Part shown: positions 1-64,000 of the stretch, in pieces | Position numbering within the stretch: position 1 is the first letter of the stretch | Layout of the letters: each line of letters begins with the position of its first letter | NCBI RefSeq assembly: GCF_038967635.1 | Contig: NZ_CP152413.1 | Coordinates: 2,976,001 to 3,040,000 of the forward strand | Direction of reading: 5' to 3' | Source of the DNA: Bradyrhizobium sp. B124 | Lineage (GTDB): Bacteria > Pseudomonadota > Alphaproteobacteria > Rhizobiales > Xanthobacteraceae | DNA length: 64,000 nt | The notes under the pieces: generated by a model | What the model was told of the DNA's origin: nothing | The model's input: only the letters and a program-made list of their open reading frames with translations | Database searches by the model: none | Program-made: the position numbers and the translations under genes

Positions 1-204
1 CAACTGGGGCCGTTGTCGCGGCCTTGCTCGCGAAAATGTCAGTCCGCAGCGACAGGCCAGCCCGGCTTCGGCCTTGTTTGCGCCGCGTGCGGGATTAACG
101 ATGCACCAGGTCCGCCACTGGAACCAAATTTCGATTCCGGGCATATTGTTTGCCGGGGACGGAGAGCCACGGCTTTGTAATCAGGCCTGGAGGCCAAAGA
201 TAAA
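1..204. other. Intergenic start of window, no gene seen
   Basis: I see no coding pattern that continues into the first 204 bases on either strand. The last 25 bases form the leader of the downstream transpeptidase gene, with a clear GGAGG ribosome-binding site at about 188-192. The short antisense reading frame across this stretch overlaps that real gene and is not credible. Confidence 0.5.
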
Positions 205-996
205 ATGCGTTCGTTCCTTATTGCGTTCACTTCCGTGATGCTGTTCACGGCCGGCGCCGCGCAGGCCAAGGTCGATATCACCATTGACAAGGACAACCAG
301 CAGATGACCGTCGCGGTCGACGGCGTCGCGCGCTATCACTGGCCGGTCTCGAGCGGCATCCCCTCGCGCGAAACGCCGAACGGCACTTTCCGCGCCTTCC
401 GCATGGAAGAGGATCACTACTCCAAGGAATTCGACGACGCGCCGATGCCGCACTCGATCTTCTTCACCAAGATCGGACACGCGATCCACGGCACCGACTC
501 GGTCAACCGCCTCGGCACACCGGCCTCGCATGGCTGCGTGCGGCTGTCGCGCGACAACGCATCGACGCTCTACGCCCTGGTCCAGAAGGAAGGCGTGCTC
601 AACACCACCGTGACGCTGACCGGCTCGGCGCAGGTCGCGCTGGCGCGCAATCCGCGCGGGCGCAACGGCACCGCGGTCGCCCGCCGCGCGCCGCAGCAGG
701 ACGAGCAGTATGGTACCGCCGCCGCCGGCGACCCGGTCGTCCTGACACCGCAGCCGCGCGAATATCCGGCGCAGGCCCGCGCCGATGACGGCTACATCTA
801 TCCGGCCGACGGCAGCTCGACTGCGCAGCGCTACCCGGCGCCGCCTTCAAGCCGTCGCGTCTACGACGCGCAGGCCTATGGCCAGCAGCAATACTACGGC
901 AATCAGGGCTACGCGGTGGCGCCGCAAGGCACCTATCAGCCGCGGCCGTACTACCAGCAGCAGCGCAGCTTCTACGGCAACAACTATCAGGACTGA
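205..996 (+). CDS. L,D-transpeptidase (YkuD domain), periplasmic
   Basis: The 263-residue product starts with a Sec-type signal peptide: a hydrophobic stretch at residues 4-18 and an AQA-K cleavage region near 21. A YkuD catalytic domain follows, with His95 in HGTDS and the diagnostic SHGCVR motif holding the nucleophile Cys111. YkuD enzymes form 3-3 cross-links in peptidoglycan or attach proteins to it, acting in the periplasm. From about residue 160 the protein turns into a low-complexity tail rich in Gln, Tyr and Pro. This tail is probably a flexible wall-spanning or anchoring segment and is not part of the fold. The ATG lies 12 bases after GGAGG. A hairpin follows the stop, so the gene is probably a single transcription unit. 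Confidence 0.9.
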   Translation: MRSFLIAFTSVMLFTAGAAQAKVDITIDKDNQQMTVAVDGVARYHWPVSSGIPSRETPNGTFRAFRMEEDHYSKEFDDAPMPHSIFFTKIGHAIHGTDSVNRLGTPASHGCVRLSRDNASTLYALVQKEGVLNTTVTLTGSAQVALARNPRGRNGTAVARRAPQQDEQYGTAAAGDPVVLTPQPREYPAQARADDGYIYPADGSSTAQRYPAPPSSRRVYDAQAYGQQQYYGNQGYAVAPQGTYQPRPYYQQQRSFYGNNYQD

Positions 997-1017
997 GACG
1001 CAGTTTCTCCTGATCCA

Positions 1018-1047
1018 CTGACGGCGCCGCAGCCGCCGCGCCGTCAG
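1018..1047 (+). terminator. Hairpin after the L,D-transpeptidase gene
   Basis: Ten-base arms CTGACGGCGC and GCGCCGTCAG pair perfectly across a 10-base loop, 22 bases after the stop codon. No long T-run follows, so termination may be weak or Rho-assisted. Confidence 0.5.
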
Positions 1048-1257
1048 TTCACGCTCCCCTCACCCGCTTGTGACCGTCGCAAAAGGCCCGCGTCGTCGTG
1101 CGCCGTGGCCCGTCGTCGCGCCGTCATCTGATTGTAAAATTAGCCCGATATTCGGCGGCAAGAGCGCCCGCCCGGCCCCTGGAGGCCGATTCACGCGGAA
1201 TGCCCCATGAAACCAGGGCGAGAAGCGCGGGTCGCGTAGGCAATATCAGAGGTCGAC

Positions 1258-2103
1258 ATGAAACGGGGCATCATTGTCCTTTGCCTGTGCATCGTGGCGA
1301 TGGCCGGCTATTTCACGACGGACAGATGGGCCATCCGTCACACGACGCTGACGTTCCACGACGTTCTGCGCGACGATCGCGACGTCACGGTCGAGGTCGC
1401 CGTGCGGCGCGACCGGCAAATGCAGGCGATGGCTGAGATGATCGAGCTGCCGGTCGCGATCCTGAGCCACGGCAACACCGTCAGGAACACCGAGTACTCG
1501 TTCCTCACCAATGTGTTCGCGTCACGCGGCTATCTCGTGGTCAGCATCCAGCACGATCTCGACAGCGATGCGCCGATGGTGACCAAGGTCGGCGAGGAAT
1601 ATGTCGGCCGCCGCATGCAATATAATCGCGGCGTCTTCAACATCATGTATGCGATCGACGAGCTGAAGAAGCTCTATCCGAACGCTAACTATCGCGCGCT
1701 GACGCTGATCGGCCACTCCAACGGCGGCGACATCTCGATGTTCTTCGCCAGGCAGCATCCCGACCTGGTCAAGAAGGTCGTGACGCTGGACAATCTGCGC
1801 GTCCCATTCATCACCGACAGCAAGATCAAGATCCTGTCGTTCCGCTCCAGGGATCCGGTGTTCAAGGCCGATCCGGGCGTCGTGCCTGACGACGAGACCT
1901 GCGCGAGACTCGGCATCAAGGTGGTCAGAACCGAATTCCAGCACAACGACCTCAGCGACCGCGGCCCTGACAGCGCGAAATCGTCGATCCAGGCCGGCGT
2001 GGAGCAATTCCTCGACGAGGACGGCGGCGAGAGCGCGCCGACGATGCCACTGCTTGCGGCTTCGACACCCGCCTCCGCGACGACAGCACCGGAGAAGAAA
2101 TAG
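1258..2103 (+). CDS. Alpha/beta hydrolase, membrane-anchored or exported
   Basis: The 281-residue protein opens with a short basic start and a hydrophobic segment at residues 4-18, fitting an uncleaved anchor or signal peptide. The central part has the alpha/beta-hydrolase nucleophile elbow GHSNGG with Ser154. The likely oxyanion strand SHGN is near residue 70. Later acidic and histidine residues (around FQHND) could complete the triad, but I cannot assign them with certainty. The C-terminal 30 residues are Ala, Thr and Pro rich. The substrate is unknown; the fold covers esterases, lipases and chlorophyllase-like enzymes. The start was chosen by the AGAGG ribosome-binding site and the hydrophobic N-terminus. 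Confidence 0.75.
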   Translation: MKRGIIVLCLCIVAMAGYFTTDRWAIRHTTLTFHDVLRDDRDVTVEVAVRRDRQMQAMAEMIELPVAILSHGNTVRNTEYSFLTNVFASRGYLVVSIQHDLDSDAPMVTKVGEEYVGRRMQYNRGVFNIMYAIDELKKLYPNANYRALTLIGHSNGGDISMFFARQHPDLVKKVVTLDNLRVPFITDSKIKILSFRSRDPVFKADPGVVPDDETCARLGIKVVRTEFQHNDLSDRGPDSAKSSIQAGVEQFLDEDGGESAPTMPLLAASTPASATTAPEKK

Positions 2104-2151
2104 CCATCGCGGTGACGTCGACTGGCGCTCTCCGATGCCGCCGGGCAGTGC

Positions 2152-2709
2152 TTACGCACGCGCGCTGCGGTGGGCCCTGGCAACGAGCCAGATCGCCGAA
2201 AGCAGGAAATAGAACGCGCCGAATCCCGCATAGGGAGCAACGTCCAGAATCGTCGGCGCGACGGTGCCGATCGATCGGCTGATCATGTAGCCGCCGGCCA
2301 GTACCGACTGCGCACCACTGAGGATCATCGCCCATTGCGCCCCAACATGACGCCAGCGCCTGACGCCGGTGGACAATTGCAGCATACCCGCAAGGATCGC
2401 CCAAACCCCGAACACCGCCAGAACCGCATAGGTGTTGCGGCCGATCGCCACGATCACGGCGAGCGTCGTGATGGCACTGACCACGACATTCAATGCCTGG
2501 GACGGGTTGGCCTTCAGCCCGCCGTTGACGCGCCCGTCCGCCAGATTGGCGATGGCGTCCCATGCCGGGTAGATCACAAGCAGGAATGCGGCAGGGCCCG
2601 CTTGTCCACTGAAAAGAACGGCGGCGGCGACCCAGGCGATCGAGAAGAGAGCGCGCCCGAAATAGTAGGATTGCAGCCAGCTGGATTGGGCCGAAAGTCG
2701 GCTTTGCAT
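2152..2709 (-). CDS. DUF308-like multi-pass inner-membrane protein
   Basis: This 185-residue protein has about six hydrophobic segments separated by short loops, in the pattern of HdeD/DUF308 proteins of the inner membrane. HdeD itself is linked to acid resistance in enteric bacteria, but the wider family has no settled function. It is transcribed divergently from a TetR regulator. A 30-bp palindrome lies just upstream of its ATG, overlapping where its promoter should be. A GGGAGT ribosome-binding site precedes the ATG. The arrangement implies that the TetR protein represses this gene until a ligand appears; that is inference from layout only. Confidence 0.7.
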   Translation of the reverse strand: MQSRLSAQSSWLQSYYFGRALFSIAWVAAAVLFSGQAGPAAFLLVIYPAWDAIANLADGRVNGGLKANPSQALNVVVSAITTLAVIVAIGRNTYAVLAVFGVWAILAGMLQLSTGVRRWRHVGAQWAMILSGAQSVLAGGYMISRSIGTVAPTILDVAPYAGFGAFYFLLSAIWLVARAHRSARA

Positions 2710-2723
2710 TGATTGACTCCCAT

Positions 2724-2753
2724 GTTTACCTACCTACTAGTAGGTATGTAAAC
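2724..2753. promoter_or_regulatory. 30-bp palindromic operator between tetR and DUF308 gene
   Basis: The two 15-base halves are reverse complements except at one position pair, centred on CTAG between 2738 and 2739. The core reads TACCTACTAGTAGGTA. The site begins 14 bases before the DUF308 start codon, so a bound repressor would block that gene's promoter or early transcription. Size and symmetry fit TetR-family operators. Confidence 0.75.
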
Positions 2754-2812
2754 GTCCCAGGTCAATCGGGCACAGGGACACCTTCTTGTGTCGAACAGGT
2801 GCGCCACCCGCC

Positions 2813-2841
2813 TTGACAACTTACCTATCGGAAGGTAGGCG
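2813..2841 (+). promoter_or_regulatory. tetR promoter with second operator half-sites
   Basis: TTGACA at 2813-2818 is a consensus -35 box. Just downstream, TACCT at 2822-2826 and AGGTA at 2833-2837 form an imperfect inverted repeat of the same half-site as the 30-bp operator. This suggests that the regulator represses its own gene. No convincing -10 box is visible. Confidence 0.5.
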
Positions 2842-2846
2842 CCGGC

Positions 2847-3434
2847 ATGAACCCAATGATTTCGACTTCAGAGCGGATTCTCGACGTCGCGCAGTCTCTC
2901 ATCGTGGCGGGCGGCTATAACGGGTTCAGCTATGCCGACATCTCGGATGCGATCGGCATCAGGAAGGCGAGCATCCACCATCACTTCCCGACCAAGGCCG
3001 AGCTGGTTTCGGCGCTGGTCGATCGCTACCGGCAGCAGACCGAGCTGGGGCTGAAGTCCCTGCTGGAGCAGTCCGCCAGCCCGGCCGACCAACTGCAGTC
3101 CTATGTGAGCTTCTGGCAGGCGTGCATTCGAGATGCCACGCTGCCGTTCTGCGTCTGCGCGATGCTTGCCGGCGAGATGCCGATGTTGCCGGACGAGGTC
3201 GCATCGCGCGTCCGCGCCCATTTCCATCATCTTGCGCGATGGCTTACGTCGGTGCTGCAGGCTGGCGCAGAGCAGCGCCTGTTCCGGCTGGACAAGCGGC
3301 CGGAAGATGAGGCCCAAACGCTGATGGCATCGGTTCATGGCGCGATGCTCTCTGCGCGGGCTTTCAACGACCCCGAACTGTTCACCGCGATCGTCAGCTC
3401 AGGGATCGCGAAGCTGCTGGTAGCGGAGCGCTAG
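2847..3434 (+). CDS. TetR/AcrR family transcriptional regulator
   Basis: The 195-residue protein has a typical TetR N-terminal DNA-binding domain. The helix-turn-helix runs at about residues 24-50, containing YADISDAIGIRKASIHHHF and then PTKAEL. The C-terminal ligand and dimer domain is typically unconserved and resembles the class annotated TetR_C near YjdC/AcrR. Two copies of a TACCT/AGGTA palindrome lie between it and the divergent membrane-protein gene, one in front of each gene, so autoregulation plus control of that neighbour is likely. The inducer cannot be read from the sequence. Confidence 0.88.
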   Translation: MNPMISTSERILDVAQSLIVAGGYNGFSYADISDAIGIRKASIHHHFPTKAELVSALVDRYRQQTELGLKSLLEQSASPADQLQSYVSFWQACIRDATLPFCVCAMLAGEMPMLPDEVASRVRAHFHHLARWLTSVLQAGAEQRLFRLDKRPEDEAQTLMASVHGAMLSARAFNDPELFTAIVSSGIAKLLVAER

Positions 3435-3492
3435 AACGTTTTCGAGCGAAGTGGCCACCGGTTCGCGTGAAGAAAACCCGTCAAACAAAAAT

Positions 3493-3535
3493 CTAGAGCT
3501 TCGGTTCTGATTCAATCAGAACCGAAATGCTCTAG
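3493..3535. repeat. Long perfect palindrome, repeat and/or bidirectional terminator
   Basis: Thirteen-base arms TTCGGTTCTGATT and AATCAGAACCGAA flank a single central base (3500-3526). Outer arms CTAGAGC and GCTCTAG (3493-3499, 3529-3535) extend the stem. It lies between two convergent genes (tetR and the spermidine-synthase-like gene), where a bidirectional terminator would be useful. I recall near-identical palindromes as dispersed repeats in Bradyrhizobium; that is from memory, not shown here. Confidence 0.7.
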
Positions 3536-3552
3536 AGCAAGACCGCTAGAGC

Positions 3553-5817
3553 CTACTGCTCGCCGTCGCGCAGGCGCCGGTAGACCGCGCCCAGCACGTT
3601 CGAATAATCGTCGGTCCAGACCCACTGCTTCTCGTTGGCATCGGTCTCGGTCCAGACGTCGGACGACGCGAGCTTGCCGACATCGGCGTCCTCGCGCGCG
3701 GAGACCACGACCGAGGTCGAGAAGATGTATTCGTTGTCGCGCCCGGAATCCTCGCTATAGACCCAGCTTTTCATGTCGTTGGCATCGGCGATGCCGACCA
3801 CGACGCTGGCAAGTTCGAGATGCCGGTTGGAGACGTGCATCACGACCGCGCCCCGCGGCGCCAGCTTCTCCTTGTAGATCGCCATCGCCTCCTCGGTCGC
3901 GAGATGGATCGGGATCGCGTCCGACGAATAGGCGTCGACGATGATGAGATCGTAGACGCCGTCCGGCTCCTTGGCGAAGGTCAGCCGCGCGTCGCCGATC
4001 ACAGGCTTCAGGTTCGGCTCGCAGCTCTGGATGTAGGTGAAGTATTTCGGGTCGCGCGCGGTATCGACCATCGACTGGTCGATCTCGAAGAATCGCCAGT
4101 CCTCGCCGGGGGCCGATGCACAAGTCAGCGTCCCCGAGCCGAGCCCGATGACAGCCACTTTCAGCGGCGCACCCTTGCGCTCGCGCATTGCGGTGATGGC
4201 CTGCCCGATGCCGCCGTCCTTGTGATAGTAGCTGATCGGCTCCGGCTTTCCGCTGACCGGCGTGCCGTCGTCGTTCTTGAACTTCTCGGCGCCATGGATC
4301 GTGGTGCCGTGCATCAGCACGTGATACTGCCCGTTCGGCGTCACCACGATCTTGTGCACGCCGAAGAAGCTGCGCACGGTTTCGACGCGGCCGTCGTCGG
4401 ATGGATAGGCGCGCAGCACCACCAGCGCGACCACGACGGTGGCGAATATCTTCCAGCGATTGGCATTCAGTGCGAGCGCGAGCAGCGCCGAGAGCACGCC
4501 GACCGCGCCGATCACCCACACCCGGTGGTCGTCAAACCAGTTGAAGATGTCGCCGGCCGAATAGCTCGGCGCGATCAGCGCCACCGCCAGCACCGCAAGG
4601 AACGGCCAGTACCAGGCGCTCCAGCGCGGCAGCCGCTCCGCGCCGCCGGGCGGACGGCACAGCGCCGCGAGCGCCAGCAGGATCGGATATTCGGCGATCC
4701 ATGAGAAGGTGAACGGCGCGATCAGCCCCGCGAACAGGCCGCCGACCATGCCGCCGAACGACAGCGCGACATAGAAGCCGGTAAGATATTTCGCCGCCGG
4801 GCGGGTGCGCGCGAGCTCGCCATGACAGGCCATCGCGATGATGAAGAAGCAGAGCTGATGGCCGCCGAGCGTGAGGAGCAGGTTCTGCTCGCCGCCGACC
4901 GCGAGCAGGATCACGACGCCGGCGATCGCCAGCGGCTGCGCCAGCAGCATCCATTTGTGCGGCAGCAGCGGCCGCGACTGGAACACCAGCACCCAGGTCA
5001 ACAGATACAGCGACAGCGGCAGCACCCAAAGCAAGGGAGCGGCCGCGACGTCGGTCGAGATATGCGCGGTCACTGCGATCAGCAGGCCGGACGGCACGGC
5101 TGCCAGGAAGATCCAGCGCGCCCGCCGCGACCAGGACGGCGCCGGTGCTTTCGCGTCGTCAACCTGCCCGTCGAGCGCGGCGGCATAGGCCGGCGAGCGC
5201 AACAGCAGCACGCCGCAGCTTGCGATCAGAACGATCAGCAGCCCATAGCCGCCGGTCCAGATCAGGTTCTGGGTGCGCAAGGTGAACATCGGCTCGAGCA
5301 GCACCGGATAGGACAGCAGCGCCAGGAAGCTGCCGATGTTCGAGGACGCATAGAGAAAATACGGGTCGGGGCCGTTGGGATGGCCGGTGCGCACGAACCA
5401 GGCCTGCAGCAGCGGATTGTTGGCGGCGAGCGCGAAGAACGGCAGGCCGATCGACACCGCGAACAGGCCGAGCAGCCAGACCGCGTAGCCCGAGGTCGGC
5501 GGCTCGCCCCAGCCGCTTTTGATCGTCAGCGGCAATGTCAGCAGCGCGATGACGAGGAGCACGAGATGCACCACGATGGGCACCACGCGGCTGTTCAGCT
5601 TCATCAGCAGATGTGCGTAAGCGTAACCGCCGAGCAGCAGCGACTGGAAGAACACCATCGCCACCGACCACACCGCCGGCGAGCCGCCGAGCCGCGGCAG
5701 CACCATCTTGGTGAACAGCGGCTGCACCGAGAAAAGCAACAGCGCGCTGACGAAGATCGCGGCGGTGTAGACAACCAGCACCAGCCGGTTTCGCGAGGCG
5801 GACGGCTCAGACGACAT
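3553..5817 (-). CDS. Membrane protein fused to a spermidine-synthase-like domain
   Basis: The 754-residue protein has two parts. Residues about 10-470 hold a dozen or more hydrophobic segments, an MFS-like membrane domain. The C-terminal 250 residues are a Rossmann methyltransferase/spermidine-synthase fold with the nucleotide-binding loop VIGLGSGTL and the acidic ligand region FFEIDQSMVD. A GDARLTF strand and LIIVDAYSSDAIP follow, the last matching the catalytic Asp region of aminopropyltransferases. Such fused proteins are widespread but poorly characterised. A true polyamine role is uncertain because the usual decarboxylated-SAM gatekeeper residues cannot be verified by eye. The start is supported by GGGAG upstream. 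It appears monocistronic and converges with the tetR gene. Confidence 0.8.
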   Translation of the reverse strand: MSSEPSASRNRLVLVVYTAAIFVSALLLFSVQPLFTKMVLPRLGGSPAVWSVAMVFFQSLLLGGYAYAHLLMKLNSRVVPIVVHLVLLVIALLTLPLTIKSGWGEPPTSGYAVWLLGLFAVSIGLPFFALAANNPLLQAWFVRTGHPNGPDPYFLYASSNIGSFLALLSYPVLLEPMFTLRTQNLIWTGGYGLLIVLIASCGVLLLRSPAYAAALDGQVDDAKAPAPSWSRRARWIFLAAVPSGLLIAVTAHISTDVAAAPLLWVLPLSLYLLTWVLVFQSRPLLPHKWMLLAQPLAIAGVVILLAVGGEQNLLLTLGGHQLCFFIIAMACHGELARTRPAAKYLTGFYVALSFGGMVGGLFAGLIAPFTFSWIAEYPILLALAALCRPPGGAERLPRWSAWYWPFLAVLAVALIAPSYSAGDIFNWFDDHRVWVIGAVGVLSALLALALNANRWKIFATVVVALVVLRAYPSDDGRVETVRSFFGVHKIVVTPNGQYHVLMHGTTIHGAEKFKNDDGTPVSGKPEPISYYHKDGGIGQAITAMRERKGAPLKVAVIGLGSGTLTCASAPGEDWRFFEIDQSMVDTARDPKYFTYIQSCEPNLKPVIGDARLTFAKEPDGVYDLIIVDAYSSDAIPIHLATEEAMAIYKEKLAPRGAVVMHVSNRHLELASVVVGIADANDMKSWVYSEDSGRDNEYIFSTSVVVSAREDADVGKLASSDVWTETDANEKQWVWTDDYSNVLGAVYRRLRDGEQ

Positions 5818-5927
5818 GAATACTCCCGGTCACGATCCGGCAGATCAACACCGGGCAGATGCATTGCATTGAATCATAGCGCCACGCAGCGGGCAACACG
5901 GCCACCGATGCCAATCGCTTGAGCGGC

Positions 5928-6323
5928 TCAGCCGGTCAGGACATCATCGGTCGAACCTACCGCGCCGGTAAGCGGCGCAGCTTCGTCCATCTGCGGCCGG
6001 AACGGCGTTCGTCCCATCCAGGGCTGCATTTCCAGATGTTGCAGCCAATCCTTGACCGACGGGATCCAGCCGAGATCGTCCTTGACGTGCTGCTCGCCGA
6101 CCGTCCGCACCGGCACCTGCTTGCCGGCGCTGTTGGTCAGCGTCGCACCGAAGATCTTCTCGCAGAGGAAGATGCCTTCGCTGTGATGACGCAGCGCGCG
6201 GTGCCGCACGTCGGCGAGATGCGCCTTGCTCTCGTCGAACCAGTCGTGGATCGGCAGGTAGTCCTCGGGAACACCGCCGAACAGGCGCGCCGAACGCACG
6301 GCATGATGATAGGGATGCGCCAT
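5928..6323 (-). CDS. DUF6915-like protein of unknown function
   Basis: This is a 131-residue soluble protein with no signal peptide and no membrane segment. Its N-terminus (MAHPYHHAVRSARLFGG) and the His-rich stretch RHRALRHHSEGIF resemble a small family I associate with DUF6915. These proteins have no assigned function; I did not confirm the match. It starts six bases after the stop of the upstream hypothetical gene, with a GAGGT ribosome-binding site at that junction, so the two are surely co-transcribed. Confidence 0.6.
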   Translation of the reverse strand: MAHPYHHAVRSARLFGGVPEDYLPIHDWFDESKAHLADVRHRALRHHSEGIFLCEKIFGATLTNSAGKQVPVRTVGEQHVKDDLGWIPSVKDWLQHLEMQPWMGRTPFRPQMDEAAPLTGAVGSTDDVLTG

Positions 6324-6329
6324 CGCGGG

Positions 6330-7040
6330 CTACCTCGTGATCTCTGCGTTGCGGGTCACCGGATCGGCGGCGGGGTCGTCGGTCACGGTGCCGGCGTCGA
6401 GATCGACCGTGAACGCGCCGTACAGGACATGCTCGCCGGTGCCATAGCCGCTGCCGAGCAGCATGGTCGCAAACTCCGTGCACAGCCAGTCGTGAACAAA
6501 GGAGTCGATCTGGTTGTGCTCGCTCCTGCCGTCGTACCGGCGCGTCACCCCGCGCGCGACCAGCCGGTCGAGCAGCTTGCGCGCGACGAGTTGATCGACC
6601 AGTGCAGCGGTGTCGATGCGCGTGCCGTCCTGAAGCGTGGCACTCTCAAGCCAGGTGAATCCCTCGTCATTGCCCCCGTCATAGCGACAGTAGAGCTGCC
6701 GCACGCCGAGATCGGTGAGCACCGGAACGACCGCGGCGAGCAAACGCTGCCGGACAAAGACGGCCTGCGTGGCGCGTGCGGTATGCCAGGCTGCCGTCGC
6801 CTGCGGACTTGGCGCAGCCGGAGTCCTGCGGCCACGCAGGCGGTCCCACAGGCTTGGTCGCGAAACCGGCACCTTGTCCGGCGGCGGTTCGGGCGGGACG
6901 TCCAGAGAAAAATGCACGGGGTCGTGCTGCCCGCCATATTCCGGCGCCGGCAGATAGACGAACTGGTCGGCACGCGGCGGCGGCAGATCGGAATCGTCGT
7001 CGGGCCACTCGATTTGAGTTTGATCAAAAACAAACGGCAT
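6330..7040 (-). CDS. Hypothetical protein, operon partner of the DUF6915-like gene
   Basis: I do not recognise this 236-residue protein. It is acidic and Pro-rich in the first 80 residues. The later part has a YDGGNDEGFTWLESATLQDG stretch that looks like a conserved core, and a final acidic tail. The open frame runs upstream to 8474, but that part is antisense to the oxidoreductase gene. The start at 7040 is favoured by GGAG 9 bases before it and by the change to ordinary composition. No transmembrane segment or signal peptide is present. Its stop lies six bases before the DUF6915-like start, so the two proteins may act together. Confidence 0.6.
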   Translation of the reverse strand: MPFVFDQTQIEWPDDDSDLPPPRADQFVYLPAPEYGGQHDPVHFSLDVPPEPPPDKVPVSRPSLWDRLRGRRTPAAPSPQATAAWHTARATQAVFVRQRLLAAVVPVLTDLGVRQLYCRYDGGNDEGFTWLESATLQDGTRIDTAALVDQLVARKLLDRLVARGVTRRYDGRSEHNQIDSFVHDWLCTEFATMLLGSGYGTGEHVLYGAFTVDLDAGTVTDDPAADPVTRNAEITR

Positions 7041-7223
7041 TTGCACTCCACGGTTTGGCAAGACTGAACGAACGAGGCGCCCTGCCTGCCCCGCTGGGGG
7101 TTCACGGCCCCCGACAATCGCGGTCGAACTATCGTATCCGGATCGGTACGGTTTTGTGACCCGCCGGATGCGAGGGCATCGCGGACGGTGGCCGGATGAG
7201 ATCATCCGGCCTATAGAAGCACC

Positions 7224-8831
7224 ATGTCCAATCATGAAGTCGACGTCGTCATCATCGGTGCGGGGCACAACGGCCTCACCTGCGCGGCCTATCTCGCGAT
7301 GGCCGGGCTCAAGGTCAGGGTCGTCGAGCGCCGCAAGGTGGTCGGCGGCGCCGCCGTCACCGAAGAGTTTTGTTCGGGCTTCCGCAATTCGGTCGCCGCC
7401 TACACGGTGAGCCTGCTCAACCCGCAAATCATCTCCGACCTGAAACTTGCCGAGCAAGGCCTCAAGATCGTCGAACGCCGCGCGCAGAACTTCCTCCCCG
7501 CACCCGACGGCAGTTACCTGCTGACCGGCGAAGGCCGCACCCAGCAGTCGGTCGAGAGACTGAGCCAGCGGGATGCGGCAACGATCGGCGTGTTCTCGGG
7601 GGAACTCGAAGCGATCGCCGATGTGCTGCGCCAATTCGTGCTGCGCGCGCCGCCGAACCTGGTCGAAGGCTTCGGCCTCGGCGCCATGAGTGAAGCCTTC
7701 AACGCGCTTGGCACCGCCAACATCCTGCGCCGGCTGTCGCTCGAGCAGCAGCGCAATCTGCTCGACCTGTTCACACGCTCGGCCGGCGAGATGCTCGACG
7801 AGCGTTTCGAGAACGACCTCGTCAAGGCGCTGTTCGGCTTCGACGCCATCGTCGGCAATTATGCCAGCCCCTACGCGGCCGGCTCGGCCTATGTGATGCT
7901 GCACCATGCGTTTGGCGAGGTGAACGGCAAGAAGGGCGTCTGGGGCCACGCGATCGGCGGCATGGGCGCGATCACCCAGGCGATGGCGCGTGCCGCGCGC
8001 GGCCATGGTGTCGAGATCGAAACCGATGCGCCTGTCCGCGAGGTGATCGTCGAGAAGGATCGCGCCACCGGCGTCATGCTCGACAATGGCGAGACGATCA
8101 GCGCCAAATATGTCGTCTCCAACGTCAACCCGAAGCTGCTCTACACGCGCCTGGTGCCGGAAGGCGCACTGGCAAGCGAATTCCGCACGCGCATCGGTCG
8201 ATGGCAGAACGGCTCCGGCACATTCAGGATGAATGTGGCGCTTGATACCCTGCCCTCGTTCACGGCGTTGCCCGGCCCGGGCGATCACCTCACTGCGGGC
8301 ATCATCATCGCGCCTGGTCTCGGCTACATGGATCGCGCCTGGCGCGACGCGCGTGAATTTGGCTGGAGCCGCGCGCCGGTCGTCGAGGTGCTGATCCCCT
8401 CGACGCTCGACGACAGTTTGAGCCCGCCGGGTCAGCATGTCGCGAGCCTGTTCTGCCAGCACGTCGCGCCGCAATTGCCCGACGGTAAATCATGGGACGA
8501 CCATCGCGAGGAAGTCGCCGACCTGATGATCGCAACCGTCGACACGTATGCCCCCGGTTTCGCGGGCAGTGTGGTCGGCCGCCAGATCCTGTCGCCGCTC
8601 GACCTCGAGCGGCAGTTCGGCCTGCTCGGCGGCGACATCTTCCACGGCGCGCTGACACTGAACCAGCTGTTCTCGGCGCGTCCCATGCTCGGCCATGCCG
8701 ATTACCGCGGACCGCTGCGCGGTCTCTACCATTGCGGTTCCGGCGCCCATCCCGGCGGCGGGGTCACCGGCGCCCCCGGCCACAACGCCGCGCGGGCCGT
8801 CCTCGCCGACCATCGCGCGCTGTTCGCATAG
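7224..8831 (+). CDS. FAD-dependent oxidoreductase, phytoene-dehydrogenase-like
   Basis: The 535-residue protein has the Rossmann FAD-binding start VVIIGAGHNGLTCAAYLA (residues about 6-23), then an ERRKVVGGAAVTEE segment typical of COG1233 oxidoreductases. The C-terminus closes with CGSGAHPGGGVTGAPGHNAA, the second FAD contact of this family. It is closest in appearance to the PYROXD2/NAD(P)-FAD group and less like a carotenoid desaturase. No carotenoid genes are nearby, so its substrate is unknown. It is cytosolic, with no signal. It reads away from the DUF6915 pair across a 183-base gap that should hold both promoters. Confidence 0.85.
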   Translation: MSNHEVDVVIIGAGHNGLTCAAYLAMAGLKVRVVERRKVVGGAAVTEEFCSGFRNSVAAYTVSLLNPQIISDLKLAEQGLKIVERRAQNFLPAPDGSYLLTGEGRTQQSVERLSQRDAATIGVFSGELEAIADVLRQFVLRAPPNLVEGFGLGAMSEAFNALGTANILRRLSLEQQRNLLDLFTRSAGEMLDERFENDLVKALFGFDAIVGNYASPYAAGSAYVMLHHAFGEVNGKKGVWGHAIGGMGAITQAMARAARGHGVEIETDAPVREVIVEKDRATGVMLDNGETISAKYVVSNVNPKLLYTRLVPEGALASEFRTRIGRWQNGSGTFRMNVALDTLPSFTALPGPGDHLTAGIIIAPGLGYMDRAWRDAREFGWSRAPVVEVLIPSTLDDSLSPPGQHVASLFCQHVAPQLPDGKSWDDHREEVADLMIATVDTYAPGFAGSVVGRQILSPLDLERQFGLLGGDIFHGALTLNQLFSARPMLGHADYRGPLRGLYHCGSGAHPGGGVTGAPGHNAARAVLADHRALFA

Positions 8832-8872
8832 AGCAGAGGGCGCATCGCGGGCCGCGGTCGGCGCCGGGCCAA

Positions 8873-9046
8873 GTTGTGGACAGGTCTGTTGAGAAGCTGT
8901 GGGTCGACCGTAGCCAGAGGTGGTGTGCCTTGGCGGGACAATCGGTGAGTATCCCGGTCGACTGCCGGTGGAACGGAAGCCGACGACCCCGGGGACAATG
9001 CGCTTGATGTCTTGTGGACAGGCTGCGTGAGGCTCTGTGGACAACC
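8873..9046. repeat. Two imperfect ~36-bp direct repeats with TGTGGACA motifs
   Basis: Copy one spans about 8873-8909 and copy two about 9011-9046. Both read TTGTGGACAGG, then a spacer, then CTGTGG and a closing ACC. Together they hold three TGTGGACA octamers (8875-8882, 9013-9020, 9036-9043). TGTGGACAA differs by one base from the DnaA box TGTGGATAA. The stretch between the oxidoreductase and the pilin holds no gene. Confidence 0.6.
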
Positions 9047-9050
9047 TGTC

Positions 9051-9082
9051 AAAAAGAAAACACCGGGCCTCGTTGCCCGGTG
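9051..9082 (-). terminator. Rho-independent terminator of the Flp pilin gene
   Basis: Read on the minus strand, CACCGGGC and GCCCGGTG pair across a six-base loop and are followed by TTTTCTTTTT (complement of 9051-9060). The stem begins 27 bases after the pilin stop codon. This is the clearest intrinsic terminator in the window. Confidence 0.85.
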
Positions 9083-9108
9083 CTTGCTCGAGAACGCCGT
9101 CTGCGAAA

Positions 9109-9273
9109 TTACTTGAGCGAGCTCGCGACCGTGCTGAACGTCCCGCTCAAGTTCGTGCCGACGCCATTCACCGCAGCGATGATGGCGATGGCGATGCCGG
9201 TCGCAATCAGTCCGTATTCGATGGCGGTCGCGCCGGATTCATTCTGTAAAAACCTAACGAAAAGAGTTCTCAT
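9109..9273 (-). CDS. Flp/Fap-type pilin (type IVb prepilin)
   Basis: This 54-residue product is a typical Flp prepilin. A short N-terminal leader ends NESG, the prepilin-peptidase cleavage is expected after Gly14, and the mature start ATAIEYGLIA has the invariant Glu at +5 and Tyr at +6. A 20-residue hydrophobic helix and a Ser/Thr-rich tail follow. Flp pilins form thin adhesive pili exported by the Tad system. No tad/cpa genes are in the window, so the assembly machinery must be elsewhere. The start follows CAGGG. A strong terminator lies just downstream, making this a monocistronic, probably abundant transcript. Confidence 0.88.
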   Translation of the reverse strand: MRTLFVRFLQNESGATAIEYGLIATGIAIAIIAAVNGVGTNLSGTFSTVASSLK

Positions 9274-9444
9274 TGCAGCCCTGCCCTGGGTTGTGATGCC
9301 TTGGAACGAAGGGTGTTCCCTAGTTCCACCTCCGTAGTAGTACGGCGGTATCTAAGGTTGTCTGAATCGGGAACCTATCAATTCTCGCGATATTCGATTG
9401 AATACGGCTTGAAACTTTAACAAAAACCGCGCTACCGGCCTCCG

Positions 9445-10329
9445 ATGACCCCGTCCACACACCGCGCCAGCATCACCCTTCCAGACGAACCGACCGCAAA
9501 GCGCGTGGTCGACGCGCTCTCCGAGATGTATTTCGAGGATCAGGCGGCATTTGCGGCCTTCGAGCGGCCGGATGGCCGATGGGATGTCACCGTCCATTTT
9601 GCCGAGCCGCCGGACCAAACCTTGTTGCGCGAGCTGGTCGGACAGACTGTGCGGCCCGATGTCGCATCGACTTTGGTATTTGACACCGTCGAGGCAAAGG
9701 ACTGGGTCAAGGCCAGCCTGGAAGATCTGGTCCCGGTCGCGGCCGGCCGGTTCATCGTCCATGGCCAACATGACCGGCACAGGATACCGCCGAACAAGCT
9801 CGGGATCGAGATCGAGGCGGCGCTCGCCTTCGGCACCGGCCATCACGGCACCACGCGCGGCTGCCTGCTGCTGCTCGATCACGTGCTGAAGGCCTATCAG
9901 CCCCGCCGGGTGCTCGATCTCGGCGCCGGGACCGGCGTGCTGGGAATTGCCGCCGCCAAGGCGCAGCATCGCAAGGTGCTGGCGAGCGACATCGACCCGC
10001 CGTCGGTCAAGGTCGCCGCCGAGAATGCCCGGCTGAACGGGGCAGGACATCTGGTCGATGTGATCCGTGCCACCGGCTTTGCATCGCCGCGGTTTGCCGA
10101 GGACGGGCCGTTCGATCTGGTGCTCGCCAACATCCTCGCCAATCCGCTGCGCCAGCTGGCGGGGCCGATGGCCCGGCACCTCGCATCGTCGGCGCAGGTC
10201 ATCCTCTCGGGCCTGCTGACGCATCAGGCGCCGGCGGTCGTTGCTGCTTATCGCGCCCGCGGGCTGGTGCCGCTGCGGCATCTGAAGATCGAGGGCTGGA
10301 GCAGCCTGCTGCTGCGCTCGGTCAGGTGA
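9445..10329 (+). CDS. prmA: Ribosomal protein L11 methyltransferase
   Basis: The 294-residue protein matches PrmA in length and order. It has an N-terminal L11-recognition domain, the FGTGHHGTT linker at 129-137, the SAM-binding loop LDLGAGTGVLGIAA at 157-170 and the catalytic NILANPL motif at 229-235. PrmA trimethylates several amino groups of ribosomal protein L11 in the cytosol. The gene stop is one base from the start of the following cysteine-cluster gene, so the two are translationally linked. Confidence 0.93.
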   Translation: MTPSTHRASITLPDEPTAKRVVDALSEMYFEDQAAFAAFERPDGRWDVTVHFAEPPDQTLLRELVGQTVRPDVASTLVFDTVEAKDWVKASLEDLVPVAAGRFIVHGQHDRHRIPPNKLGIEIEAALAFGTGHHGTTRGCLLLLDHVLKAYQPRRVLDLGAGTGVLGIAAAKAQHRKVLASDIDPPSVKVAAENARLNGAGHLVDVIRATGFASPRFAEDGPFDLVLANILANPLRQLAGPMARHLASSAQVILSGLLTHQAPAVVAAYRARGLVPLRHLKIEGWSSLLLRSVR

Positions 10330-10330
10330 A

Positions 10331-10837
10331 ATGGCCGCGACCGGCAGACAGTGCGGCGACTGCACGCTCTGCTGCAAGGTGATGGCGATCGAGCAGCTGG
10401 CGAAGCCGGCCAACGCATGGTGTGCCCATTGCAAGCCAGGGCGCGGCTGCCGGATCTATCCAAGCCGGCCGGCAGAGTGCCGCGCGTTCAGCTGCGTCTG
10501 GCTGGTCAACGAGCTGCTGGAGGAGCACTGGAAGCCCTCCCGATCGAAGCTCGTCCTGACCACGTCGGACGACGGGCTCGAGGTCAGATGCGATCCGGGC
10601 TTTCCGGATGCCTGGCGCAGGGAGCCGTTTCGCAACGAGCTGAGGGAATGGGCGATATCCGGCGAGCCGCTCGACATGACCGTCGTCGTGATCGCCGGTC
10701 AGCGCGTGACGCTGCTGACGCCGGAGCGCGAATTCGATCTGGGTGTCGTCGGCCCCGATGAGCGGATCGTGCGTGAACTCGAGGGCACCAGGGTCGTCAA
10801 TGTAACCGTGGCGAAGGCGTCCGACCTCGCACCGTAA
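10331..10837 (+). CDS. YkgJ-like cysteine-cluster protein
   Basis: The 168-residue protein has a dense N-terminal cysteine array: CGDCTLCCK at residues 8-16, CAHCKPGRGC near 31-40 and ECRAFSC near 50-56. This is the pattern of the UPF0153/YkgJ family, proposed to bind zinc or an iron-sulfur cluster; the biochemical role is not established. The C-terminal half has no Cys and looks like an ordinary alpha/beta domain. The ATG comes one base after the prmA stop, and the ribosome-binding site AGGTGA is inside the prmA end. A role connected to translation or protein modification is suggested by this coupling alone. Confidence 0.75.
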   Translation: MAATGRQCGDCTLCCKVMAIEQLAKPANAWCAHCKPGRGCRIYPSRPAECRAFSCVWLVNELLEEHWKPSRSKLVLTTSDDGLEVRCDPGFPDAWRREPFRNELREWAISGEPLDMTVVVIAGQRVTLLTPEREFDLGVVGPDERIVRELEGTRVVNVTVAKASDLAP

Positions 10838-10855
10838 ACGCGATCTGCGGGCTGG

Positions 10856-11041
10856 CTATTCAGGTGCTGCGGAATCGCGGCCGGCCGTGTCGGCCTTGTC
10901 CTGACCGGCTGCACGCCTGGCACGCGCCTCGACCAAACGGTCGAGCATCTGCACGATGACGCCACGTTGCTTCTGCTCAACCGGCGCGATCGGCCCGCGG
11001 CGAACCGGTGGCGAGATCTTCTCAAACGTGAATGCAGGCAT
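10856..11041 (-). CDS. Small conserved-looking hypothetical protein
   Basis: This encodes a 61-residue protein beginning MPAFTFEKISPPVRRGP, with a central amphipathic, Arg/Ala-rich helix (VQMLDRLVEARARRAAG) and a charged tail. A strong ribosome-binding site GAGGAG lies eight bases before the ATG, which decides this start over the longer open frame reaching 11146. I do not recognise the family. It converges with the cysteine-cluster gene and is divergent from the aminopeptidase gene. The short basic-acidic composition would suit a protein-binding or regulatory role, but that is speculation. Confidence 0.55.
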   Translation of the reverse strand: MPAFTFEKISPPVRRGPIAPVEQKQRGVIVQMLDRLVEARARRAAGQDKADTAGRDSAAPE

Positions 11042-11228
11042 CGTGCATCTCCTCACCGTTGAGTTGAGACACTCCTGGACGCCCCCCGTACGCTCGATCG
11101 GCGATGGTGGACATCGTCCGGTCACTTCCACTATGCCATGATTCAAGCATAAGTTATGCCAAAAATGTGGTCATGCCTCAGCGCGTCGGCGCGAAGCTCA
11201 TGCTGCATCCGAAGAGAGTGCAAAGGCG

Positions 11229-13058
11229 ATGTTCGAAGCCCATTTCCAGACGTTCGAAGAGCCCGAAGGCGGCGTGGCGCTGACCGCGCGCTTAAGCGCG
11301 CTGCGCGAGGAATTGGCGCGGCGCAAGCTGATCGGGTTCGTGGTTCCGCGCGCCGATCAGCAGCAGAATGAGTATGTTGCGGCGTCCGAGGAGCGGCTGG
11401 CCTGGCTGACCGGCTTCACCGGATCGGCCGGGCTCGCGATCGTGCTGAGCAAGGAAGCCGCCCTGTTCGTCGACGGGCGCTACACGCTGCAGGCCGGCAA
11501 GCAGGTCGATCGCAAGGCCTGGCAGGTCGAGCCGCTGGTCGAGCCGCCGCCGGAGCACTGGCTGACCCGGCACCTGGCAGCCGGCGACCGCCTAGGATTT
11601 GACCCCTGGCTGCACACTTCTGCGGCAGCCGAACGGCTGGCGGCGGCCTGCGCCAAGGCCGGCGCCGAACTGGTCGCCGTCGACGGCAACCCGGTCGATA
11701 CGGTCTGGCACGAGCGGCCAGCACCGCCGCTCGGCCCGGTCGCGATCCACGGCGCGCAGTTTTCCGGCGAGATCGAGGCCGAGAAGCTGAAGCGCATCCG
11801 GCTCGAGATCAACAAGCTCGGGGTCGATGCGCTGGTGCTCTCCGACAGCCACGCGGTGGCCTGGACCTTCAACATCCGCGGCGCCGACGTCTCGCATACG
11901 CCGCTGCCGCTGTCCTATGCGCTGGTGCCGAAGGAAGGCCGGCCGCTGGTGTTCATCGATCACCGCAAGCTGTCCAACGCGACCCGCGACCATCTCGAAC
12001 AATCCGCCGATGTCGAAGAGCCGGCGGCGCTGACGCCAAAACTGACCGAGCTCGCCAAGCGCGGCGCCTCGATCGCGCTCGACAGCGCGACCGCGGCCGA
12101 CGCGTTGAGCCGCCTGATCTCCGGCGCCGGCGGCAAGCCGGTGCGCGGCAACGATCCGGTCAGCCTGCTGAAGGCGGTCAAGAACCTCACCGAGATCGAC
12201 GGCACCCGCACGGCGCACCAGCGCGACGCGGTGGCGCTCGCGCGCTTCCTCGCCTGGGTCGACCGCGAGGCGCCCTCCGGCCACCTCACCGAGATCGACA
12301 CCGTCGAGGCGCTGGAAACCTTCCGCCGCCAGACCGGCGCGCTGAAGGACGTCTCGTTCCCGACCATCGCCGGCGCCGGACCGAACGGCGCCATCGTGCA
12401 TTATCGCGTGACGCGCAAGAGCAACCGCCGCATCGCGCCCGGCGATCTGCTGCTGATCGATTCCGGCGCGCAATATGAGGACGGCACCACCGACGTCACC
12501 CGCACCATCGCGATCGGCCAGCCGACCGACGAGATGCGCGACCGCTTCACCCGCGTGCTGCGCGGCCATATCGCGATCGCCCGCGCGATCTTCCCCGACG
12601 GCACCACCGGCGCACAGCTCGACAGCTTCGCGCGGCAACATCTCTGGCAGGCCGGGATCGATTTCGAGCACGGCACCGGCCACGGCGTCGGCAGCTATCT
12701 CAGCGTCCATGAAGGGCCGGCGCGGATCTCCAAGCTCGGCACCACGCCGCTGAAGCGCGGCATGATCCTGTCCAACGAGCCCGGCTACTACAAGACCGAC
12801 GCCTATGGGATCCGGATCGAGAACCTCGAGCTGGTGATCGGCACCGACATTGCCGGCGCCGAGAAGCCGGTCAACGCATTCGAGACCCTGACGCTGGCGC
12901 CGATCGATCGCCGCCTGATCGAGGTCAGCATGCTGAGCGAAGCCGAATTGAGCTGGCTCAACGACTACCACGCCCGCGTCGCGCGCGTGGTGCGCCCACA
13001 TCTCGACGACAACGCCACCAAGCTGTGGCTCGACGAGGCGACGGCGGCGCTGACGTAG
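11229..13058 (+). CDS. Xaa-Pro aminopeptidase (M24B, aminopeptidase P)
   Basis: The 609-residue length fits the long, three-domain aminopeptidase P class: two creatinase-like N-terminal domains (about 10-310) and a pita-bread catalytic domain (about 310-560). Metal-binding residues are visible in LLLIDSGAQYEDGTTDVTRT (two Asp), HGTGHGVGSYLSVHE (His), SNEPGYY (Glu) and the later RIENLELV (Glu). The enzyme removes an N-terminal residue before proline, using two Mn or other divalent ions in the cytosol. An AAAGG ribosome-binding site precedes the ATG. A palindromic repeat follows about 50 bases after the stop. Confidence 0.92.
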   Translation: MFEAHFQTFEEPEGGVALTARLSALREELARRKLIGFVVPRADQQQNEYVAASEERLAWLTGFTGSAGLAIVLSKEAALFVDGRYTLQAGKQVDRKAWQVEPLVEPPPEHWLTRHLAAGDRLGFDPWLHTSAAAERLAAACAKAGAELVAVDGNPVDTVWHERPAPPLGPVAIHGAQFSGEIEAEKLKRIRLEINKLGVDALVLSDSHAVAWTFNIRGADVSHTPLPLSYALVPKEGRPLVFIDHRKLSNATRDHLEQSADVEEPAALTPKLTELAKRGASIALDSATAADALSRLISGAGGKPVRGNDPVSLLKAVKNLTEIDGTRTAHQRDAVALARFLAWVDREAPSGHLTEIDTVEALETFRRQTGALKDVSFPTIAGAGPNGAIVHYRVTRKSNRRIAPGDLLLIDSGAQYEDGTTDVTRTIAIGQPTDEMRDRFTRVLRGHIAIARAIFPDGTTGAQLDSFARQHLWQAGIDFEHGTGHGVGSYLSVHEGPARISKLGTTPLKRGMILSNEPGYYKTDAYGIRIENLELVIGTDIAGAEKPVNAFETLTLAPIDRRLIEVSMLSEAELSWLNDYHARVARVVRPHLDDNATKLWLDEATAALT

Positions 13059-13105
13059 CGGCGCGTTCAAGCATCCACACATTCGGTGTCATCCCGGTAC
13101 TCGGT

Positions 13106-13206
13106 GTCATCCCCCGCGAAAGCGGGGGATCCAGTACGCCGCGGCCCATCGGTTCAAACACACCTGCCTCTGGAATACTGGGTCCCCCGCTTTCGCGGAG
13201 GACGAC
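13106..13206. repeat. REP-like paired palindromic repeat, copy 1
   Basis: The 101-bp unit has a left hairpin (CCCCCGCGAAAGCGGGGG) and a right, partly complementary end TACTGGGTCCCCCGCTTTCG. It matches the unit at 14666-14766 at both ends and in the same orientation, with a divergent middle. The two copies flank the MFS transporter gene. Convergence with transcripts from the left would let it act as a terminator. The rest of the 300-base gap before the transporter holds no gene. Confidence 0.85.
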
Positions 13207-13358
13207 TGTGGAATTTGTGGCTGACGACAGCGGTGCTTGTTGCGCGAGGCGAAACTACCTCGCTTCGCCGCCCGAAATGCATGGGCGTATGCCGAAACAC
13301 CCGTATTCCGCGCGGACGGGCACGCTACAGTCGTTCCACAATGCTGGATCGGACCTGA

Positions 13359-14636
13359 ATGCACGGCGTGATGGGCAAGCCGCCCGGCGCGGCCACAAAT
13401 AACATCGCGACATCGAAGGTCATGTTGCTGATGCTCGTCGTGATGACGGGCGTCGCGCCGATCTCGCTCTACATGCTGGTTCCGGCGCTGCCGGTGCTGG
13501 CGACCACGTTCAGCCGCGACATCGGGATCGCGCAGATGACCGTGTCGCTCTACATGGTCGGCATCGCGCTCTCGCAGCTGATCATGGGACCGCTGTCCGA
13601 CAAGTTCGGCCGTCGCCCGGTGCTGCTCGCAGGCCTCGGCCTGATGGTGGTGGCCGGCATCGGCTCTGACTTCGCCGAGACCCTGCCGCAACTGATCGCG
13701 GCGCGCTTCTTCCAGGCGCTCGGCGGCGCCAGCGGCATGGTGATCAGCCGCGCCATCATCCGCGATCTCTATCCGCGCGAGCGTGTCGGCGCCATGATCA
13801 GCCTCGTCGTCGCCGCGCTGATGATCGCGCAGATGGTGAGCCCGCTCACCGGCGGTCTGCTGGAGACCACATTCGGCTGGCGCGCGATCCTCTATCTCAT
13901 TACCGCGGCGTCGCTGATCACCACGATCTTCATCGCGCTCGCATTGCCTGAAACCCGCCGCGACCGCGCCGACAGCTCCAGCTTTCGCGGCGACCTCGGC
14001 AAACTGATGCGAAGCCGCGCCTTCGTCGGCTATCTCTTGTGCCAGGTGCTGGCCTCGCAGATCATCTTCGCCTTCGCCGGCGGCGGCCCCTATATCGTGG
14101 TCACCCAGATGGGCCGCAGCAGCGCCGAATACGGCGCGTGGTTCGCGATGACCGGGTTCGGCTACTTCATCGGCAATCTGCTGTGCGTCCGCTTCGCGCC
14201 GCGCCACTCGCTGGAGAAGCTGATCTGGTTCGGCCTCGCGCTGCAGGTCGGCGGCAGTCTCTTGAACCTGATCTGGAGTTTCGCCGGGCTGAACCAGGCG
14301 CCGCTCTGGCTGTTCGGCACCCAGATGATCGTGATGGTCGCCAATGCCTTCGTGATGGCCAATTCCGCCGCCGGCGCCATCAGCATCCGCCCCGAGGCCG
14401 CCGGCACCGCCTCCGGCGCCATGGGCTTCCTGCAGCAAGGCATCGGCTCGCTGATCTCGCAGTTCGGCGCCTATCTCGGCGGCCACTCCACCACCACACT
14501 GCCGCTGACATCGGCGCTCTTCGCGATCTCGCTCGCCTGCGCCTGCACCATGATCTTCGTGGTGCCGCGGCGGAACGTGGTGGTCAGCGAAGAGCTGATC
14601 GCGCAGGCCGAGGAGGATGAGCAGGGGATGATGTGA
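13359..14636 (+). CDS. MFS drug-resistance transporter, Bcr/CflA type
   Basis: The 425-residue protein has twelve predicted transmembrane segments. The first begins at about residue 20. The MFS loop motif is visible as GPLSDKFGRRPVLLAG (residues about 77-92). The family motif around TGLLETTFGWR in the middle is typical of DHA1 Bcr/CflA exporters, which extrude bicyclomycin, chloramphenicol and similar compounds by proton antiport. The ribosome-binding site is weak. The next ATG, 12 bases later at 13371, is equally possible and would not change the first membrane segment. The gene lies between two direct copies of a 101-bp repeat. Confidence 0.85.
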   Translation: MHGVMGKPPGAATNNIATSKVMLLMLVVMTGVAPISLYMLVPALPVLATTFSRDIGIAQMTVSLYMVGIALSQLIMGPLSDKFGRRPVLLAGLGLMVVAGIGSDFAETLPQLIAARFFQALGGASGMVISRAIIRDLYPRERVGAMISLVVAALMIAQMVSPLTGGLLETTFGWRAILYLITAASLITTIFIALALPETRRDRADSSSFRGDLGKLMRSRAFVGYLLCQVLASQIIFAFAGGGPYIVVTQMGRSSAEYGAWFAMTGFGYFIGNLLCVRFAPRHSLEKLIWFGLALQVGGSLLNLIWSFAGLNQAPLWLFGTQMIVMVANAFVMANSAAGAISIRPEAAGTASGAMGFLQQGIGSLISQFGAYLGGHSTTTLPLTSALFAISLACACTMIFVVPRRNVVVSEELIAQAEEDEQGMM

Positions 14637-14665
14637 GGCGTGCGCTCGTACCGCGCTCTCGCCTC

Positions 14666-14766
14666 GTCATCCCCCGCGAAAGCGGGGGATCCAGTACGCC
14701 GCGGCCTGTCGGGTGAATCACTGCGGCCTCTAGAATACTGGGTCCCCCGCTTTCGCGGAGGACGAC
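14666..14766. repeat. REP-like paired palindromic repeat, copy 2
   Basis: This is a second copy of the 101-bp unit at 13106-13206, in the same orientation. The left 41 bases are identical, and the right 35 match except at one or two positions. It lies between the convergent MFS and ligA genes, where its stems may end both transcripts. Nothing else was found between 14637 and 14799. Confidence 0.85.
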
Positions 14767-14799
14767 AGCGGAGAATGCGGCGACGACGCTGCGCGCACC

Positions 14800-18631
<3,832 letters not shown>

Positions 18632-18644
18632 GCGAGGACAATTC

Positions 18645-19553
18645 CTAGCCGAGACCTATCTTCTTGAAGGTCCTGCTGATCCAGGATCCCTGATTCTCGC
18701 TCGGCTCGAGACCGCCGGACTTTACTAGATTATATGCGTCCTTGTACCAGCGGCTGTCCGGAAAATTGTGGCCGAGCACCGCGGCGGCGGTCTGCGCCTC
18801 GCCGGCGATGCCGATCGCCATATAGGCCTCGGTCAGCCGGTAGAGCGCCTCTTCGACGTGGCGGGTGGTCTGGTACTGGGTGACCACGGTCTTGAAGCGG
18901 TTGATCGCGGCGGTGAAGTCGCGCTTCTCGATGTAATAGCGCCCGACCGCCATTTCCTTGCCGGCGAGCTGGTCGCGCGCAGCCTGGATCTTGGCCTTGG
19001 CCTGGGTGGCGTATTCCGAGGTCGGATATTTGCGCACCACTTCTTCGAGCGCCGCGATCGCCTTCTCGGTGCGGCTCTGGTCGCGCGAGATGTCCGGTAT
19101 CTGGTCGAAATGCGATGCCGCGATCAGGTATTGCGCGTAGGACGCGTCCGGGCTGCCGGGATGCAGCGTCACGTAGCGGGTGGCGGAGCCGATGCAGCTA
19201 TCGTAGTCGCCCGCCTGATAGTACGAATAGGCCGACATCAGGAGCGACTTGCGCGCCCAGTCCGAATAGGGATGCTGACGGTCGACTTCCTCGAACTTCT
19301 TCGAAGCGGCCTTCAGGTCCTTCTTCTCGTTCATCATGTACAAGCCCTCATTGTAGAGCTTGTCCGCGGGCTCATCGACGAACGTGTCGTCCTTGGCCAT
19401 GAACTTGTCCCACAGCGCGCCGGTGCCGCAGCCGCTCAGCGGCAGTGCGAGCACGATCAGGCCCGCCGCGAAACGCAGCGTGCGCGCGGCCTTGGTCAGG
19501 CCGGAGACGTCAGAAGAATTGCGTTGTTCGAGCGCCATACGCATTGCCGACAT
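18645..19553 (-). CDS. bamD: Outer-membrane assembly lipoprotein BamD
   Basis: The 302-residue protein has a signal anchor followed by a lipobox LSGC, with lipidation expected at Cys42. Tetratricopeptide-like repeats typical of BamD/ComL follow, for example YNEGLYMMNEKKDLKAASKKF, ADKLYNE and YYIEKRDFTAAINRF. BamD sits on the periplasmic face of the outer membrane and works with BamA to insert beta-barrel proteins. Several in-frame ATGs occur within the first 20 codons. The first is given, but a start at residue 4 or 6 is possible because the leader is unusually long. The gene heads the bamD-recN-ligA group. Confidence 0.92.
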   Translation of the reverse strand: MSAMRMALEQRNSSDVSGLTKAARTLRFAAGLIVLALPLSGCGTGALWDKFMAKDDTFVDEPADKLYNEGLYMMNEKKDLKAASKKFEEVDRQHPYSDWARKSLLMSAYSYYQAGDYDSCIGSATRYVTLHPGSPDASYAQYLIAASHFDQIPDISRDQSRTEKAIAALEEVVRKYPTSEYATQAKAKIQAARDQLAGKEMAVGRYYIEKRDFTAAINRFKTVVTQYQTTRHVEEALYRLTEAYMAIGIAGEAQTAAAVLGHNFPDSRWYKDAYNLVKSGGLEPSENQGSWISRTFKKIGLG

Positions 19554-19811
19554 GGATTGTAAAACCTGACGCCTTTGAGGCGGTTAACGGCGACCCCACT
19601 CCACCCATGAACCGCGATCACGGATGCAATATCTCTCGTGCCGTTGGCGCCGGATCAAGGCAACCGCGGGCCTGTTTAACCGAAAAATGACCGTCGACCA
19701 ACCGAATAGGGAGCCAATCCGCCGGGAATAAGGCGACCCGGCGACGCTCACAGCCTGCTGTGGTTATTACGGAAATTGGGCTGACCGGCCAGGCGATCAG
19801 GACTTGGGCGA

Positions 19812-20774
19812 TCAGGACACGTCCGGACCGTAGGCCGGGGCGACCAGGCCGCCCACCGTGCTTGCACCGGCTTCGACATGGCCGCGGACCGGCCGCCGGG
19901 CGGTCTCCGATTCGACCACGCGCCAGGCGCTGCGGTCGGCGAGCAGCGCCTTCAGCACTGCGTTGTTGAGCTTGTGCCCGCCGCGGACCGAACGGTAGCT
20001 GCCGAGCAGCGGCAGGCCGGCCAGCGCCAGATCGCCGATCACGTCGAGCACCTTGTGGCGGGCGCACTCGTCGGCGTAGCGCAGGCCCTCGGCGTTGAGC
20101 AGGCGGGCCTCGTCAAACACCACGGTGTTGTCGAAGGAGGCGCCGAGCGCGAAGCCGGCGCCCCACAGCCGCGCCACGTCATTCATGCAGCCGAACGTAC
20201 GGGCCCGCGCGACTTCGCGGCGGAAGCCTTCCGGCGACAGATCGAAGGAGTAGGTCTGGTGACCGATCACCTTGTTGGCGAAATTGATTTCGACTTCGGC
20301 GCGGAACCCGCCGGCGAACGGACGCAGCTCGCCCATCGCATCGCCGATCTTGACCTGCACCGGCTTCAGCACCTGAATGAAGCGGCGGACGCCGGGCTGG
20401 GTCACAATGCCGGCCTGATCGATGGCCGCGACAAACGCCGCAGCGCTGCCGTCCATGATCGGAACTTCTGCAGCGTCGACTTCGATCGTGGCGTTGTCGA
20501 CGCCCATGCCGCGCAGCGCGGCGAGAACATGCTCCGCGGTCGAAACCAGCGGCCCTTCGCGGTCACCCAGCACCGTCGCGAATTCGGTTGCGATCACAGC
20601 GTCGGCGGTGGCGGTAACTTCGCGGTCGGCACCGTCGAGACCGGTGCGGACAAAAATAAAACCCGCATCAACGGGTGCAGGTCCCAGCGTGAGACTGACA
20701 GGAAGACCGGAATGAACGCCTACGCCAGTCACGGTGGCTTGCGACCGAAGCGTTGTCTGACGGCTGAACTTCAT
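19812..20774 (-). CDS. lpxC: UDP-3-O-acyl-N-acetylglucosamine deacetylase
   Basis: The 320-residue protein is LpxC, the committed zinc-dependent step of lipid A synthesis. Zinc and catalytic residues are visible in STAEHVLAAL (His) and in HKVLDVIGDLALAG (His and Asp) toward the C-terminus. The N-terminal TLRSQATVTGVGVHSG is typical of the family. The position after ftsZ in the same direction is conserved in many Proteobacteria. The last 30 residues (about RPVRGHVEAGASTVGG) extend past the usual end. The 350-base gap to ftsZ and the ftsZ terminator hairpin suggest lpxC has its own promoter. Confidence 0.95.
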   Translation of the reverse strand: MKFSRQTTLRSQATVTGVGVHSGLPVSLTLGPAPVDAGFIFVRTGLDGADREVTATADAVIATEFATVLGDREGPLVSTAEHVLAALRGMGVDNATIEVDAAEVPIMDGSAAAFVAAIDQAGIVTQPGVRRFIQVLKPVQVKIGDAMGELRPFAGGFRAEVEINFANKVIGHQTYSFDLSPEGFRREVARARTFGCMNDVARLWGAGFALGASFDNTVVFDEARLLNAEGLRYADECARHKVLDVIGDLALAGLPLLGSYRSVRGGHKLNNAVLKALLADRSAWRVVESETARRPVRGHVEAGASTVGGLVAPAYGPDVS

Positions 20775-21067
20775 TCGATAATGCCCACTACCCGACTTCG
20801 CTCACTTCAAGTGGCCAAACTTCCCCAAGGCCGACTCGCATGAGCTCCCCAAGTCCCGGCAGACCATAGTCACAGCCCTAAAGCGCGCCAACTCACGCTT
20901 CTTTACGGATTGTTACCCCATCTCCGCCGCATTCGCGCCCAAGGTTAACCCAATTGCGGCAGCGAAAACGGCCCTCGGCGAGTGGCCATCTGACCACCGA
21001 AATGATAATTAATCATTTAAAATCAGTTGCTTGTTTACCCGATGCAACTGCCTGCCCGCCAAGAGGA
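20775..21067 (-). promoter_or_regulatory. lpxC upstream region, AT-rich, no gene
   Basis: The gap between the ftsZ hairpin and lpxC has no gene. It contains an AT-rich near-palindrome (ATGATAATTAATCAT around 21001-21015) and a TTAACC half-site near 20945. These may mark the lpxC promoter region, but I could not assign -35 and -10 boxes. Confidence 0.35.
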
Positions 21068-21099
21068 GAAGGCCCCGGCGGTTCCCCGCCGAGGCCTTC
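21068..21099 (-). terminator. Hairpin after ftsZ
   Basis: GAAGGCC and GGCCTTC outer arms plus CGGCGG/CCGCCG inner arms form a strong stem 25 bases after the ftsZ stop. The following minus-strand bases TCTCCTCTT are only partly T-rich. It probably ends the dcw transcript before lpxC. Confidence 0.6.
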
Positions 21100-21124
21100 T
21101 TCGTCGCCAAGGTTGTAACAAACT

Positions 21125-22909
21125 TCAGTTTGCCTGCCGGCGCAGGAAGGCCGGGATATCAAGATGGTCGTCACCTTGTGGCGCCGGGGCAACAGGCGCC
21201 TGGCGGCCATGGGCGTCCAATCCCTGCGGTGCCGGGCGCTTCGCATATTCCGATACCGGCGATTCGTTCGCCGAGATCTGCTGGGCGACGCTGCGGGCCG
21301 GCTTGCGGTCGGGCAGCGGTGGCATCGTCGGCATCGCAGGACCCGAGGCACGGGCCGCGATCGGCGGCTCGGTCTCTTCGTCGCGGCGGCCGAGGCCGAC
21401 ATTGGCCAGCCGCTGCAGCAGCGACAGCCGGGTCTTCTGCGGGTGCTCCGCCTCGCCGTCACCGCTGGCCTGGCGGATCTCGGCCTGCGCCGGCATCGGC
21501 AGATCCTCGAACTTCGGCATCCGCGGGGCACGGACCGGCGACCGCTCCGCCGCCTGCGGGATGAAGGTCTCGGGCGGCATCGGCTCGTGCTGCTCGGCGC
21601 GGGCCGCCTCGTGGTCCGGGAACAACGTCGGCTTCTGGGCGATCGGGCGCACGGTGACGTCACCGTACGACCCCGGCTGCATCGGCGCCTGAGCCGGTGC
21701 GCTGTCCGGGGCAACCGCGGCAGCGATTGCCGCGAGCGCGGCGCGCTCGACGGCCGGACGCTGCTGGGCTGCGGCGGCAGCTGCAATCGGAGCAACCGTC
21801 ACGCCGGTCGGCGGTTCCAGCTTCTGGGCGCGCTCGGCCATGCGCTGATTGTCGGCACGCAGGCGAGCGGTCAGATCGGCCAGCCGGCTCTCGGGCGAGC
21901 CGCCCGGCTGCTGTGCGGGAGCCTGGGCACGGGAAGCGATCGCGGCCTGCTCGATACCGGTTGCGACCACCGAGACGCGAATGACGCCGTCGAGCGATTC
22001 GTCGAAGGTGGCGCCGACGATGATGTTGGCGTCGGCATCGACTTCTTCGCGGATGCGGGTTGCGGCTTCGTCGACCTCGAACAACGTGAGGTCCTTACCG
22101 CCCGTGATCGAGATCAGCAGGCCGCGGGCGCCCTTCATCGAGCTATCGTCGATCAGTGGGTTGGCGATCGCAGCTTCGGCGGCGGTCAGCGCGCGCTTCT
22201 CGCCGGTGGCCTCGCCGGTGCCCATCATCGCCTTGCCCATTTCCCGCATCACGGCGCGGACGTCGGCGAAGTCGAGGTTGATCAGGCCTTCCTTGACCAT
22301 CAGGTCGGTGATGCAGGCGACGCCCGAGTACAGCACCTGGTCGGCCATCGCGAACGCGTCGGCGAAGGTGGTCTTCTCGTTGGCGACCCGGAACAGGTTC
22401 TGGTTCGGGATGATCAGCAGCGTGTCGACCACCTTGTGGAGCTCGGAGATACCGTGCTCGGCGGTGCGCATGCGGCGCTGACCCTCGAAGTGGAACGGCT
22501 TCGTAACCACGCCGACGGTGAGGATTCCCATCTCGCGGGCAGCCTTGGCGATCACGGGCGCAGCCCCGGTGCCGGTGCCGCCGCCCATGCCGGCGGTGAC
22601 GAACACCATGTTGGCGCCGGTCAGGTGATCGCGTAGTTCGTCCATCACCTCCTGCGCGGCCGCAGCGCCGACATCGGGCTGCGAACCGGCGCCGAGGCCC
22701 TGGGTGACCTGGGTGCCCATCTGGATGATGCGCTGCGCCTTCGACATGGTCAGCGCCTGCGCGTCGGTGTTGGCGACGACGAAGTCGACGCCCTGCAACC
22801 CGGCGGTGATCATGTTGTTGACGGCATTACCACCCGCGCCGCCGACGCCGAAGACGGTGATCCGCGGTTTCAGCTCGCTGATGTCAGGGGGTGTCAGATT
22901 GAGTGCCAT
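21125..22909 (-). CDS. ftsZ: Cell division GTPase FtsZ
   Basis: The 594-residue protein has the full tubulin-like domain (about residues 15-320), including the G-box signature [10 protein letters not shown] at 109-118 and [14 protein letters not shown] near the start. A very long Pro, Ala and Gln-rich linker of about 250 residues follows, then a conserved C-terminal peptide [12 protein letters not shown] that binds FtsA and other partners. Canonical FtsZ is near 380-400 residues; the long linker is typical of some alphaproteobacteria. FtsZ polymerises at mid-cell to guide septal wall synthesis. It follows ftsA by 89 bases and ends the dcw cluster. Confidence 0.97.
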
Positions 22910-22998
22910 GGTTGCCTCTCTCGATTATGCGCGCGTTGGTTCGTCCCGGCCGCTGGCCGCAGGAGCTGGTGAAAATGCAATGAGCCGGGGTGTGGTCA

Positions 22999-24315
22999 TC
23001 AGAAGCCCTCGCGAAGCCATCGTCCGACCTTTCCGAAGTAACCGTCTGTCCCTGTCCTGAGCTGCCGCGTACGCCGCGGTTCGACATGTTCAAGATGTGC
23101 GTATTGCGGATAGACCAGGAGGCCCGTCGGCACCGAGAACGAGGCGCCCTTCGCCTCGTTCGGCAACCGGCCGAAGCCGAGCGGGCGGCCGATGCGGACC
23201 TGACGGTTCAGGATACGGGTGGCGAGCTCGACGGTGCCGGTGAGCTGCGACGCGCCGCCGCTCAGCACGACGCGCGCCCTCGGCTCTGCCGCAAAGGGAG
23301 AATCCGCGAGCCGGTCACGGACCATTTCGAAAATCTCCTCGGCGCGATGCCGGACAATGTTGGCGATCGTGGCGCGGGACACGATTTGCGGAGTCTCCCG
23401 ATCATCGCCTGCAGTGGGAACGGACATCAGCTCGCGCGAGTCCGAACCGCCGGTCAGCACCGTGCCGTATAAAGTCTTGATTCGCTCGGCATCCGCAATG
23501 CACGCGCCGATGCCGCGCGCAAGATCCATCGTGATGTGTTGCCCGCCGAGCGCAAATCCGGATGCGTGCACGAGGCGGCCGCCGGAATAGGTCGCGATCG
23601 TCGTCGAGCCCGCGCCCATCTCGACGACGGCAGCGCCGAGATCGGCCTCGTCATCGGTCAGGACCGACAGGCCCGCGACATAGGGGCTCGACGCCATGGC
23701 TTCGACGTTGAGATGGCAGCGCTCGACCACCAGCATCAGGTTCTTGGCGACCGTCGCGTCGGACGTCACCACGTTCATGTCGACGCCGAACTGGCGCGCC
23801 ACCATGCCCCTGGGATCGCGGATGCCCTTGACGCCGTCGAGCGCGTAGCCGACCGGCAGCGCGTGCAACACGGTGCGACCGGCGCCGGCGGCGTGGCGCA
23901 TGCCGGCCGAAGTGACGCGGCTGATATCGTCCGCGGTCACCGAGCCGCCGTGGATATCGGCCGCGGCTTCAACCAGTTGGCCATGCAGCCTGCCGCCGGA
24001 AACCGACAGCAGGACGGATTCGACACGGACCTTGGCCATGCGCTCGGCCAGCGCCACGGCATGGCGCACCGCCTTCTCGCATTCGGCGAGATCGACGACG
24101 GAGCCGGCCTTGACGCCGCGCGACTGGATCTGGCTGTAGCCGATCAATTCGACCGCGTGGGTGCGGCCGCACAGCGCCTCGTTCGGCGGCGACGGCCTGA
24201 GCCGCGCGATCATGCAGGCGATCTTGCTGGAGCCGACGTCGAGCGAAGCCACCATCGCGGTGCGCTTCTGCATCGGACGGGTCTTCGGGGTCAAATTGCG
24301 ATCGAGGCCGGTCAT
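22999..24315 (-). CDS. ftsA: Cell division actin-like protein FtsA
   Basis: The 438-residue FtsA has the actin-type phosphate-1 motif in VASLDVGSSKIACMIA, the inserted SHS2 domain with RGVKAGSVVDL near the start, and the adenosine-binding region VVLSGGASQLTG. The C-terminus ends in an amphipathic segment GRWLREGF that fits the membrane-targeting helix. FtsA anchors FtsZ filaments to the inner membrane and recruits later division proteins. Its first four bases overlap the ftsQ end (ATGA), so ftsQ and ftsA are translationally coupled. Confidence 0.96.
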   Translation of the reverse strand: MTGLDRNLTPKTRPMQKRTAMVASLDVGSSKIACMIARLRPSPPNEALCGRTHAVELIGYSQIQSRGVKAGSVVDLAECEKAVRHAVALAERMAKVRVESVLLSVSGGRLHGQLVEAAADIHGGSVTADDISRVTSAGMRHAAGAGRTVLHALPVGYALDGVKGIRDPRGMVARQFGVDMNVVTSDATVAKNLMLVVERCHLNVEAMASSPYVAGLSVLTDDEADLGAAVVEMGAGSTTIATYSGGRLVHASGFALGGQHITMDLARGIGACIADAERIKTLYGTVLTGGSDSRELMSVPTAGDDRETPQIVSRATIANIVRHRAEEIFEMVRDRLADSPFAAEPRARVVLSGGASQLTGTVELATRILNRQVRIGRPLGFGRLPNEAKGASFSVPTGLLVYPQYAHLEHVEPRRTRQLRTGTDGYFGKVGRWLREGF

Positions 24316-25319
24316 GCGGAATCACCGGCCTTCTTCTTGGACTTCTTGTCCTTGAACAGCTCGTCGCGCGCCTTGCCGGCTTCCTCGGACAATTGCACGA
24401 TCAGCCGATCGGGCAGGCGCACGTCGACGGCGACGATGTCGCGCGAGAACAGCTTCTCGTCCTTGTCGAGCTTGGAGAGCGCGGCCAGCGCGTTGCCGAC
24501 GTCGTTCTCCGGCAAGCGGATGTCGAGGCCGTCCTTGAGGCGCAGGTTCCAGCGCCGCTCGCCGACGAAGATCGCGGCCTTGGTCACCGAGCGCACCTGC
24601 GGATAACGGTCGAGCAGCGCCAGGAAGTCCTGGGCGCGGGTGTCCGCGCCCTTGCCCACCACCAGCGGCAGATTGAGGAAGCGGCGCGAGACGTAAGGCT
24701 CGAGCACCGCGCCGTCGGAGGCGATCACCGACAGGCGGCCGTTCTGCTGCCACAGCGCGAAGGCGGTGCGCTCGACGATGTCGATCTGCAGCCGGCCCGG
24801 ATAGAGCTTGAGGATCGTGGCGTCGGCGATCCAGGGATTGGCCTTCAGCTTGGCGCGCACGGTGTCGGCGTCGAGGAATAGCAGCGAGGAGCGGCCGTTG
24901 ACGCCGCCGATCGCAAGCACCTCATCCTGGCTCAGCTGCTTGCGGCCGTTGATGCCGACGGTGGTGATGCGGAAGCCCGCGGAATTGGCCAGCGCATTGC
25001 GGGTGTCGCTCAGCGCCGTGGTGAACTCCTCGAGATGGCCGCCCCGGACGATGCCGAAGCCCAGGCTGCCGAACAGGATCGCGAGCGTCGCGACCAAGCC
25101 GATGCGGCGCGGCAGATAGCGTTCGACCATCAGGATGTAGCGGTTCGGCGGCTCGCGATCGATCATCTGCGGCGGCCTGGCGGGACGCCGGCGGCGACGC
25201 GCGAGATGGGCGCCGACATACTCGCGCAGCAGCATTGCCGCTCCAATAGCGGCTGCTTTCAGGTCAGCTTGAGGCCCCAGCGATCGCAGCGATCGGGTGA
25301 GGCGTCCTGCACGATCCAT
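24312..25319 (-). CDS. ftsQ: Cell division protein FtsQ
   Basis: The 335-residue protein has a long basic, Arg-rich cytoplasmic segment (residues 1-75) and one transmembrane helix near 76-97. A POTRA domain follows, starting about FRITTVGINGRKQLSQDEVL, then the FtsQ beta domain. FtsQ connects the early ring to FtsL/FtsB and FtsI/FtsW in the periplasm. The C-terminal tail is Lys-rich. The gene ends overlapping ftsA and begins after a 333-base gap from ddl, which is longer than expected and may hold its own promoter. Confidence 0.94.
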   Translation of the reverse strand: MDRAGRLTRSLRSLGPQADLKAAAIGAAMLLREYVGAHLARRRRRPARPPQMIDREPPNRYILMVERYLPRRIGLVATLAILFGSLGFGIVRGGHLEEFTTALSDTRNALANSAGFRITTVGINGRKQLSQDEVLAIGGVNGRSSLLFLDADTVRAKLKANPWIADATILKLYPGRLQIDIVERTAFALWQQNGRLSVIASDGAVLEPYVSRRFLNLPLVVGKGADTRAQDFLALLDRYPQVRSVTKAAIFVGERRWNLRLKDGLDIRLPENDVGNALAALSKLDKDEKLFSRDIVAVDVRLPDRLIVQLSEEAGKARDELFKDKKSKKKAGDSA

Positions 25320-25513
25320 TGCACGAGCTCGTCACATGTTGCGCCCGCAAACCCTGCGGGGTCCCGGCACAAATCACGTCTCGGCTAGACCGGTGGGATT
25401 AGAGAGGCCCCCTGTTCCCTGGTTGCGATCCTCGAAGCGGTAATCCGCGACAGCTCACGCCCCGGCAGCCAAGCGCTACATGCGCCGCCAGCGTTAACCT
25501 TCGGGCTTCCTGG

Positions 25514-25528
25514 TAAACAAATGGTAAA
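25514..25528 (-). promoter_or_regulatory. CtrA-like box upstream of ftsQ
   Basis: On the minus strand the site reads TTTACCATTTGTTTACC, two TTTA half-sites seven bases apart. The established CtrA motif in alphaproteobacteria is TTAA-N7-TTAA, and in Caulobacter CtrA acts at the ftsQA promoter. A near-identical spacing and sequence recurs at 42413-42427. Confidence 0.4.
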
Positions 25529-25627
25529 GGAGTTCAGCCTGGAGTGTATTTTGATCAACGCTCTGAATACTTTGCCGCGAACCCGTTAGCATTTTAGCAA
25601 CAGCGTCCGGGTTCCATCCGGCCGAGT

Positions 25628-25645
25628 CGGGCGGGTTCCCGCCCG
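25628..25645 (-). terminator. Hairpin after ddl
   Basis: Perfect eight-base arms CGGGCGGG and CCCGCCCG with a two-base loop lie eight bases past the ddl stop. No T-run follows on the minus strand. It may be an attenuator, a pause site or an RNA-stabilising stem between ddl and ftsQ. Confidence 0.35.
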
Positions 25646-25652
25646 GTTGGCC

Positions 25653-26639
25653 TTAACTCCTGGCGCGGCGGCGGCCGAGCTCGATCTGGTCACGCAGGAA
25701 GTCGGCAAAGGCGATGCCCTGTGCTTTCAAGGCCTTAGGGTAAAGTGATGCCGCGGTGAGGCCGGGCAGCGTGTTGGTCTCGAGGTAGACCGGGCCATTG
25801 GCCGACACGATGAAATCGCTGCGCGAATAGCCGGTGCAGGACAATGCGCGGTGCGCCCGCAGCGCATGGTCCATGATCGCGGCGCTGACCTCGGGCGCGA
25901 AACGGCCGGGGCAGATCTCCTGGGTCGACTTCAGAAGGTATTTGGCTGTGTAGTCGAAGCCCCCCTCCGCCGGCACGATCTCGATCGGCGGCAGCGCGAA
26001 CACCGTGCCGTCGGATTGCTCGAGCACGCCGCAGGTCGCCTCGACGCCCGACACGAACGGCTCGATCAGATAGTCTTCGTGCTTGGCGGCATTGCGGACC
26101 GCGACAAGGTCCTGCTGTGCGTTGACGAAGATCAGCCCGTAGCTCGATCCGTCCTTGGCGGGCTTTGCGATCAGCCTGCCGTGCTGGGCGAACGCCTCAT
26201 CGAGCTGTGCGACCGATATGCCCTGTGGCGCGTTGAGGCCTGCGATCGCGGCGAAGCGCTTCGCCGATGGCTTATCGAACGCCAAATGCGACGACGCCGA
26301 GCCGGAGCCGGTGAACGCGACGCCGCGCATCTCGCACATTGCCTGCAATTCGCCGTTCTCGGCGCGGCCACCGTGCAGGCCGAGCACCAGCACGCGCTGC
26401 TCGGCACTGGCTTTGTCGAGTGCCCGGTCGAGCGCGATGCCGCGACCATCGGGCTTGAAGTCGACCTCGAAGGGCCGCGTGTGGCCGAGCAGCTGTTCGG
26501 ACGTCACCGCGTGCACGGTGTCGTCGACGTCCCAGAACCAGAGCTCCGCGTCGGGCAGCGCGCGGTGCAGCGCCTGCGCGCTCGCCACCGAGACCAGCCG
26601 CTCCTTGTTGGTGCCGCCGAACAGAATGGTCACCTGCAT
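25653..26639 (-). CDS. ddl: D-alanine--D-alanine ligase
   Basis: The 328-residue ATP-grasp enzyme shows the Ddl order of motifs: the N-terminal GGTNKERLVSVASAQAL (the usual GGxSxERxVS with changes), LHGGRAENGELQ, the ATP-binding KPAKDGSSYG, then KYLLKSTQEICPGRF and the metal region YLETNTLPGLT. Ddl joins two D-alanines for the pentapeptide stem. Its start shares one base with the murB stop (TGATG), indicating coupling. It is somewhat longer and more divergent than standard DdlB. The motif changes are listed as a finding. Confidence 0.88.
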   Translation of the reverse strand: MQVTILFGGTNKERLVSVASAQALHRALPDAELWFWDVDDTVHAVTSEQLLGHTRPFEVDFKPDGRGIALDRALDKASAEQRVLVLGLHGGRAENGELQAMCEMRGVAFTGSGSASSHLAFDKPSAKRFAAIAGLNAPQGISVAQLDEAFAQHGRLIAKPAKDGSSYGLIFVNAQQDLVAVRNAAKHEDYLIEPFVSGVEATCGVLEQSDGTVFALPPIEIVPAEGGFDYTAKYLLKSTQEICPGRFAPEVSAAIMDHALRAHRALSCTGYSRSDFIVSANGPVYLETNTLPGLTAASLYPKALKAQGIAFADFLRDQIELGRRRARS

Positions 26640-27556
26640 CAGCTTTTCCCGATCCGCTTGATTTCCCAGTGCAGCTCAATTCCGCTGGTCTGCTTGACCC
26701 GCTCGCGCACCGTCTCGCCGAGGGTCTCGATGTCATGCCCGGTGGCGTTGCCGGTGTTGATCAGGAAATTGCAGTGCATCTCCGACACCTGTGCGCCGCC
26801 GACCTTGAGGCCGCGGCAACCGGCGGCGTCGATCAGCTTCCAGGCGCTGTTGCCGGGCGGATTCTTGAAGGTCGAGCCGCCGGTCTTCTCGCGGATCGGC
26901 TGCGCGGTCTCGCGATGGGCCTGCACCTCGTTCATGCGGGTGCGGATCGCCTCAGTATCGGTGATCCTGCCGCGGAAGCGCGCCGAGGTGAACACGATGG
27001 ACGGATCGACGCCAGAGTTGCGATAGACGAACTTCATGTCGGCATTGCCGAACGTATGCTTCGTACCGTCGCGGCCAACGCCGGTGGCCTCGATCAGCAC
27101 ATTCTTGGTCTCGCCGCCATTGGCGCCGGCATTCATGCGCAGCGCGCCGCCGACCGTGCCGGGAATACCGAAGAAGAATTCCATGCCGCCGATGTTTGCA
27201 GCAGCCGCCGTCTCGGCGACGCGCTTGTCGAGCGCCGCGGCGCCGGCGGTGACGACATCGCCGGCTGCACTGGTTTCGCCAAAGGTGCGCGGCGCCAGTC
27301 GGATCACGACACCGGGCATGCCGCCGTCGCGCACGATCAGATTGGAGCCGACGCCGACGACATAGACCGGCAACTCCTGCGGCAGCCGCTTCAGGAAATA
27401 AGCCAGATCATCCTCATCCGCTGGCGTGAACAGCACCTGCGCCGGACCGCCGACACGAAACCAGGTCAGCTCCGCCAGCGACTGGTTAGCCAGCAGCCGC
27501 CCGCGCAGCTCCGGCATCGCGGTTTTCAGGTCGGGCGTGATGTCGGGGAAGGTCAT
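26639..27556 (-). CDS. murB: UDP-N-acetylenolpyruvoylglucosamine reductase
   Basis: The 305-residue flavoprotein has the FAD-binding region [16 protein letters not shown], the AGANGG segment typical of type II MurB, and the C-terminal [10 protein letters not shown] and [18 protein letters not shown]. MurB uses NADPH to make UDP-MurNAc. An AGAGGT ribosome-binding site lies between the ATG and the nearby repeat of the GIY-YIG element, so this start is well supported. The upstream gap to murC is 412 bases and holds that element, while the downstream junction with ddl is an overlap of one base. Confidence 0.95.
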
Positions 27557-27573
27557 GCGTGACCTCTCCGTCC

Positions 27574-27608
27574 GTCATGGCCGGGCTTGTCCCGGCCATC
27601 CACGTCTT
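27574..27608. repeat. Left inverted repeat of the GIY-YIG element
   Basis: A 35-base repeat starting GTCATGGCCGGGCTTGTCCC and ending CACGTCTT. It is the exact reverse complement of 27912-27946, and its first 25 bases can fold into a hairpin. The GIY-YIG frame is open through it, giving a spurious [15 protein letters not shown] N-terminal extension. Confidence 0.9.
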
Positions 27609-27621
27609 GCAGTATCTCCAC

Positions 27622-27912
27622 ATGGCAGGGGGATACGTCTATTTTCTGACCAACCGACCGAACGGCGTGCTCTATGTCGGCGTAACGAGCGATCTCGTCC
27701 GCCGGATATTCGAGCATCGTTCTGGATTCGTCGATGGATTCACCAAGCGCTACGGCTTGAAGCGGCTGGTTTACTTCGAGCAATTCGACGACATCCGCAC
27801 CGCTATCCAACGTGAACACACCATCAAGCATTGGCCACGCGCTTGGAAGGTTCGCACAATCATCGCAGCGAATCCGAACTGGGACGACCTGTACGACACG
27901 ATAGTGCGGTGA
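27622..27912 (+). CDS. Single-domain GIY-YIG endonuclease
   Basis: The 96-residue protein is a minimal GIY-YIG nuclease of the COG2827/UPF0213 type. It has the GIY-YIG pair as GGYVYFLTN...VLYVGVTSDL, the conserved Arg in LVRRIFEHR, and a catalytic-type Glu near REHTIKHW. The open frame runs upstream to 27559, but those codons are repeat sequence, so the ATG at 27622 is preferred. There is no obvious ribosome-binding site. The stop codon TGA ends on the first base of the right repeat. It lies antisense between murC and murB and probably acts on DNA carrying the flanking repeats; that is inference. Confidence 0.85.
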   Translation: MAGGYVYFLTNRPNGVLYVGVTSDLVRRIFEHRSGFVDGFTKRYGLKRLVYFEQFDDIRTAIQREHTIKHWPRAWKVRTIIAANPNWDDLYDTIVR

Positions 27913-27946
27913 AGACGTGGATGGCCGGGACAAGCCCGGCCATGAC
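27912..27946. repeat. Right inverted repeat of the GIY-YIG element
   Basis: This 35-base stretch is identical to the reverse complement of 27574-27608. It begins at the last base of the nuclease stop codon, so gene and repeat are physically fused. On the minus strand it lies 22 bases past the murC stop and could fold in the murC transcript. Confidence 0.9.
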
Positions 27947-27968
27947 GTGGTGAGATACGAGGCCTCCA

Positions 27969-29372
27969 TCACCCCAGCGCCTTCAATTCGTCGGGCAGTG
28001 CGTAGGCCCATTGCGTGATGTTGCCGGCGCCGAGGCAGACGACCAGGTCGCCGGACTTGGCAATACCGTGAACAATCTTCGCGAGGTCGCCGGCGTTCGG
28101 CAGCGGGACAACGTTGCGATGGCCGTGGGCGCGCAGGCCGGCGGCGAAATGGTCGCGGTCGATGCCTGCGATCGGTGCTTCGCCGGCCGGATAGACCTCC
28201 GCGACCACGACCGCATCGGCATCGTTGAAGCAGGTGCAGAATTCCTCGAACAAGGATTGCAGGCGGGTGTAGCGATGCGGCTGCACCACGGCGACGATCT
28301 TGCCGTTGGTGGATTCCCGCGCCGCCTTCAGCACGGCCGCGATCTCGACCGGATGATGACCGTAGTCGTCGATCACGGTGATGCCGTTCGTCTCGCCGGT
28401 CTTGGTGAAACGCCGCTTGACGCCACCGAAGCCCGCCATGGCCTGGCGGATCACGTCATCGGACACGCCGAGCTGATGCGCGACCGCGATCGCCGCCGTC
28501 GCGTTCGACGCGTTGTGGGGCCCCGGCATCGGCAGCATGATGTCAGCGATCTCGTGCGTCGCGCCTGACTTGCGATCGCGGATCGCGACCTTGAATTTCG
28601 AGCCGCCGCCCATCGGCGTCAGATCCAGGAGCTGCGCATCGGCCTGCGGATTCTGGCCGTAGGTGACGATGCGGCGGTCCTCGATCTTGCCGACGAGGGC
28701 TTGCACCACCGGATGATCGGTGCACATCACGGCAAAGCCATAGAACGGAACGTTCTCGACGAAATTGCGGAACGCGTCCTGGATCGCCTCGAAGGTCTTG
28801 AAGTGATCGAGATGCTCGGGATCGATATTGGTGACGATGACGACATCGGACGGCAGCTTCAGGAACGTGCCGTCGCTCTCGTCGGCCTCGACCACCATCC
28901 AGTCGCCTGCCCCGAGCCGCGCATTGGAGCCATAGGCATTGATGATGCCGCCATTGATCACGGTCGGATCGAGCCCGCCGGCGTCGAGCAAGGTCGCCAC
29001 CATCGTGGTCGTGGTGGTCTTGCCATGGGTGCCGGCGATCGCGACGCAGCTCTTCAGCCGCATCAATTCCGCCAGCATCTCGGCGCGCCGCACCACGGGA
29101 ATGCGCCGCGCGCGCGCCGCCATCAGCTCGGGATTGTCGCGCTTGATCGCAGTCGAGACCACGACGACATCGGCGCCATCGACATTCTCGGCGGTGTGGC
29201 CGACCGATATCTTGGCGCCCTTCTTGCGCAGCCGGTCGAGGTTGTAATTGTCCGACGCGTCGGAGCCCTGCACGGTATAGCCGAGATTGATCAGCACCTC
29301 GGCGATGCCGCTCATGCCGATGCCGCCGATCCCGACGAAGTGAATGGGTCCGATCTCGCGCGGCAGTCTCAT
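27969..29372 (-). CDS. murC: UDP-N-acetylmuramate--L-alanine ligase
   Basis: The 467-residue Mur ligase begins [20 protein letters not shown], the glycine-rich start diagnostic of MurC. The ATP P-loop is [10 protein letters not shown] near residue 107, and the C-terminal ligase domain includes [10 protein letters not shown] and [11 protein letters not shown]. MurC adds L-Ala to UDP-MurNAc in the cytosol. The open frame extends to 29471, but the 33 extra residues do not resemble MurC and overlap a degenerate repeat, so the inner ATG was chosen. A class I methyltransferase gene lies upstream in the same direction instead of murG directly. Confidence 0.95.
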
Positions 29373-29559
29373 GATCCGGTTCCTGATATCATCGTCCGTG
29401 CGCGCCTCACAATGGTCGCACTGAGTACTGGATGCCCCGCTTTTCCCATGCGTGACAAGGGCTTTTTCCACCCCGCAGCCGCGGAAATGTCGCTGTTGTC
29501 AGCTACCGGCCGGTGCTGGTGATCTGACGTCACAGACATCTCCATCTCGGCCCCGGCGG
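29373..29559 (-). other. Gap between methyltransferase gene and murC, degenerate repeat
   Basis: No gene was seen here. A GTACTGGATGCCCCGCTTTT stretch near 29423-29442 looks like a decayed half of the TACTGGGTCCCCCGCTTTCG repeat seen at 13106 and 14666. Confidence 0.35.
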
Positions 29560-30399
29560 CTACGCCGCTCCCGGCCGCACGGCGCGCGCGGCGAACTCAT
29601 CCTGCATCTCGATGACGCGAAGATAATTGCGCAGGCGGTTGGTCTCGAGCGCGCGCAGCAGCTTGTTCTGGTGATAGGGCAGCACGAGCTCGGCGAGCTG
29701 TGCACTCCAGGCAGCGTTCATGTCGAACAGCACGCCGAGGCCGAACACGGCGGGGATCTCGGCGAAGCCGAACTCCCTGCCCTGCGCCAGCTCTTCAGCC
29801 AGGAAGTCATCGATCGCGGTCATCACGCCATTGCGCGCACCGCCGGCGGCGTTCGCGAATGCGGCGAAGCCGGCGCCGCGAAATCCACGCCCCTCGACCA
29901 GCAGCGGGCGATCCAGCGTGGCACCGGCGTTGAAACTGTGCGGGTGACGAAACTCGGCGGGAATCTGGCTTGGCGCGTAATACATGTCGCGGCGCCCGCA
30001 GGGCCAGCCGACATCGTGGAGGAAGACCAGTACGGGCTTGCCGGCACGGCGGCTGATCGCCTCGATCTGCCGGAGCTCGTGATACACGGTGTACCAATTG
30101 TGGTCGCCGTCGACGATCCAGGCGTCGGCGGCATCAAGTTCGCCGAACGCATCGAGGCTGGTCTTCGCGACGTGACGCACATCCGGATTGGCGCTCACCC
30201 AATCGAGGAATTCGCGCTTCGGCGCCGGATCGACGCTGGTGAACTGGCCGCCGCGGGCCCGGCAGTGATTGGCGAGCAGCGCCGACATGCCGCCATACTC
30301 CGCACCGATCTCGACGATGTCTTGCGCATCCGAAAGGCGCAGCGCTTCGAGGATCAGGTCCGAGAATTCCGAGACGGAGTGGATCAAAAGACCCGTCAT
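29560..30399 (-). CDS. Class I SAM-dependent methyltransferase-like protein
   Basis: The 279-residue protein has a Rossmann-type nucleotide loop IVEIGAEYGGMSALLA (about residues 28-43), then an acidic ligand strand FTSVDPAP and a DAWIVDGDHNWYTVYHEL stretch. That order resembles Methyltransf_24/CmcI-like enzymes that act on small molecules or sugars. It sits between murG (37-base gap) and murC, co-directional, although methyltransferases are not part of the canonical dcw set. The C-terminal half has a FLAEE.AQGREFGFAEIPA region of unknown purpose. No membrane segment is present. A role in modifying a cell-envelope precursor is possible but unproven. Confidence 0.7.
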   Translation of the reverse strand: MTGLLIHSVSEFSDLILEALRLSDAQDIVEIGAEYGGMSALLANHCRARGGQFTSVDPAPKREFLDWVSANPDVRHVAKTSLDAFGELDAADAWIVDGDHNWYTVYHELRQIEAISRRAGKPVLVFLHDVGWPCGRRDMYYAPSQIPAEFRHPHSFNAGATLDRPLLVEGRGFRGAGFAAFANAAGGARNGVMTAIDDFLAEELAQGREFGFAEIPAVFGLGVLFDMNAAWSAQLAELVLPYHQNKLLRALETNRLRNYLRVIEMQDEFAARAVRPGAA

Positions 30400-30436
30400 G
30401 ATCTAGTCTCCCCCGACGTCCTGCCGGATTGGCGCA

Positions 30437-31537
30437 TCAAATCCCGGCCACTTTCGCGACCAGATCGGCCAGCCGCTCGGCGGCATCGAGCCGGCCGACA
30501 CTGCGCGCAGCGTCCGCCATCACAGTCAGTCGCTCGGGCTCGGCGGCGAAGGCCGAGATCTCGGCGGCGAGCCGTTCCGGCGTGAAGTCGCCCTGCGTGA
30601 TGCGCAGCGCGCCGTTCGCCTGCGACAGCACGCCGGCATTGGCGAACTGGTCTTGATCGATCGCGCCCGGCAGCGGCACCAGGATCGAGGGCCGGCCGAT
30701 CGCGGCGAGCTCGGCGACGGTACCGGCACCGGAACGCGAGATCACGAGCTGGCTCGAGGCCAGCCGTGCCGGCAGGTCAGCGAAGAACGGCGCGAGCTCG
30801 GCATCGATCTTGAGCCGGTCATAGACCGCGCGCACCCGCGCCATGTCCTCTTCGCGCACCTGCTGGGTGATGATCAGCCGGCTCCACAGCGCGGGCGCGA
30901 GCTTCTCGATCGCCGGCGGCACGATGTCGCTCATCACCCGCGCGCCCTGGCTGCCGCCGACGACCAGCAGGCGCAGCGGCCCGTTCACCTCGGGCGGGGT
31001 GTATTTCACCGCGGCGGCGGCGAGGATCGCCGGCCGCATCGGCGTGCCGACGGTGGTGGCCTTGCCGGCGAGCGCGGGATCGCGGTCGAGCACGCCGGGC
31101 AGCGAGGTCGCGATCGCATTGACGCGGCCGGAGAGGAAACGGTTGGCGCGGCCGAGCACCGCGTTGGCATCATGGATGATGCCGGGAACGCCGAGCATCC
31201 GCGCCGCGATCAGCGGTGGCAAGGTCGGGTAACCGCCGAAGCCGACGACGGCCGACGGCTTCAGCCGGCGCACCACATTGGCGGCGACCAGCGTGCCGTA
31301 GCCGAGCATCAGCACCGTCCGCGCCAGCGAGATCGGATTGCGGCTGCGCACGGTCGCGCTCGGCACGAGCTCGATGCTCTCCCTGCCGAACAGGCCGGAG
31401 TAGCGCAGCGCGCGGCCGTCGGTCGCCAGCCGTACCCGCAGGCCGCGCCTGATCAGTTCCACGGCGAGTGCTTCGGCCGGGAACAGATGGCCGCCGGTGC
31501 CACCGGCCGCCAGCAGAATCAGGGGGGACTCAGCCAT
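30437..31537 (-). CDS. murG: Undecaprenyldiphospho-muramoylpentapeptide GlcNAc transferase
   Basis: The 366-residue glycosyltransferase has the N-terminal motif AAGGTGGHLFPA (the GGTGGH loop that faces lipid I) and a C-terminal UDP-GlcNAc site with VISRSGAGTVAELAAIGRPS and PGAIDQDQFANA. MurG works on the inner face of the cytoplasmic membrane to make lipid II. It follows ftsW after a 104-base gap that contains a palindromic repeat, and precedes the inserted methyltransferase gene. The ATG has a GGGGGGACT stretch downstream, not upstream, so the start depends on homology to the GGTGGH start. Confidence 0.95.
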   Translation of the reverse strand: MAESPLILLAAGGTGGHLFPAEALAVELIRRGLRVRLATDGRALRYSGLFGRESIELVPSATVRSRNPISLARTVLMLGYGTLVAANVVRRLKPSAVVGFGGYPTLPPLIAARMLGVPGIIHDANAVLGRANRFLSGRVNAIATSLPGVLDRDPALAGKATTVGTPMRPAILAAAAVKYTPPEVNGPLRLLVVGGSQGARVMSDIVPPAIEKLAPALWSRLIITQQVREEDMARVRAVYDRLKIDAELAPFFADLPARLASSQLVISRSGAGTVAELAAIGRPSILVPLPGAIDQDQFANAGVLSQANGALRITQGDFTPERLAAEISAFAAEPERLTVMADAARSVGRLDAAERLADLVAKVAGI

Positions 31538-31552
31538 GGCAACAATTTATAC

Positions 31553-31631
31553 CGTCATTGCGAGCGAAGCGACTTGTCCGCCGAAGCCTTGGCGAAGGCG
31601 GAAGCAATCCATGGCGCTCCCCGCAATGACG
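31553..31631. repeat. REP-like repeat between ftsW and murG
   Basis: The 79-bp unit begins CGTCATTGCGAGCGAAGCGA and ends with the complementary CCGCAATGACG. An inner GCCGAAGCC...GGCGAAGGCGG stem is also visible. A related and longer copy is at 43357-43508. The repeat lies inside the murG-ftsW junction of an essential operon. Confidence 0.8.
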
Positions 31632-31641
31632 ATGGGAAGCC

Positions 31642-32793
31642 TCATGCGTAGGCGCGCCGGGCGCTGGCGCCTTCCATTGATTCGATCTCGGTACGCGGCC
31701 GCTGCCGCGTCAGCGCCAGCATCATGCCGACGCCATAGGCGAGCGAGACGAACGAGGAGCCGCCATAGGAGATGAACGGCAGCGTCATGCCCTTGGCCGG
31801 GATCAGTTGCAGATTAACCGCCATGTTGATGGTCGCCTGCACGCCGAACAGGATCGCAAGCCCCGACGCGGCGAAGCGCGAGAACATGTCCTCGGTGGCA
31901 TAGGCGCGGGTCAGCGTTCGGATCACGATGAAGCCGAACAGCGCGACCAGCATCAGGCAGAGGATGATGCCGAATTCTTCCGCCGCGACCGCGAATACGA
32001 AGTCGGTGTGGCTGTCCGGCAGGCTGCGTTTGGCGATGCCCTCGCCCGGCCCGAGCCCGAACCAGCCGCCGTTCCAGAACGCTTCCATCGCGGTGTCGAC
32101 CTGGAAGGTGTCGCCGGAGGCCGGATTCATGAAGCGCTTGATGCGGCCCGCAACGTGCGGCACCAGGAGATAGGCGCCGAACAGGCCGGCGCCGGCCGCA
32201 CCGGCGAGCCCGAACACCCAGATCATCCGCATGCCCGCGATGAAGAACAGCGCGCCCCACACCGTGAGGATCAGCATGGTCTGGCCGAAGTCGGGCTCCA
32301 TCACCAGCAGCGTGACCAGCGTCATCAGGAGGACCAGCGCCATCGAGGTCGCCGGCATCTCCGGCCGCTTGGTCGATTCCGCAAACAGCCAGGCCGCGAC
32401 GATGACGAAGGCGGGTTTTGCGGCTTCGGAGGCCTGGATGTTGACGCCGAGCAGCGTGATCCAGCGCCGTGAGCCCTTGACCTCGGGCCCGATCAGCAGC
32501 GTCAGCACGATCAGCACGATCGACACCGCGAACACGACCAGCGCGGTGCGCCGGATCTGCCGCGGAGTCATGAACGACACCCCGATCAGCACGATCAGCG
32601 ACGGCACCAGGAACATGACGTGGCGATTGAAGAAGTGGAACGGATCGAGCCCGATCCGGGTCGCAACCGGCGGGCTCGCCGCCAGCGACAGGATGACGCC
32701 GGCCAGCATCAACGCGGCGATCGCCACAAGCAGCAGCTTGTCGACGGTCCACCACCAATCCGAGAACGGGGTGCGTTGGTCACGGGCGAGCAT
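31642..32793 (-). CDS. ftsW: Lipid II glycosyltransferase FtsW (SEDS)
   Basis: The 383-residue SEDS protein has about ten transmembrane helices and the signature GMTLPFISYGGSSFVS near the C-terminus (about residues 342-357). The residue ladder GPGEGIAKRSLPDSHTDFVF is typical of FtsW loops. FtsW polymerises glycan strands with FtsI at the septum. The open frame extends to 33165, but the upstream 124 residues come from repeat-rich DNA, so the ATG at 32793, which gives the usual N-terminus, was chosen. The 430-base upstream gap to murD contains a repeat. Confidence 0.95.
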   Translation of the reverse strand: MLARDQRTPFSDWWWTVDKLLLVAIAALMLAGVILSLAASPPVATRIGLDPFHFFNRHVMFLVPSLIVLIGVSFMTPRQIRRTALVVFAVSIVLIVLTLLIGPEVKGSRRWITLLGVNIQASEAAKPAFVIVAAWLFAESTKRPEMPATSMALVLLMTLVTLLVMEPDFGQTMLILTVWGALFFIAGMRMIWVFGLAGAAGAGLFGAYLLVPHVAGRIKRFMNPASGDTFQVDTAMEAFWNGGWFGLGPGEGIAKRSLPDSHTDFVFAVAAEEFGIILCLMLVALFGFIVIRTLTRAYATEDMFSRFAASGLAILFGVQATINMAVNLQLIPAKGMTLPFISYGGSSFVSLAYGVGMMLALTRQRPRTEIESMEGASARRAYA

Positions 32794-33226
32794 GGGCGTC
32801 CCCAGATGGCAGAGATAACGTTCATTCGTGGCGCAGGATGGTTTCCAAGGGGTTAACGGGTTGGGTAACTTTTGAGGGAGGTGTTTGGGGGCTCGCGACA
32901 CGTTCGGTGTCGTCATCCGGGCATGCAGAGCCTCACACACAACCGTCGTCCTGGCGAAAGCCAGGACCCATAAACACCGCTTTTGATTGTGAACGTGATC
33001 GCGGCCCCAGCGTGGCGCAACAATTGAGATTCGGGGTACTGGGTCCTGGCCTTCGCCAGGACGACACCGAGTGTGTTGTGTCGTACGTGAGGCACAAGTT
33101 CGTATTCTCGCGACATGAAGCGCCCAAGCTTGAGGTCTCGTTCCGCCCTCTTTCTTCCTGGGCATCGCGCAGCGATGCGCCCTCAGGTTCGCAATTGCGC
33201 ACCGGGGAATGACGGCGAGATTGTGC
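32794..33226 (-). other. murD-ftsW gap with repeat, no gene
   Basis: The 433-base gap is unusually long for this operon. Positions 32945-33065 hold a REP-like repeat pair (listed separately). A GGTTAACGGGTTGGGTAAC stretch near 32857-32875 resembles a degenerate TTAA-N7-TTAA box just upstream of ftsW. No coding pattern was found on either strand. Confidence 0.5.
32945..33065. repeat. REP-like repeat pair between murD and ftsW
   Basis: The left end GTCGTCCTGGCGAAAGCCAG and the right end CCTTCGCCAGGACGAC are inverted copies about 95 bases apart, each with its own small hairpin. Its ends differ from the 13106/14666 repeat, but the TACTGGGTCC core is shared, so it belongs to a related family. Confidence 0.8.
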
Positions 33227-34627
33227 CTACACCACCGGCTTCACGCCCGGCATCGCCTGGACGATGTCGCGGAAGGCGGTGCCGCGGATTTCGAAATTGC
33301 GGTACTGGTCGAACGACGCACACGCCGGCGACAGCAGCACGACGGCCTCTGCTAGCCCCGACGCCTCGGCATCGCGCGCGGCGCTGGCGATCGCGACGTC
33401 GAGCGTGCCGGACATCTCATGCGCGACTCGGTCACCGAGCGTGCCGGAGAATTCGGCCGCCGCCTCGCCGATCAGATAGGCCTTGCGGATGCGCGGGAAA
33501 TAGCCGGTCAGGCCCGTGATGCCACCGGCCTTCGGCTTGCCGCCGGCGATCCAGTAGATGTCGGCGAACGACGACAGTGCGTGCGCGGCGGCATCCGCGT
33601 TGGTGCCCTTGGAGTCGTTGACGAACAGCACATTGCCGCGGCGGCCGACCTGCTCCATGCGATGCGCCAAGCCCGGGAAGCTGCGCAGGGCGTTCTGCAA
33701 CACATCGGTCGCAATCCCCATCGCCAGCGCACAGGCCGAGGCGCAGGCTGCGTTCTGCGCATTGTGCAGGCCGCGCAGCGAACCGATGCCCCCTAACCGC
33801 GCGACCTCGCTGCGCGCCGCGCCGGAGGCGCGCACGATGGTCTCGTGCTCCACATAAAGACCGTCGGGCAGCGGGTTCTTCACGGAGATGCGCACCACGC
33901 GCTTGCCGGCGCGATCGAGCCGGTCGGCGATGTCGCGGCACCAGCCGTCGTCGACGCCGACGATCGCGGTGCCGCCCTCCTGCACCCCGGCAACCAGCCG
34001 CTCCTTGACCGCAGCGTAATGCGCCAGCGTGCCGTGGCGATCGATGTGGTCCTCGCTGATGTTGATCAGGATGCCGACCGAGGGATCGAGCGACGGCGCG
34101 AGGTCGATCTGGTAGGACGACATCTCGATGACATGGACGCGGCCCATCCACGGCGGCTCCAGCGACAGGATCGCGGTGCCGATATTGCCGCCCATCTGGG
34201 TGTCGTAACCTGCCACCTTCATCAGATGCGCGATCAGCGCGGTCGTGGTCGACTTGCCGTTGGTGCCGGTGATGGCGACGAACGGCGCGTTCGGCGCGTG
34301 GCGGCGCCGCTCGCGGCAGAACAGTTCGACGTCGCCGATCACCTCGACGCCGGCCTCGCGCGCCTTCAGCACGCTCCAGTGCGGCGCCGGATGGGTCAGC
34401 GGCGCGCCGGGGGTCAGGATCAGCGCGGCAAAATTCGCCCACGAGACGGTGCGCAGATCAGCGGTGGTAAAACCGGCCTGCGCCGCCTTGGCGACGTTAT
34501 CGGCACTGTCGTCGGCCGCGATCACCTCCGCGCCACCGGCCTTCAGCGCGTGGCAGCTCGCAAGCCCGGAGCCGCCGAGCCCGAACACCGCGACCGTCTT
34601 GCCCGAGAAGGAGGTGACGGGGATCAT
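33227..34627 (-). CDS. murD: UDP-N-acetylmuramoylalanine--D-glutamate ligase
   Basis: The 466-residue Mur ligase has an N-terminal Rossmann domain [14 protein letters not shown], the ATP P-loop [12 protein letters not shown] at about 120, and the C-terminal [10 protein letters not shown] region of MurD. It adds D-Glu to UDP-MurNAc-L-Ala. Two in-frame ATGs occur at the open frame start; the second (34627) gives the usual [12 protein letters not shown] start and avoids reading repeat DNA. It follows mraY after a 109-base gap with another repeat. Confidence 0.95.
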
Positions 34628-34639
34628 GATTGTCTCCCT

Positions 34640-34715
34640 GTCATTCCGGGGCGTGCGAAGCACGAACCCGGAATCTCGAGGTTCCGGGTTCTCGCTACGC
34701 GAGCCCCGGAACGAC
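34640..34715. repeat. REP-like palindromic repeat between mraY and murD
   Basis: Arms GTCATTCCGGGGCG and CCCCGGAACGAC enclose an inner inverted pair AACCCGGAATCTCGAGGTTC. A closely related full copy is at 50697-50777 and a shorter half at 49829-49866. It lies 12 bases before the murD ATG. Confidence 0.8.
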
Positions 34716-34736
34716 GGTGGTTGTGATTCGACATCA

Positions 34737-35843
34737 TCAGCGCAACTTCAACGTCGAGAGGCCGGCGAGCGCCAGCATCACCGAGATGATCCAGAACCGG
34801 ATCACGATCTGCGGCTCGGTCCAGCCCTTCTGCTCGAAATGATGGTGCAGCGGCGCCATCCGGAACACGCGTTTTCCCGTAAGCTTGAACGAGGTGACCT
34901 GCACGATGACCGAAACCGCCTCCAGCACGAACAGGCCGCCGATCACCGCGAGCACGATCTCGTGCTTCACCGCGACCGCGGTGGCGCCCAACATGCCGCC
35001 GAGCGCGAGCGAGCCGGTGTCACCCATGAAGATCGAGGCCGGCGGCGCGTTGAACCAGAGGAAGCCGAGGCCCGCGCCCAACACCGCGCCGCATAGCACC
35101 GCCAGTTCGCCGGTGCCGGCGACGTAATTGATCTGCAGGTAATCCGAGAACACCGCGTTGCCGGTCAGATACGAGATCATGCCGAAGCTCGCAGCCGCGA
35201 TCATGACCGGCACGATGGCAAGGCCGTCAAGGCCGTCGGTGAGATTCACCGCATTACCGGCGCCGACCATCACGAAGGCGCCGAAGATCACGAAGAACCA
35301 GCCGAAATTGATCACGAGGTCCTTGAAGAACGGAATCACGAGCGACGTCGAGGACACGTCGCGCCCAAGACGAACGAGCGCGTAGGTGGCGGCAAGCCCG
35401 ATCGCCGCCTCGATCAGCAGCCGCAGCTTGCCGGCGAAGCCGCTGTGCGACTGCTTTGTGACCTTCAGATAATCGTCATAGAAACCGACGAAGCCGAAGC
35501 CGAGCGTCACCGCCAGCACGATCCAGACATAGGGATTGAGCGGATTGGCCCAGAGCAGCGTCGACACCACGAGCCCGGACAGGATCATCAGCCCGCCCAT
35601 GGTGGGCGTGCCCTTCTTGGAGATCAAATGCGACTGCGGACCATCGGTGCGGATCGGCTGGCCCTTGCCCTGCCGCAGCCTTAAGTGATCGATGATCCAG
35701 GGCCCGAACAGGAACACGAACAGCGCGCCGGTCACCATCGCGCCGCCGGTACGGAAGGTGATGTAGCGGAACACGTTCAGAGCGCTGCGGAATGCCCCAA
35801 ACCCCGGAACGGTGTTGGACAGTTCGATCAACCAGTAGAACAT
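34737..35843 (-). CDS. mraY: Phospho-MurNAc-pentapeptide transferase (lipid I synthase)
   Basis: The 368-residue polytopic membrane enzyme has ten or so transmembrane helices and the MraY motifs [11 protein letters not shown] (Asp pair), [13 protein letters not shown] and [13 protein letters not shown]. MraY joins UDP-MurNAc-pentapeptide to undecaprenyl phosphate on the inner membrane, giving lipid I. Its start and the murF stop are 10 bases apart, so murF and mraY are tightly linked. The gap to murD carries a palindromic repeat. Confidence 0.97.
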
Positions 35844-35853
35844 TCAAAAAGTC

Positions 35854-37287
35854 CTATACCGCTTCTTCGTGCGCGGCCTTGTCGGGGAAGCGTTTTTCCA
35901 GCGCGCTGACAATGAGCTTCATCTTCGATCCCAGCGAGCCCTTCACCATGATCACATCACCGGCACGGACCGCGGCGACCGCCTGCGCTTCGAGCGCCGC
36001 CGAACTCTCGGCATAGCCTCCCCGCTTGCCGGTGGAAAGGGCATCCCACAGATTCCGCATCAGCGGACCACAACAATATACGAGGTCGATGCGGTTGGCG
36101 GTCACGGCTTCGTTGAGGCCGCGGTGCAATTCGGGCCCGGTCGGCCCGAGCTCGAGCATGTCGCCGAGCACGGCGATGCGGCGGCCATGCGGCCCGGTCG
36201 GGGCCTGTCCGAGCACATTGAGCGCGGCGCCCATCGAGGCCGGGTTGGCGTTGTAGCTCTCGTCGATCAGCGTCGCCTCGCCATGGCCGACCTCGAGCGT
36301 GCGGCGAAGACCGCGGCCGGTCGGCGCCTCGAGCTGCGACAGCGACAGCGCCGCGCGCGCGATATCGGCACCGAGCAGCGAGGCGCCCGCGAGCACCGCG
36401 AGCGAGTTCATCGCCATGTGGCGGCCGGGCATGCCGATCTTGTAGGTGATGTCATGGTCCAGAATATCGGCATGCACCGCCGAGCAGGTCGCGTGCAGCG
36501 AGAGGTCGATCAGCCGCGCCTCGGCGCGCTTGTCGGCGCCGAACGAGACGATGCGCGAGATGCCGGCCTTCTTGGCCTGCTTCTGCAGCCGCGCGAATTG
36601 CCCGTTGTCGCGGTTGAGCACCACCGCGCCTTTGGGCTCCAGCCCTGCGAAGATCTCCGCCTTGGCGTCGGCGATCGCCTCGATGCCGGCGAAGAACTCC
36701 AGATGCACCGGCTCGATCGTGGTGATGACGGCGACATGCGGCCTCACCATCTTGACCAGCGGCGTGATCTCGCCGGCATGGTTCATGCCGATCTCGAACA
36801 CCGCAAAACGCGCGCTCGCCGGGCAGCGCGCCAGCGACAGCGGCACGCCCCAGTGGTTGTTGAACGATGCGACCGAGGCATGGGTCTCGCCCTGCGCCGA
36901 CAGCACGCGGCGCAGCGCCTCCTTGGTCGAGGTCTTGCCGACCGAACCGGTCACCGCGATGATCTGCGCCTTGAGCCGCGCCCGCGAGGCATGCGCGAGC
37001 TCGACGAGGCCGGCGAGCACATCGTCGACCACCAGCAGCGGTGCGTCGGCGGGAAATTTGTCGCGCTGCGCGGTCTCGACCACGGCGAGCCCGGCGCCGG
37101 CCTTTAGCGCGGTCTCGACGAAGGCATGGCCGTCATGGACGTCGCCCTTGATCGCGAAATACGCGTCACCCGGCGCGATGGTGCGGCTGTCGATCGAAAG
37201 ACCGGTCACCCCGTCTGGCAGCGTGCCTTGCGTGGCAGCGCGCATCGCCGTCGCCATCGCATCCGAGGTCCACAACATCGTGCTCAT
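35854..37287 (-). CDS. murF: UDP-MurNAc-tripeptide--D-alanyl-D-alanine ligase
   Basis: The 477-residue Mur ligase has the N-terminal substrate domain with SIDSRTIAPGDAYFAIKG, the ATP loop TGSVGKTSTKEAL near 112, and the C-terminal DESYNANPASM region diagnostic of MurF. It joins the D-Ala-D-Ala made by Ddl to the stem peptide. Its start overlaps the murE stop by four bases (37284-37287), showing translational coupling. Confidence 0.96.
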   Translation of the reverse strand: MSTMLWTSDAMATAMRAATQGTLPDGVTGLSIDSRTIAPGDAYFAIKGDVHDGHAFVETALKAGAGLAVVETAQRDKFPADAPLLVVDDVLAGLVELAHASRARLKAQIIAVTGSVGKTSTKEALRRVLSAQGETHASVASFNNHWGVPLSLARCPASARFAVFEIGMNHAGEITPLVKMVRPHVAVITTIEPVHLEFFAGIEAIADAKAEIFAGLEPKGAVVLNRDNGQFARLQKQAKKAGISRIVSFGADKRAEARLIDLSLHATCSAVHADILDHDITYKIGMPGRHMAMNSLAVLAGASLLGADIARAALSLSQLEAPTGRGLRRTLEVGHGEATLIDESYNANPASMGAALNVLGQAPTGPHGRRIAVLGDMLELGPTGPELHRGLNEAVTANRIDLVYCCGPLMRNLWDALSTGKRGGYAESSAALEAQAVAAVRAGDVIMVKGSLGSKMKLIVSALEKRFPDKAAHEEAV

Positions 37288-38741
37288 GCGCCCTCCTCGG
37301 CCAATGCACTCGCGACCGCTTCATGATCACTGAACGGCAGCGTCGTGTTGCCGACGATCTGCCCGACCTCATGGCCCTTGCCGGCCACGACCAGTGCGTC
37401 GCCCGGCTCGAGGCCGGCGATCCCGGCGCGGATCGCGGCGGCGCGGTCGCCGATCTCGCGCGCGCCCTTCGCGGTCGCCATGATCGCGGCGCGGATCGCC
37501 TCGGGCTTCTCGCTGCGTGGATTGTCGTCGGTGACAATGATCTGATCGGCATTCTCGGCGGCGATCGCGCCCATGATCGGACGCTTGCCGGCGTCGCGGT
37601 CGCCGCCGGCGCCGAAGATCACGACCAGCCTGCGCTTCGCATAGGGCCGCAGCGCCTGCAGCGCCTTGGCGAGCGCATCGGGCTTGTGGGCGTAGTCGAC
37701 GAAGATCGGCGCGCCATTACGCTCGCCGACGAATTCGAGCCGACCCTTGGCGCCTTCGAGATGTTCGAGCGTGCCGAACACGTCATCGGCGGCGCTGCCG
37801 GTGCCGATCGCAAGGCCCGCCGCGACCAGCGCATTCTCGATCTGGAATTCGCCGACCAGCGGCAGCCGGATCGCGTGCTTGCGGCCGCGGTGCTCGATCG
37901 CGAGCTGCTGGGCAAAGCCTTCGATCGCGGCATCGGTGAGCCTGATGCCCTCGCCCGTGTCAGCGTTGCGGCCGACCGTGATGATGCCCAGGCCGCGCGT
38001 CCGCGCCGCATCGATCACCCCTCGCGAGCAGTCGTGATCGGCGGAGATCACCGCAGTGCCACCGTCGGCGACGAGATCGCGGAACAGCCGGAGCTTTGCG
38101 TTCAGGTAATGCGCGACATCGGGATGATAATCCATGTGGTCGCGCGACAGATTGGTGAAGCCGCCGGCTGCAATGCGCACGCCGTCGAGCCGATACTGGT
38201 CGAGGCCGTGCGAGGAGGCCTCGAAGGCGAGATGCGTGACGCCATCGCGCGCGATCTCGTCGAGCTGGCGATGCAGCGCGATCGGATCGGGCGTGGTCAG
38301 CGAGCCGTAGACGGTGCGCTTGTCCGAGACCAGACCGATGGTGCCGATGCTCGCGGAGGAGTGACCGAGCCGCTGCCAGATCTGGCGCGTGAACGCCGCG
38401 ACCGAGGTCTTGCCGCTGGTGCCGGTCACCGCCGCGATCGTCGCGGGCTGACGCGGATAGAATTTCGCGGCGGCGAGCGCCAGCGCGCGGCGCGGATTGG
38501 GCGTGATGACAAACGGAACGCGTCCGTGACCTTGCGGCAGATGGTCGCTGGCGACCGCGACCGCGCCCGCAGCAATCGCCGCATCGACGAAGCGCGCGCC
38601 ATCGGTCCTGCTACCGGTCAGCGCGAAGAACAGGTCGCCCGGCTTCACCGCACGGCTGTCGACCGCAAGCCCTCCGACAACGATCGCGTCGGCACTTGGA
38701 TCGATCGTGGCATCGGCGCTGAAGAGGTCGCGAAGTCTCAT
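37284..38741 (-). CDS. murE: UDP-MurNAc-L-Ala-D-Glu--meso-DAP ligase
   Basis: The 485-residue Mur ligase begins MRLRDLFSADAT and has VDSRAVKPGDLFFALTG, the ATP loop GTSGKTSVAAF near 106, and the motif DDNPRSE near the C-terminus. The DNPR sequence is the established specificity marker for meso-diaminopimelate in Gram-negative MurE. The open frame extends upstream to 38858, but the extra 39 residues are not family-like. The gap to ftsI is 49 bases. Confidence 0.96.
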   Translation of the reverse strand: MRLRDLFSADATIDPSADAIVVGGLAVDSRAVKPGDLFFALTGSRTDGARFVDAAIAAGAVAVASDHLPQGHGRVPFVITPNPRRALALAAAKFYPRQPATIAAVTGTSGKTSVAAFTRQIWQRLGHSSASIGTIGLVSDKRTVYGSLTTPDPIALHRQLDEIARDGVTHLAFEASSHGLDQYRLDGVRIAAGGFTNLSRDHMDYHPDVAHYLNAKLRLFRDLVADGGTAVISADHDCSRGVIDAARTRGLGIITVGRNADTGEGIRLTDAAIEGFAQQLAIEHRGRKHAIRLPLVGEFQIENALVAAGLAIGTGSAADDVFGTLEHLEGAKGRLEFVGERNGAPIFVDYAHKPDALAKALQALRPYAKRRLVVIFGAGGDRDAGKRPIMGAIAAENADQIIVTDDNPRSEKPEAIRAAIMATAKGAREIGDRAAAIRAGIAGLEPGDALVVAGKGHEVGQIVGNTTLPFSDHEAVASALAEEGA

Positions 38742-38790
38742 GATCTTCCAGTCTGGCCGGCGCCGTTCTGGCGCCGCGTGATTATACGCC

Positions 38791-40563
38791 TTACTGGGTT
38801 GTTCTGGATGCCGCAAGAATAAGGCGGTCGGACGGCGGCAGATCGAAGCGCGGTTCAACGCCTAAAAGCGGCGCAATTCGGGCGATCACATTGCCGCCGG
38901 TCGGCACCGCATTCCAGCCCGAGGTGATGAAACCATAGGTCTCCTTCAGGGGCTGCGGCTCGTCGAGCATGATCAGCAGCTGGTATTTCGGATTGTCGGC
39001 AGGCAGGATCGCGGTGAAGGCGTTCAGCACGCGCTTCTTGGCGTAGCGGCCGTTGATCACCTTCTCCGCAGTGCCGGTCTTGCCGCCGATATAGTAGCCC
39101 TTGACGTCGGCCTTCTTCGCGGTGCCGATCTCGGCGTTGAGCCGCATCAGATAGCGCATCTTGTCCGAGGTCTCGGGCTTGATGACGCGCTTGGCCAGCG
39201 CCATCGCCTCCTGCTCGGTGCGTTTCAGGAAGGTCGGCGGAATCAGATAGCCGCCATTGACCAGCGCGTCGATGCCCATCACCGCCTGCAGCGGCGCCAC
39301 CGCGATGCCGTGACCGAACGAGATCGTGACGGTGTTCAGTTCGCCCCACTTCTTCGGCACGATCGGCGAGGCGCTCTCCGGCAATTCGGTGCGCAGCCGC
39401 TCGAGCTGGCCCATCTTGCGCAGGAAGGCCTTGTGCGCGTCCACGCCCATCGCTAGCGCAATGCGTCCGGCGCCGATGTTGGAGGAATAGTAGAACACCT
39501 CCTTCATGTTGATCATGCGGCCCATGTTGTGATCGTCATGAATCGCGAACTTGCCGTAATGAAGCGGGCCGCGCGCATCCCACATCGAGTTGAGATCGAA
39601 CCGGCCGCTATCCAGCGCCATCGCCAGCGTGAACGCCTTGAAGGTCGAGCCCATCTCGTAGACGCCGGTGGTCAGGCGGTTGATGCGATCGGGGTCGTGC
39701 GCCTCCTTCGGATTGTTCGGATCGAAATCCGGCAGCGACACCATCGCCACGATCTCGCCGGTGCGCACGTTGGAGACGAGGCCGGAGGCGGCCTTGGCCT
39801 TGAACTTCTCCTTCGCCTTGATCAGTTCGTCGCGCAGCGCGTGCTCGACGCGCAGGTCGACCGACAATTCAACCGGCTTCTGCAGCCGGTCGGTGGCGAA
39901 GCCCGCGCGATGCAGATCCGCCAGACCGTTGTTGTCCAGCCACTTCTCCATGCCGGCGATACCCTGGTTGTCGATATTGACGAGGCCGATCAGGTGGGCG
40001 ACCTCGTTGCCGGTCGGATAGACGCGCTTGTTCTCGCGCAGGAAGCCGACGCCGGGAAGGCCGAGGCGGTGGATGTCGAGCTGCTGCTTCGGCGTGATCT
40101 CGCGCTTCAGCCAAACGAAGCCCTTGCGCGACGACAGGCGGTCGCGCACCTCGCTGGTGTCGAGATCGGGCAAGGCCGCGGTCAGAAGCTCGATCGCCTC
40201 GTCCTTGTCGATGAGGCGGCGCGGCTCGGCGAACAGGCTCGGCGCCTTGACGTCGGTGGCGAGAATTTCGCCGTTGCGGTCGGTGATGTCGGGCCGCGCA
40301 GTTGCGATCGCGTCCTGCGAGGCGGTGCGCCGCGCGCCATGGCTGTCGGCGCCGACGGCGAACAGCACCAGCCGTCCGGCCAGCACGCAATAGACCGCGG
40401 CAAAGGCGAGGATCGCAAGACCGACGCGCGCGCGCGCCTTCGCGGCGCGGTCGACATTGCTGCCGTACAGCAGCGTGCGGATCAGCCGCGTGCGCCAGGG
40501 TTCAGCGGATTTTGCGGCCGGCTTGCTGGCGGGTGCCGGATCGGTCATGGCAGGTCCCGTCAT
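38791..40563 (-). CDS. ftsI: Septal peptidoglycan transpeptidase FtsI (PBP3)
   Basis: The 590-residue penicillin-binding protein has a single N-terminal transmembrane helix near residues 42-62, a pedestal domain, and a transpeptidase domain. The catalytic Ser is in MGSTFKAF, followed by SSN and the KTG box as [10 protein letters not shown]. FtsI cross-links septal wall with FtsW. The start at 40563 forms an ATGA overlap with the ftsL stop and is preferred. An ATG 15 bases later (40548) would also work. The longer open frame to 40854 overlaps ftsL and is rejected. Confidence 0.95.
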
Positions 40564-41012
40564 TGCTGATCTCCCCCGCCCTGCTCGGAATCTTCTGCGG
40601 GCGCAGGCTGGTCGGCGGCCGGCTGGTCGGTCGCCGGCTTGTCGATCGATCCGGTCGTGCTGTCGGGCGCGGCGGCGGCCTCGATGGTGTCGATCATCGC
40701 GCCGATCGGATCGCGCGAACCCGGCCGCGTGAAGCTCGGCGGCCGCTCCGGCAGGTTCTTCAGGGAATCGTACTGGTTGGCGTTGACCGGTTTCAGCGGC
40801 AGATGCCGTTCGGCAAGCCCCTGCAGTCGCAGCGGCGCGTCGAGCTTGGCCCACTGCGCGCGCAAGGCGGCGATCGCGTTGCGCTGTTCGCGGATCTCGG
40901 CATTGAGCTGCAGCACGCGTTCGACGCGCGCGGTCGATTCCATCTTGATGCGGTAGACATAGGATGCCGCGAAGATCAGCATGCCGATGACGAGGAGATG
41001 GAGGAGGCGCAT
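40560..41012 (-). CDS. ftsL: Cell division protein FtsL
   Basis: The 150-residue bitopic protein has one transmembrane helix at residues 3-20 and then a periplasmic leucine-zipper-like coiled coil (VERVLQLNAEIREQRNAIAALRAQ). This order, small size and position between rsmH and ftsI identify FtsL. A Pro, Ala and Asp-rich tail after residue 105 is an extension beyond the usual protein and may be flexible. FtsL activates FtsWI with FtsQ/FtsB. The start lies two bases after the rsmH stop, and the stop overlaps ftsI. Confidence 0.88.
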   Translation of the reverse strand: MRLLHLLVIGMLIFAASYVYRIKMESTARVERVLQLNAEIREQRNAIAALRAQWAKLDAPLRLQGLAERHLPLKPVNANQYDSLKNLPERPPSFTRPGSRDPIGAMIDTIEAAAAPDSTTGSIDKPATDQPAADQPAPAEDSEQGGGDQQ

Positions 41013-41014
41013 CG

Positions 41015-42010
41015 TCAGCCTCCCCGCTTCAGGTCTGATAGACGCGGCCATGACGGCAGGTCGTCGTCCGCATGCGCCGGCGCCGCAGTGCGCTCGGCCG
41101 CGCGCAGCTTGGCCGATCGGGCGCGCGGATTGGCCGATATCTCCGCCTCGCCGGGCGTCACCGGCCGCTTGGTCAGGATATGAAAGCTCGGCGCGGATTG
41201 CGCCACTTCGGGCCGATGCCGCGAGCCGCCGGAAACCTTGCCGCGCTCGGTCAGGAAATTCTTGACGATGCGGTCTTCCAGCGAATGGAACGAGACCACG
41301 GCAAGCCGCCCGCCCGGCTTCAGCACCCGCTCGGCCGCAGCGAGCGCCAGGTAGAGCTCATCGAGCTCTTCATTGACGAAGATACGCAGCGCCTGAAAGG
41401 TCCGCGTCGCCGGATGAATCTCGTTCGGCTTGGCGCGCACGACTTTCCCGACGATGTCGGCGAGCGCCTGGGTCGTTGTGATCGGCGCGTCCTTGCGCGC
41501 GGCAACGATGGCGCGGGCGACACCGCGCGCATGGCGCTCCTCGCCGAAGATATAGATGATGTCGGCAAGTTGCTTCTCGGAGGCGATTGCGACCACATCG
41601 GCCGCGGTCGGGCCGCTTTGTGCCATCCGCATGTCGAGAGGACCGCCCAAGCGGAACGAGAAGCCCCGCTCAGCCTGGTCGAGTTGCATCGAGGAGACGC
41701 CGACATCCATCACGACGCCGTCGACCTGATCCACCCCCTGCGATGCGCAGACCTGGGCGAGATCAGAGAAGCGGTCCTCGACCAGCGTCAGGCGGCCGCC
41801 CGCGCCGTCGACCAGATCGAAGCCGCCTGTAATCGCGGTGCGGTCACGGTCGATGCCGATGACGCGCGTATCGGCGACATCGAGAATCATGCGGCTGTAG
41901 CCGCCGGCCCCGAAGGTCGCGTCGACATAGATGCCGCCGGCGCGCAGATCGAGATAGGCGACCGCCTCGCGGCCCAGCACGGAAATGTGACGGGGAGCAC
42001 GTTCGCTCAT
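41015..42010 (-). CDS. rsmH: 16S rRNA (cytosine-1402-N4) methyltransferase
   Basis: The 331-residue enzyme has the MraW start [20 protein letters not shown], the SAM-binding strand [12 protein letters not shown], and the [23 protein letters not shown] region, split here by family-typical spacing. The C-terminal [20 protein letters not shown] is the conserved ending. RsmH methylates C1402 of 16S rRNA in the cytosol. It is the first gene of the dcw cluster here, because no mraZ precedes it. The open frame extends to 42187 but the inner ATG gives the family N-terminus. Confidence 0.95.
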
Positions 42011-42480
42011 GCGCCGCCCCCGGAGAGGGCCGCGTTGCTGGCATGCAAGCTGGCTGCGCGCCGACTCATTGCGTCTCGAATCCTCGCGCTGGCTGTTCCG
42101 GCAAAAAGGCCGCTGCGTGATCCCAGCGCCAACTCCCGTCCTCGGCCGCAAATCCTGATATCCGACCGGAATTGGGAGGGTTTCCATGGGATTTCGCGCA
42201 ACAACGGACCTTGGCCGTCCCCCGAAACCCGGTTCGGCACTTCACCTCTCAGTAACGGCACTTAACGTTAAGAAAACGTTGATGATCGGTTAGCGGAATC
42301 CCACGACTTTGATCCGCATTCGAGTGATATTCTCGGCCCTCGCTCCGGCATCATTGCGCGGCTCATGGAGCGGACCCTGGAACCGGCAGGCCGATTGCGG
42401 CGGCCCTCACGGTAAAGGAATAGTAAACGCCTATTTGTTTATCCATATGTCAAAATGCTTTCTCCTGGTTCGGGTTTTGA
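42011..42480. promoter_or_regulatory. Divergent gap between rsmH and amidase, no mraZ
   Basis: This 470-base stretch should hold the dcw promoter and the amidase promoter. A perfect 12-bp palindrome CTTAACGTTAAG is at 42261-42272, and a TAAA-N7-TAAA site at 42413-42427. One small minus-strand frame ends with an ATGA overlap at rsmH but shows no MraZ features (no D-x-KGR loop). I saw no other gene. Confidence 0.55.
42413..42427 (-). promoter_or_regulatory. CtrA-like box in the dcw/amidase divergent region
   Basis: The minus-strand sequence TTTACTATTCCTTTACC has two TTTA half-sites seven bases apart. It matches the box before ftsQ at 25514-25528 at 14 of 17 positions or so. It lies about 55 bases before the amidase start and 400 bases before rsmH. 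Confidence 0.35.
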
Positions 42481-43341
42481 GTGATTCGTATGGCTTCTGG
42501 TTCGTCCTCGTCCGGCAACGCTGATTCGAAGCGTCAGCGCGTCCTTCCTGTTCCGAAGGGCGTGGCCGACGTGGAGACGTTCACGCCGGATTCCTCGATC
42601 GCCTCCGACGTGATCCCGTCGGTGAATTTCGGCGACCGCGCCAACAACCGGCAGCCCGACATGATCGTGCTGCACTACACCGGCATGCCCGACGTCGAGG
42701 GCGCGATCACCCAGCTCTGCACCGCCGGCACCGAGGTCTCGGCGCATTACATCGTGCTGGAGGACGGCCGCATCGTGCAATGCGTGCCGGAGAGCAAGCG
42801 CGCCTGGCACGCCGGCGTCTCCGCCTGGGCCGGCGAGGACGACATCAATTCCTGCTCGATCGGCGTCGAGATCATCAATCGCGGCCACGATTGGGGCTAT
42901 CCCGACTTCCCGCTGCGGCAGATCGCAGCCGTCATCGCGCTGTGCCGCGGCATCATGCTTCGGCGCAAGGTGGTCGCGCATCGCGTGCTCGGCCATTCCG
43001 ACGTCGCGCCGGGGCGCAAGAAGGATCCTGGCGAGAAATTCCCCTGGCACTCGCTGGCCAATTCCGGCGTCGGGCATTGGGTGCAGCCGGCGCCGATCGT
43101 GCGCGGCGACGCGCTGCAGCTCGGTGCGATCAGCGACAGCGTCTCCAACATGCAGGCCGCGTTCCGGCGTTACGGCTACAACATCCCGACCAACGGCAAG
43201 TTCGACGGCCCGACCATGGAGGTCGTCACCGCCTTCCAGCGTCACTTCCGCCCCGAGCGCGTCGACGGGATCGCCGACCGCTCCACCATGGCGACGCTGC
43301 ACGCGCTGCTCGAGAGCCTGCCACCCGATGCGGCGAGGTAG
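42481..43341 (+). CDS. N-acetylmuramoyl-L-alanine amidase (AmpD/AmiD type)
   Basis: The 286-residue protein has an Amidase_2 domain: zinc ligands and catalytic residues are in MIVLHYTGMP (His), VSAHYIV, WHAGVSAWAG, and VLGHSDVAPGRKKDPG (His and Asp). A C-terminal peptidoglycan-binding-1 domain follows, with YGYNIPTNGKFDGPT near residue 235. It cleaves the MurNAc-L-Ala bond, in recycling or remodelling. No signal peptide is visible, so a cytosolic recycling role or an unusual export is possible. The frame starts at GTG 42481 or ATG 42490; the latter is as likely. Confidence 0.9.
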   Translation: MIRMASGSSSSGNADSKRQRVLPVPKGVADVETFTPDSSIASDVIPSVNFGDRANNRQPDMIVLHYTGMPDVEGAITQLCTAGTEVSAHYIVLEDGRIVQCVPESKRAWHAGVSAWAGEDDINSCSIGVEIINRGHDWGYPDFPLRQIAAVIALCRGIMLRRKVVAHRVLGHSDVAPGRKKDPGEKFPWHSLANSGVGHWVQPAPIVRGDALQLGAISDSVSNMQAAFRRYGYNIPTNGKFDGPTMEVVTAFQRHFRPERVDGIADRSTMATLHALLESLPPDAAR

Positions 43342-43356
43342 GCTCGGTCTTTCCAT

Positions 43357-43508
43357 CGTCATTGCGAGGCGCCAACGGGTCGCGCGAAGTGCGCGCCCGA
43401 TGACAGGCACCGCGACGACTTGTCCGCCGAAGCCTCGGCGAAGGCGCAAGCAATCCACGTTTCGGCGTGCGGCGCGATGGATTGCTTCCGCCTTCGCTCG
43501 CAATGACG
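43357..43508. repeat. REP-like repeat after the amidase gene
   Basis: The 152-bp unit has inverted ends CGTCATTGCGAGG and CTCGCAATGACG and an inner inverted pair CGAAGCC...GCGAAGGCG. It shares CGACTTGTCCGCCGAAGCCT with the repeat at 31553-31631. Its position after the amidase stop could also let it end transcription. Confidence 0.8.
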
Positions 43509-43594
43509 CTTCCGGCCAAATCCTCGCGCGCAAACTGGAACTTTTTTCCGTGTCCCGTCTTCTTATTTGGGGCGGTCTGAGTGGAGATTCGTCC

Positions 43595-43819
43595 ATGTTC
43601 AAAGCACTCATCAGCGGAGCTGTCGCCATCGGCCTCATCGCAGCTCCAGTAGCCGCAGGTGCGATGTCGACCCAGGACAAGTCCATGTCGACCCATCACA
43701 AGACCCACAAGGTCCATCATGCGCAGAAGAAGATGATGGCGCCCGGCACCACGACCGGCATGTCAAGTGGAACGACGACCGGGCAATCGACCGGCGCCAA
43801 GGCCAAGACAGGGTACTAA
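43595..43819 (+). CDS. Small secreted His/Lys/Thr-rich protein
   Basis: The 74-residue product starts with a clear signal peptide (MFKALISGAVAIGLIAAPVAAGA) and cleavage near residue 23. The mature part is only about 50 residues, rich in Lys, His, Met, Ser and Thr (THHKTHKVHHAQKKMMAP), with TTTG and GTTTG repeats. It has no domain that I recognise. The His/Met content may bind metal ions such as copper; that is a guess from composition. The start is supported by GGAG nine bases upstream. It seems monocistronic. Confidence 0.7.
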   Translation: MFKALISGAVAIGLIAAPVAAGAMSTQDKSMSTHHKTHKVHHAQKKMMAPGTTTGMSSGTTTGQSTGAKAKTGY

Positions 43820-43900
43820 GCGTTCAACGCCGCGCGGCGCGCTGACGACCGTTGACGTGAACGGCGCGCCTTCACGGACCACACACGAGATGAGGCGATG

Positions 43901-45142
43901 TCAGCCCATCTCGGCGATCCGGCGTGCGTAGAGCCGTCGCAGCGGCTCGAGCTGCGTCGCCGCGGTGGCGGCAAGATAGGCCTGCCGCGCCTCGTCCTTG
44001 CGGCCGAGGCGGCGCAGCAGATCGGCGCGCACCGCAGGCAGCTGGTCGTATCCCTTCAGGCTGCCGCGCGCGTCCAGCGCGTCGATCAGATCGAGCGCGC
44101 GCGCCGGGCCGTCGACCATCGACACCGCAGCGGCATGATTGAGTTCGATCACCGGTGACGGGCTGATGCGAAGCAGCACCTCATAGAGACCGGCGATCTG
44201 CAGCCAGTCGGTATCCTCATAGCTGGGAGCCCGCGCATGCAGCGCGGCGATCGCAGCCTGCACCGCGTAGGATTGCGGCCGGCCCGGCATCTGCAGCGCC
44301 TCCTCGACCAATCTCACGCCTTCGGCGATCTGCTGAAAATCCCACAGCGAACGGTTCTGCTCCTCGAGCAGAACGATGTCGCCGCCTGCGGTCTGACGGC
44401 CGGCGCGGCGCGCGTCGTGCAGCAGCATCAGCGCAAGCAGGCCCTTGATCTCGCCGCGCGCCGGAATCAACCGATCGAGCAGCCGCGCCAGCCGGATCGC
44501 CTCGCGCGCGAGGTCGGGCCGCATCAGATCCTCGCCGGCAGTCGCGGCATAGCCCTCGGTGAAGACGAGATATATCACGGCAAGCACGCCCTCAAGGCGC
44601 GGCTCCAGGGCCTCGCGCTCCGGCACCTCATAGGGAATGCCGGCGAGCTTGATCTTCTGCTTGGCGCGCAACAGCCGCTGCGCCATCGCGTCCTCGCTCA
44701 CCAGGAAGGCGCGCGCGACCTGCGCCGTGGTCAGGCCGCACACCGTGCGCAAGGTCAGCGCAACCTGCACCTCGGCGGCAAAGGACGGATGGCAGCAGGT
44801 GAAGATCAGCCTCAGCATGTCGTCGTCGAGCGTCGCATCGGCCGGCTCCGGCGACGCCTCCGCATCCAGCAACAAGTGATGCGTCAATTGCTGCTGCTTG
44901 CCGCGGAACGAAACCGCGCGGCGGACGCGGTCGATCGCCTTGTTGCGGCCGACATTGACCAGCCAGGCGCGCGGATTGGCGGGGAATTCGCCGATCGGCC
45001 AGCGCTGCAGCGCCACCGCGAAGGCATCCTGCAGGGAATCCTCGGCCAGATCGAAATCGCCGACGAGACGGATCAACGTTGCGAGCGCCCGGCCCGCCTC
45101 GTCGCGGAAGATTTTCTCGATCTGGCTCGGGGTCATAGCCAT
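43901..45142 (-). CDS. ECF sigma factor, ECF42-type with C-terminal extension
   Basis: The 413-residue protein has sigma region 2 ([21 protein letters not shown], with the helix at about residues 30-50) and region 4 ([20 protein letters not shown]). A long C-terminal DUF6596/TPR-like half of about 200 residues follows. That extension and the DGPF partner next door are the known marks of ECF42 sigma factors, which lack a classical anti-sigma factor. Start codons 45190, 45142 and 45136 are all in frame; the inner pair fits the homologous start TPSQIEKIF. It follows the DGPF gene in the same direction. Confidence 0.88.
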
Positions 45143-45205
45143 CAATCGTCGTTCAGCGGCCGCGCCAGGTGACGCGGCCGCTGCATTCATGTTGCGATAA
45201 CGGCG

Positions 45206-45565
45206 TCATCGCGGGTTGTCATAGATCATCACCGGCCTGACCTCGATCGAGCCGGTCTTGGCGCCGGGAATCCGCGCCGCAAGGCCGAGCGCGGTGTCGA
45301 GATCCTTGGCCTCGACCAGATAGTAGCCGCCGAGCTGTTCACGGGTTTCCGCGAACGGCCCATCGGTCGTCAGCGTCTTGCCGTCACGAACCCGCACGGT
45401 AGTGGCCGTCGACACCGGCTGCAGCCCGTCGCCCGCCTTGAAGTGCCCGCTCTGGATGATGGACTGGGTGTAGGCACCGTACTCCGCCGTCACGGCCTTG
45501 CGGTCGTCGGCATTCATACGGCCATATTCCGCGTCGCTCCGGTAGATCAGCAACAGGTATTGCAT
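45206..45565 (-). CDS. YCII-related DGPF protein, ECF42 partner
   Basis: The 119-residue protein begins MQYLLLIYRSDAEY and carries the motif TDGPFAETREQLGGYYL, which names the DGPF/YCII family. The C-terminal IEVRPVMIYD is also typical. DGPF proteins are consistently next to ECF42 sigma factors and are proposed to serve in their control; the exact function is unknown. The stop is 63 bases upstream of the preferred sigma-factor start (15 bases if the longest start is used). The 5' extension to 45625 has no conserved features. Confidence 0.9.
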   Translation of the reverse strand: MQYLLLIYRSDAEYGRMNADDRKAVTAEYGAYTQSIIQSGHFKAGDGLQPVSTATTVRVRDGKTLTTDGPFAETREQLGGYYLVEAKDLDTALGLAARIPGAKTGSIEVRPVMIYDNPR

Positions 45566-45676
45566 CTCATCTCTCCTCTTGATCGGCTGGATCGCCGACA
45601 CCCAGTCGAACGGGCGGCAGGTCAAACGACATCTTCAGGATAAATTATTTTGGCCGCCTTGGCCGCCGTTATCCGC

Positions 45677-45705
45677 TTGACGGATCGGGCGGAAACGCCC
45701 ATGCC
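45677..45705 (+). promoter_or_regulatory. Probable rnpB promoter
   Basis: TTGACG at 45677-45682 is a near-consensus -35 box. A 17-base spacer leads to CATGCC at 45700-45705 as a weak -10, which predicts transcription starting near 45712. That matches the first paired base of RNase P RNA helix P1. Confidence 0.5.
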
Positions 45706-45710
45706 GTGGG

Positions 45711-46125
45711 GGTCAGTCGGCCGGACGGCCGCTCCCGCTGGTGCCGAAAGGCCGCGGGGGAGGAAAGTCCGGGCTCCATCGACATGCGGTGCCGGATAAC
45801 GTCCGGCGGGGGCGACCCCAGGGAAAGTGCCACAGAGAACAAACCGCTCCCTCCTCGGAGGTAGCAAGGGTGAAAAGGTGCGGTAAGAGCGCACCGCGTT
45901 TCCGGCAACGGAGACGGCATGGCAAACCACACCGGGAGCAAAACCGAATAGGGACGGCAACGCGGTTAGTTCGCGCACGCGCGATAACACCGCAGGGCGA
46001 TGTCAGGCCCGCTGTCCGGGTAGGTTGCTCGAGGCAAGGTGCAAACCTTGTCCCAGAGGAATGGCCGTCGCGTACCATTCGCGAGAATGGTGCCCTACAG
46101 AACCCGGCTTACAGGCCGGCTGATA
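45711..46125 (+). ncRNA. rnpB: RNase P RNA, alphaproteobacterial type A
   Basis: Conserved RNase P segments are clear: GAGGAAAGTCCGGGCTCC at about 45759-45776 (CR I region), CAGGGAAAGTGCCACAGA, GGTAAGAGCGCACC and, near the 3' end, ACAGAACCCGGCTTACAGG. The 5' TCAGTCGG (45713-45720) pairs with the 3' CCGGCTGA (46116-46123) to close helix P1. The length of about 410 nt fits the class. RNase P matures tRNA 5' ends with the protein RnpA. A GC-rich hairpin lies at 46139-46165 and is a probable terminator. Confidence 0.95.
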
Positions 46126-46138
46126 TTTTGGAGTATGA

Positions 46139-46165
46139 GGGGCTCGGCGCAACACGCCGGGCCCT
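46139..46165 (+). terminator. Terminator of rnpB
   Basis: GGGGCTCGGCG pairs with CGCCGGGCCCT (wobbles at the ends) across the loop CAACA, followed by a short CCATTTT stretch. The stem begins 15 bases after the mature RNA end. Confidence 0.65.
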
Positions 46166-46236
46166 TCGCCATTTTCAGTAAACTTCATTCCAGCTACGCG
46201 CGCCCGCGGCCGGTCGAGCCGACCCATCGTCTTGCG

Positions 46237-47688
46237 TCAGAACGACCCGAACGCGGTGCCGATTGCAATCACCGCGGCGAGAGCAATGACGGAACTCGCA
46301 ATGCCGACCATGACGATGTCGAGATAGCTGTCGCGATGCCTGAGCCCGCAGATCGCAAGCAGGCTAACGACCGCGCCGTTGTGAGGCAGAATGTCCAGTG
46401 TCCCCGAACCGATCACCGCGACGCGATGCAGGAGGCCGGGTTCAATACCCGCCTCCGCGGCAAGACCCATATAGGTCTTGCCCAGCGCATCGAGCGCAAT
46501 CGTCAGGCCGCCAGAAGCCGACCCCGTCAGCGCGGCAAGGATGTTCGTCGCGACCGCGAGCGACACCAATGGGCCGCCCTCAATTCGCAACACCCACTCC
46601 CGCACCACGCCGAAAGCCGGAAGCGAGGCGATAACGGCGCCGAATCCGACAAGGCTTGCGACACTCAGCGCCGGCAGGACCGACGCATTCGCACCGGCAT
46701 CCATGGTTCGTCGCAGTGCAGGCAGTCGCGTCCAGTTGCAGAGTATGACCGTCACGATCGCTGCCGCCAACGCCACGACAACCGACCAGACACCGGCCAC
46801 GGCAGCCAGCGATGTATTTCCCCATCGCTGTTCGGCCAGGAATGAGAAATCAAGCCGGGGCAGGACGACGAGCGACATCAGCAGATTGACTGCGACAACG
46901 ACGATCAGGGGAAGGATGGCGTTGAAGACCGGGACGGCGGCGTCGCTGTGATGTCCATGGCGGATCTCCGCCGGGTCAAATTCTCGCGCCGTCGTCGCCC
47001 GCTCGCGCAACAACTCATCGTCGGCTGCATCCGCCGAAACCGGCGGCTCGTCGCCATAGCCCTCATTTGCGCGACGCGCCGCTTGCTCTGCGCGAAGAAG
47101 CCACCACAGCCCGACACCAAGCATGATCATCGACGCGACAACGCCAAGGCCCGGTGCGGCAAACGGAGTCGTGCCGAAGAAAGGCATCGGTATCGCATTC
47201 TGTATCGACGGCGTGCCCGGCAGCGCCGACATGGTAAAGGTCGAAGTCCCGAGAATAACCGCCGCCGGCACCAAACGACGCGGAATCCCTGCCGTGCGAA
47301 ACAGCGACTGCGCCATCGGAACGATGACGAAGAACGCGACGAAGAGGCTGACGCCGCCGTAGGTGACCAGTGCACCGGCGAGCACGACCGCGAGGATGAC
47401 ACGGCGTTCGCCCAGACATCGGGAGATGAAGCCCGCGACCGCAGCGACCGCGCCGCTGTCATCCATGAGTTTCCCGAACACGGCGCCAAGCAGAAAAATA
47501 GGAAAGAACTGCGCGAGAAACTCCGACGCGCTGGCCATGAAGGTCTGCGTCCAGTTGGCAAGCAACGGCTCGCCACCGAAGGCTGCGGCCACCGACGCGC
47601 AGAGCGGCGCGAGCAGCAGGACGCTCCAACCGCGGAACGCAAGACCGACCAGCAGTCCAAGCCCGACGAGAATGCCGAGGAGACCCAT
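46237..47688 (-). CDS. GntP-family permease
   Basis: The 483-residue membrane protein has about 12 hydrophobic segments and a central hydrophilic loop (about residues 205-245). The GntP/CitMHS-type features include the repeated glycine-rich segments GALVTYGGVSLF and GSASGGLTIALDAL, and HNGAVVSLL near the end. GntP carriers import sugar acids or small organic acids with protons; some rhizobial members carry 3-hydroxybutyrate. The gene begins four bases after the patatin-like gene stop, so the two are an operon. The substrate cannot be told by eye. Confidence 0.82.
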   Translation of the reverse strand: MGLLGILVGLGLLVGLAFRGWSVLLLAPLCASVAAAFGGEPLLANWTQTFMASASEFLAQFFPIFLLGAVFGKLMDDSGAVAAVAGFISRCLGERRVILAVVLAGALVTYGGVSLFVAFFVIVPMAQSLFRTAGIPRRLVPAAVILGTSTFTMSALPGTPSIQNAIPMPFFGTTPFAAPGLGVVASMIMLGVGLWWLLRAEQAARRANEGYGDEPPVSADAADDELLRERATTAREFDPAEIRHGHHSDAAVPVFNAILPLIVVVAVNLLMSLVVLPRLDFSFLAEQRWGNTSLAAVAGVWSVVVALAAAIVTVILCNWTRLPALRRTMDAGANASVLPALSVASLVGFGAVIASLPAFGVVREWVLRIEGGPLVSLAVATNILAALTGSASGGLTIALDALGKTYMGLAAEAGIEPGLLHRVAVIGSGTLDILPHNGAVVSLLAICGLRHRDSYLDIVMVGIASSVIALAAVIAIGTAFGSF

Positions 47689-47692
47689 CGGC

Positions 47693-48712
47693 TCAGCACT
47701 CCGCCAGCAGAATATCCAGATCGGCGGTCGAGCGCTCACCGATATCGGCGCCATGCGCGTCGAGGAATTCGCCGGCGGCACGCCGCCCCTCCTCGTGCAG
47801 CTTGGTCACGAACGCCCATTCGGCATTGAGCTTGGATGATGAACCGAACGTCGCAAGCATGTCGCTCTTGATCCGATGCGTTTTCATCTGGGCCCAGCGG
47901 GCGCCCTCTCCGGTGCCGGGGTCGGCGACCTGACGAAGCAGCGCGATCATCCGCAGCTCCTTTGCCAGCGGAGAATTGAACGAGATCTCGTTGAGCCGGT
48001 CGAGAATGTCAGCGGCCGTGCGCGGCTGCTCCGGCCGCTCGGTCGGGTTGATCTGGACCACGACCGTATCGTGTGCATCGGTCTCGCGGACCAGCGGCGT
48101 GACCGTGGGATTGCCCGCATAGCCGCCGTCCCAATAGGGCTCGCCATCGATCTCGATCGCACGAAACATCGTTGGCAAGCAGGCCGACGCGAGCAGGACA
48201 TCCGCGGTAATCTCCGCGTTGCGAAAAATCCGCCCCCGCCCCGTACGAACCCGTGTGGCGGTTATGAAGAGCTTGATCGGCGCGCGTGCAAGACGCTCGA
48301 AATCGATAGTATCGTTCAGTATGTCGCGCAGCGGATTGAAGCCGAGGGGATTGAGGTCGTAGGGTGAAAGCATCCGCGACATCAAATCCGTGAAGAGATA
48401 GGCCGGAGAGCTGTCGAGCGACCAGCGTCCCATCAGACGGTCGAGCGGCGACCGTTGCAGCGGACTGAATGCGGCGGCGCGTGAGACGCTTCGCCAGTAT
48501 TTTTCAAGCGCTTCACGTGCGCCCGCAGCGCCACCCGCGGTCCAGCCATCCGCCAGCACGGCAGCATTCATCGCTCCGGCCGATGTCCCGGATATGCCCG
48601 CGATCTGAAACCATGATTCTTCGAGGAGCCGATCCAGGACACCCCATGTGAACGCGCCATGCGAGCCTCCACCTTGGAGCGCCAGATCAACGAGCACGGG
48701 GCTGCGGTTCAT
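47693..48712 (-). CDS. Patatin-like phospholipase
   Basis: The 339-residue protein has the three patatin marks: an oxyanion loop LQGGGSHGAF at residues 12-21, the nucleophile GISGTSAGAM with Ser44, and the catalytic Asp195 in DGGYAGNP. Patatins hydrolyse phospholipids and, in bacteria, some depolymerise polyhydroxybutyrate granules. With the downstream GntP permease the pair suggests 3-hydroxybutyrate or fatty-acid metabolism; that is inference from context. There is no signal peptide, so it is likely cytosolic or granule-associated. Confidence 0.85.
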   Translation of the reverse strand: MNRSPVLVDLALQGGGSHGAFTWGVLDRLLEESWFQIAGISGTSAGAMNAAVLADGWTAGGAAGAREALEKYWRSVSRAAAFSPLQRSPLDRLMGRWSLDSSPAYLFTDLMSRMLSPYDLNPLGFNPLRDILNDTIDFERLARAPIKLFITATRVRTGRGRIFRNAEITADVLLASACLPTMFRAIEIDGEPYWDGGYAGNPTVTPLVRETDAHDTVVVQINPTERPEQPRTAADILDRLNEISFNSPLAKELRMIALLRQVADPGTGEGARWAQMKTHRIKSDMLATFGSSSKLNAEWAFVTKLHEEGRRAAGEFLDAHGADIGERSTADLDILLAEC

Positions 48713-48941
48713 GAGGCCATGTTCACCAGCACGTGGGGCTCTGATTATGTCGCGGTTTGGCGGAACGTGCGAGACAAAGTTGCGGTCACCGTCCGGTTCC
48801 GATAGCGGACTTCACCAAGGATGTTGCCTCATCGTTGGCGGCACCAACGCGATTGGTTCGCTTCGCGGCGTAGGCACGTTTCTTAAAAGGCGACATAATG
48901 GGTTGGCGGGGGTAGGATGTGTGCCTCGCGGAGGATCGCAG

Positions 48942-49121
48942 ATGGACCTTCAGAAGATCATGGCGAAGGCAAGAGACATCGCCAGGAGCACCGGCACGAT
49001 CACAACCGAGCAACTCAACGGGATGTGCCCCAACAACATGGAGCCCGAGGACATCGCGGCTCTCTTTGCGGCTCTGCGGACCGAGGGGATTCGTCTCAAG
49101 GACGACAAAGCAGAAAAGTAG
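48942..49121 (+). CDS. Stand-alone sigma-70 region 1.1 protein
   Basis: This 59-residue protein is not part of a sigma factor. Its sequence, from KIMAKARDIARSTGTITTEQ to PEDIAALFAALRTEGIRL, lines up with region 1.1 of primary sigma factors (E. coli RpoD: a helical domain ending with EDIIQMINDMGIQV). Region 1.1 is an acidic, DNA-mimicking domain that occupies the RNA polymerase channel and blocks sigma binding to DNA on its own. A strong GGAGG ribosome-binding site precedes the ATG. A free copy may compete for polymerase or tune a sigma factor. Confidence 0.8.
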   Translation: MDLQKIMAKARDIARSTGTITTEQLNGMCPNNMEPEDIAALFAALRTEGIRLKDDKAEK

Positions 49122-49274
49122 GAGTTCCGTGCCCGCACACTACGGCAAAGCGGGCGATCGTCGTGACCGAAGTGCTAGCCGAATTTGGGTCCTTGGCGGC
49201 ACCGGAGCTATGATCTGCTGAAGCTGGACGTGTCCTTCTGCCCGCGATTCAAGAAATCAAGAGGAGGAATGGTA

Positions 49275-49802
49275 GTGTCGGTCGCCTGCAAGTTCGAGCG
49301 CAGCATTCTTAGCCACGAAGAATATGAGGCAATCCGCCTGACGCATCATCCCGCCATCTATGGCGTCGAGGTATCCGAGCTTGAAGCCATGCGCCCCCGC
49401 CTGCGCAAGATGCGCGACAAGGAGCGAACGGTCGGCCGGCAAAAGCAGCGAGAGAGCCGCGGAAAAGCTGAGGCTCGCGGGACAAGCTTTCCGGGAACCG
49501 CCAAGCATGCTTCAGAGCGGAAGCAAGTGTTCGCAGCGGCATTGAAGCGGGTGAACACGGAGCTCAGGCGTCAGCACAATTTGGCGACCCGGACCGCGCA
49601 TGTCGAAGCAGCTCGAAAGGCCCTCGCGCTGCACCGAGCCGCGAACTTCACGACCCGTCCCCCGGCCGGAGCGACCGCAGGCGAAGGCATGGCGTCGAAG
49701 CCGAGCGAACTCCGAAGAAAGATCATTGCAGGCGCGAAAATCGGACGCGTGTCGCAGGCGACGAAAGTCGCTCAGGCGGTGCGCGATACGCGTGGCGCAT
49801 GA
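49275..49802 (+). CDS. Basic hypothetical protein following the region 1.1 gene
   Basis: The product is about 175 residues, strongly basic, with a charged middle (RKMRDKERTVGRQKQRESRG) and long helical, Ala/Arg-rich C-terminal half. I do not recognise it. It has no signal peptide or transmembrane segment. The start is uncertain: GTG at 49275 is seven bases after GAGGAGG, while ATG at 49269 is only one base from it, so GTG is chosen. The frame is open back to 49185. Its composition would suit nucleic-acid binding, but no motif shows it. Confidence 0.6.
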   Translation: MSVACKFERSILSHEEYEAIRLTHHPAIYGVEVSELEAMRPRLRKMRDKERTVGRQKQRESRGKAEARGTSFPGTAKHASERKQVFAAALKRVNTELRRQHNLATRTAHVEAARKALALHRAANFTTRPPAGATAGEGMASKPSELRRKIIAGAKIGRVSQATKVAQAVRDTRGA

Positions 49803-49828
49803 CCGCGGGCGAACAAGCGCACCCGGTC

Positions 49829-49866
49829 GATTCCGGGACGATGCTTCGCATCGCCCCGGAATGACG
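49829..49866. repeat. Short half-copy of the GTCATTCCGGGG repeat
   Basis: CGATTCCGGGACGATGCTTC is followed by the complementary GCATCGCCCCGGAATGAC, giving one hairpin. It is related to the longer repeats at 34640-34715 and 50697-50777. Confidence 0.65.
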
Positions 49867-49871
49867 GCGCG

Positions 49872-50603
49872 TCAGGAAACGATCTCCTGCAGCAGCGCCA
49901 TCAACGCCTCCGGCGCGGTGACGTTCGGCGAGTGGCTGGCGTCGATCTCGAAATAGCGCCAGCCGGGTTCATTCTTGATGCGCCTGGCGAATTGGCCGAA
50001 CGTATCGGCTTGGGTGGTGCGGGTGGCGTAGATGTAGCTGCGCGGCAAATTCGTTTCGCCGTGTTGCAGCTTCAGCTTCTGCTCGAAGCATTTGATCGGC
50101 ATCTCGACGCGGCGCGCGGTGAGCCATTCGACGTCTGCGGGAGACGTATCCGGCGGCGTCGGCATCGGCGGGATGCGCCAGCCGTCGCCGTCGCTCGCGA
50201 GCTCGCGCATGGTCTCGATGGCCGGCTCGTTGAGGTCGAAAAGGGACTGGCCGTCGCGCGGCACGAAGGCATCGATATAGATCATCTGCGCGATGCGCTC
50301 ACGCACCCGGTCGGCGACGCCGGTCGCAACCATGCCGCCATAGGAGTGACCGACCAGCACGATGTCGCGCAGATCCTCGTACGAAATGACGCTGAGCATG
50401 TCCTGGATATGCGCCTCCAGGTCGAGCCCTTGATGCGCAAGGTGCGCGCGCTCGCCGAGCCCGGTGTAGCTCGGTGTGACGAGCCGGTGCCCGGCGGCCT
50501 GCATCAGGGGATGCATTTTCTTCCACGCCCATCCGGCCGACCAGGCGCCGTGACAGACCAGAAAGGTTTTGGACGAATGCGCAGTGGACGAACTCGCAGT
50601 CAT
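49872..50603 (-). CDS. Alpha/beta hydrolase, EstC/HNL-like esterase
   Basis: The 243-residue protein has the alpha/beta-hydrolase fold of the hydroxynitrile-lyase/EstC group: FLVCHGAWSAGWAWKK near the start, the nucleophile elbow VGHSYGGMV with Ser87, and the histidine in FEIDASHSPN near residue 226. Such enzymes hydrolyse short-chain esters; the natural substrate is unknown. The inner ATG at 50603 has GGAAG upstream and gives the correct N-terminus. The longer frame reads through the 50697 repeat and is rejected. Confidence 0.85.
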   Translation of the reverse strand: MTASSSTAHSSKTFLVCHGAWSAGWAWKKMHPLMQAAGHRLVTPSYTGLGERAHLAHQGLDLEAHIQDMLSVISYEDLRDIVLVGHSYGGMVATGVADRVRERIAQMIYIDAFVPRDGQSLFDLNEPAIETMRELASDGDGWRIPPMPTPPDTSPADVEWLTARRVEMPIKCFEQKLKLQHGETNLPRSYIYATRTTQADTFGQFARRIKNEPGWRYFEIDASHSPNVTAPEALMALLQEIVS

Positions 50604-50696
50604 GGGGATGCTTCCATTCCGATTATCGTTGATGAGCCGCGATTTTGAAGTGTACCCGCCGCCCGCGTCGTGTAAACGTCGCCGCAAAATACGACC

Positions 50697-50777
50697 GTCA
50701 TTCCGGGGCGATGCGTCAGCATCGAACCCGGAATCTCGAGATTCCGGGTTCGATGCTTCGCATCGCCCCGGAATGAC
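50697..50777. repeat. Full copy of the GTCATTCCGGGG palindromic repeat
   Basis: The 81-bp unit has arms GTCATTCCGGGGCGATGC and GCATCGCCCCGGAATGAC with an inner AACCCGGAATCTCGAGATTC inverted pair. It matches 34640-34715 and lies directly before the TauE/SafE gene, only 17 bases from its proposed start. Confidence 0.85.
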
Positions 50778-50794
50778 GACGAAGGAGAAAGCAA

Positions 50795-51538
50795 CTGAAC
50801 CCGGCAAGCTACGCGGTCCTGTTCTTCGGCGCGCTTGCCGGCGGTTTCGTCTCCGGTCTTGCCGGCTTCGGCACCGCGCTGATGGCGCTCGGCATCTGGC
50901 TCTATGTGCTGCCGCCGACGCTTGCAGTGCCGCTGGTGCTGGTCTGCTCGGTCATCGCGCAGGTGTCGACGCTGCCGTCGATCTGGAAGACCATCGACTT
51001 CCGCCTGGTCTGGCCGTTCGTCATCGCGGGCCTCGCCGGCGTGCCGATCGGCATTTTGCTGATCGCCCGCGCCGACCCCGAGGTCTTCAAGCTGACGATC
51101 GGCGTCTTCCTGCTGGTGTTCCCGACCCTGCTGTTCCTGCAGCGCAAGCCGATGTCGATCGCCTTCGGCGGCAAATGGGCCGACGGCGCGATCGGATTTG
51201 CCGGCGGCATCCTCGGCGGCCTCGCCGGACTGTCCGGCCCGCTCCCGATCCTGTGGGCGAGCGTGCGCGGCTGGGGCAAGCAGCAGCGCCGCGGCGTGTT
51301 TCAGATCTTCAACTTCACGATCCTGGCGGCCGCGCTCCTGGTCCAGATCGCGAGCGGCCTGGTGAAGCCCGAACTGATCTGGTTGACGGCCTGTGCGTTT
51401 CCAGGAACGCTGCTCGGCGCCTGGCTCGGCTCGCGCCTCTACCACGCGCTCAGCGACCGCAATTTTTCCGACGTCGTGCTGGTGCTGCTGTTCCTGTCCG
51501 GCGTGGCGCTGGTGTGGAACGGGCTGGCGCCGCGGTAG
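50795..51538 (+). CDS. TauE/SafE-family sulfite/sulfonate exporter-like permease
   Basis: The 247-residue membrane protein has seven to eight hydrophobic segments and the two-repeat TauE architecture, with the glycine-rich marks GGFVSGLAGFGTALMALG near the start and GGILGGLAGLSGPLPILW in the middle. The first ATG (50882) would remove the first transmembrane helix, so the start must be upstream. The only suitable codon after the in-frame stop at 50774 is CTG at 50795, with AGGAGA at 50783-50788 in good spacing. The repeat unit that ends at 50777 may have displaced the original start. The transported compound is unknown. Confidence 0.78.
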   Translation: MNPASYAVLFFGALAGGFVSGLAGFGTALMALGIWLYVLPPTLAVPLVLVCSVIAQVSTLPSIWKTIDFRLVWPFVIAGLAGVPIGILLIARADPEVFKLTIGVFLLVFPTLLFLQRKPMSIAFGGKWADGAIGFAGGILGGLAGLSGPLPILWASVRGWGKQQRRGVFQIFNFTILAAALLVQIASGLVKPELIWLTACAFPGTLLGAWLGSRLYHALSDRNFSDVVLVLLFLSGVALVWNGLAPR

Positions 51539-51842
51539 CGCGCGGATCGCGCAGCAGAAAATGGCCCGTGCTCGCAAGGACTGAAGATGATCGAACCGCG
51601 CGGCGGCGACCTTCTTGAAAGGTGCGGCTGCGCGGGCGGCCGCAAGGTTGTTTCTGAATTGGCAAGTAGAGAAACTTTGTGACTGAGAAACAATTTTCGA
51701 AGCGCCTTGGATCCGACATTGACCTGCATCGCGTTCATTGAGAGGCTTGAGTGGATGGTGGGCCACAGAAGGCCCGTCATTTCGACGTGAACTGTTCGAT
51801 TCCTTTTGCCAATCATTTTTTGCTGGAGGAAGTCAAAACACG
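51539..51842 (+). other. Gap between TauE-like and DUF1330 genes, no gene seen
   Basis: About 300 bases lack a credible gene. A 31-codon frame at 51587-51682 has no ribosome-binding site or recognisable sequence. A GGAGG ribosome-binding site at 51825-51829 belongs to the following gene. Confidence 0.4.
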
Positions 51843-52211
51843 TTGGTAATGGCGTTATTCGCCGGTGTCGCAATTGGCGGTATCGCAGTTGAGGGGCTGC
51901 ACGCCCAAGCCAAGCTGAAGGCTTACAGTGTCGCCGAGATCGAACCGGTTGCTGGAGCGAAAGTCTCGCCCACCTACCTCGAAGCTGCTCGAAAGGCGAT
52001 TGCCAGTCATCATGGTCGTGCCTTGCGCACGGTGAACGGACGGGTCCAGGGAATCGAAGGCACGCCTCCCAAGAACGTCGCCATTGTTGAGTGGGACAGC
52101 GTGGACGACGCCGTGGCATTCTACAAGTCGAAGGACTGGTCCGATCTTGCCGCCGAGCGCGAGAAGTCTCAAAAGACGTTCCGACGGTATGTCGTCGAAG
52201 TCGAGCAATAG
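51843..52211 (+). CDS. DUF1330-like small protein, start uncertain
   Basis: The product of about 122 residues starts near a hydrophobic stretch (VMALFAGVAIGGIAVEGLHAQA) that looks like a signal peptide. Its LKAYSVAEIEPV and HHGRALRTVNGRVQGIEG regions fit the DUF1330 family. TTG at 51843 and ATG at 51849 are both possible, 13 and 19 bases from GGAGG. The usual MKTR-type start of this family appears just upstream in another frame (GTCAAAACACG), suggesting a one-base deletion or sequencing slip. The function of the family is not known. Confidence 0.6.
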   Translation: MVMALFAGVAIGGIAVEGLHAQAKLKAYSVAEIEPVAGAKVSPTYLEAARKAIASHHGRALRTVNGRVQGIEGTPPKNVAIVEWDSVDDAVAFYKSKDWSDLAAEREKSQKTFRRYVVEVEQ

Positions 52212-52251
52212 CCAGCCACTTCGCTGGGCGTTGCTTGATAGACACGCGCAT

Positions 52252-52275
52252 GGGGCCGCCTCAGTCGGCGGCCCC
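52252..52275 (+). terminator. Terminator after the DUF1330-like gene
   Basis: GGGGCCGCC and GGCGGCCCC pair perfectly across a six-base loop. GTCATTTC follows, with no long T-run. The stem starts about 40 bases after the stop. Confidence 0.6.
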
Positions 52276-52363
52276 GTCATTTCATGCAGGTCGTGACCCG
52301 CACGACACAACCTCCGCGGCGCGTGGCTAGCGGAACATCGCCCGCCAGCCACGCGCCACTGCC

Positions 52364-54163
52364 CTACTCCGCCGCCGCCTGGCCGAACTCGGTCGCCTGC
52401 CGCTCGAACAGGCCGCGGTAGATGCCGCCCTGCCGTGCCGCAAGCACCTCATGCGTGCCCTGCTCGACGATCTCGCCGCGATCGAACACCAGGATGCGAT
52501 CCATGCTGCGCACGGTCGACAGCCGGTGCGCGATCACGATCGAGGTGCGGCCCTTCATCAGCCGCTCCATCGCCTGCTGGATCAGCGCCTCGGACTCCGA
52601 ATCGAGGCTCGAGGTCGCCTCGTCCAGGATCAGAATGGGCGCATCCGCCAGGAAGGCGCGCGCCAGCGCCACGCGCTGCCGCTCGCCGCCCGACAGCTTG
52701 ACGCCACGCTCGCCCACCAGCGTGCCGTAATCCTTCGGCAGCCGCATGATGAACTCGTGCGCATTGGCAAGCCGCGCCGCCTGCTCGATCGCCTCCATGC
52801 TGGCGCCCGGCCGGCCATAGGCGATGTTCTCCGCCAGCGTGCGGTGAAACAGGATCGGCTCCTGCTGCACGATCGCGATCTGGCTGCGCAGCGATTGCTG
52901 CGTCGCCTTGGCGATATCCTGACCGTCGATCAGGATTTTGCCGCCGGAGACGTCGTAGAGCCGCTGCACCAGCTTGACGAAGGTCGTCTTGCCAGAGCCG
53001 GAGCGCCCGACCAGGCCAACGCGCTCGCCGGCATCGATGTCGACCGACAGCCCGTCATAGAGCGGCAAGCGATGGCCGCCATAGTGGAACGTGACGTCGT
53101 CGAACACGATGCGGCCGCCCTGGATGTCGATCGTCCTGGCATCATCCGCGTCGGCGATGCCGAGCGGCTCGCCATGGATCTGCACCAGCTCCTCCATGTC
53201 GTTCACCGAACGCTGCAGGTTGTTGATGTGCATGCCGACATCCCGCAGATAGGCGTGGATGATGTAGTAGCTGGTCAGCACATAGGTGACGTCGCCCGGC
53301 GTGGCGTGGCCGGCCGCCCACAGCAGGATCGCGCCGCCGATCACCGAGGCGCGGAAGCACAACAGCACCAGCAGCTGCGCCGTCGAGGTGTGGTTGTAGC
53401 GCAACCAGGTCCGCCGCACCCGCCGGCGCCAGCGGCTGATGACGCCGTCCAGCCGCATGTCCTCGCGCGTCTCGGCGCCGAACGACTTCACCACCGCGTT
53501 GCAGGTCAAGGCGTCGGCCAGCGTGCCGCCGACCTTGGTGTCCCACGCATTGGAGACGCGCGCGGCCGGCGCGACGTAGCGCACCTGGAACACCATGGTC
53601 ATCGCGACATAGATCACCGAACCCACGGCAATCACCGCGCCGAGCGATGGCCAGTGCAGCCCGAGCAGGATCATCGAGCCGAGCAGCACGACCAGCGACG
53701 GCAACAGCGCCATCAGGATGGTGTCGTTCAGCAGGTCGAGCGCCCACATGCCGCGCGTGATCTTGCGCACGGTGGAGCCCGCGAACGAATTGGCGTGCCA
53801 GTCGGTCGAGAAGCGCTGCACGCGCATGAAGGCCTGCTGCCCGACATCGGACATCGTCTTCAGCGTGAACGGCACGATGGTCTGGATACCGACCAGCCGC
53901 AGCATCAGCGACAGCGCGCCGAGGCCGACGATGGCACCGAATGCCAGCATCGCCCCATGGCGCGCGGCGGCATCGGTGGCACCCGCGGTCAGCGCATCAA
54001 CCAGATGGCCAGAAAAAACCGGCATGAACAGGTCGGCCGCGGTCGCACCGAGGAAGCCCGCCGTCACGGCGAAGGCGCGCAGCGGCTGCTCCAGCCAGTG
54101 GTGGAACACGAATGGCAGGACGATCCGGATCGCGGCCGGTCGCTTGGTCGTCAGAGAGGTCAT
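52364..54163 (-). CDS. ABC exporter, fused permease and ATPase (MdlB/MsbA type)
   Basis: The 599-residue protein has a six-helix ABC membrane domain (about residues 20-315) and a nucleotide-binding domain with Walker A GRSGSGKTTF, Q-loop region, signature LSGGERQR and Walker B ILILDEATSS. It forms a homodimer or heterodimer in the inner membrane and exports lipids, drugs or peptides; the substrate is not readable. Upstream ATGs at 54217 and 54205 are in frame; the ATG at 54163 begins just before the TTKRP cytosolic start, but no ribosome-binding site decides it. Confidence 0.85.
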   Translation of the reverse strand: MTSLTTKRPAAIRIVLPFVFHHWLEQPLRAFAVTAGFLGATAADLFMPVFSGHLVDALTAGATDAAARHGAMLAFGAIVGLGALSLMLRLVGIQTIVPFTLKTMSDVGQQAFMRVQRFSTDWHANSFAGSTVRKITRGMWALDLLNDTILMALLPSLVVLLGSMILLGLHWPSLGAVIAVGSVIYVAMTMVFQVRYVAPAARVSNAWDTKVGGTLADALTCNAVVKSFGAETREDMRLDGVISRWRRRVRRTWLRYNHTSTAQLLVLLCFRASVIGGAILLWAAGHATPGDVTYVLTSYYIIHAYLRDVGMHINNLQRSVNDMEELVQIHGEPLGIADADDARTIDIQGGRIVFDDVTFHYGGHRLPLYDGLSVDIDAGERVGLVGRSGSGKTTFVKLVQRLYDVSGGKILIDGQDIAKATQQSLRSQIAIVQQEPILFHRTLAENIAYGRPGASMEAIEQAARLANAHEFIMRLPKDYGTLVGERGVKLSGGERQRVALARAFLADAPILILDEATSSLDSESEALIQQAMERLMKGRTSIVIAHRLSTVRSMDRILVFDRGEIVEQGTHEVLAARQGGIYRGLFERQATEFGQAAAE

Positions 54164-54312
54164 GGCACATTCCGGCCACGCTTCTGCAGCGCAAGCCGGC
54201 TCCATCTGAGGCGACATGCGGACGGAATCCGGCCGCTGATGTCGCTGGAAATTGTAGATAACGTGTTGGGAAGTTTGGGTGATCGGGGATCAGGCCCGAT
54301 CAGCGTCGGGAG

Positions 54313-54378
54313 CTAACGCGAAGCCGCGTCAAGCACCATCGAACGTGGGCGCGCGATCTGCGAAATAAACGACTTCAT
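54313..54378 (-). CDS. Possible 21-residue peptide gene between ABC and EmrB genes
   Basis: The frame encodes MKSFISQIARPRSMVLDAASR. A strong GGGAG ribosome-binding site lies six bases before the ATG at 54378, better placed than the earlier ATG at 54384. The peptide is too short for composition tests. It lies in the gap between the EmrB stop (54529) and the ABC exporter start (54163) in the same direction. It could be a leader peptide for the exporter. Confidence 0.3.
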   Translation of the reverse strand: MKSFISQIARPRSMVLDAASR

Positions 54379-54528
54379 GCGCATCTCCCGGGTTCGAGTA
54401 AGGAATGGGCTGCTTATAAATGCATCACGCGCGATTGGCAAGATGACAAGCGCGTGAGTGCGGCAATGTGTCGATGATGCAACGCTCTGCACGCGACCGG
54501 GCGCACATCGCGCGCGAAGCCGATGCGT

Positions 54529-56118
54529 TCAATGCGCGTCGCCGCCGCCCGCGGTCATCGACGGCGGCTTGTTGACGAACAGCACCAGCAGGCTGAGGCC
54601 GACATAGAACAGCGACAGCATGAAGAAGGCGTCGCCATAGCTCATCACCTGGGCCTGGCGGTGCACGAGCTGCGAGAGCTGCTTCATCGCCATGGTGGCG
54701 GAATCGCCCATGCCCTGCAGGCGCTGGGTGAAATTGTTGAGGGTCTCGACCGCGGTCGCGTTGCCCCAGGTCACCCGGTCCTGCAGCCGCGAGATGTGCA
54801 GATCCGTGCGGTCGTTGAGCGCTTCGTTGATCAGAGCGAGCCCGACCGCGCCGCCGAGATTGCGCATCAGGTTGAACAGGCCGGAGGCGTTCTTGACGCG
54901 GTCTTGCGGCAGCGTGGCGAGCGCGATGTTGTTGGTCGGCACCATCGCGCACATCATGCCGATGCCGCGCAGGATCTGCGGCACCAAGAGCTCGTAGAAA
55001 TCGTACTCGCGCGTAATCCAGGTCATCTGCCAGGAGCCGAGCGCGAAGGTGACGAGGCCGAAGGCGATGATGTAGCGCAGATCGACCTTCTGCATCAGCC
55101 GGCCGACCACCGGCGCCATGAAGAACATCGTCATGCCGGAGATGAACATGGTCTCGCCGATCATCAGCGCGCTGTAGCCGCGGATCTCAGCGAGATAGCG
55201 CGGATAGACGTAGGTCAGGCCGTACAGCCCGATGCCGATGCAGAACTGCAGCACGCAGCCGACCGCGAAATTGCGGTTGGAGAAGGCATAGAGATCGACG
55301 ATCGGCTCCTCCGCGGTCAGCACCCGCCAGAAGAAGGCGACCGCCGAAACGAAGCCGATCGCGGCGCAGATCGCGACCGAAGTGTCCTGCAGCCATTCAT
55401 ATTGCGGGCCTTCCTCGAGCACATATTCGAGCGAGCCGAGGAAGCCGCCCATGAAGATCAGGCCCCACCAGTCGAAGCGCTCGAGCAGCGCGAAGTTCGG
55501 CTGGTCGAAATCGACCAGCGCCAGCACGCCGATGGTGATGATGACACCGGGCACGATGTTGATGAAGAACAGCCAGTGCCACGACATCAGATCGGTGATG
55601 TAGCCGCCGACGGTCGGCCCGACGGTCGGCGCCAGCGTCGCGACCAGCCCGATGATCGGCGCCACGATGTAGAACTTGGAGCGCGGGAAGATGGTGTAGG
55701 CCGAGGCGAACACCGTCGGGATCATGCCGGCGCCGAGGAAGCCCTGCAGCGCGCGCCACAGGATCATCTGCTCGATCGAGGAGGCAAAGCCGCACAGCAG
55801 GCTCGAAACCGTGAAGCCGAACGCCGAGATCGCAAACAACAGCCGGGTGCCGAGCGCGCGCGACAGGAATCCCGACAAGGGGATCGCGATCACCTCGGCG
55901 ATCAGATAGGCGGTCTGCACCCACGAGACTTCGGTCGAAGACGCCGACAGGCCGGCCTGGATCTCGGTGAGCGAGGCCGAGACGATCTGGATGTCCAGGA
56001 TCGACATGAACATGCCGAACACCATGATGATGAAGGCGACCACCCGCTTGGGCTGGAGCCGCTCGGTCTCCGAGGCGCCGGTCATCATCGAGGGAGAGGC
56101 AGTGGTCGCGTCGGCCAT
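54529..56118 (-). CDS. DHA2 family MFS efflux transporter, EmrB-like
   Basis: The 529-residue membrane protein has about 14 transmembrane helices, the DHA2 hallmark, and the motif GFLSRALGTRLLFA near residues 77-90. LDIQIVSASLTEIQAGLSAS is typical of the EmrB first helix region. It exports hydrophobic compounds together with the membrane-fusion protein encoded 49 bases upstream in the same direction. The pair is divergent from a TetR regulator with a perfect operator between. The cognate outer-membrane TolC is not in the window. Confidence 0.9.
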   Translation of the reverse strand: MADATTASPSMMTGASETERLQPKRVVAFIIMVFGMFMSILDIQIVSASLTEIQAGLSASSTEVSWVQTAYLIAEVIAIPLSGFLSRALGTRLLFAISAFGFTVSSLLCGFASSIEQMILWRALQGFLGAGMIPTVFASAYTIFPRSKFYIVAPIIGLVATLAPTVGPTVGGYITDLMSWHWLFFINIVPGVIITIGVLALVDFDQPNFALLERFDWWGLIFMGGFLGSLEYVLEEGPQYEWLQDTSVAICAAIGFVSAVAFFWRVLTAEEPIVDLYAFSNRNFAVGCVLQFCIGIGLYGLTYVYPRYLAEIRGYSALMIGETMFISGMTMFFMAPVVGRLMQKVDLRYIIAFGLVTFALGSWQMTWITREYDFYELLVPQILRGIGMMCAMVPTNNIALATLPQDRVKNASGLFNLMRNLGGAVGLALINEALNDRTDLHISRLQDRVTWGNATAVETLNNFTQRLQGMGDSATMAMKQLSQLVHRQAQVMSYGDAFFMLSLFYVGLSLLVLFVNKPPSMTAGGGDAH

Positions 56119-56167
56119 GGGCTCATCAGGCTCCGCGCTTCGAACCCGCGGTCCGAAGCTTCAAGCA

Positions 56168-57499
56168 TCACTGCGGATGGATCATCATCGGCGCGTCGAG
56201 GTCGGTATCGGCATCGGCATCGGCCGCGCCCTCTCGCGTGTCGACGGTGGTGTAGACCGACATCCCGGCGCGCAGCATGCCCTGCTTGGCGACGCTGTTC
56301 GGCACCCGGATGCGGACCGGCAGGCGCTGCACGATCTTGGTGAAGTTGCCGGTGGCGTTGTCGGGCGGCAGCAGCGTGAACACCGAGCCCGCGGCCGGCG
56401 AGATGCTGTCGACGATGCCGGTGAACTTGCGGAAGCCGTAGGCGTCGACCTTGATCGTTACCCGCTGCCCGGTGCGGATGCGCTTGAGCTGGGTCTCTTT
56501 GTAGTTGGCGTCGATGAAGACGCCGTCGAGCGGCACCACATTGCCAAGCCGCTGGCCGACATTGATGTAATCGCCGGTGTTGACGAGACGGTTGGAGAAG
56601 GTGCCGTCCACCGGCGCGCGCACCTGGGTGAAATCGAGATCGCGCTCGGCCTTGGCGAGCTGGGTCTGCAACTCGGCGAGCTGGGCGCGGGCCTCGGCCT
56701 GCTGCGCCTTGGTGACATCGACGTTGCTCTTTGCGGCGGCGTAGGCAGCCTGCGCCGACCGCACGGCGGCCGCGCCCTGATCACGGCCGGCTTCAGAGAC
56801 TTCGAAGGTGGCGCGCGAGGCAAAGCCCTTGGTGCTCAGCGCCTGCTGGCGATCGAAATCGAGATCGGCGCGCTTCAGGCCGGCTTCGGCGGAGACGAGC
56901 TGCGCCTGCGCCTGCTCGACCGAGCTTTCGGCCGCCGCGACCTGGCGACCGATGCGCTCGATCGTCGCCTGCTGGGTCGCGATCCGCGTGCGCGCGGCGT
57001 CGACCGCGATGCGATAGTCACCGTCATCGATCCGGAAGATCACATCGCCTGCACGCACCAGCGCGTTGTCGCCGGGCAGGATCGCCGCGATATGGCCCGC
57101 GACGCGCGCGCCGAGCATGGTGTTGTTGGCGCGGACATAGGCGTCGTCGGTCGAGATGTAGAAGCGCCCAACCATCAGGTAATAGGCGGCATAGCTCGCG
57201 CCGGCGAGCGCGAGCAGCCCGAGCACGCCCATCATCACGAATCTGCGCTTGCCGGATTTCGGCGCCGCGGCAGCGGGCGACGCCGCCGGCTGTTCGGGCG
57301 CAGAAGCGGGCGGCGCCTCGGCGGGACGCTTGTCACCGGGACCCTTTTCGCCGGGACTCTTGGCTTCGTCGGCCCTTTTGGCTTCGTCAGTTCTGGCCTG
57401 CTCGCCGAGATCGGCGGATGCGTCGCGCGCCACCGCGTCCGCGGCCATCTCGGGCCCGGAACGAACAATGCGTGCAGCCTGATCCCGTGCTGCGGCCAT
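56168..57499 (-). CDS. HlyD/EmrA-type membrane-fusion protein
   Basis: The 443-residue protein has a long low-complexity cytoplasmic start (about 70 residues rich in Ala, Pro and Glu), one transmembrane helix at about 86-108, and a HlyD periplasmic part. A lipoyl half GHIAAILPGDNALV and alpha-helical hairpin (VAAAESSVEQAQAQLVSAEAG) are visible. It bridges EmrB-type pumps to TolC. The unusually long, proline-rich N-terminal region is beyond the normal EmrA length of about 390. A TetR operator lies about 80 bases before its start. Confidence 0.88.
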   Translation of the reverse strand: MAAARDQAARIVRSGPEMAADAVARDASADLGEQARTDEAKRADEAKSPGEKGPGDKRPAEAPPASAPEQPAASPAAAAPKSGKRRFVMMGVLGLLALAGASYAAYYLMVGRFYISTDDAYVRANNTMLGARVAGHIAAILPGDNALVRAGDVIFRIDDGDYRIAVDAARTRIATQQATIERIGRQVAAAESSVEQAQAQLVSAEAGLKRADLDFDRQQALSTKGFASRATFEVSEAGRDQGAAAVRSAQAAYAAAKSNVDVTKAQQAEARAQLAELQTQLAKAERDLDFTQVRAPVDGTFSNRLVNTGDYINVGQRLGNVVPLDGVFIDANYKETQLKRIRTGQRVTIKVDAYGFRKFTGIVDSISPAAGSVFTLLPPDNATGNFTKIVQRLPVRIRVPNSVAKQGMLRAGMSVYTTVDTREGAADADADTDLDAPMMIHPQ

Positions 57500-57583
57500 A
57501 ACCGAGGCTCCCCACCAAAATTCTTGACGCGCGCAATGGCGGAAGAACGGCCGTGCGGCGCATCGTCACTCCCACCAATACCA

Positions 57584-57604
57584 TTGACCGAACGGTTCGG
57601 TCAA
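57584..57604. promoter_or_regulatory. Perfect 21-bp operator between emrAB-like operon and tetR
   Basis: TTGACCGAAC and GTTCGGTCAA are perfect complements around a central G. The site lies between the divergent HlyD gene and tetR gene, 85 bases from either. Its length and symmetry are typical of TetR binding sites. Confidence 0.8.
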
Positions 57605-57689
57605 TCTACATTCCCGCCCAGCGGATTATAAGGCTTCGATTCTTCCCGGACTGATTCTGGGTTGGGTTCTTTGGTGAGAAGCTAAATCA

Positions 57690-58337
57690 ATGGTTGCAGC
57701 GCCCCCAAACCCCCTCCACCTCGTCGTCGGCGATGAGGAGTCCTCGAAGCGCCGCCAGATCCTGGACGGCGCCCGCAAGGTATTCCTGGAGCTCGGCTTC
57801 GACGGCGCCAGCATGGGCGAGATCGCCCGCGCCGCGGGGGTCTCCAAGGGCACCCTATACGTGTATTTCCCCGACAAGGCCGGGCTGTTCGCGGCGATCG
57901 TCGAGGAGGAGAAGCGCGAGCAGGGCAAGGTCGCCTTCAACTTCGATCCGGCACGCGACGTCGACACCACCCTCCCCGAATTCGGCCGTGCCTATGTCGC
58001 GGTGCTGTGCCGGCCCGGTGGCGGCTCCGCGATCCGCACCGTGATGGCGATCGCCGAGCGGATGCCCGAGCTCGGCAGCCGGTTCTACACCCATGTGATC
58101 GCCCACACCGTCGACCGCTTCGCCGCCTATCTTGAGGCGCGCGCCGCGCTCGGCGAGCTCGTGATCGACGACTATCAGCTCGCGGCCTGGCAATTCATGC
58201 AGATGTGCCAGGCAACGCTGTTCCAGGCGTTCATCTTCCAGGCCAATCCGTCACCCTCGCCGGAGCGGATCGCAACCGTCGTCGACAGCGCGACGCGCGT
58301 GTTCTTCGCGGCATACCGGCCGAAGCAGGCGAATTGA
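57690..58337 (+). CDS. TetR/AcrR regulator of the divergent efflux operon
   Basis: The 215-residue protein has a TetR helix-turn-helix near residues 25-65, with FDGASMGEIARAAGVSKGTL and then YVYFPDKAGLFAAIV. The C-terminal half fits TetR_C_7/AefR-like ligand domains. It is divergent from the HlyD-EmrB pair, with a perfect palindrome in the gap, so repression of both genes and release by a pump substrate is likely. The frame is open upstream without a better start. Confidence 0.9.
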   Translation: MVAAPPNPLHLVVGDEESSKRRQILDGARKVFLELGFDGASMGEIARAAGVSKGTLYVYFPDKAGLFAAIVEEEKREQGKVAFNFDPARDVDTTLPEFGRAYVAVLCRPGGGSAIRTVMAIAERMPELGSRFYTHVIAHTVDRFAAYLEARAALGELVIDDYQLAAWQFMQMCQATLFQAFIFQANPSPSPERIATVVDSATRVFFAAYRPKQAN

Positions 58338-58448
58338 TCCCCCGCCGTCGCAGGACAGGCGAGTGACGATCCAATACGACTATTTCCTTTGGCAGGACCG
58401 CAACTTGGCGCTTGTCGCGCGACGCCACCTCGCGCGACAATTCCCTGG

Positions 58449-59546
58449 ATGAACCGGCATATCGACCCAGATCAAATGTCCAGCGTGATGGCACGGCTGG
58501 GGGACGCCGTGGTCGACCCGGCGGCGTGGACCGGCATCATGACGTCGATCTGCGAGGCGGTGGGCGCAACCGGCGCCGTGCTGCTGCAAAGCGACGTGCG
58601 GACCCCGGACGTGCCGCGCACCGCGTCGACCGAAGAGATGGTGCAGCACTACTTCGCACACAACTGGCATGAGCAGGATTCGCGCGCTCCAGGCGTTCCG
58701 CGAGCAATGGCCGGCGAAGTGATCACCGATCAGGACTTGCTGACGCCCGAGCAGATCCGGTCGGATCCGATGTACAATGAGGTGCTGTATCCGTTCGGCT
58801 TCAAATGGTTCGCCGGCATCGGCTTCTGGGCCGACAGCGCGCCGTGGGTGCTGACGTTGCAACGCACCGGGGAGGAAGGACATTTCGAGACACGCGAGAC
58901 GCGGCTTCTGGCTCAGCTGGGGCCGCGCCTGACGGAGACAGCGACGCTGTCGACTGCGGTCGGCCGCATCGCGCTCGCCTCCATGACCGGCATTCTCGAC
59001 CGGGTGCGGCAGCCGGCCGTCGCACTCGATCGCACAGGCCTCGTGATCGATCGCAACGAAGCCGCCGATGCCGGCTTCGATGCGGACATCAGGATCAGGG
59101 ATCGCCGGCTGATCGTGCGCGACAAAGCAGCACAGGCGCGGCTTGATCAAGTCATCGATCTGATCCGCGCCGCACCCGAGCGCGCGGCGCTGCCGATCGA
59201 GCCGATCCTGATCCGCCGTACGCACAAGGGACCGGTGGTGTTGCGCGCGTTGCCGATCGACGGTGCGGCACGCAACGTCTTCCTCGGCGCGCGGGCGATG
59301 CTGGTCTTCGTCAATTTGACGCCACGCGCGATGCCCGAGCCCGGCATGATCGCGCAGGCATTCGGCCTCACGCCGGCAGAAGCGCGGCTGGTGGCGCTGC
59401 TCGCGGGCGGCCTCTCGATCGCCGACGCTGCCGAACGGCTCGGGATCGTTCGCGACACCGCACGCAACCAGTTGAAGTCGGCCTTCGCCAAAACCGGCAC
59501 GCACCGCCAGCCCGAACTGGTCAGCCTCGTCCTTCGGATCGCTTGA
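58449..59546 (+). CDS. LuxR-type transcriptional regulator
   Basis: The 365-residue protein has a C-terminal LuxR/GerE-type helix-turn-helix from about residue 300 (FGLTPAEARLVALLAGGLS, then IADAAERLGIVRDTARNQLKS). The N-terminal 250 residues have no autoinducer-binding Trp/Tyr cluster that I can identify and may be a PAS-like or other sensor. This resembles the single-copy Bradyrhizobium LuxR proteins without a cognate LuxI. The start at 58449 avoids a longer frame that has no ribosome-binding site. It seems monocistronic. Confidence 0.8.
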   Translation: MNRHIDPDQMSSVMARLGDAVVDPAAWTGIMTSICEAVGATGAVLLQSDVRTPDVPRTASTEEMVQHYFAHNWHEQDSRAPGVPRAMAGEVITDQDLLTPEQIRSDPMYNEVLYPFGFKWFAGIGFWADSAPWVLTLQRTGEEGHFETRETRLLAQLGPRLTETATLSTAVGRIALASMTGILDRVRQPAVALDRTGLVIDRNEAADAGFDADIRIRDRRLIVRDKAAQARLDQVIDLIRAAPERAALPIEPILIRRTHKGPVVLRALPIDGAARNVFLGARAMLVFVNLTPRAMPEPGMIAQAFGLTPAEARLVALLAGGLSIADAAERLGIVRDTARNQLKSAFAKTGTHRQPELVSLVLRIA

Positions 59547-59611
59547 GCATGGCGCCGCACCGGCGCGGCGCTTACCCTTCGAGACGCGCTGCGCGCGCCG
59601 TAGCGTCACGG

Positions 59612-59637
59612 GAGAGAGAGAGAGAGAGAGAGAGAGA
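59612..59637. repeat. (GA)13 microsatellite
   Basis: Thirteen uninterrupted GA units lie between the LuxR stop and the stop of the PKD protein gene. Such tracts are rare in GC-rich chromosomes and mutate by slippage. It is outside coding DNA. Confidence 0.9.
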
Positions 59638-59643
59638 TTCGAC

Positions 59644-60000
59644 TCAATCCACAATGATGGTTACCCGCCCGATTTCGCCCAGCACGGCCGGGCGTTGACC
59701 GCCGTACGCGCCGCTCTTGAGCACGGCCGTATACGATCCAGCCGCGCGATAGACGTGCGTCCGCCGAAAGCCGCGGATCGGTGAGATCGTGTCATCGGTC
59801 CGGCCGTCGCCGAAATCGAGCACGACCACCCCCTCCGGCATCCCCGGCCCCATGCCGGTGAAGGTCACCTCAAGCGGCGCGGCGCCCGAGATCGGCGAAG
59901 CGGCAAGTGCACTTGTCGCGTTCATCTGCGTCGTCGCGGTCATGTCGATCACACCAAGGGTGATTGCGGAGATGGCAAATATCGGCAAACGCCACGTCAT
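59644..60000 (-). CDS. Small secreted PKD-domain protein
   Basis: The 118-residue product starts with a hydrophobic signal-like stretch (MTWRLPIFAISAITLGVI) and then a single PKD beta-sandwich: APLEVTFTG, the DFGDG turn, and the closing THVYRAAGSYTAVLKSG. PKD domains are carbohydrate or protein binding modules in extracellular proteins. The ATG at 60000 is preferred over 60018. The gene follows the large RTX protease in the same direction, after a hairpin, and may be its partner on the cell surface. Confidence 0.75.
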   Translation of the reverse strand: MTWRLPIFAISAITLGVIDMTATTQMNATSALAASPISGAAPLEVTFTGMGPGMPEGVVVLDFGDGRTDDTISPIRGFRRTHVYRAAGSYTAVLKSGAYGGQRPAVLGEIGRVTIIVD

Positions 60001-60018
60001 TTCGAATGTCCCGATCAC

Positions 60019-60049
60019 CCACCCGCCGCAAGCAGATTGCGGCGGGTGG
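60019..60049. terminator. Strong hairpin between protease and PKD gene
   Basis: Thirteen-base arms CCACCCGCCGCAA and TTGCGGCGGGTGG pair around the loop GCAGA. A T-run (60050-60053) follows on the plus strand; on the minus strand there is none. It separates the protease transcript from the PKD gene or ends plus-strand transcripts. Confidence 0.6.
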
Positions 60050-60085
60050 TTTTATGAATCAAGCCGCAGGACGCCCTCCTCCGGC

Positions 60086-63022
60086 TCAGACCAGATGGAA
60101 ATCGCCTGCGTGCGCTTGCAGCTCCGCCGCCTTGATCCCGGCAAAGGTGATCGTATCGCCGAACGCGTCCGTTATGACAGCGCCGGCGGCGGTATCGGCC
60201 GTGTGATTGGATAGCATGTCGTTCACGCTGGCGAAGATCGACTTGTCGAGTTGCACGGCGTCATTGTGCGCAACGAAATCGGTGATCACGTTGGTGCCGA
60301 AATGCGGGCGGAACAGGAACGTGTCCGGCCCGTTGTTGCCGGTCAACGTGTCACCATCGCCGCCGATCAGCACGTCCGGGCCATTGCCGCCGATCAGGAT
60401 GTCGTGCCCCGCCGAGCCGTCGAGCACGTCCTGGCCGTTGCCGCCGTTCAGTGTGGTATGGCTTCCGGCCTGGTAGTTGACGCCGGGATTGAACACGACG
60501 ATGCTCAGCGTCGACGACGCCGTTGCGCCATGCGGATCGGCAATCGTGTAGGCGAAGGTGTCCTGCGCGACGATCTGCGACGGCAAGCCCCCCTTGTTGG
60601 CGACGTAGACATAGCTGCCGTCGGCATTCAGCGTCAGCGAGCCGTAGGTGCCGGCGATGGTGTGCCCGACATTGCCGGCCGCCCCGTCGACGGCGCTGAC
60701 CACCGAGTGACCCTGATCGTGGATGTCAGGATCGGTGTCGTTGGACAGCACACCGTGCGACGCGTCAACCGACAGCGTCGACTTCTTGGCCGTGCCGTTG
60801 CTGTCCGCGACCGCGATCGGCGCGTCATTGGCGCCGTTGATGGTGAGGACGACATCCTGGGTGACGGCCCCGCCATGCGCATCGTCGATGATGACGGGCA
60901 CCGTGACGGTGAGGCTCTCGCCGACCGACAGGAAATCGAGATCCTTGTCGACGATGCTGTAGCTCCAGTCGATCTTGCCTGCGTTGGTGTTGCCGGCCTC
61001 GGGCATGATCGTAAAGGCTGCCTCGAGCGAGGCGATCTGCGTCGGCGTGAGTTCCGACGTGTAGTCGTGCGTCGAGTCCTGCCAGGTCACCGTCTCGCCG
61101 GCGGTATTGATCGTCGCAGTCGGCCGGTCGTTGAGGTCGGGATCGGTGAAGGCGATCGTGCCGGCGGTCGCATCCGGCGTCGAACTTCCTGTGACGCCGG
61201 GCAATTCGCTGATCGTCCCCGTCAAGTTGGACAGTGCCGGCACTACCGACACGGGATCATTGGTGCCGGTGAAGACGACCGTGATCTGTTGGGTCGAAGC
61301 GTCACTGACGCTCGAGCCGGTGTGGTGGTCCGCCACCGTGACGTCGTAGACCACAGTCAGCGTCTCACCAGCCGCCAGGAAGTCCAGATTCTTGTCCGCC
61401 AGGTCGAACTGCCAGTTGAGCGTCCCGCTGGTACCGTCGACGCCAATCGTGTCGGTCAGCGCCGTTGCGAGCGCCGCCTGCGTGGCGAGCGGAATCGTGA
61501 CGCCGCCGGACCAGGTCGCGGTATCAAACGACTCACTCGCGGTGTGCGTGTCGCCGGCATTCGCATCGGTCAACGTCAGCGTGCCGAGAAGTTCCTGCAG
61601 CGAGGCGGAATTGGTGGTGTTGGCCAATTCGGTCAGCGGATGCGGCGATCCCGGATCGGGCGACAGCACCGGCGGACGGTTCAGCACTTCGGTCTCGTTG
61701 AACGTGCCGTCGGCGAACTGGAAGTTCTGAATGTTGGTGACGGTGTCGGTCCCGTCAGGTGACCCGCCGCGCTGGTCGGCGATCTGGATTGCGCCGCTGC
61801 CAAGCAGTGTCGCGATATATTGCAGCCGGGTGCCGCTGTAGACGACCGTGTTGGTGCCGCCTCCGCCATCGATCGTGTCGTTGCCGCCATTGCCGCGAAG
61901 CACGTTGTCGGCGGCATTGCCGACGATCGTGTCGTTGCCCGACCCGCCATTGGCGTCCTCGATCAGCGACGCGGTCTCGGTCGGGTGGCTCGGATCGATC
62001 AACGCGTTGGCGATGTTGCCGCGCGCGAAATACTCGGCGCCACCCGCGCCGTTATTGCCGAGATCGGCGCGCTGCGCGTGCGCCGCGCTGGTGTCCAGAA
62101 TGGTCCAGGCGCCGGGATTGAGATCGATCGAGAGGCTGGTCGTGTAGTTGGAGAAGTCGTAGGTATCGGTGCCACCGCCATCCCACAGCGTCATCAGCAC
62201 GAAATTGCTTTGCGGCGCGCCCTGCCCGACGCCATCGATGAACTCCTCGCCGGTGGTCGGGCTCCAGGTGTAGGTGGTGTTGCCGTTGTGCGCCGTGGCA
62301 CCATAGTTCGCGCCGTACATGTACTGCAGCGCGGCGATGTCGTCCTGCATGTAGGTGGTCGGATGATCGGGCGCGTTGTCGCCATTGGTGGCGTTGTCGC
62401 CAGGAAACTGGCTGTAGGTCATCACCGAGTATTCGTAGGAATTGTGATCGGCCGGCAGCGCGGGGAACGTCACGCCGTGCCCGTCCTGCGTGACGTGGCC
62501 GTGCTTCAATCCGAGATTATGGCCGGTCTCGTGCATGATTCCGGCGGCATCCTGGAAGCTGCCGAGCACCGGATTGGTGTAGCCGCCGGTGACGAACCAT
62601 GCGTCGCCTTGCGCGCCCATCGCGGAGAACGGCGCGCTGCCGTTGTAGCCCAGTTCAGGCGGATTGGCCTCCGCAGTGCCGGGCGCGTTGCCGGGGACGT
62701 GCAGTCCGGTGTGCAAGGCGACACTGCTGTCGTCGGTGTAGTCGATCTTATCAGCATTGGCGTAGCGCAGCGTCGCGCCGGCGCTCGTCGTCTCGGTGAA
62801 GGTGAGATTGGTGAAGCTTGCGATGTTGGTGAGCGCGGTACGTACTGCCGTCTGCTGTGCCGCCGTGAACGCGCTGAAATTGTCGATCTCCTGGTAGCCG
62901 TATTCAGCGGTGCCAGTGGGGAACGAAAACGTCAGATTCTGCGCGCCGCCCGAACCCCACTCCCATCCCCAGAGAATGCCATCGATATCTGGATTACCGG
63001 ACAAATTAACAACTTGAGTCAT
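60086..63022 (-). CDS. Secreted M10 metallopeptidase with RTX and VCBS repeats
   Basis: The 978-residue protein begins with a serralysin-type protease domain. The zinc site is HETGHNLGLKHGH (His164, His168, His174), and SVMTYSQF around residue 200 is the Met-turn. RTX nonapeptides GGSGNDTIVGN and GGNDTIDGGGG follow at about 359-388, then two to three VCBS/cadherin-like repeats (about 450-870). A final RTX block (GGNGQDVLDGSAGHDILIGG) is near 885-930. There is no N-terminal signal peptide, which fits type I secretion through a C-terminal signal. Calcium would bind the RTX turns. No ABC or HlyD secretion genes for it are adjacent. Confidence 0.93.
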   Translation of the reverse strand: MTQVVNLSGNPDIDGILWGWEWGSGGAQNLTFSFPTGTAEYGYQEIDNFSAFTAAQQTAVRTALTNIASFTNLTFTETTSAGATLRYANADKIDYTDDSSVALHTGLHVPGNAPGTAEANPPELGYNGSAPFSAMGAQGDAWFVTGGYTNPVLGSFQDAAGIMHETGHNLGLKHGHVTQDGHGVTFPALPADHNSYEYSVMTYSQFPGDNATNGDNAPDHPTTYMQDDIAALQYMYGANYGATAHNGNTTYTWSPTTGEEFIDGVGQGAPQSNFVLMTLWDGGGTDTYDFSNYTTSLSIDLNPGAWTILDTSAAHAQRADLGNNGAGGAEYFARGNIANALIDPSHPTETASLIEDANGGSGNDTIVGNAADNVLRGNGGNDTIDGGGGTNTVVYSGTRLQYIATLLGSGAIQIADQRGGSPDGTDTVTNIQNFQFADGTFNETEVLNRPPVLSPDPGSPHPLTELANTTNSASLQELLGTLTLTDANAGDTHTASESFDTATWSGGVTIPLATQAALATALTDTIGVDGTSGTLNWQFDLADKNLDFLAAGETLTVVYDVTVADHHTGSSVSDASTQQITVVFTGTNDPVSVVPALSNLTGTISELPGVTGSSTPDATAGTIAFTDPDLNDRPTATINTAGETVTWQDSTHDYTSELTPTQIASLEAAFTIMPEAGNTNAGKIDWSYSIVDKDLDFLSVGESLTVTVPVIIDDAHGGAVTQDVVLTINGANDAPIAVADSNGTAKKSTLSVDASHGVLSNDTDPDIHDQGHSVVSAVDGAAGNVGHTIAGTYGSLTLNADGSYVYVANKGGLPSQIVAQDTFAYTIADPHGATASSTLSIVVFNPGVNYQAGSHTTLNGGNGQDVLDGSAGHDILIGGNGPDVLIGGDGDTLTGNNGPDTFLFRPHFGTNVITDFVAHNDAVQLDKSIFASVNDMLSNHTADTAAGAVITDAFGDTITFAGIKAAELQAHAGDFHLV

Positions 63023-63391
63023 GGGAAAACTCCGTTTTGGGTGAAATGAAAAACGTCCCCAATTCCGTTCAGTTGTCTTGCTGACGCGAGATGCAATCCT
63101 TTCTGCTGAGGGTGATTCCGATTTCGAAATTTGCGACGCAAAGGTCGCCGGATCTGGAATTCACCTGCACCGCGCCCGACGTCCGCGGCGGGCGCGATTG
63201 TTAGGCTTGTGGCAACTACAAGTCAAACGTGTTTCTGATTGTAATAAAACCATAAATTGTTAGACGAATTCGTCGAAAATTTTGTGCGTGCTCAAGCACT
63301 GTCTGTGGGCAGTCACATTCTGTGAGGGTAGTGTGATCTTCGCAGACAAGGAGGCACGGTCCGTGACTCCAATCACACGGGATCATCGTCG
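63023..63391. promoter_or_regulatory. Upstream region of the RTX protease, AT-rich with palindrome
   Basis: No gene was seen in this 369-base gap. Features include a perfect palindrome GACGAATTCGTC at 63263-63274 and AT-rich stretches around it. Inverted pieces TCACATTCTGTGA and AGTGTGATC around 63313-63338 may be regulator sites. The gap lies between the protease (minus) and GNAT (plus) starts and should hold both promoters. Confidence 0.4.
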
Positions 63392-64000
63392 ATGAACGAC
63401 CTCATCATCCGACATATGCGGCCGGACGAGATCGCGCTCGCGGTGGATTGGGCCGCGGCGGAAGGATGGAATCCCGGTCTCGCCGATGCGCCCTGCTTTG
63501 CCGCCGAGGATCCGTCGGGATTTTTCATCGGCGAGCTCGACGGCCAGCCTGCCGCGGTGATCTCCTGCGTCAATTACGGCGCAGGTTTCTCCTTCCTCGG
63601 CTTCTACATCGTGCGCCCGGATCTGCGGGGCCGCGGCCACGGTCTGAAGATCTGGAATGCGGCCATCGCGCATGCGCATCCGCGCGTGATCGGGCTCGAT
63701 GGCGTGGTGGCGCAGCAGGCGAACTACCAAAAGTCCGGCTTCGCGCTCGCTTACGCCAATGTGCGCTACGGCGGCACGGTCACCGCACCACCAGCGCCGA
63801 ACGCCGGCATCGTCGCGCTGACCGAGGTGCCTATGGCGCTGGTCGAGGCCGACGACGCCACGGTGTTTCCCGCGCCGCGTCCGGCCTTCCTGCGCGCCTG
63901 GATCAATGCGCCGGGCCATGTCGGACGCGCGCTGATGCGCGACGGCAGGCTGGCCGGCTGGGGGGTGATCCGTCCGTGCCGTACCGGCCGCAAGATCGGT
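63392..64000 (+). CDS. GNAT N-acetyltransferase, cut by the window end
   Basis: At least 203 residues are visible, starting MNDLIIRHMRPDEIALAVDW. The GNAT core reads AAVISCVNYGAGFSFLGFYIVRPDLRGRG, with the acetyl-CoA loop RPDLRGRGHG (the R/Q-x-x-G-x-G/A pattern) near residues 73-82. The remaining part resembles the C-terminal Acetyltransf_18 domain found in this COG. The stop codon is beyond the window. Substrate unknown. The short AGGCAC or GGAGG upstream is 37 bases away, so the start rests on protein similarity. Confidence 0.85.
   Translation, partial: MNDLIIRHMRPDEIALAVDWAAAEGWNPGLADAPCFAAEDPSGFFIGELDGQPAAVISCVNYGAGFSFLGFYIVRPDLRGRGHGLKIWNAAIAHAHPRVIGLDGVVAQQANYQKSGFALAYANVRYGGTVTAPPAPNAGIVALTEVPMALVEADDATVFPAPRPAFLRAWINAPGHVGRALMRDGRLAGWGVIRPCRTGRKIG

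Follow-up and report, generated by a model that had tools for sequence, protein, structure and literature searches.

A GIY-YIG nuclease gene bracketed by inverted CGTC-type REPs in Bradyrhizobium: a probable minimal mobile element of a widespread kind

A gene for a small GIY-YIG nuclease, enclosed by perfect inverted palindromes between two genes of the cell-wall cluster of Bradyrhizobium sp. B124, raises the question of whether the enzyme and the palindromes belong together and, if so, what the one does for the other. The locus lies in a stretch of 64,000 nucleotides of contig NZ_CP152413.1, hereafter referred to as the window, in which all positions are given. An initial annotation had proposed that the enzyme mobilises, copies or maintains the palindromes, or that the nuclease was captured by a repeat pair.

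Most of the REPs studied in a 2013 survey are sorted there into GTAG- and CGTC-tagged superfamilies (PMC3733652). According to the excerpted text of that survey, CGTC-type REPs carry a CGTC or TGTC tag, a stem of 8-9 bp mostly starting with AT, a loop of 4-5 nt and a CCA tail; they occur mainly as head-head dimers, i.e. with the tags outside, in species of all alphaproteobacterial orders, and include dRS3 of Neisseria and RPE-4 and RPE-6 of Rickettsia. The same text describes the repeats as not associated with transposase genes, apart from a few fortuitous links to other transposase classes, and the string 'giy' does not occur in it.

The unit between murC and murB

The nuclease gene forms part of a unit of 375 bp (Table 1), delimited by two inverted arms of 36 nt each, which are 100% complementary and 303 nt apart. 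It is situated on the + strand, antisense to two ORFs on the - strand, which are presumably murB and murC, the names being taken over from the initial annotation. That annotation had the antisense layout and the perfect, hairpin-bearing repeats right, but gave 35 bp for each repeat, 373 bp for the unit and 17 bases for its distance from the murB ATG, where the gap from the murB start to the left arm is 16 nt. The gap contains GGAGAGG (complement of 27563-27569), the likely murB ribosome-binding site already placed outside the repeat, and base 27912 is both the final base of the nuclease TGA and the first base of the right arm, so that stop codon and repeat touch as had been noticed. The reading frame extends upstream to a GTG at 27559, so that the nuclease may start earlier.

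Table 1. Positions of the unit, its parts and its neighbours in the window
Feature	Position	Strand	Remarks and evidence
murB	26639..27556	-	ORF
Likely murB ribosome-binding site	27563-27569		just outside the unit
Left CGTC-type REP	27573..27608	+	tag faces outward; sequence, inverted-repeat alignment, folding
Left REP, tag	27573-27576		
Left REP, stem	27577-27585 / 27591-27599		
Left REP, loop	27586-27590		
Left REP, tail CCA	27600-27602		
GIY-YIG single-domain nuclease gene	27622..27912	+	96 aa; ORF, translation, Pfam
Right CGTC-type REP	27912..27947	-	inverted copy of left REP; tag outward
Right REP, tag	27944-27947		GACG on + strand
murC, provisional start codon	27969..29471	-	ORF

Each arm reads as a CGTC tag, a 9-bp stem ATGGCCGGG/CCCGGCCAT of the length first annotated, a 5-nt loop and a CCA tail, in agreement with the CGTC format in tag, stem, loop and tail as given in the excerpted survey (PMC3733652). 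Folded as single-stranded DNA, the arms reach -12.6 and -13.9 kcal/mol (z -5.45 and -5.64). An Rfam search of 26500-29600 returned no match, and an RNA identity of the unit was rejected on that ground. A 279-aa ORF (29560-30399, - strand) is also present between murC and the next large ORF of the cell-wall cluster (30437-31537).

The 96-residue protein has GIY-YIG as its sole Pfam domain (48.2 bits, cut-off 22.6), as initially described, with the conserved Tyr, Arg, His and Glu of the superfamily, residues of known functional role. Conservation of Y7, Y18, G20, R28, H32, E65 and N84 reaches 98-100% in the 144 homologous loci with matched inverted arms and likewise in the 65 loci failing that test (see below), and motif conservation therefore does not separate the two groups. 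The gene is under strong purifying selection, with a median dN/dS of 0.06 in the 21 usable of 29 comparisons (six were dropped for saturated dS, and L041 and L372 for being out of frame register), and an in-frame stop was seen in 7 of 209 loci. The predicted structure (pLDDT 95.1) has UPF0213 BH0048 (1zg2, E 1e-3) and Slx1 (7cq3, E 0.023) as its nearest solved folds, UPF0213 1zg2 being also nearest by sequence (E 4.9e-6), and UPF0213 and Slx1-like GIY-YIG proteins are thus its neighbours by sequence and fold. Slx1 is called structure-selective in abstracts, which by analogy suggests that the hairpin itself may be the substrate. The Slx1 cluster is marked 'no C-terminal Asn' in a table of PMC1564403, whereas N84 is conserved here, with a catalytic role for this Asn only putative; the main text of that paper, as excerpted, contains no occurrence of COG2827, UPF0213 or 'palindrom'.

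Matches to intron and homing endonuclease models were weak, the NCBIfam intron-endonuclease model scoring 20.8 bits against a cut-off of 56.05. The protein shares its catalytic domain, and possibly a selfish spread via DNA cutting, with the GIY-YIG homing endonucleases, but differs from them in having no intron or intein, its own inverted terminal hairpins and one Pfam domain. Intron homing was rejected given the intergenic position, the absence of an Rfam match in 26500-29600, the single domain and the subthreshold score; a defence system was rejected for want of a PADLOC match, and a phage origin because just one weak phage record was found.

GIY-YIG genes and CGTC repeats in this and other genomes

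In the 9.17-Mb genome, a 24-nt core of the arms is present 14 times exactly and 48 times when up to 3 mismatches are allowed (0 for the reversed pattern as a control). The repeats are not confined to this locus; confinement would have told against the initial annotation. They are dispersed and multicopy and, like the CGTC superfamily of the excerpted survey, form head-head dimers: 24 of the 48 sites make up 12 close pairs, all tag-out and none tag-in. Ten of these pairs are 48-60 nt apart start to start and REPIN-like, while each of the remaining two (345 and 338 nt) encloses a GIY-YIG gene. The genome contains eight PF01541 genes, six of which (L032-L037) are bracketed by inverted CGTC-type arms with tags outward. 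These arms mostly differ in sequence from gene to gene, yet left matches right; those of L034 and L036 are of related types, and L035 and L037 are flanked left and right by REP dimers. The two unbracketed genes are L031, beside a stretch which we take to be a tRNA from its appearance, and L038, a 733-codon frame that is presumably UvrC. In several Bradyrhizobium genomes another GIY-YIG gene lies about 11 kb from murB (L060, L065, L101, L109, L115, L119), and a palindrome resembling Br-REP1 (CCGGAATCTCGAGATTCCGG, a name from the excerpted text of PMC5082802) is present in some of these units.

Homologues at E 1e-8 were identified in 38 of 40 Bradyrhizobium, 58 of 190 alphaproteobacterial and 106 of 398 phylum-wide genomes, these sets overlapping. 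For a best-first subset of 209 matching loci, many of them orthologous, bracketing was defined as an ungapped match scoring at least 16 between the left flank and the reverse complement of the right (250 nt each). Matched inverted arms were present in 144 of the 209 loci, compared with 1 of 407 control positions offset by 850 nt to either side. By group, bracketed loci numbered 76 of 91 in Bradyrhizobium (offset control 0/179), 54 of 89 in other Alphaproteobacteria (1/172) and 14 of 29 in other Pseudomonadota (0/56); direct flank matches also reached 16 in 46, 35 and 13 loci of these groups, because the arms are palindromes. A first pass over 143 loci, after 3 of 146 without a central match were dropped, had given 99 bracketed, against 6 of 143 when flanks of different loci were compared, 1 of 281 at offset positions and 0 of 218 window tiles. 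Of 30 cold-shock gene loci from the same genus none was bracketed, although three lay at contig ends and had their flanks misplaced. Chance bracketing is rejected by these controls.

Among the 65 loci that failed the strict test, 46 show one or more outward tags within 250 nt whose stem measures 6 bp or longer (control 36/407). Applied to both sides, this cruder tag-and-stem test was positive in 91 of the 144 bracketed loci, 16 of the 65 failing loci and 3 of 407 controls, and in 17 of the 144 the inward orientation was present on both sides too. In a set of named GTDB loci, which includes Magnetospirillum, Rhodopseudomonas and Nitrobacter and partly overlaps the 209 (L354 is the G231 site and L358 is L238), 54 of 80 were bracketed (control 1/154). 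The association of GIY-YIG genes with CGTC REPs is thus well supported, and matching repeats beside homologous genes, which the initial annotation had named as a check, recur in the own genome, in the homologous loci and in the named loci. The excerpted survey reports no association with transposases (PMC3733652), whereas here the repeats bracket GIY-YIG genes.

The arms also follow the protein. In the 32 genomes with at least two bracketed genes, flanks of different genes matched in 34 of 184 pairings, 16 of them in the three genomes G403, G294 and G619, while the 88 own-gene pairings match by selection. Similarity of REPs was correlated with that of proteins in Mantel tests (999 permutations, non-syntenic pairs, shared stretches of at least 700 nt excluded, some diverged orthologues possibly remaining) for the 76 Bradyrhizobium loci (r 0.70), for all 144 bracketed loci (r 0.53) and for pairs between taxon groups (r 0.28), each with p 0.001. 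In Rhodopseudomonas faecalis (L365) and a Nitrobacter (L370), whose murB-murC units are about 79% identical as a whole, the identity reaches 36 of 36 positions in one arm and in both arms, respectively. The number of REPs, however, showed no dependence on the cognate gene in the 40 Bradyrhizobium genomes (median 25 in the 8 with a member of the clade at 64% identity or more, 16 in the 32 without; one-sided p 0.14), and such a dependence was rejected; G008, with no homologue at E 1e-8, has 50 REPs.

Copies, deletion derivatives and insertion sites

Multiple like copies were not found in the window's own genome, whose five P0001-type genes are 45-58% identical to the query. A related Rhizobiales genome (G403), in contrast, carries at least five full-length units (counted by length, the coding integrity of L434 and L435 being only presumed), together with a truncated one and three that have internal deletions. 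L287, L288 and L289, which occupy separate positions in this genome, can be aligned with L286 of G294 over the stretch from CTTCGTC to GACGAAG, and the DNA outside them is unrelated for most pairs, L287 and L288 sharing more. Homology in G403 starts and stops near the tags, i.e. several copies in this relative have homology ending at their termini. The internally deleted forms retain pieces of the gene, and at least these must therefore have arisen from units and not the reverse.

For L042/L043 and L043/L045, homology ends at the arm ends or within 7 nt of them. The ends are looser in a set of 92 non-syntenic pairs: both lie within 8 nt of the arms in only 8, as measured on the first member, and homology runs more than 20 nt past the arm in 15 (left) and 11 (right), many of the loci having several REPs. 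Two lone palindromes (L449, L338) with a TTCGTC tag at both ends resemble the joined outer halves of inverted REPs and are possibly scars of excision or deletion.

The murB N-terminus was detected in 60 of 60 Bradyrhizobium genomes, and the best 30 of the 60 murB loci were read; in 29 the murC C-terminus lies beside murB, no murC being found in L237. Full-length units occupy six of the 30, one (L216) with a stop codon in the gene. Two hold decayed units (L230, which has lost most of the gene, and L219, which keeps one REP), three hold half-REP traces (L215, L226, L231), and eight have no REP but other intergenic DNA, in most cases with another palindromic repeat. In the remaining ten just 5-8 nt separate the genes, which implies that empty sites exist; a junction occupied in all relatives, which would have told against the initial annotation, was thus not observed. 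The empty sites also differ from the occupied ones in nearby intergenic DNA, and neither a target-site duplication nor a clean joint was found at murB-murC, at the L289 site or in the joined flanks of six units. In related Bradyrhizobium, several of these junctions (L210-L212, L214, L217, L221, L229) contain another kind of long palindromic repeat (CCCTCTCCCCAACCCTCCCCCGCAAGGGGGGAGGG type), as though repeats of this sort were attracted to the site.

Orthologous sites without the L440 unit were found inside another palindromic repeat, and insertion in the spacer of that repeat accounts, at least for L440, for the palindromic look that the flanks of some units have; at the L442 site a relative carries a single palindrome tagged at each end, and at the L043 site flank matches are mostly one-sided. 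Symmetry beyond the tag was weak in 95 units. A long palindromic repeat of AATCTCCCCCCTTGTGGGGGAGAT type was seen at L440, L445 and L446 (G294, G403 and G635, respectively), with many matches in this Rhizobiales genus, and that of G294 holds a GIY-YIG unit in its spacer.

The murB-murC unit is common to Bradyrhizobium, Rhodopseudomonas and Nitrobacter and may therefore be long settled here, the insertion being old. Among the 41 named loci L354-L394, murB and murC are within 1.5 kb in 18 and not in 23. Eight loci away from murB-murC (L367, L369, L371, L374-L377, L379) encode proteins 75-82% identical to the query, and the clade thus sits at more than one place.

Probable nature and distribution of the elements

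Matched bracketing with outward tags, a separate REP type for each gene lineage, co-variation of REP and protein, several copies in one genome whose homology is largely limited to the unit, deletion derivatives, occupied and empty sites and strong purifying selection, all directly observed, count in favour of a mobile element, whereas the REP numbers, the 65 bracketing failures, the loose ends, the lack of a target joint and the old murB-murC unit count against it. With a probability of about 0.62, judged from comparison of sequences, the REP-nuclease-REP unit is a minimal mobile element of a widespread kind, whose nuclease recognises and cuts its own REP. Its substrate would most likely be the CGTC-tagged REP in the form of an extruded hairpin or cruciform, and host repair would help to copy the cut DNA to new sites. 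Strand joining is not known from GIY-YIG enzymes, and the spread would therefore have to borrow host repair. REP dimers (REPINs) would be non-autonomous units that have lost internal sequence but are still open to the action of the enzyme, single REPs would be products of further decay, and each enzyme lineage would have its own REP sequence. We infer that the enzyme binds and cuts its REP and thereby drives copying: that it acts on its REP is likely, and that it drives the spread of REPs is the best explanation, though unproven. The initial annotation is supported as a whole, the comparative evidence favouring its proposal of mobilisation, with capture by a repeat pair as a live rival.

A first rival explanation is homing into REPINs, in which the nuclease gene is a parasite of REP dimers moved by something else: once the enzyme has cut a REPIN that lacks the gene, repair would copy the gene in between the REPs, and the matched arms would be the target. 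GIY-YIG enzymes include classic homing nucleases, as stated in excerpts of PMC1564403, and the weak matches to intron and homing endonuclease models, the ten same-type tag-out pairs 48-60 nt apart besides the two gene-bearing ones, and the persistence of REPs in genomes without a cognate gene all agree with homing. It is nevertheless unlikely, given that ten tight murB-murC junctions of 30 lack a REPIN, that the G403 unit recurs with mostly unrelated flanks, that the G403 deletion derivatives with their gene pieces come from units, and that the 2013 survey, as excerpted, names no enzyme partner for CGTC repeats (PMC3733652). Somewhat less probable still is a domesticated hairpin processor, i.e. 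a host nuclease that resolves or controls REP cruciforms, with the arms as control or terminator sites and the REPs spreading otherwise. Strong purifying selection, the position shared by the three genera and a fold near Slx1, called structure-selective in abstracts, would fit such a role; several copies and deletion derivatives in one genome, the patchy presence in 58 of 190 alphaproteobacterial genomes at E 1e-8, and the full, decayed and absent states at one junction do not. That small intergenic genes in REP-rich genomes are bracketed by coincidence is very improbable: REPs are frequent in these genomes, and especially so in some, such as those of Neisseria, but the controls (offset 1/407, window tiles 0/218, different-locus flanks 6/143, cold-shock 0/30) and arms that match per gene and follow the protein argue against it.

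A mobile REP-nuclease-REP unit would work like RAYT/REPIN systems without being a member of them, and the comparison with RAYT made in the initial annotation is apt in architecture. RAYT (TnpA-REP), the subject of PMC3116915, PMC2817692 and PMC8266576, likewise has one nuclease gene, inverted tag-out REPs and a matched enzyme and REP, and REP dimers are the miniature relatives in both. RAYT, however, is an HUH tyrosine nuclease with a GTAG tag, whereas a GIY-YIG protein of about 96 aa and a CGTC tag are found here; membership was rejected since the sole Pfam match is GIY-YIG, without an HUH Y1 domain, and the tag is CGTC in place of GTAG.

The chances are about even that these units represent a new class of transposable elements, in which the CGTC REP superfamily, with the dRS3-type repeats of Neisseria among it, is moved and maintained in several phyla by single-domain GIY-YIG nucleases, each matched to its own CGTC hairpin, as a second independent invention of the REP/RAYT arrangement. 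In the open-licence PMC literature, preprints lying outside it, no paper linking GIY-YIG genes to REPs and no name for REP-nuclease-REP elements of this kind were found. The matched bracketing points to an unrecognised enzyme partner for a widespread repeat family, and a matched nuclease for many REP types is a direct candidate where the 2013 survey, as excerpted, found no transposase gene (PMC3733652). Should each enzyme prove to cut only its own hairpin, unrelated nucleases would twice have given rise to REP-bound enzymes, and a role would emerge for the many small proteins (7080 at E 1e-10) that go by the source names 'putative endonuclease' or 'GIY-YIG nuclease family protein'. Such private pairs of enzyme and hairpin might in addition be of use as a natural set of specific nucleases.

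Some of the named loci are assigned by bin name only, with contamination of bins possible, to Ignavibacteria (L404), Rubricoccaceae (L420) and Candidatus Tariuqbacter (L400). A plasmid collection has 33 records with a match, and five of the six examined are bracketed: Neisseria gonorrhoeae, with a dRS3-type repeat, Sinorhizobium meliloti, Azospirillum lipoferum 4B, Novosphingobium aromaticivorans and Rhizobium sp. CIAT894. NZ_CP119142.1 and NZ_CP119140.1, both from N. gonorrhoeae and entered as plasmids, look like chromosomes by their size of 2.17 Mb. The homologue of Planktothrix agardhii fails the bracketing test but has similar repeats, of CTGTCATTCTGAG, on both sides; it lies on plasmid p1 (L459), with an MmeI-type restriction enzyme on one side and drmA of a DISARM system on the other.
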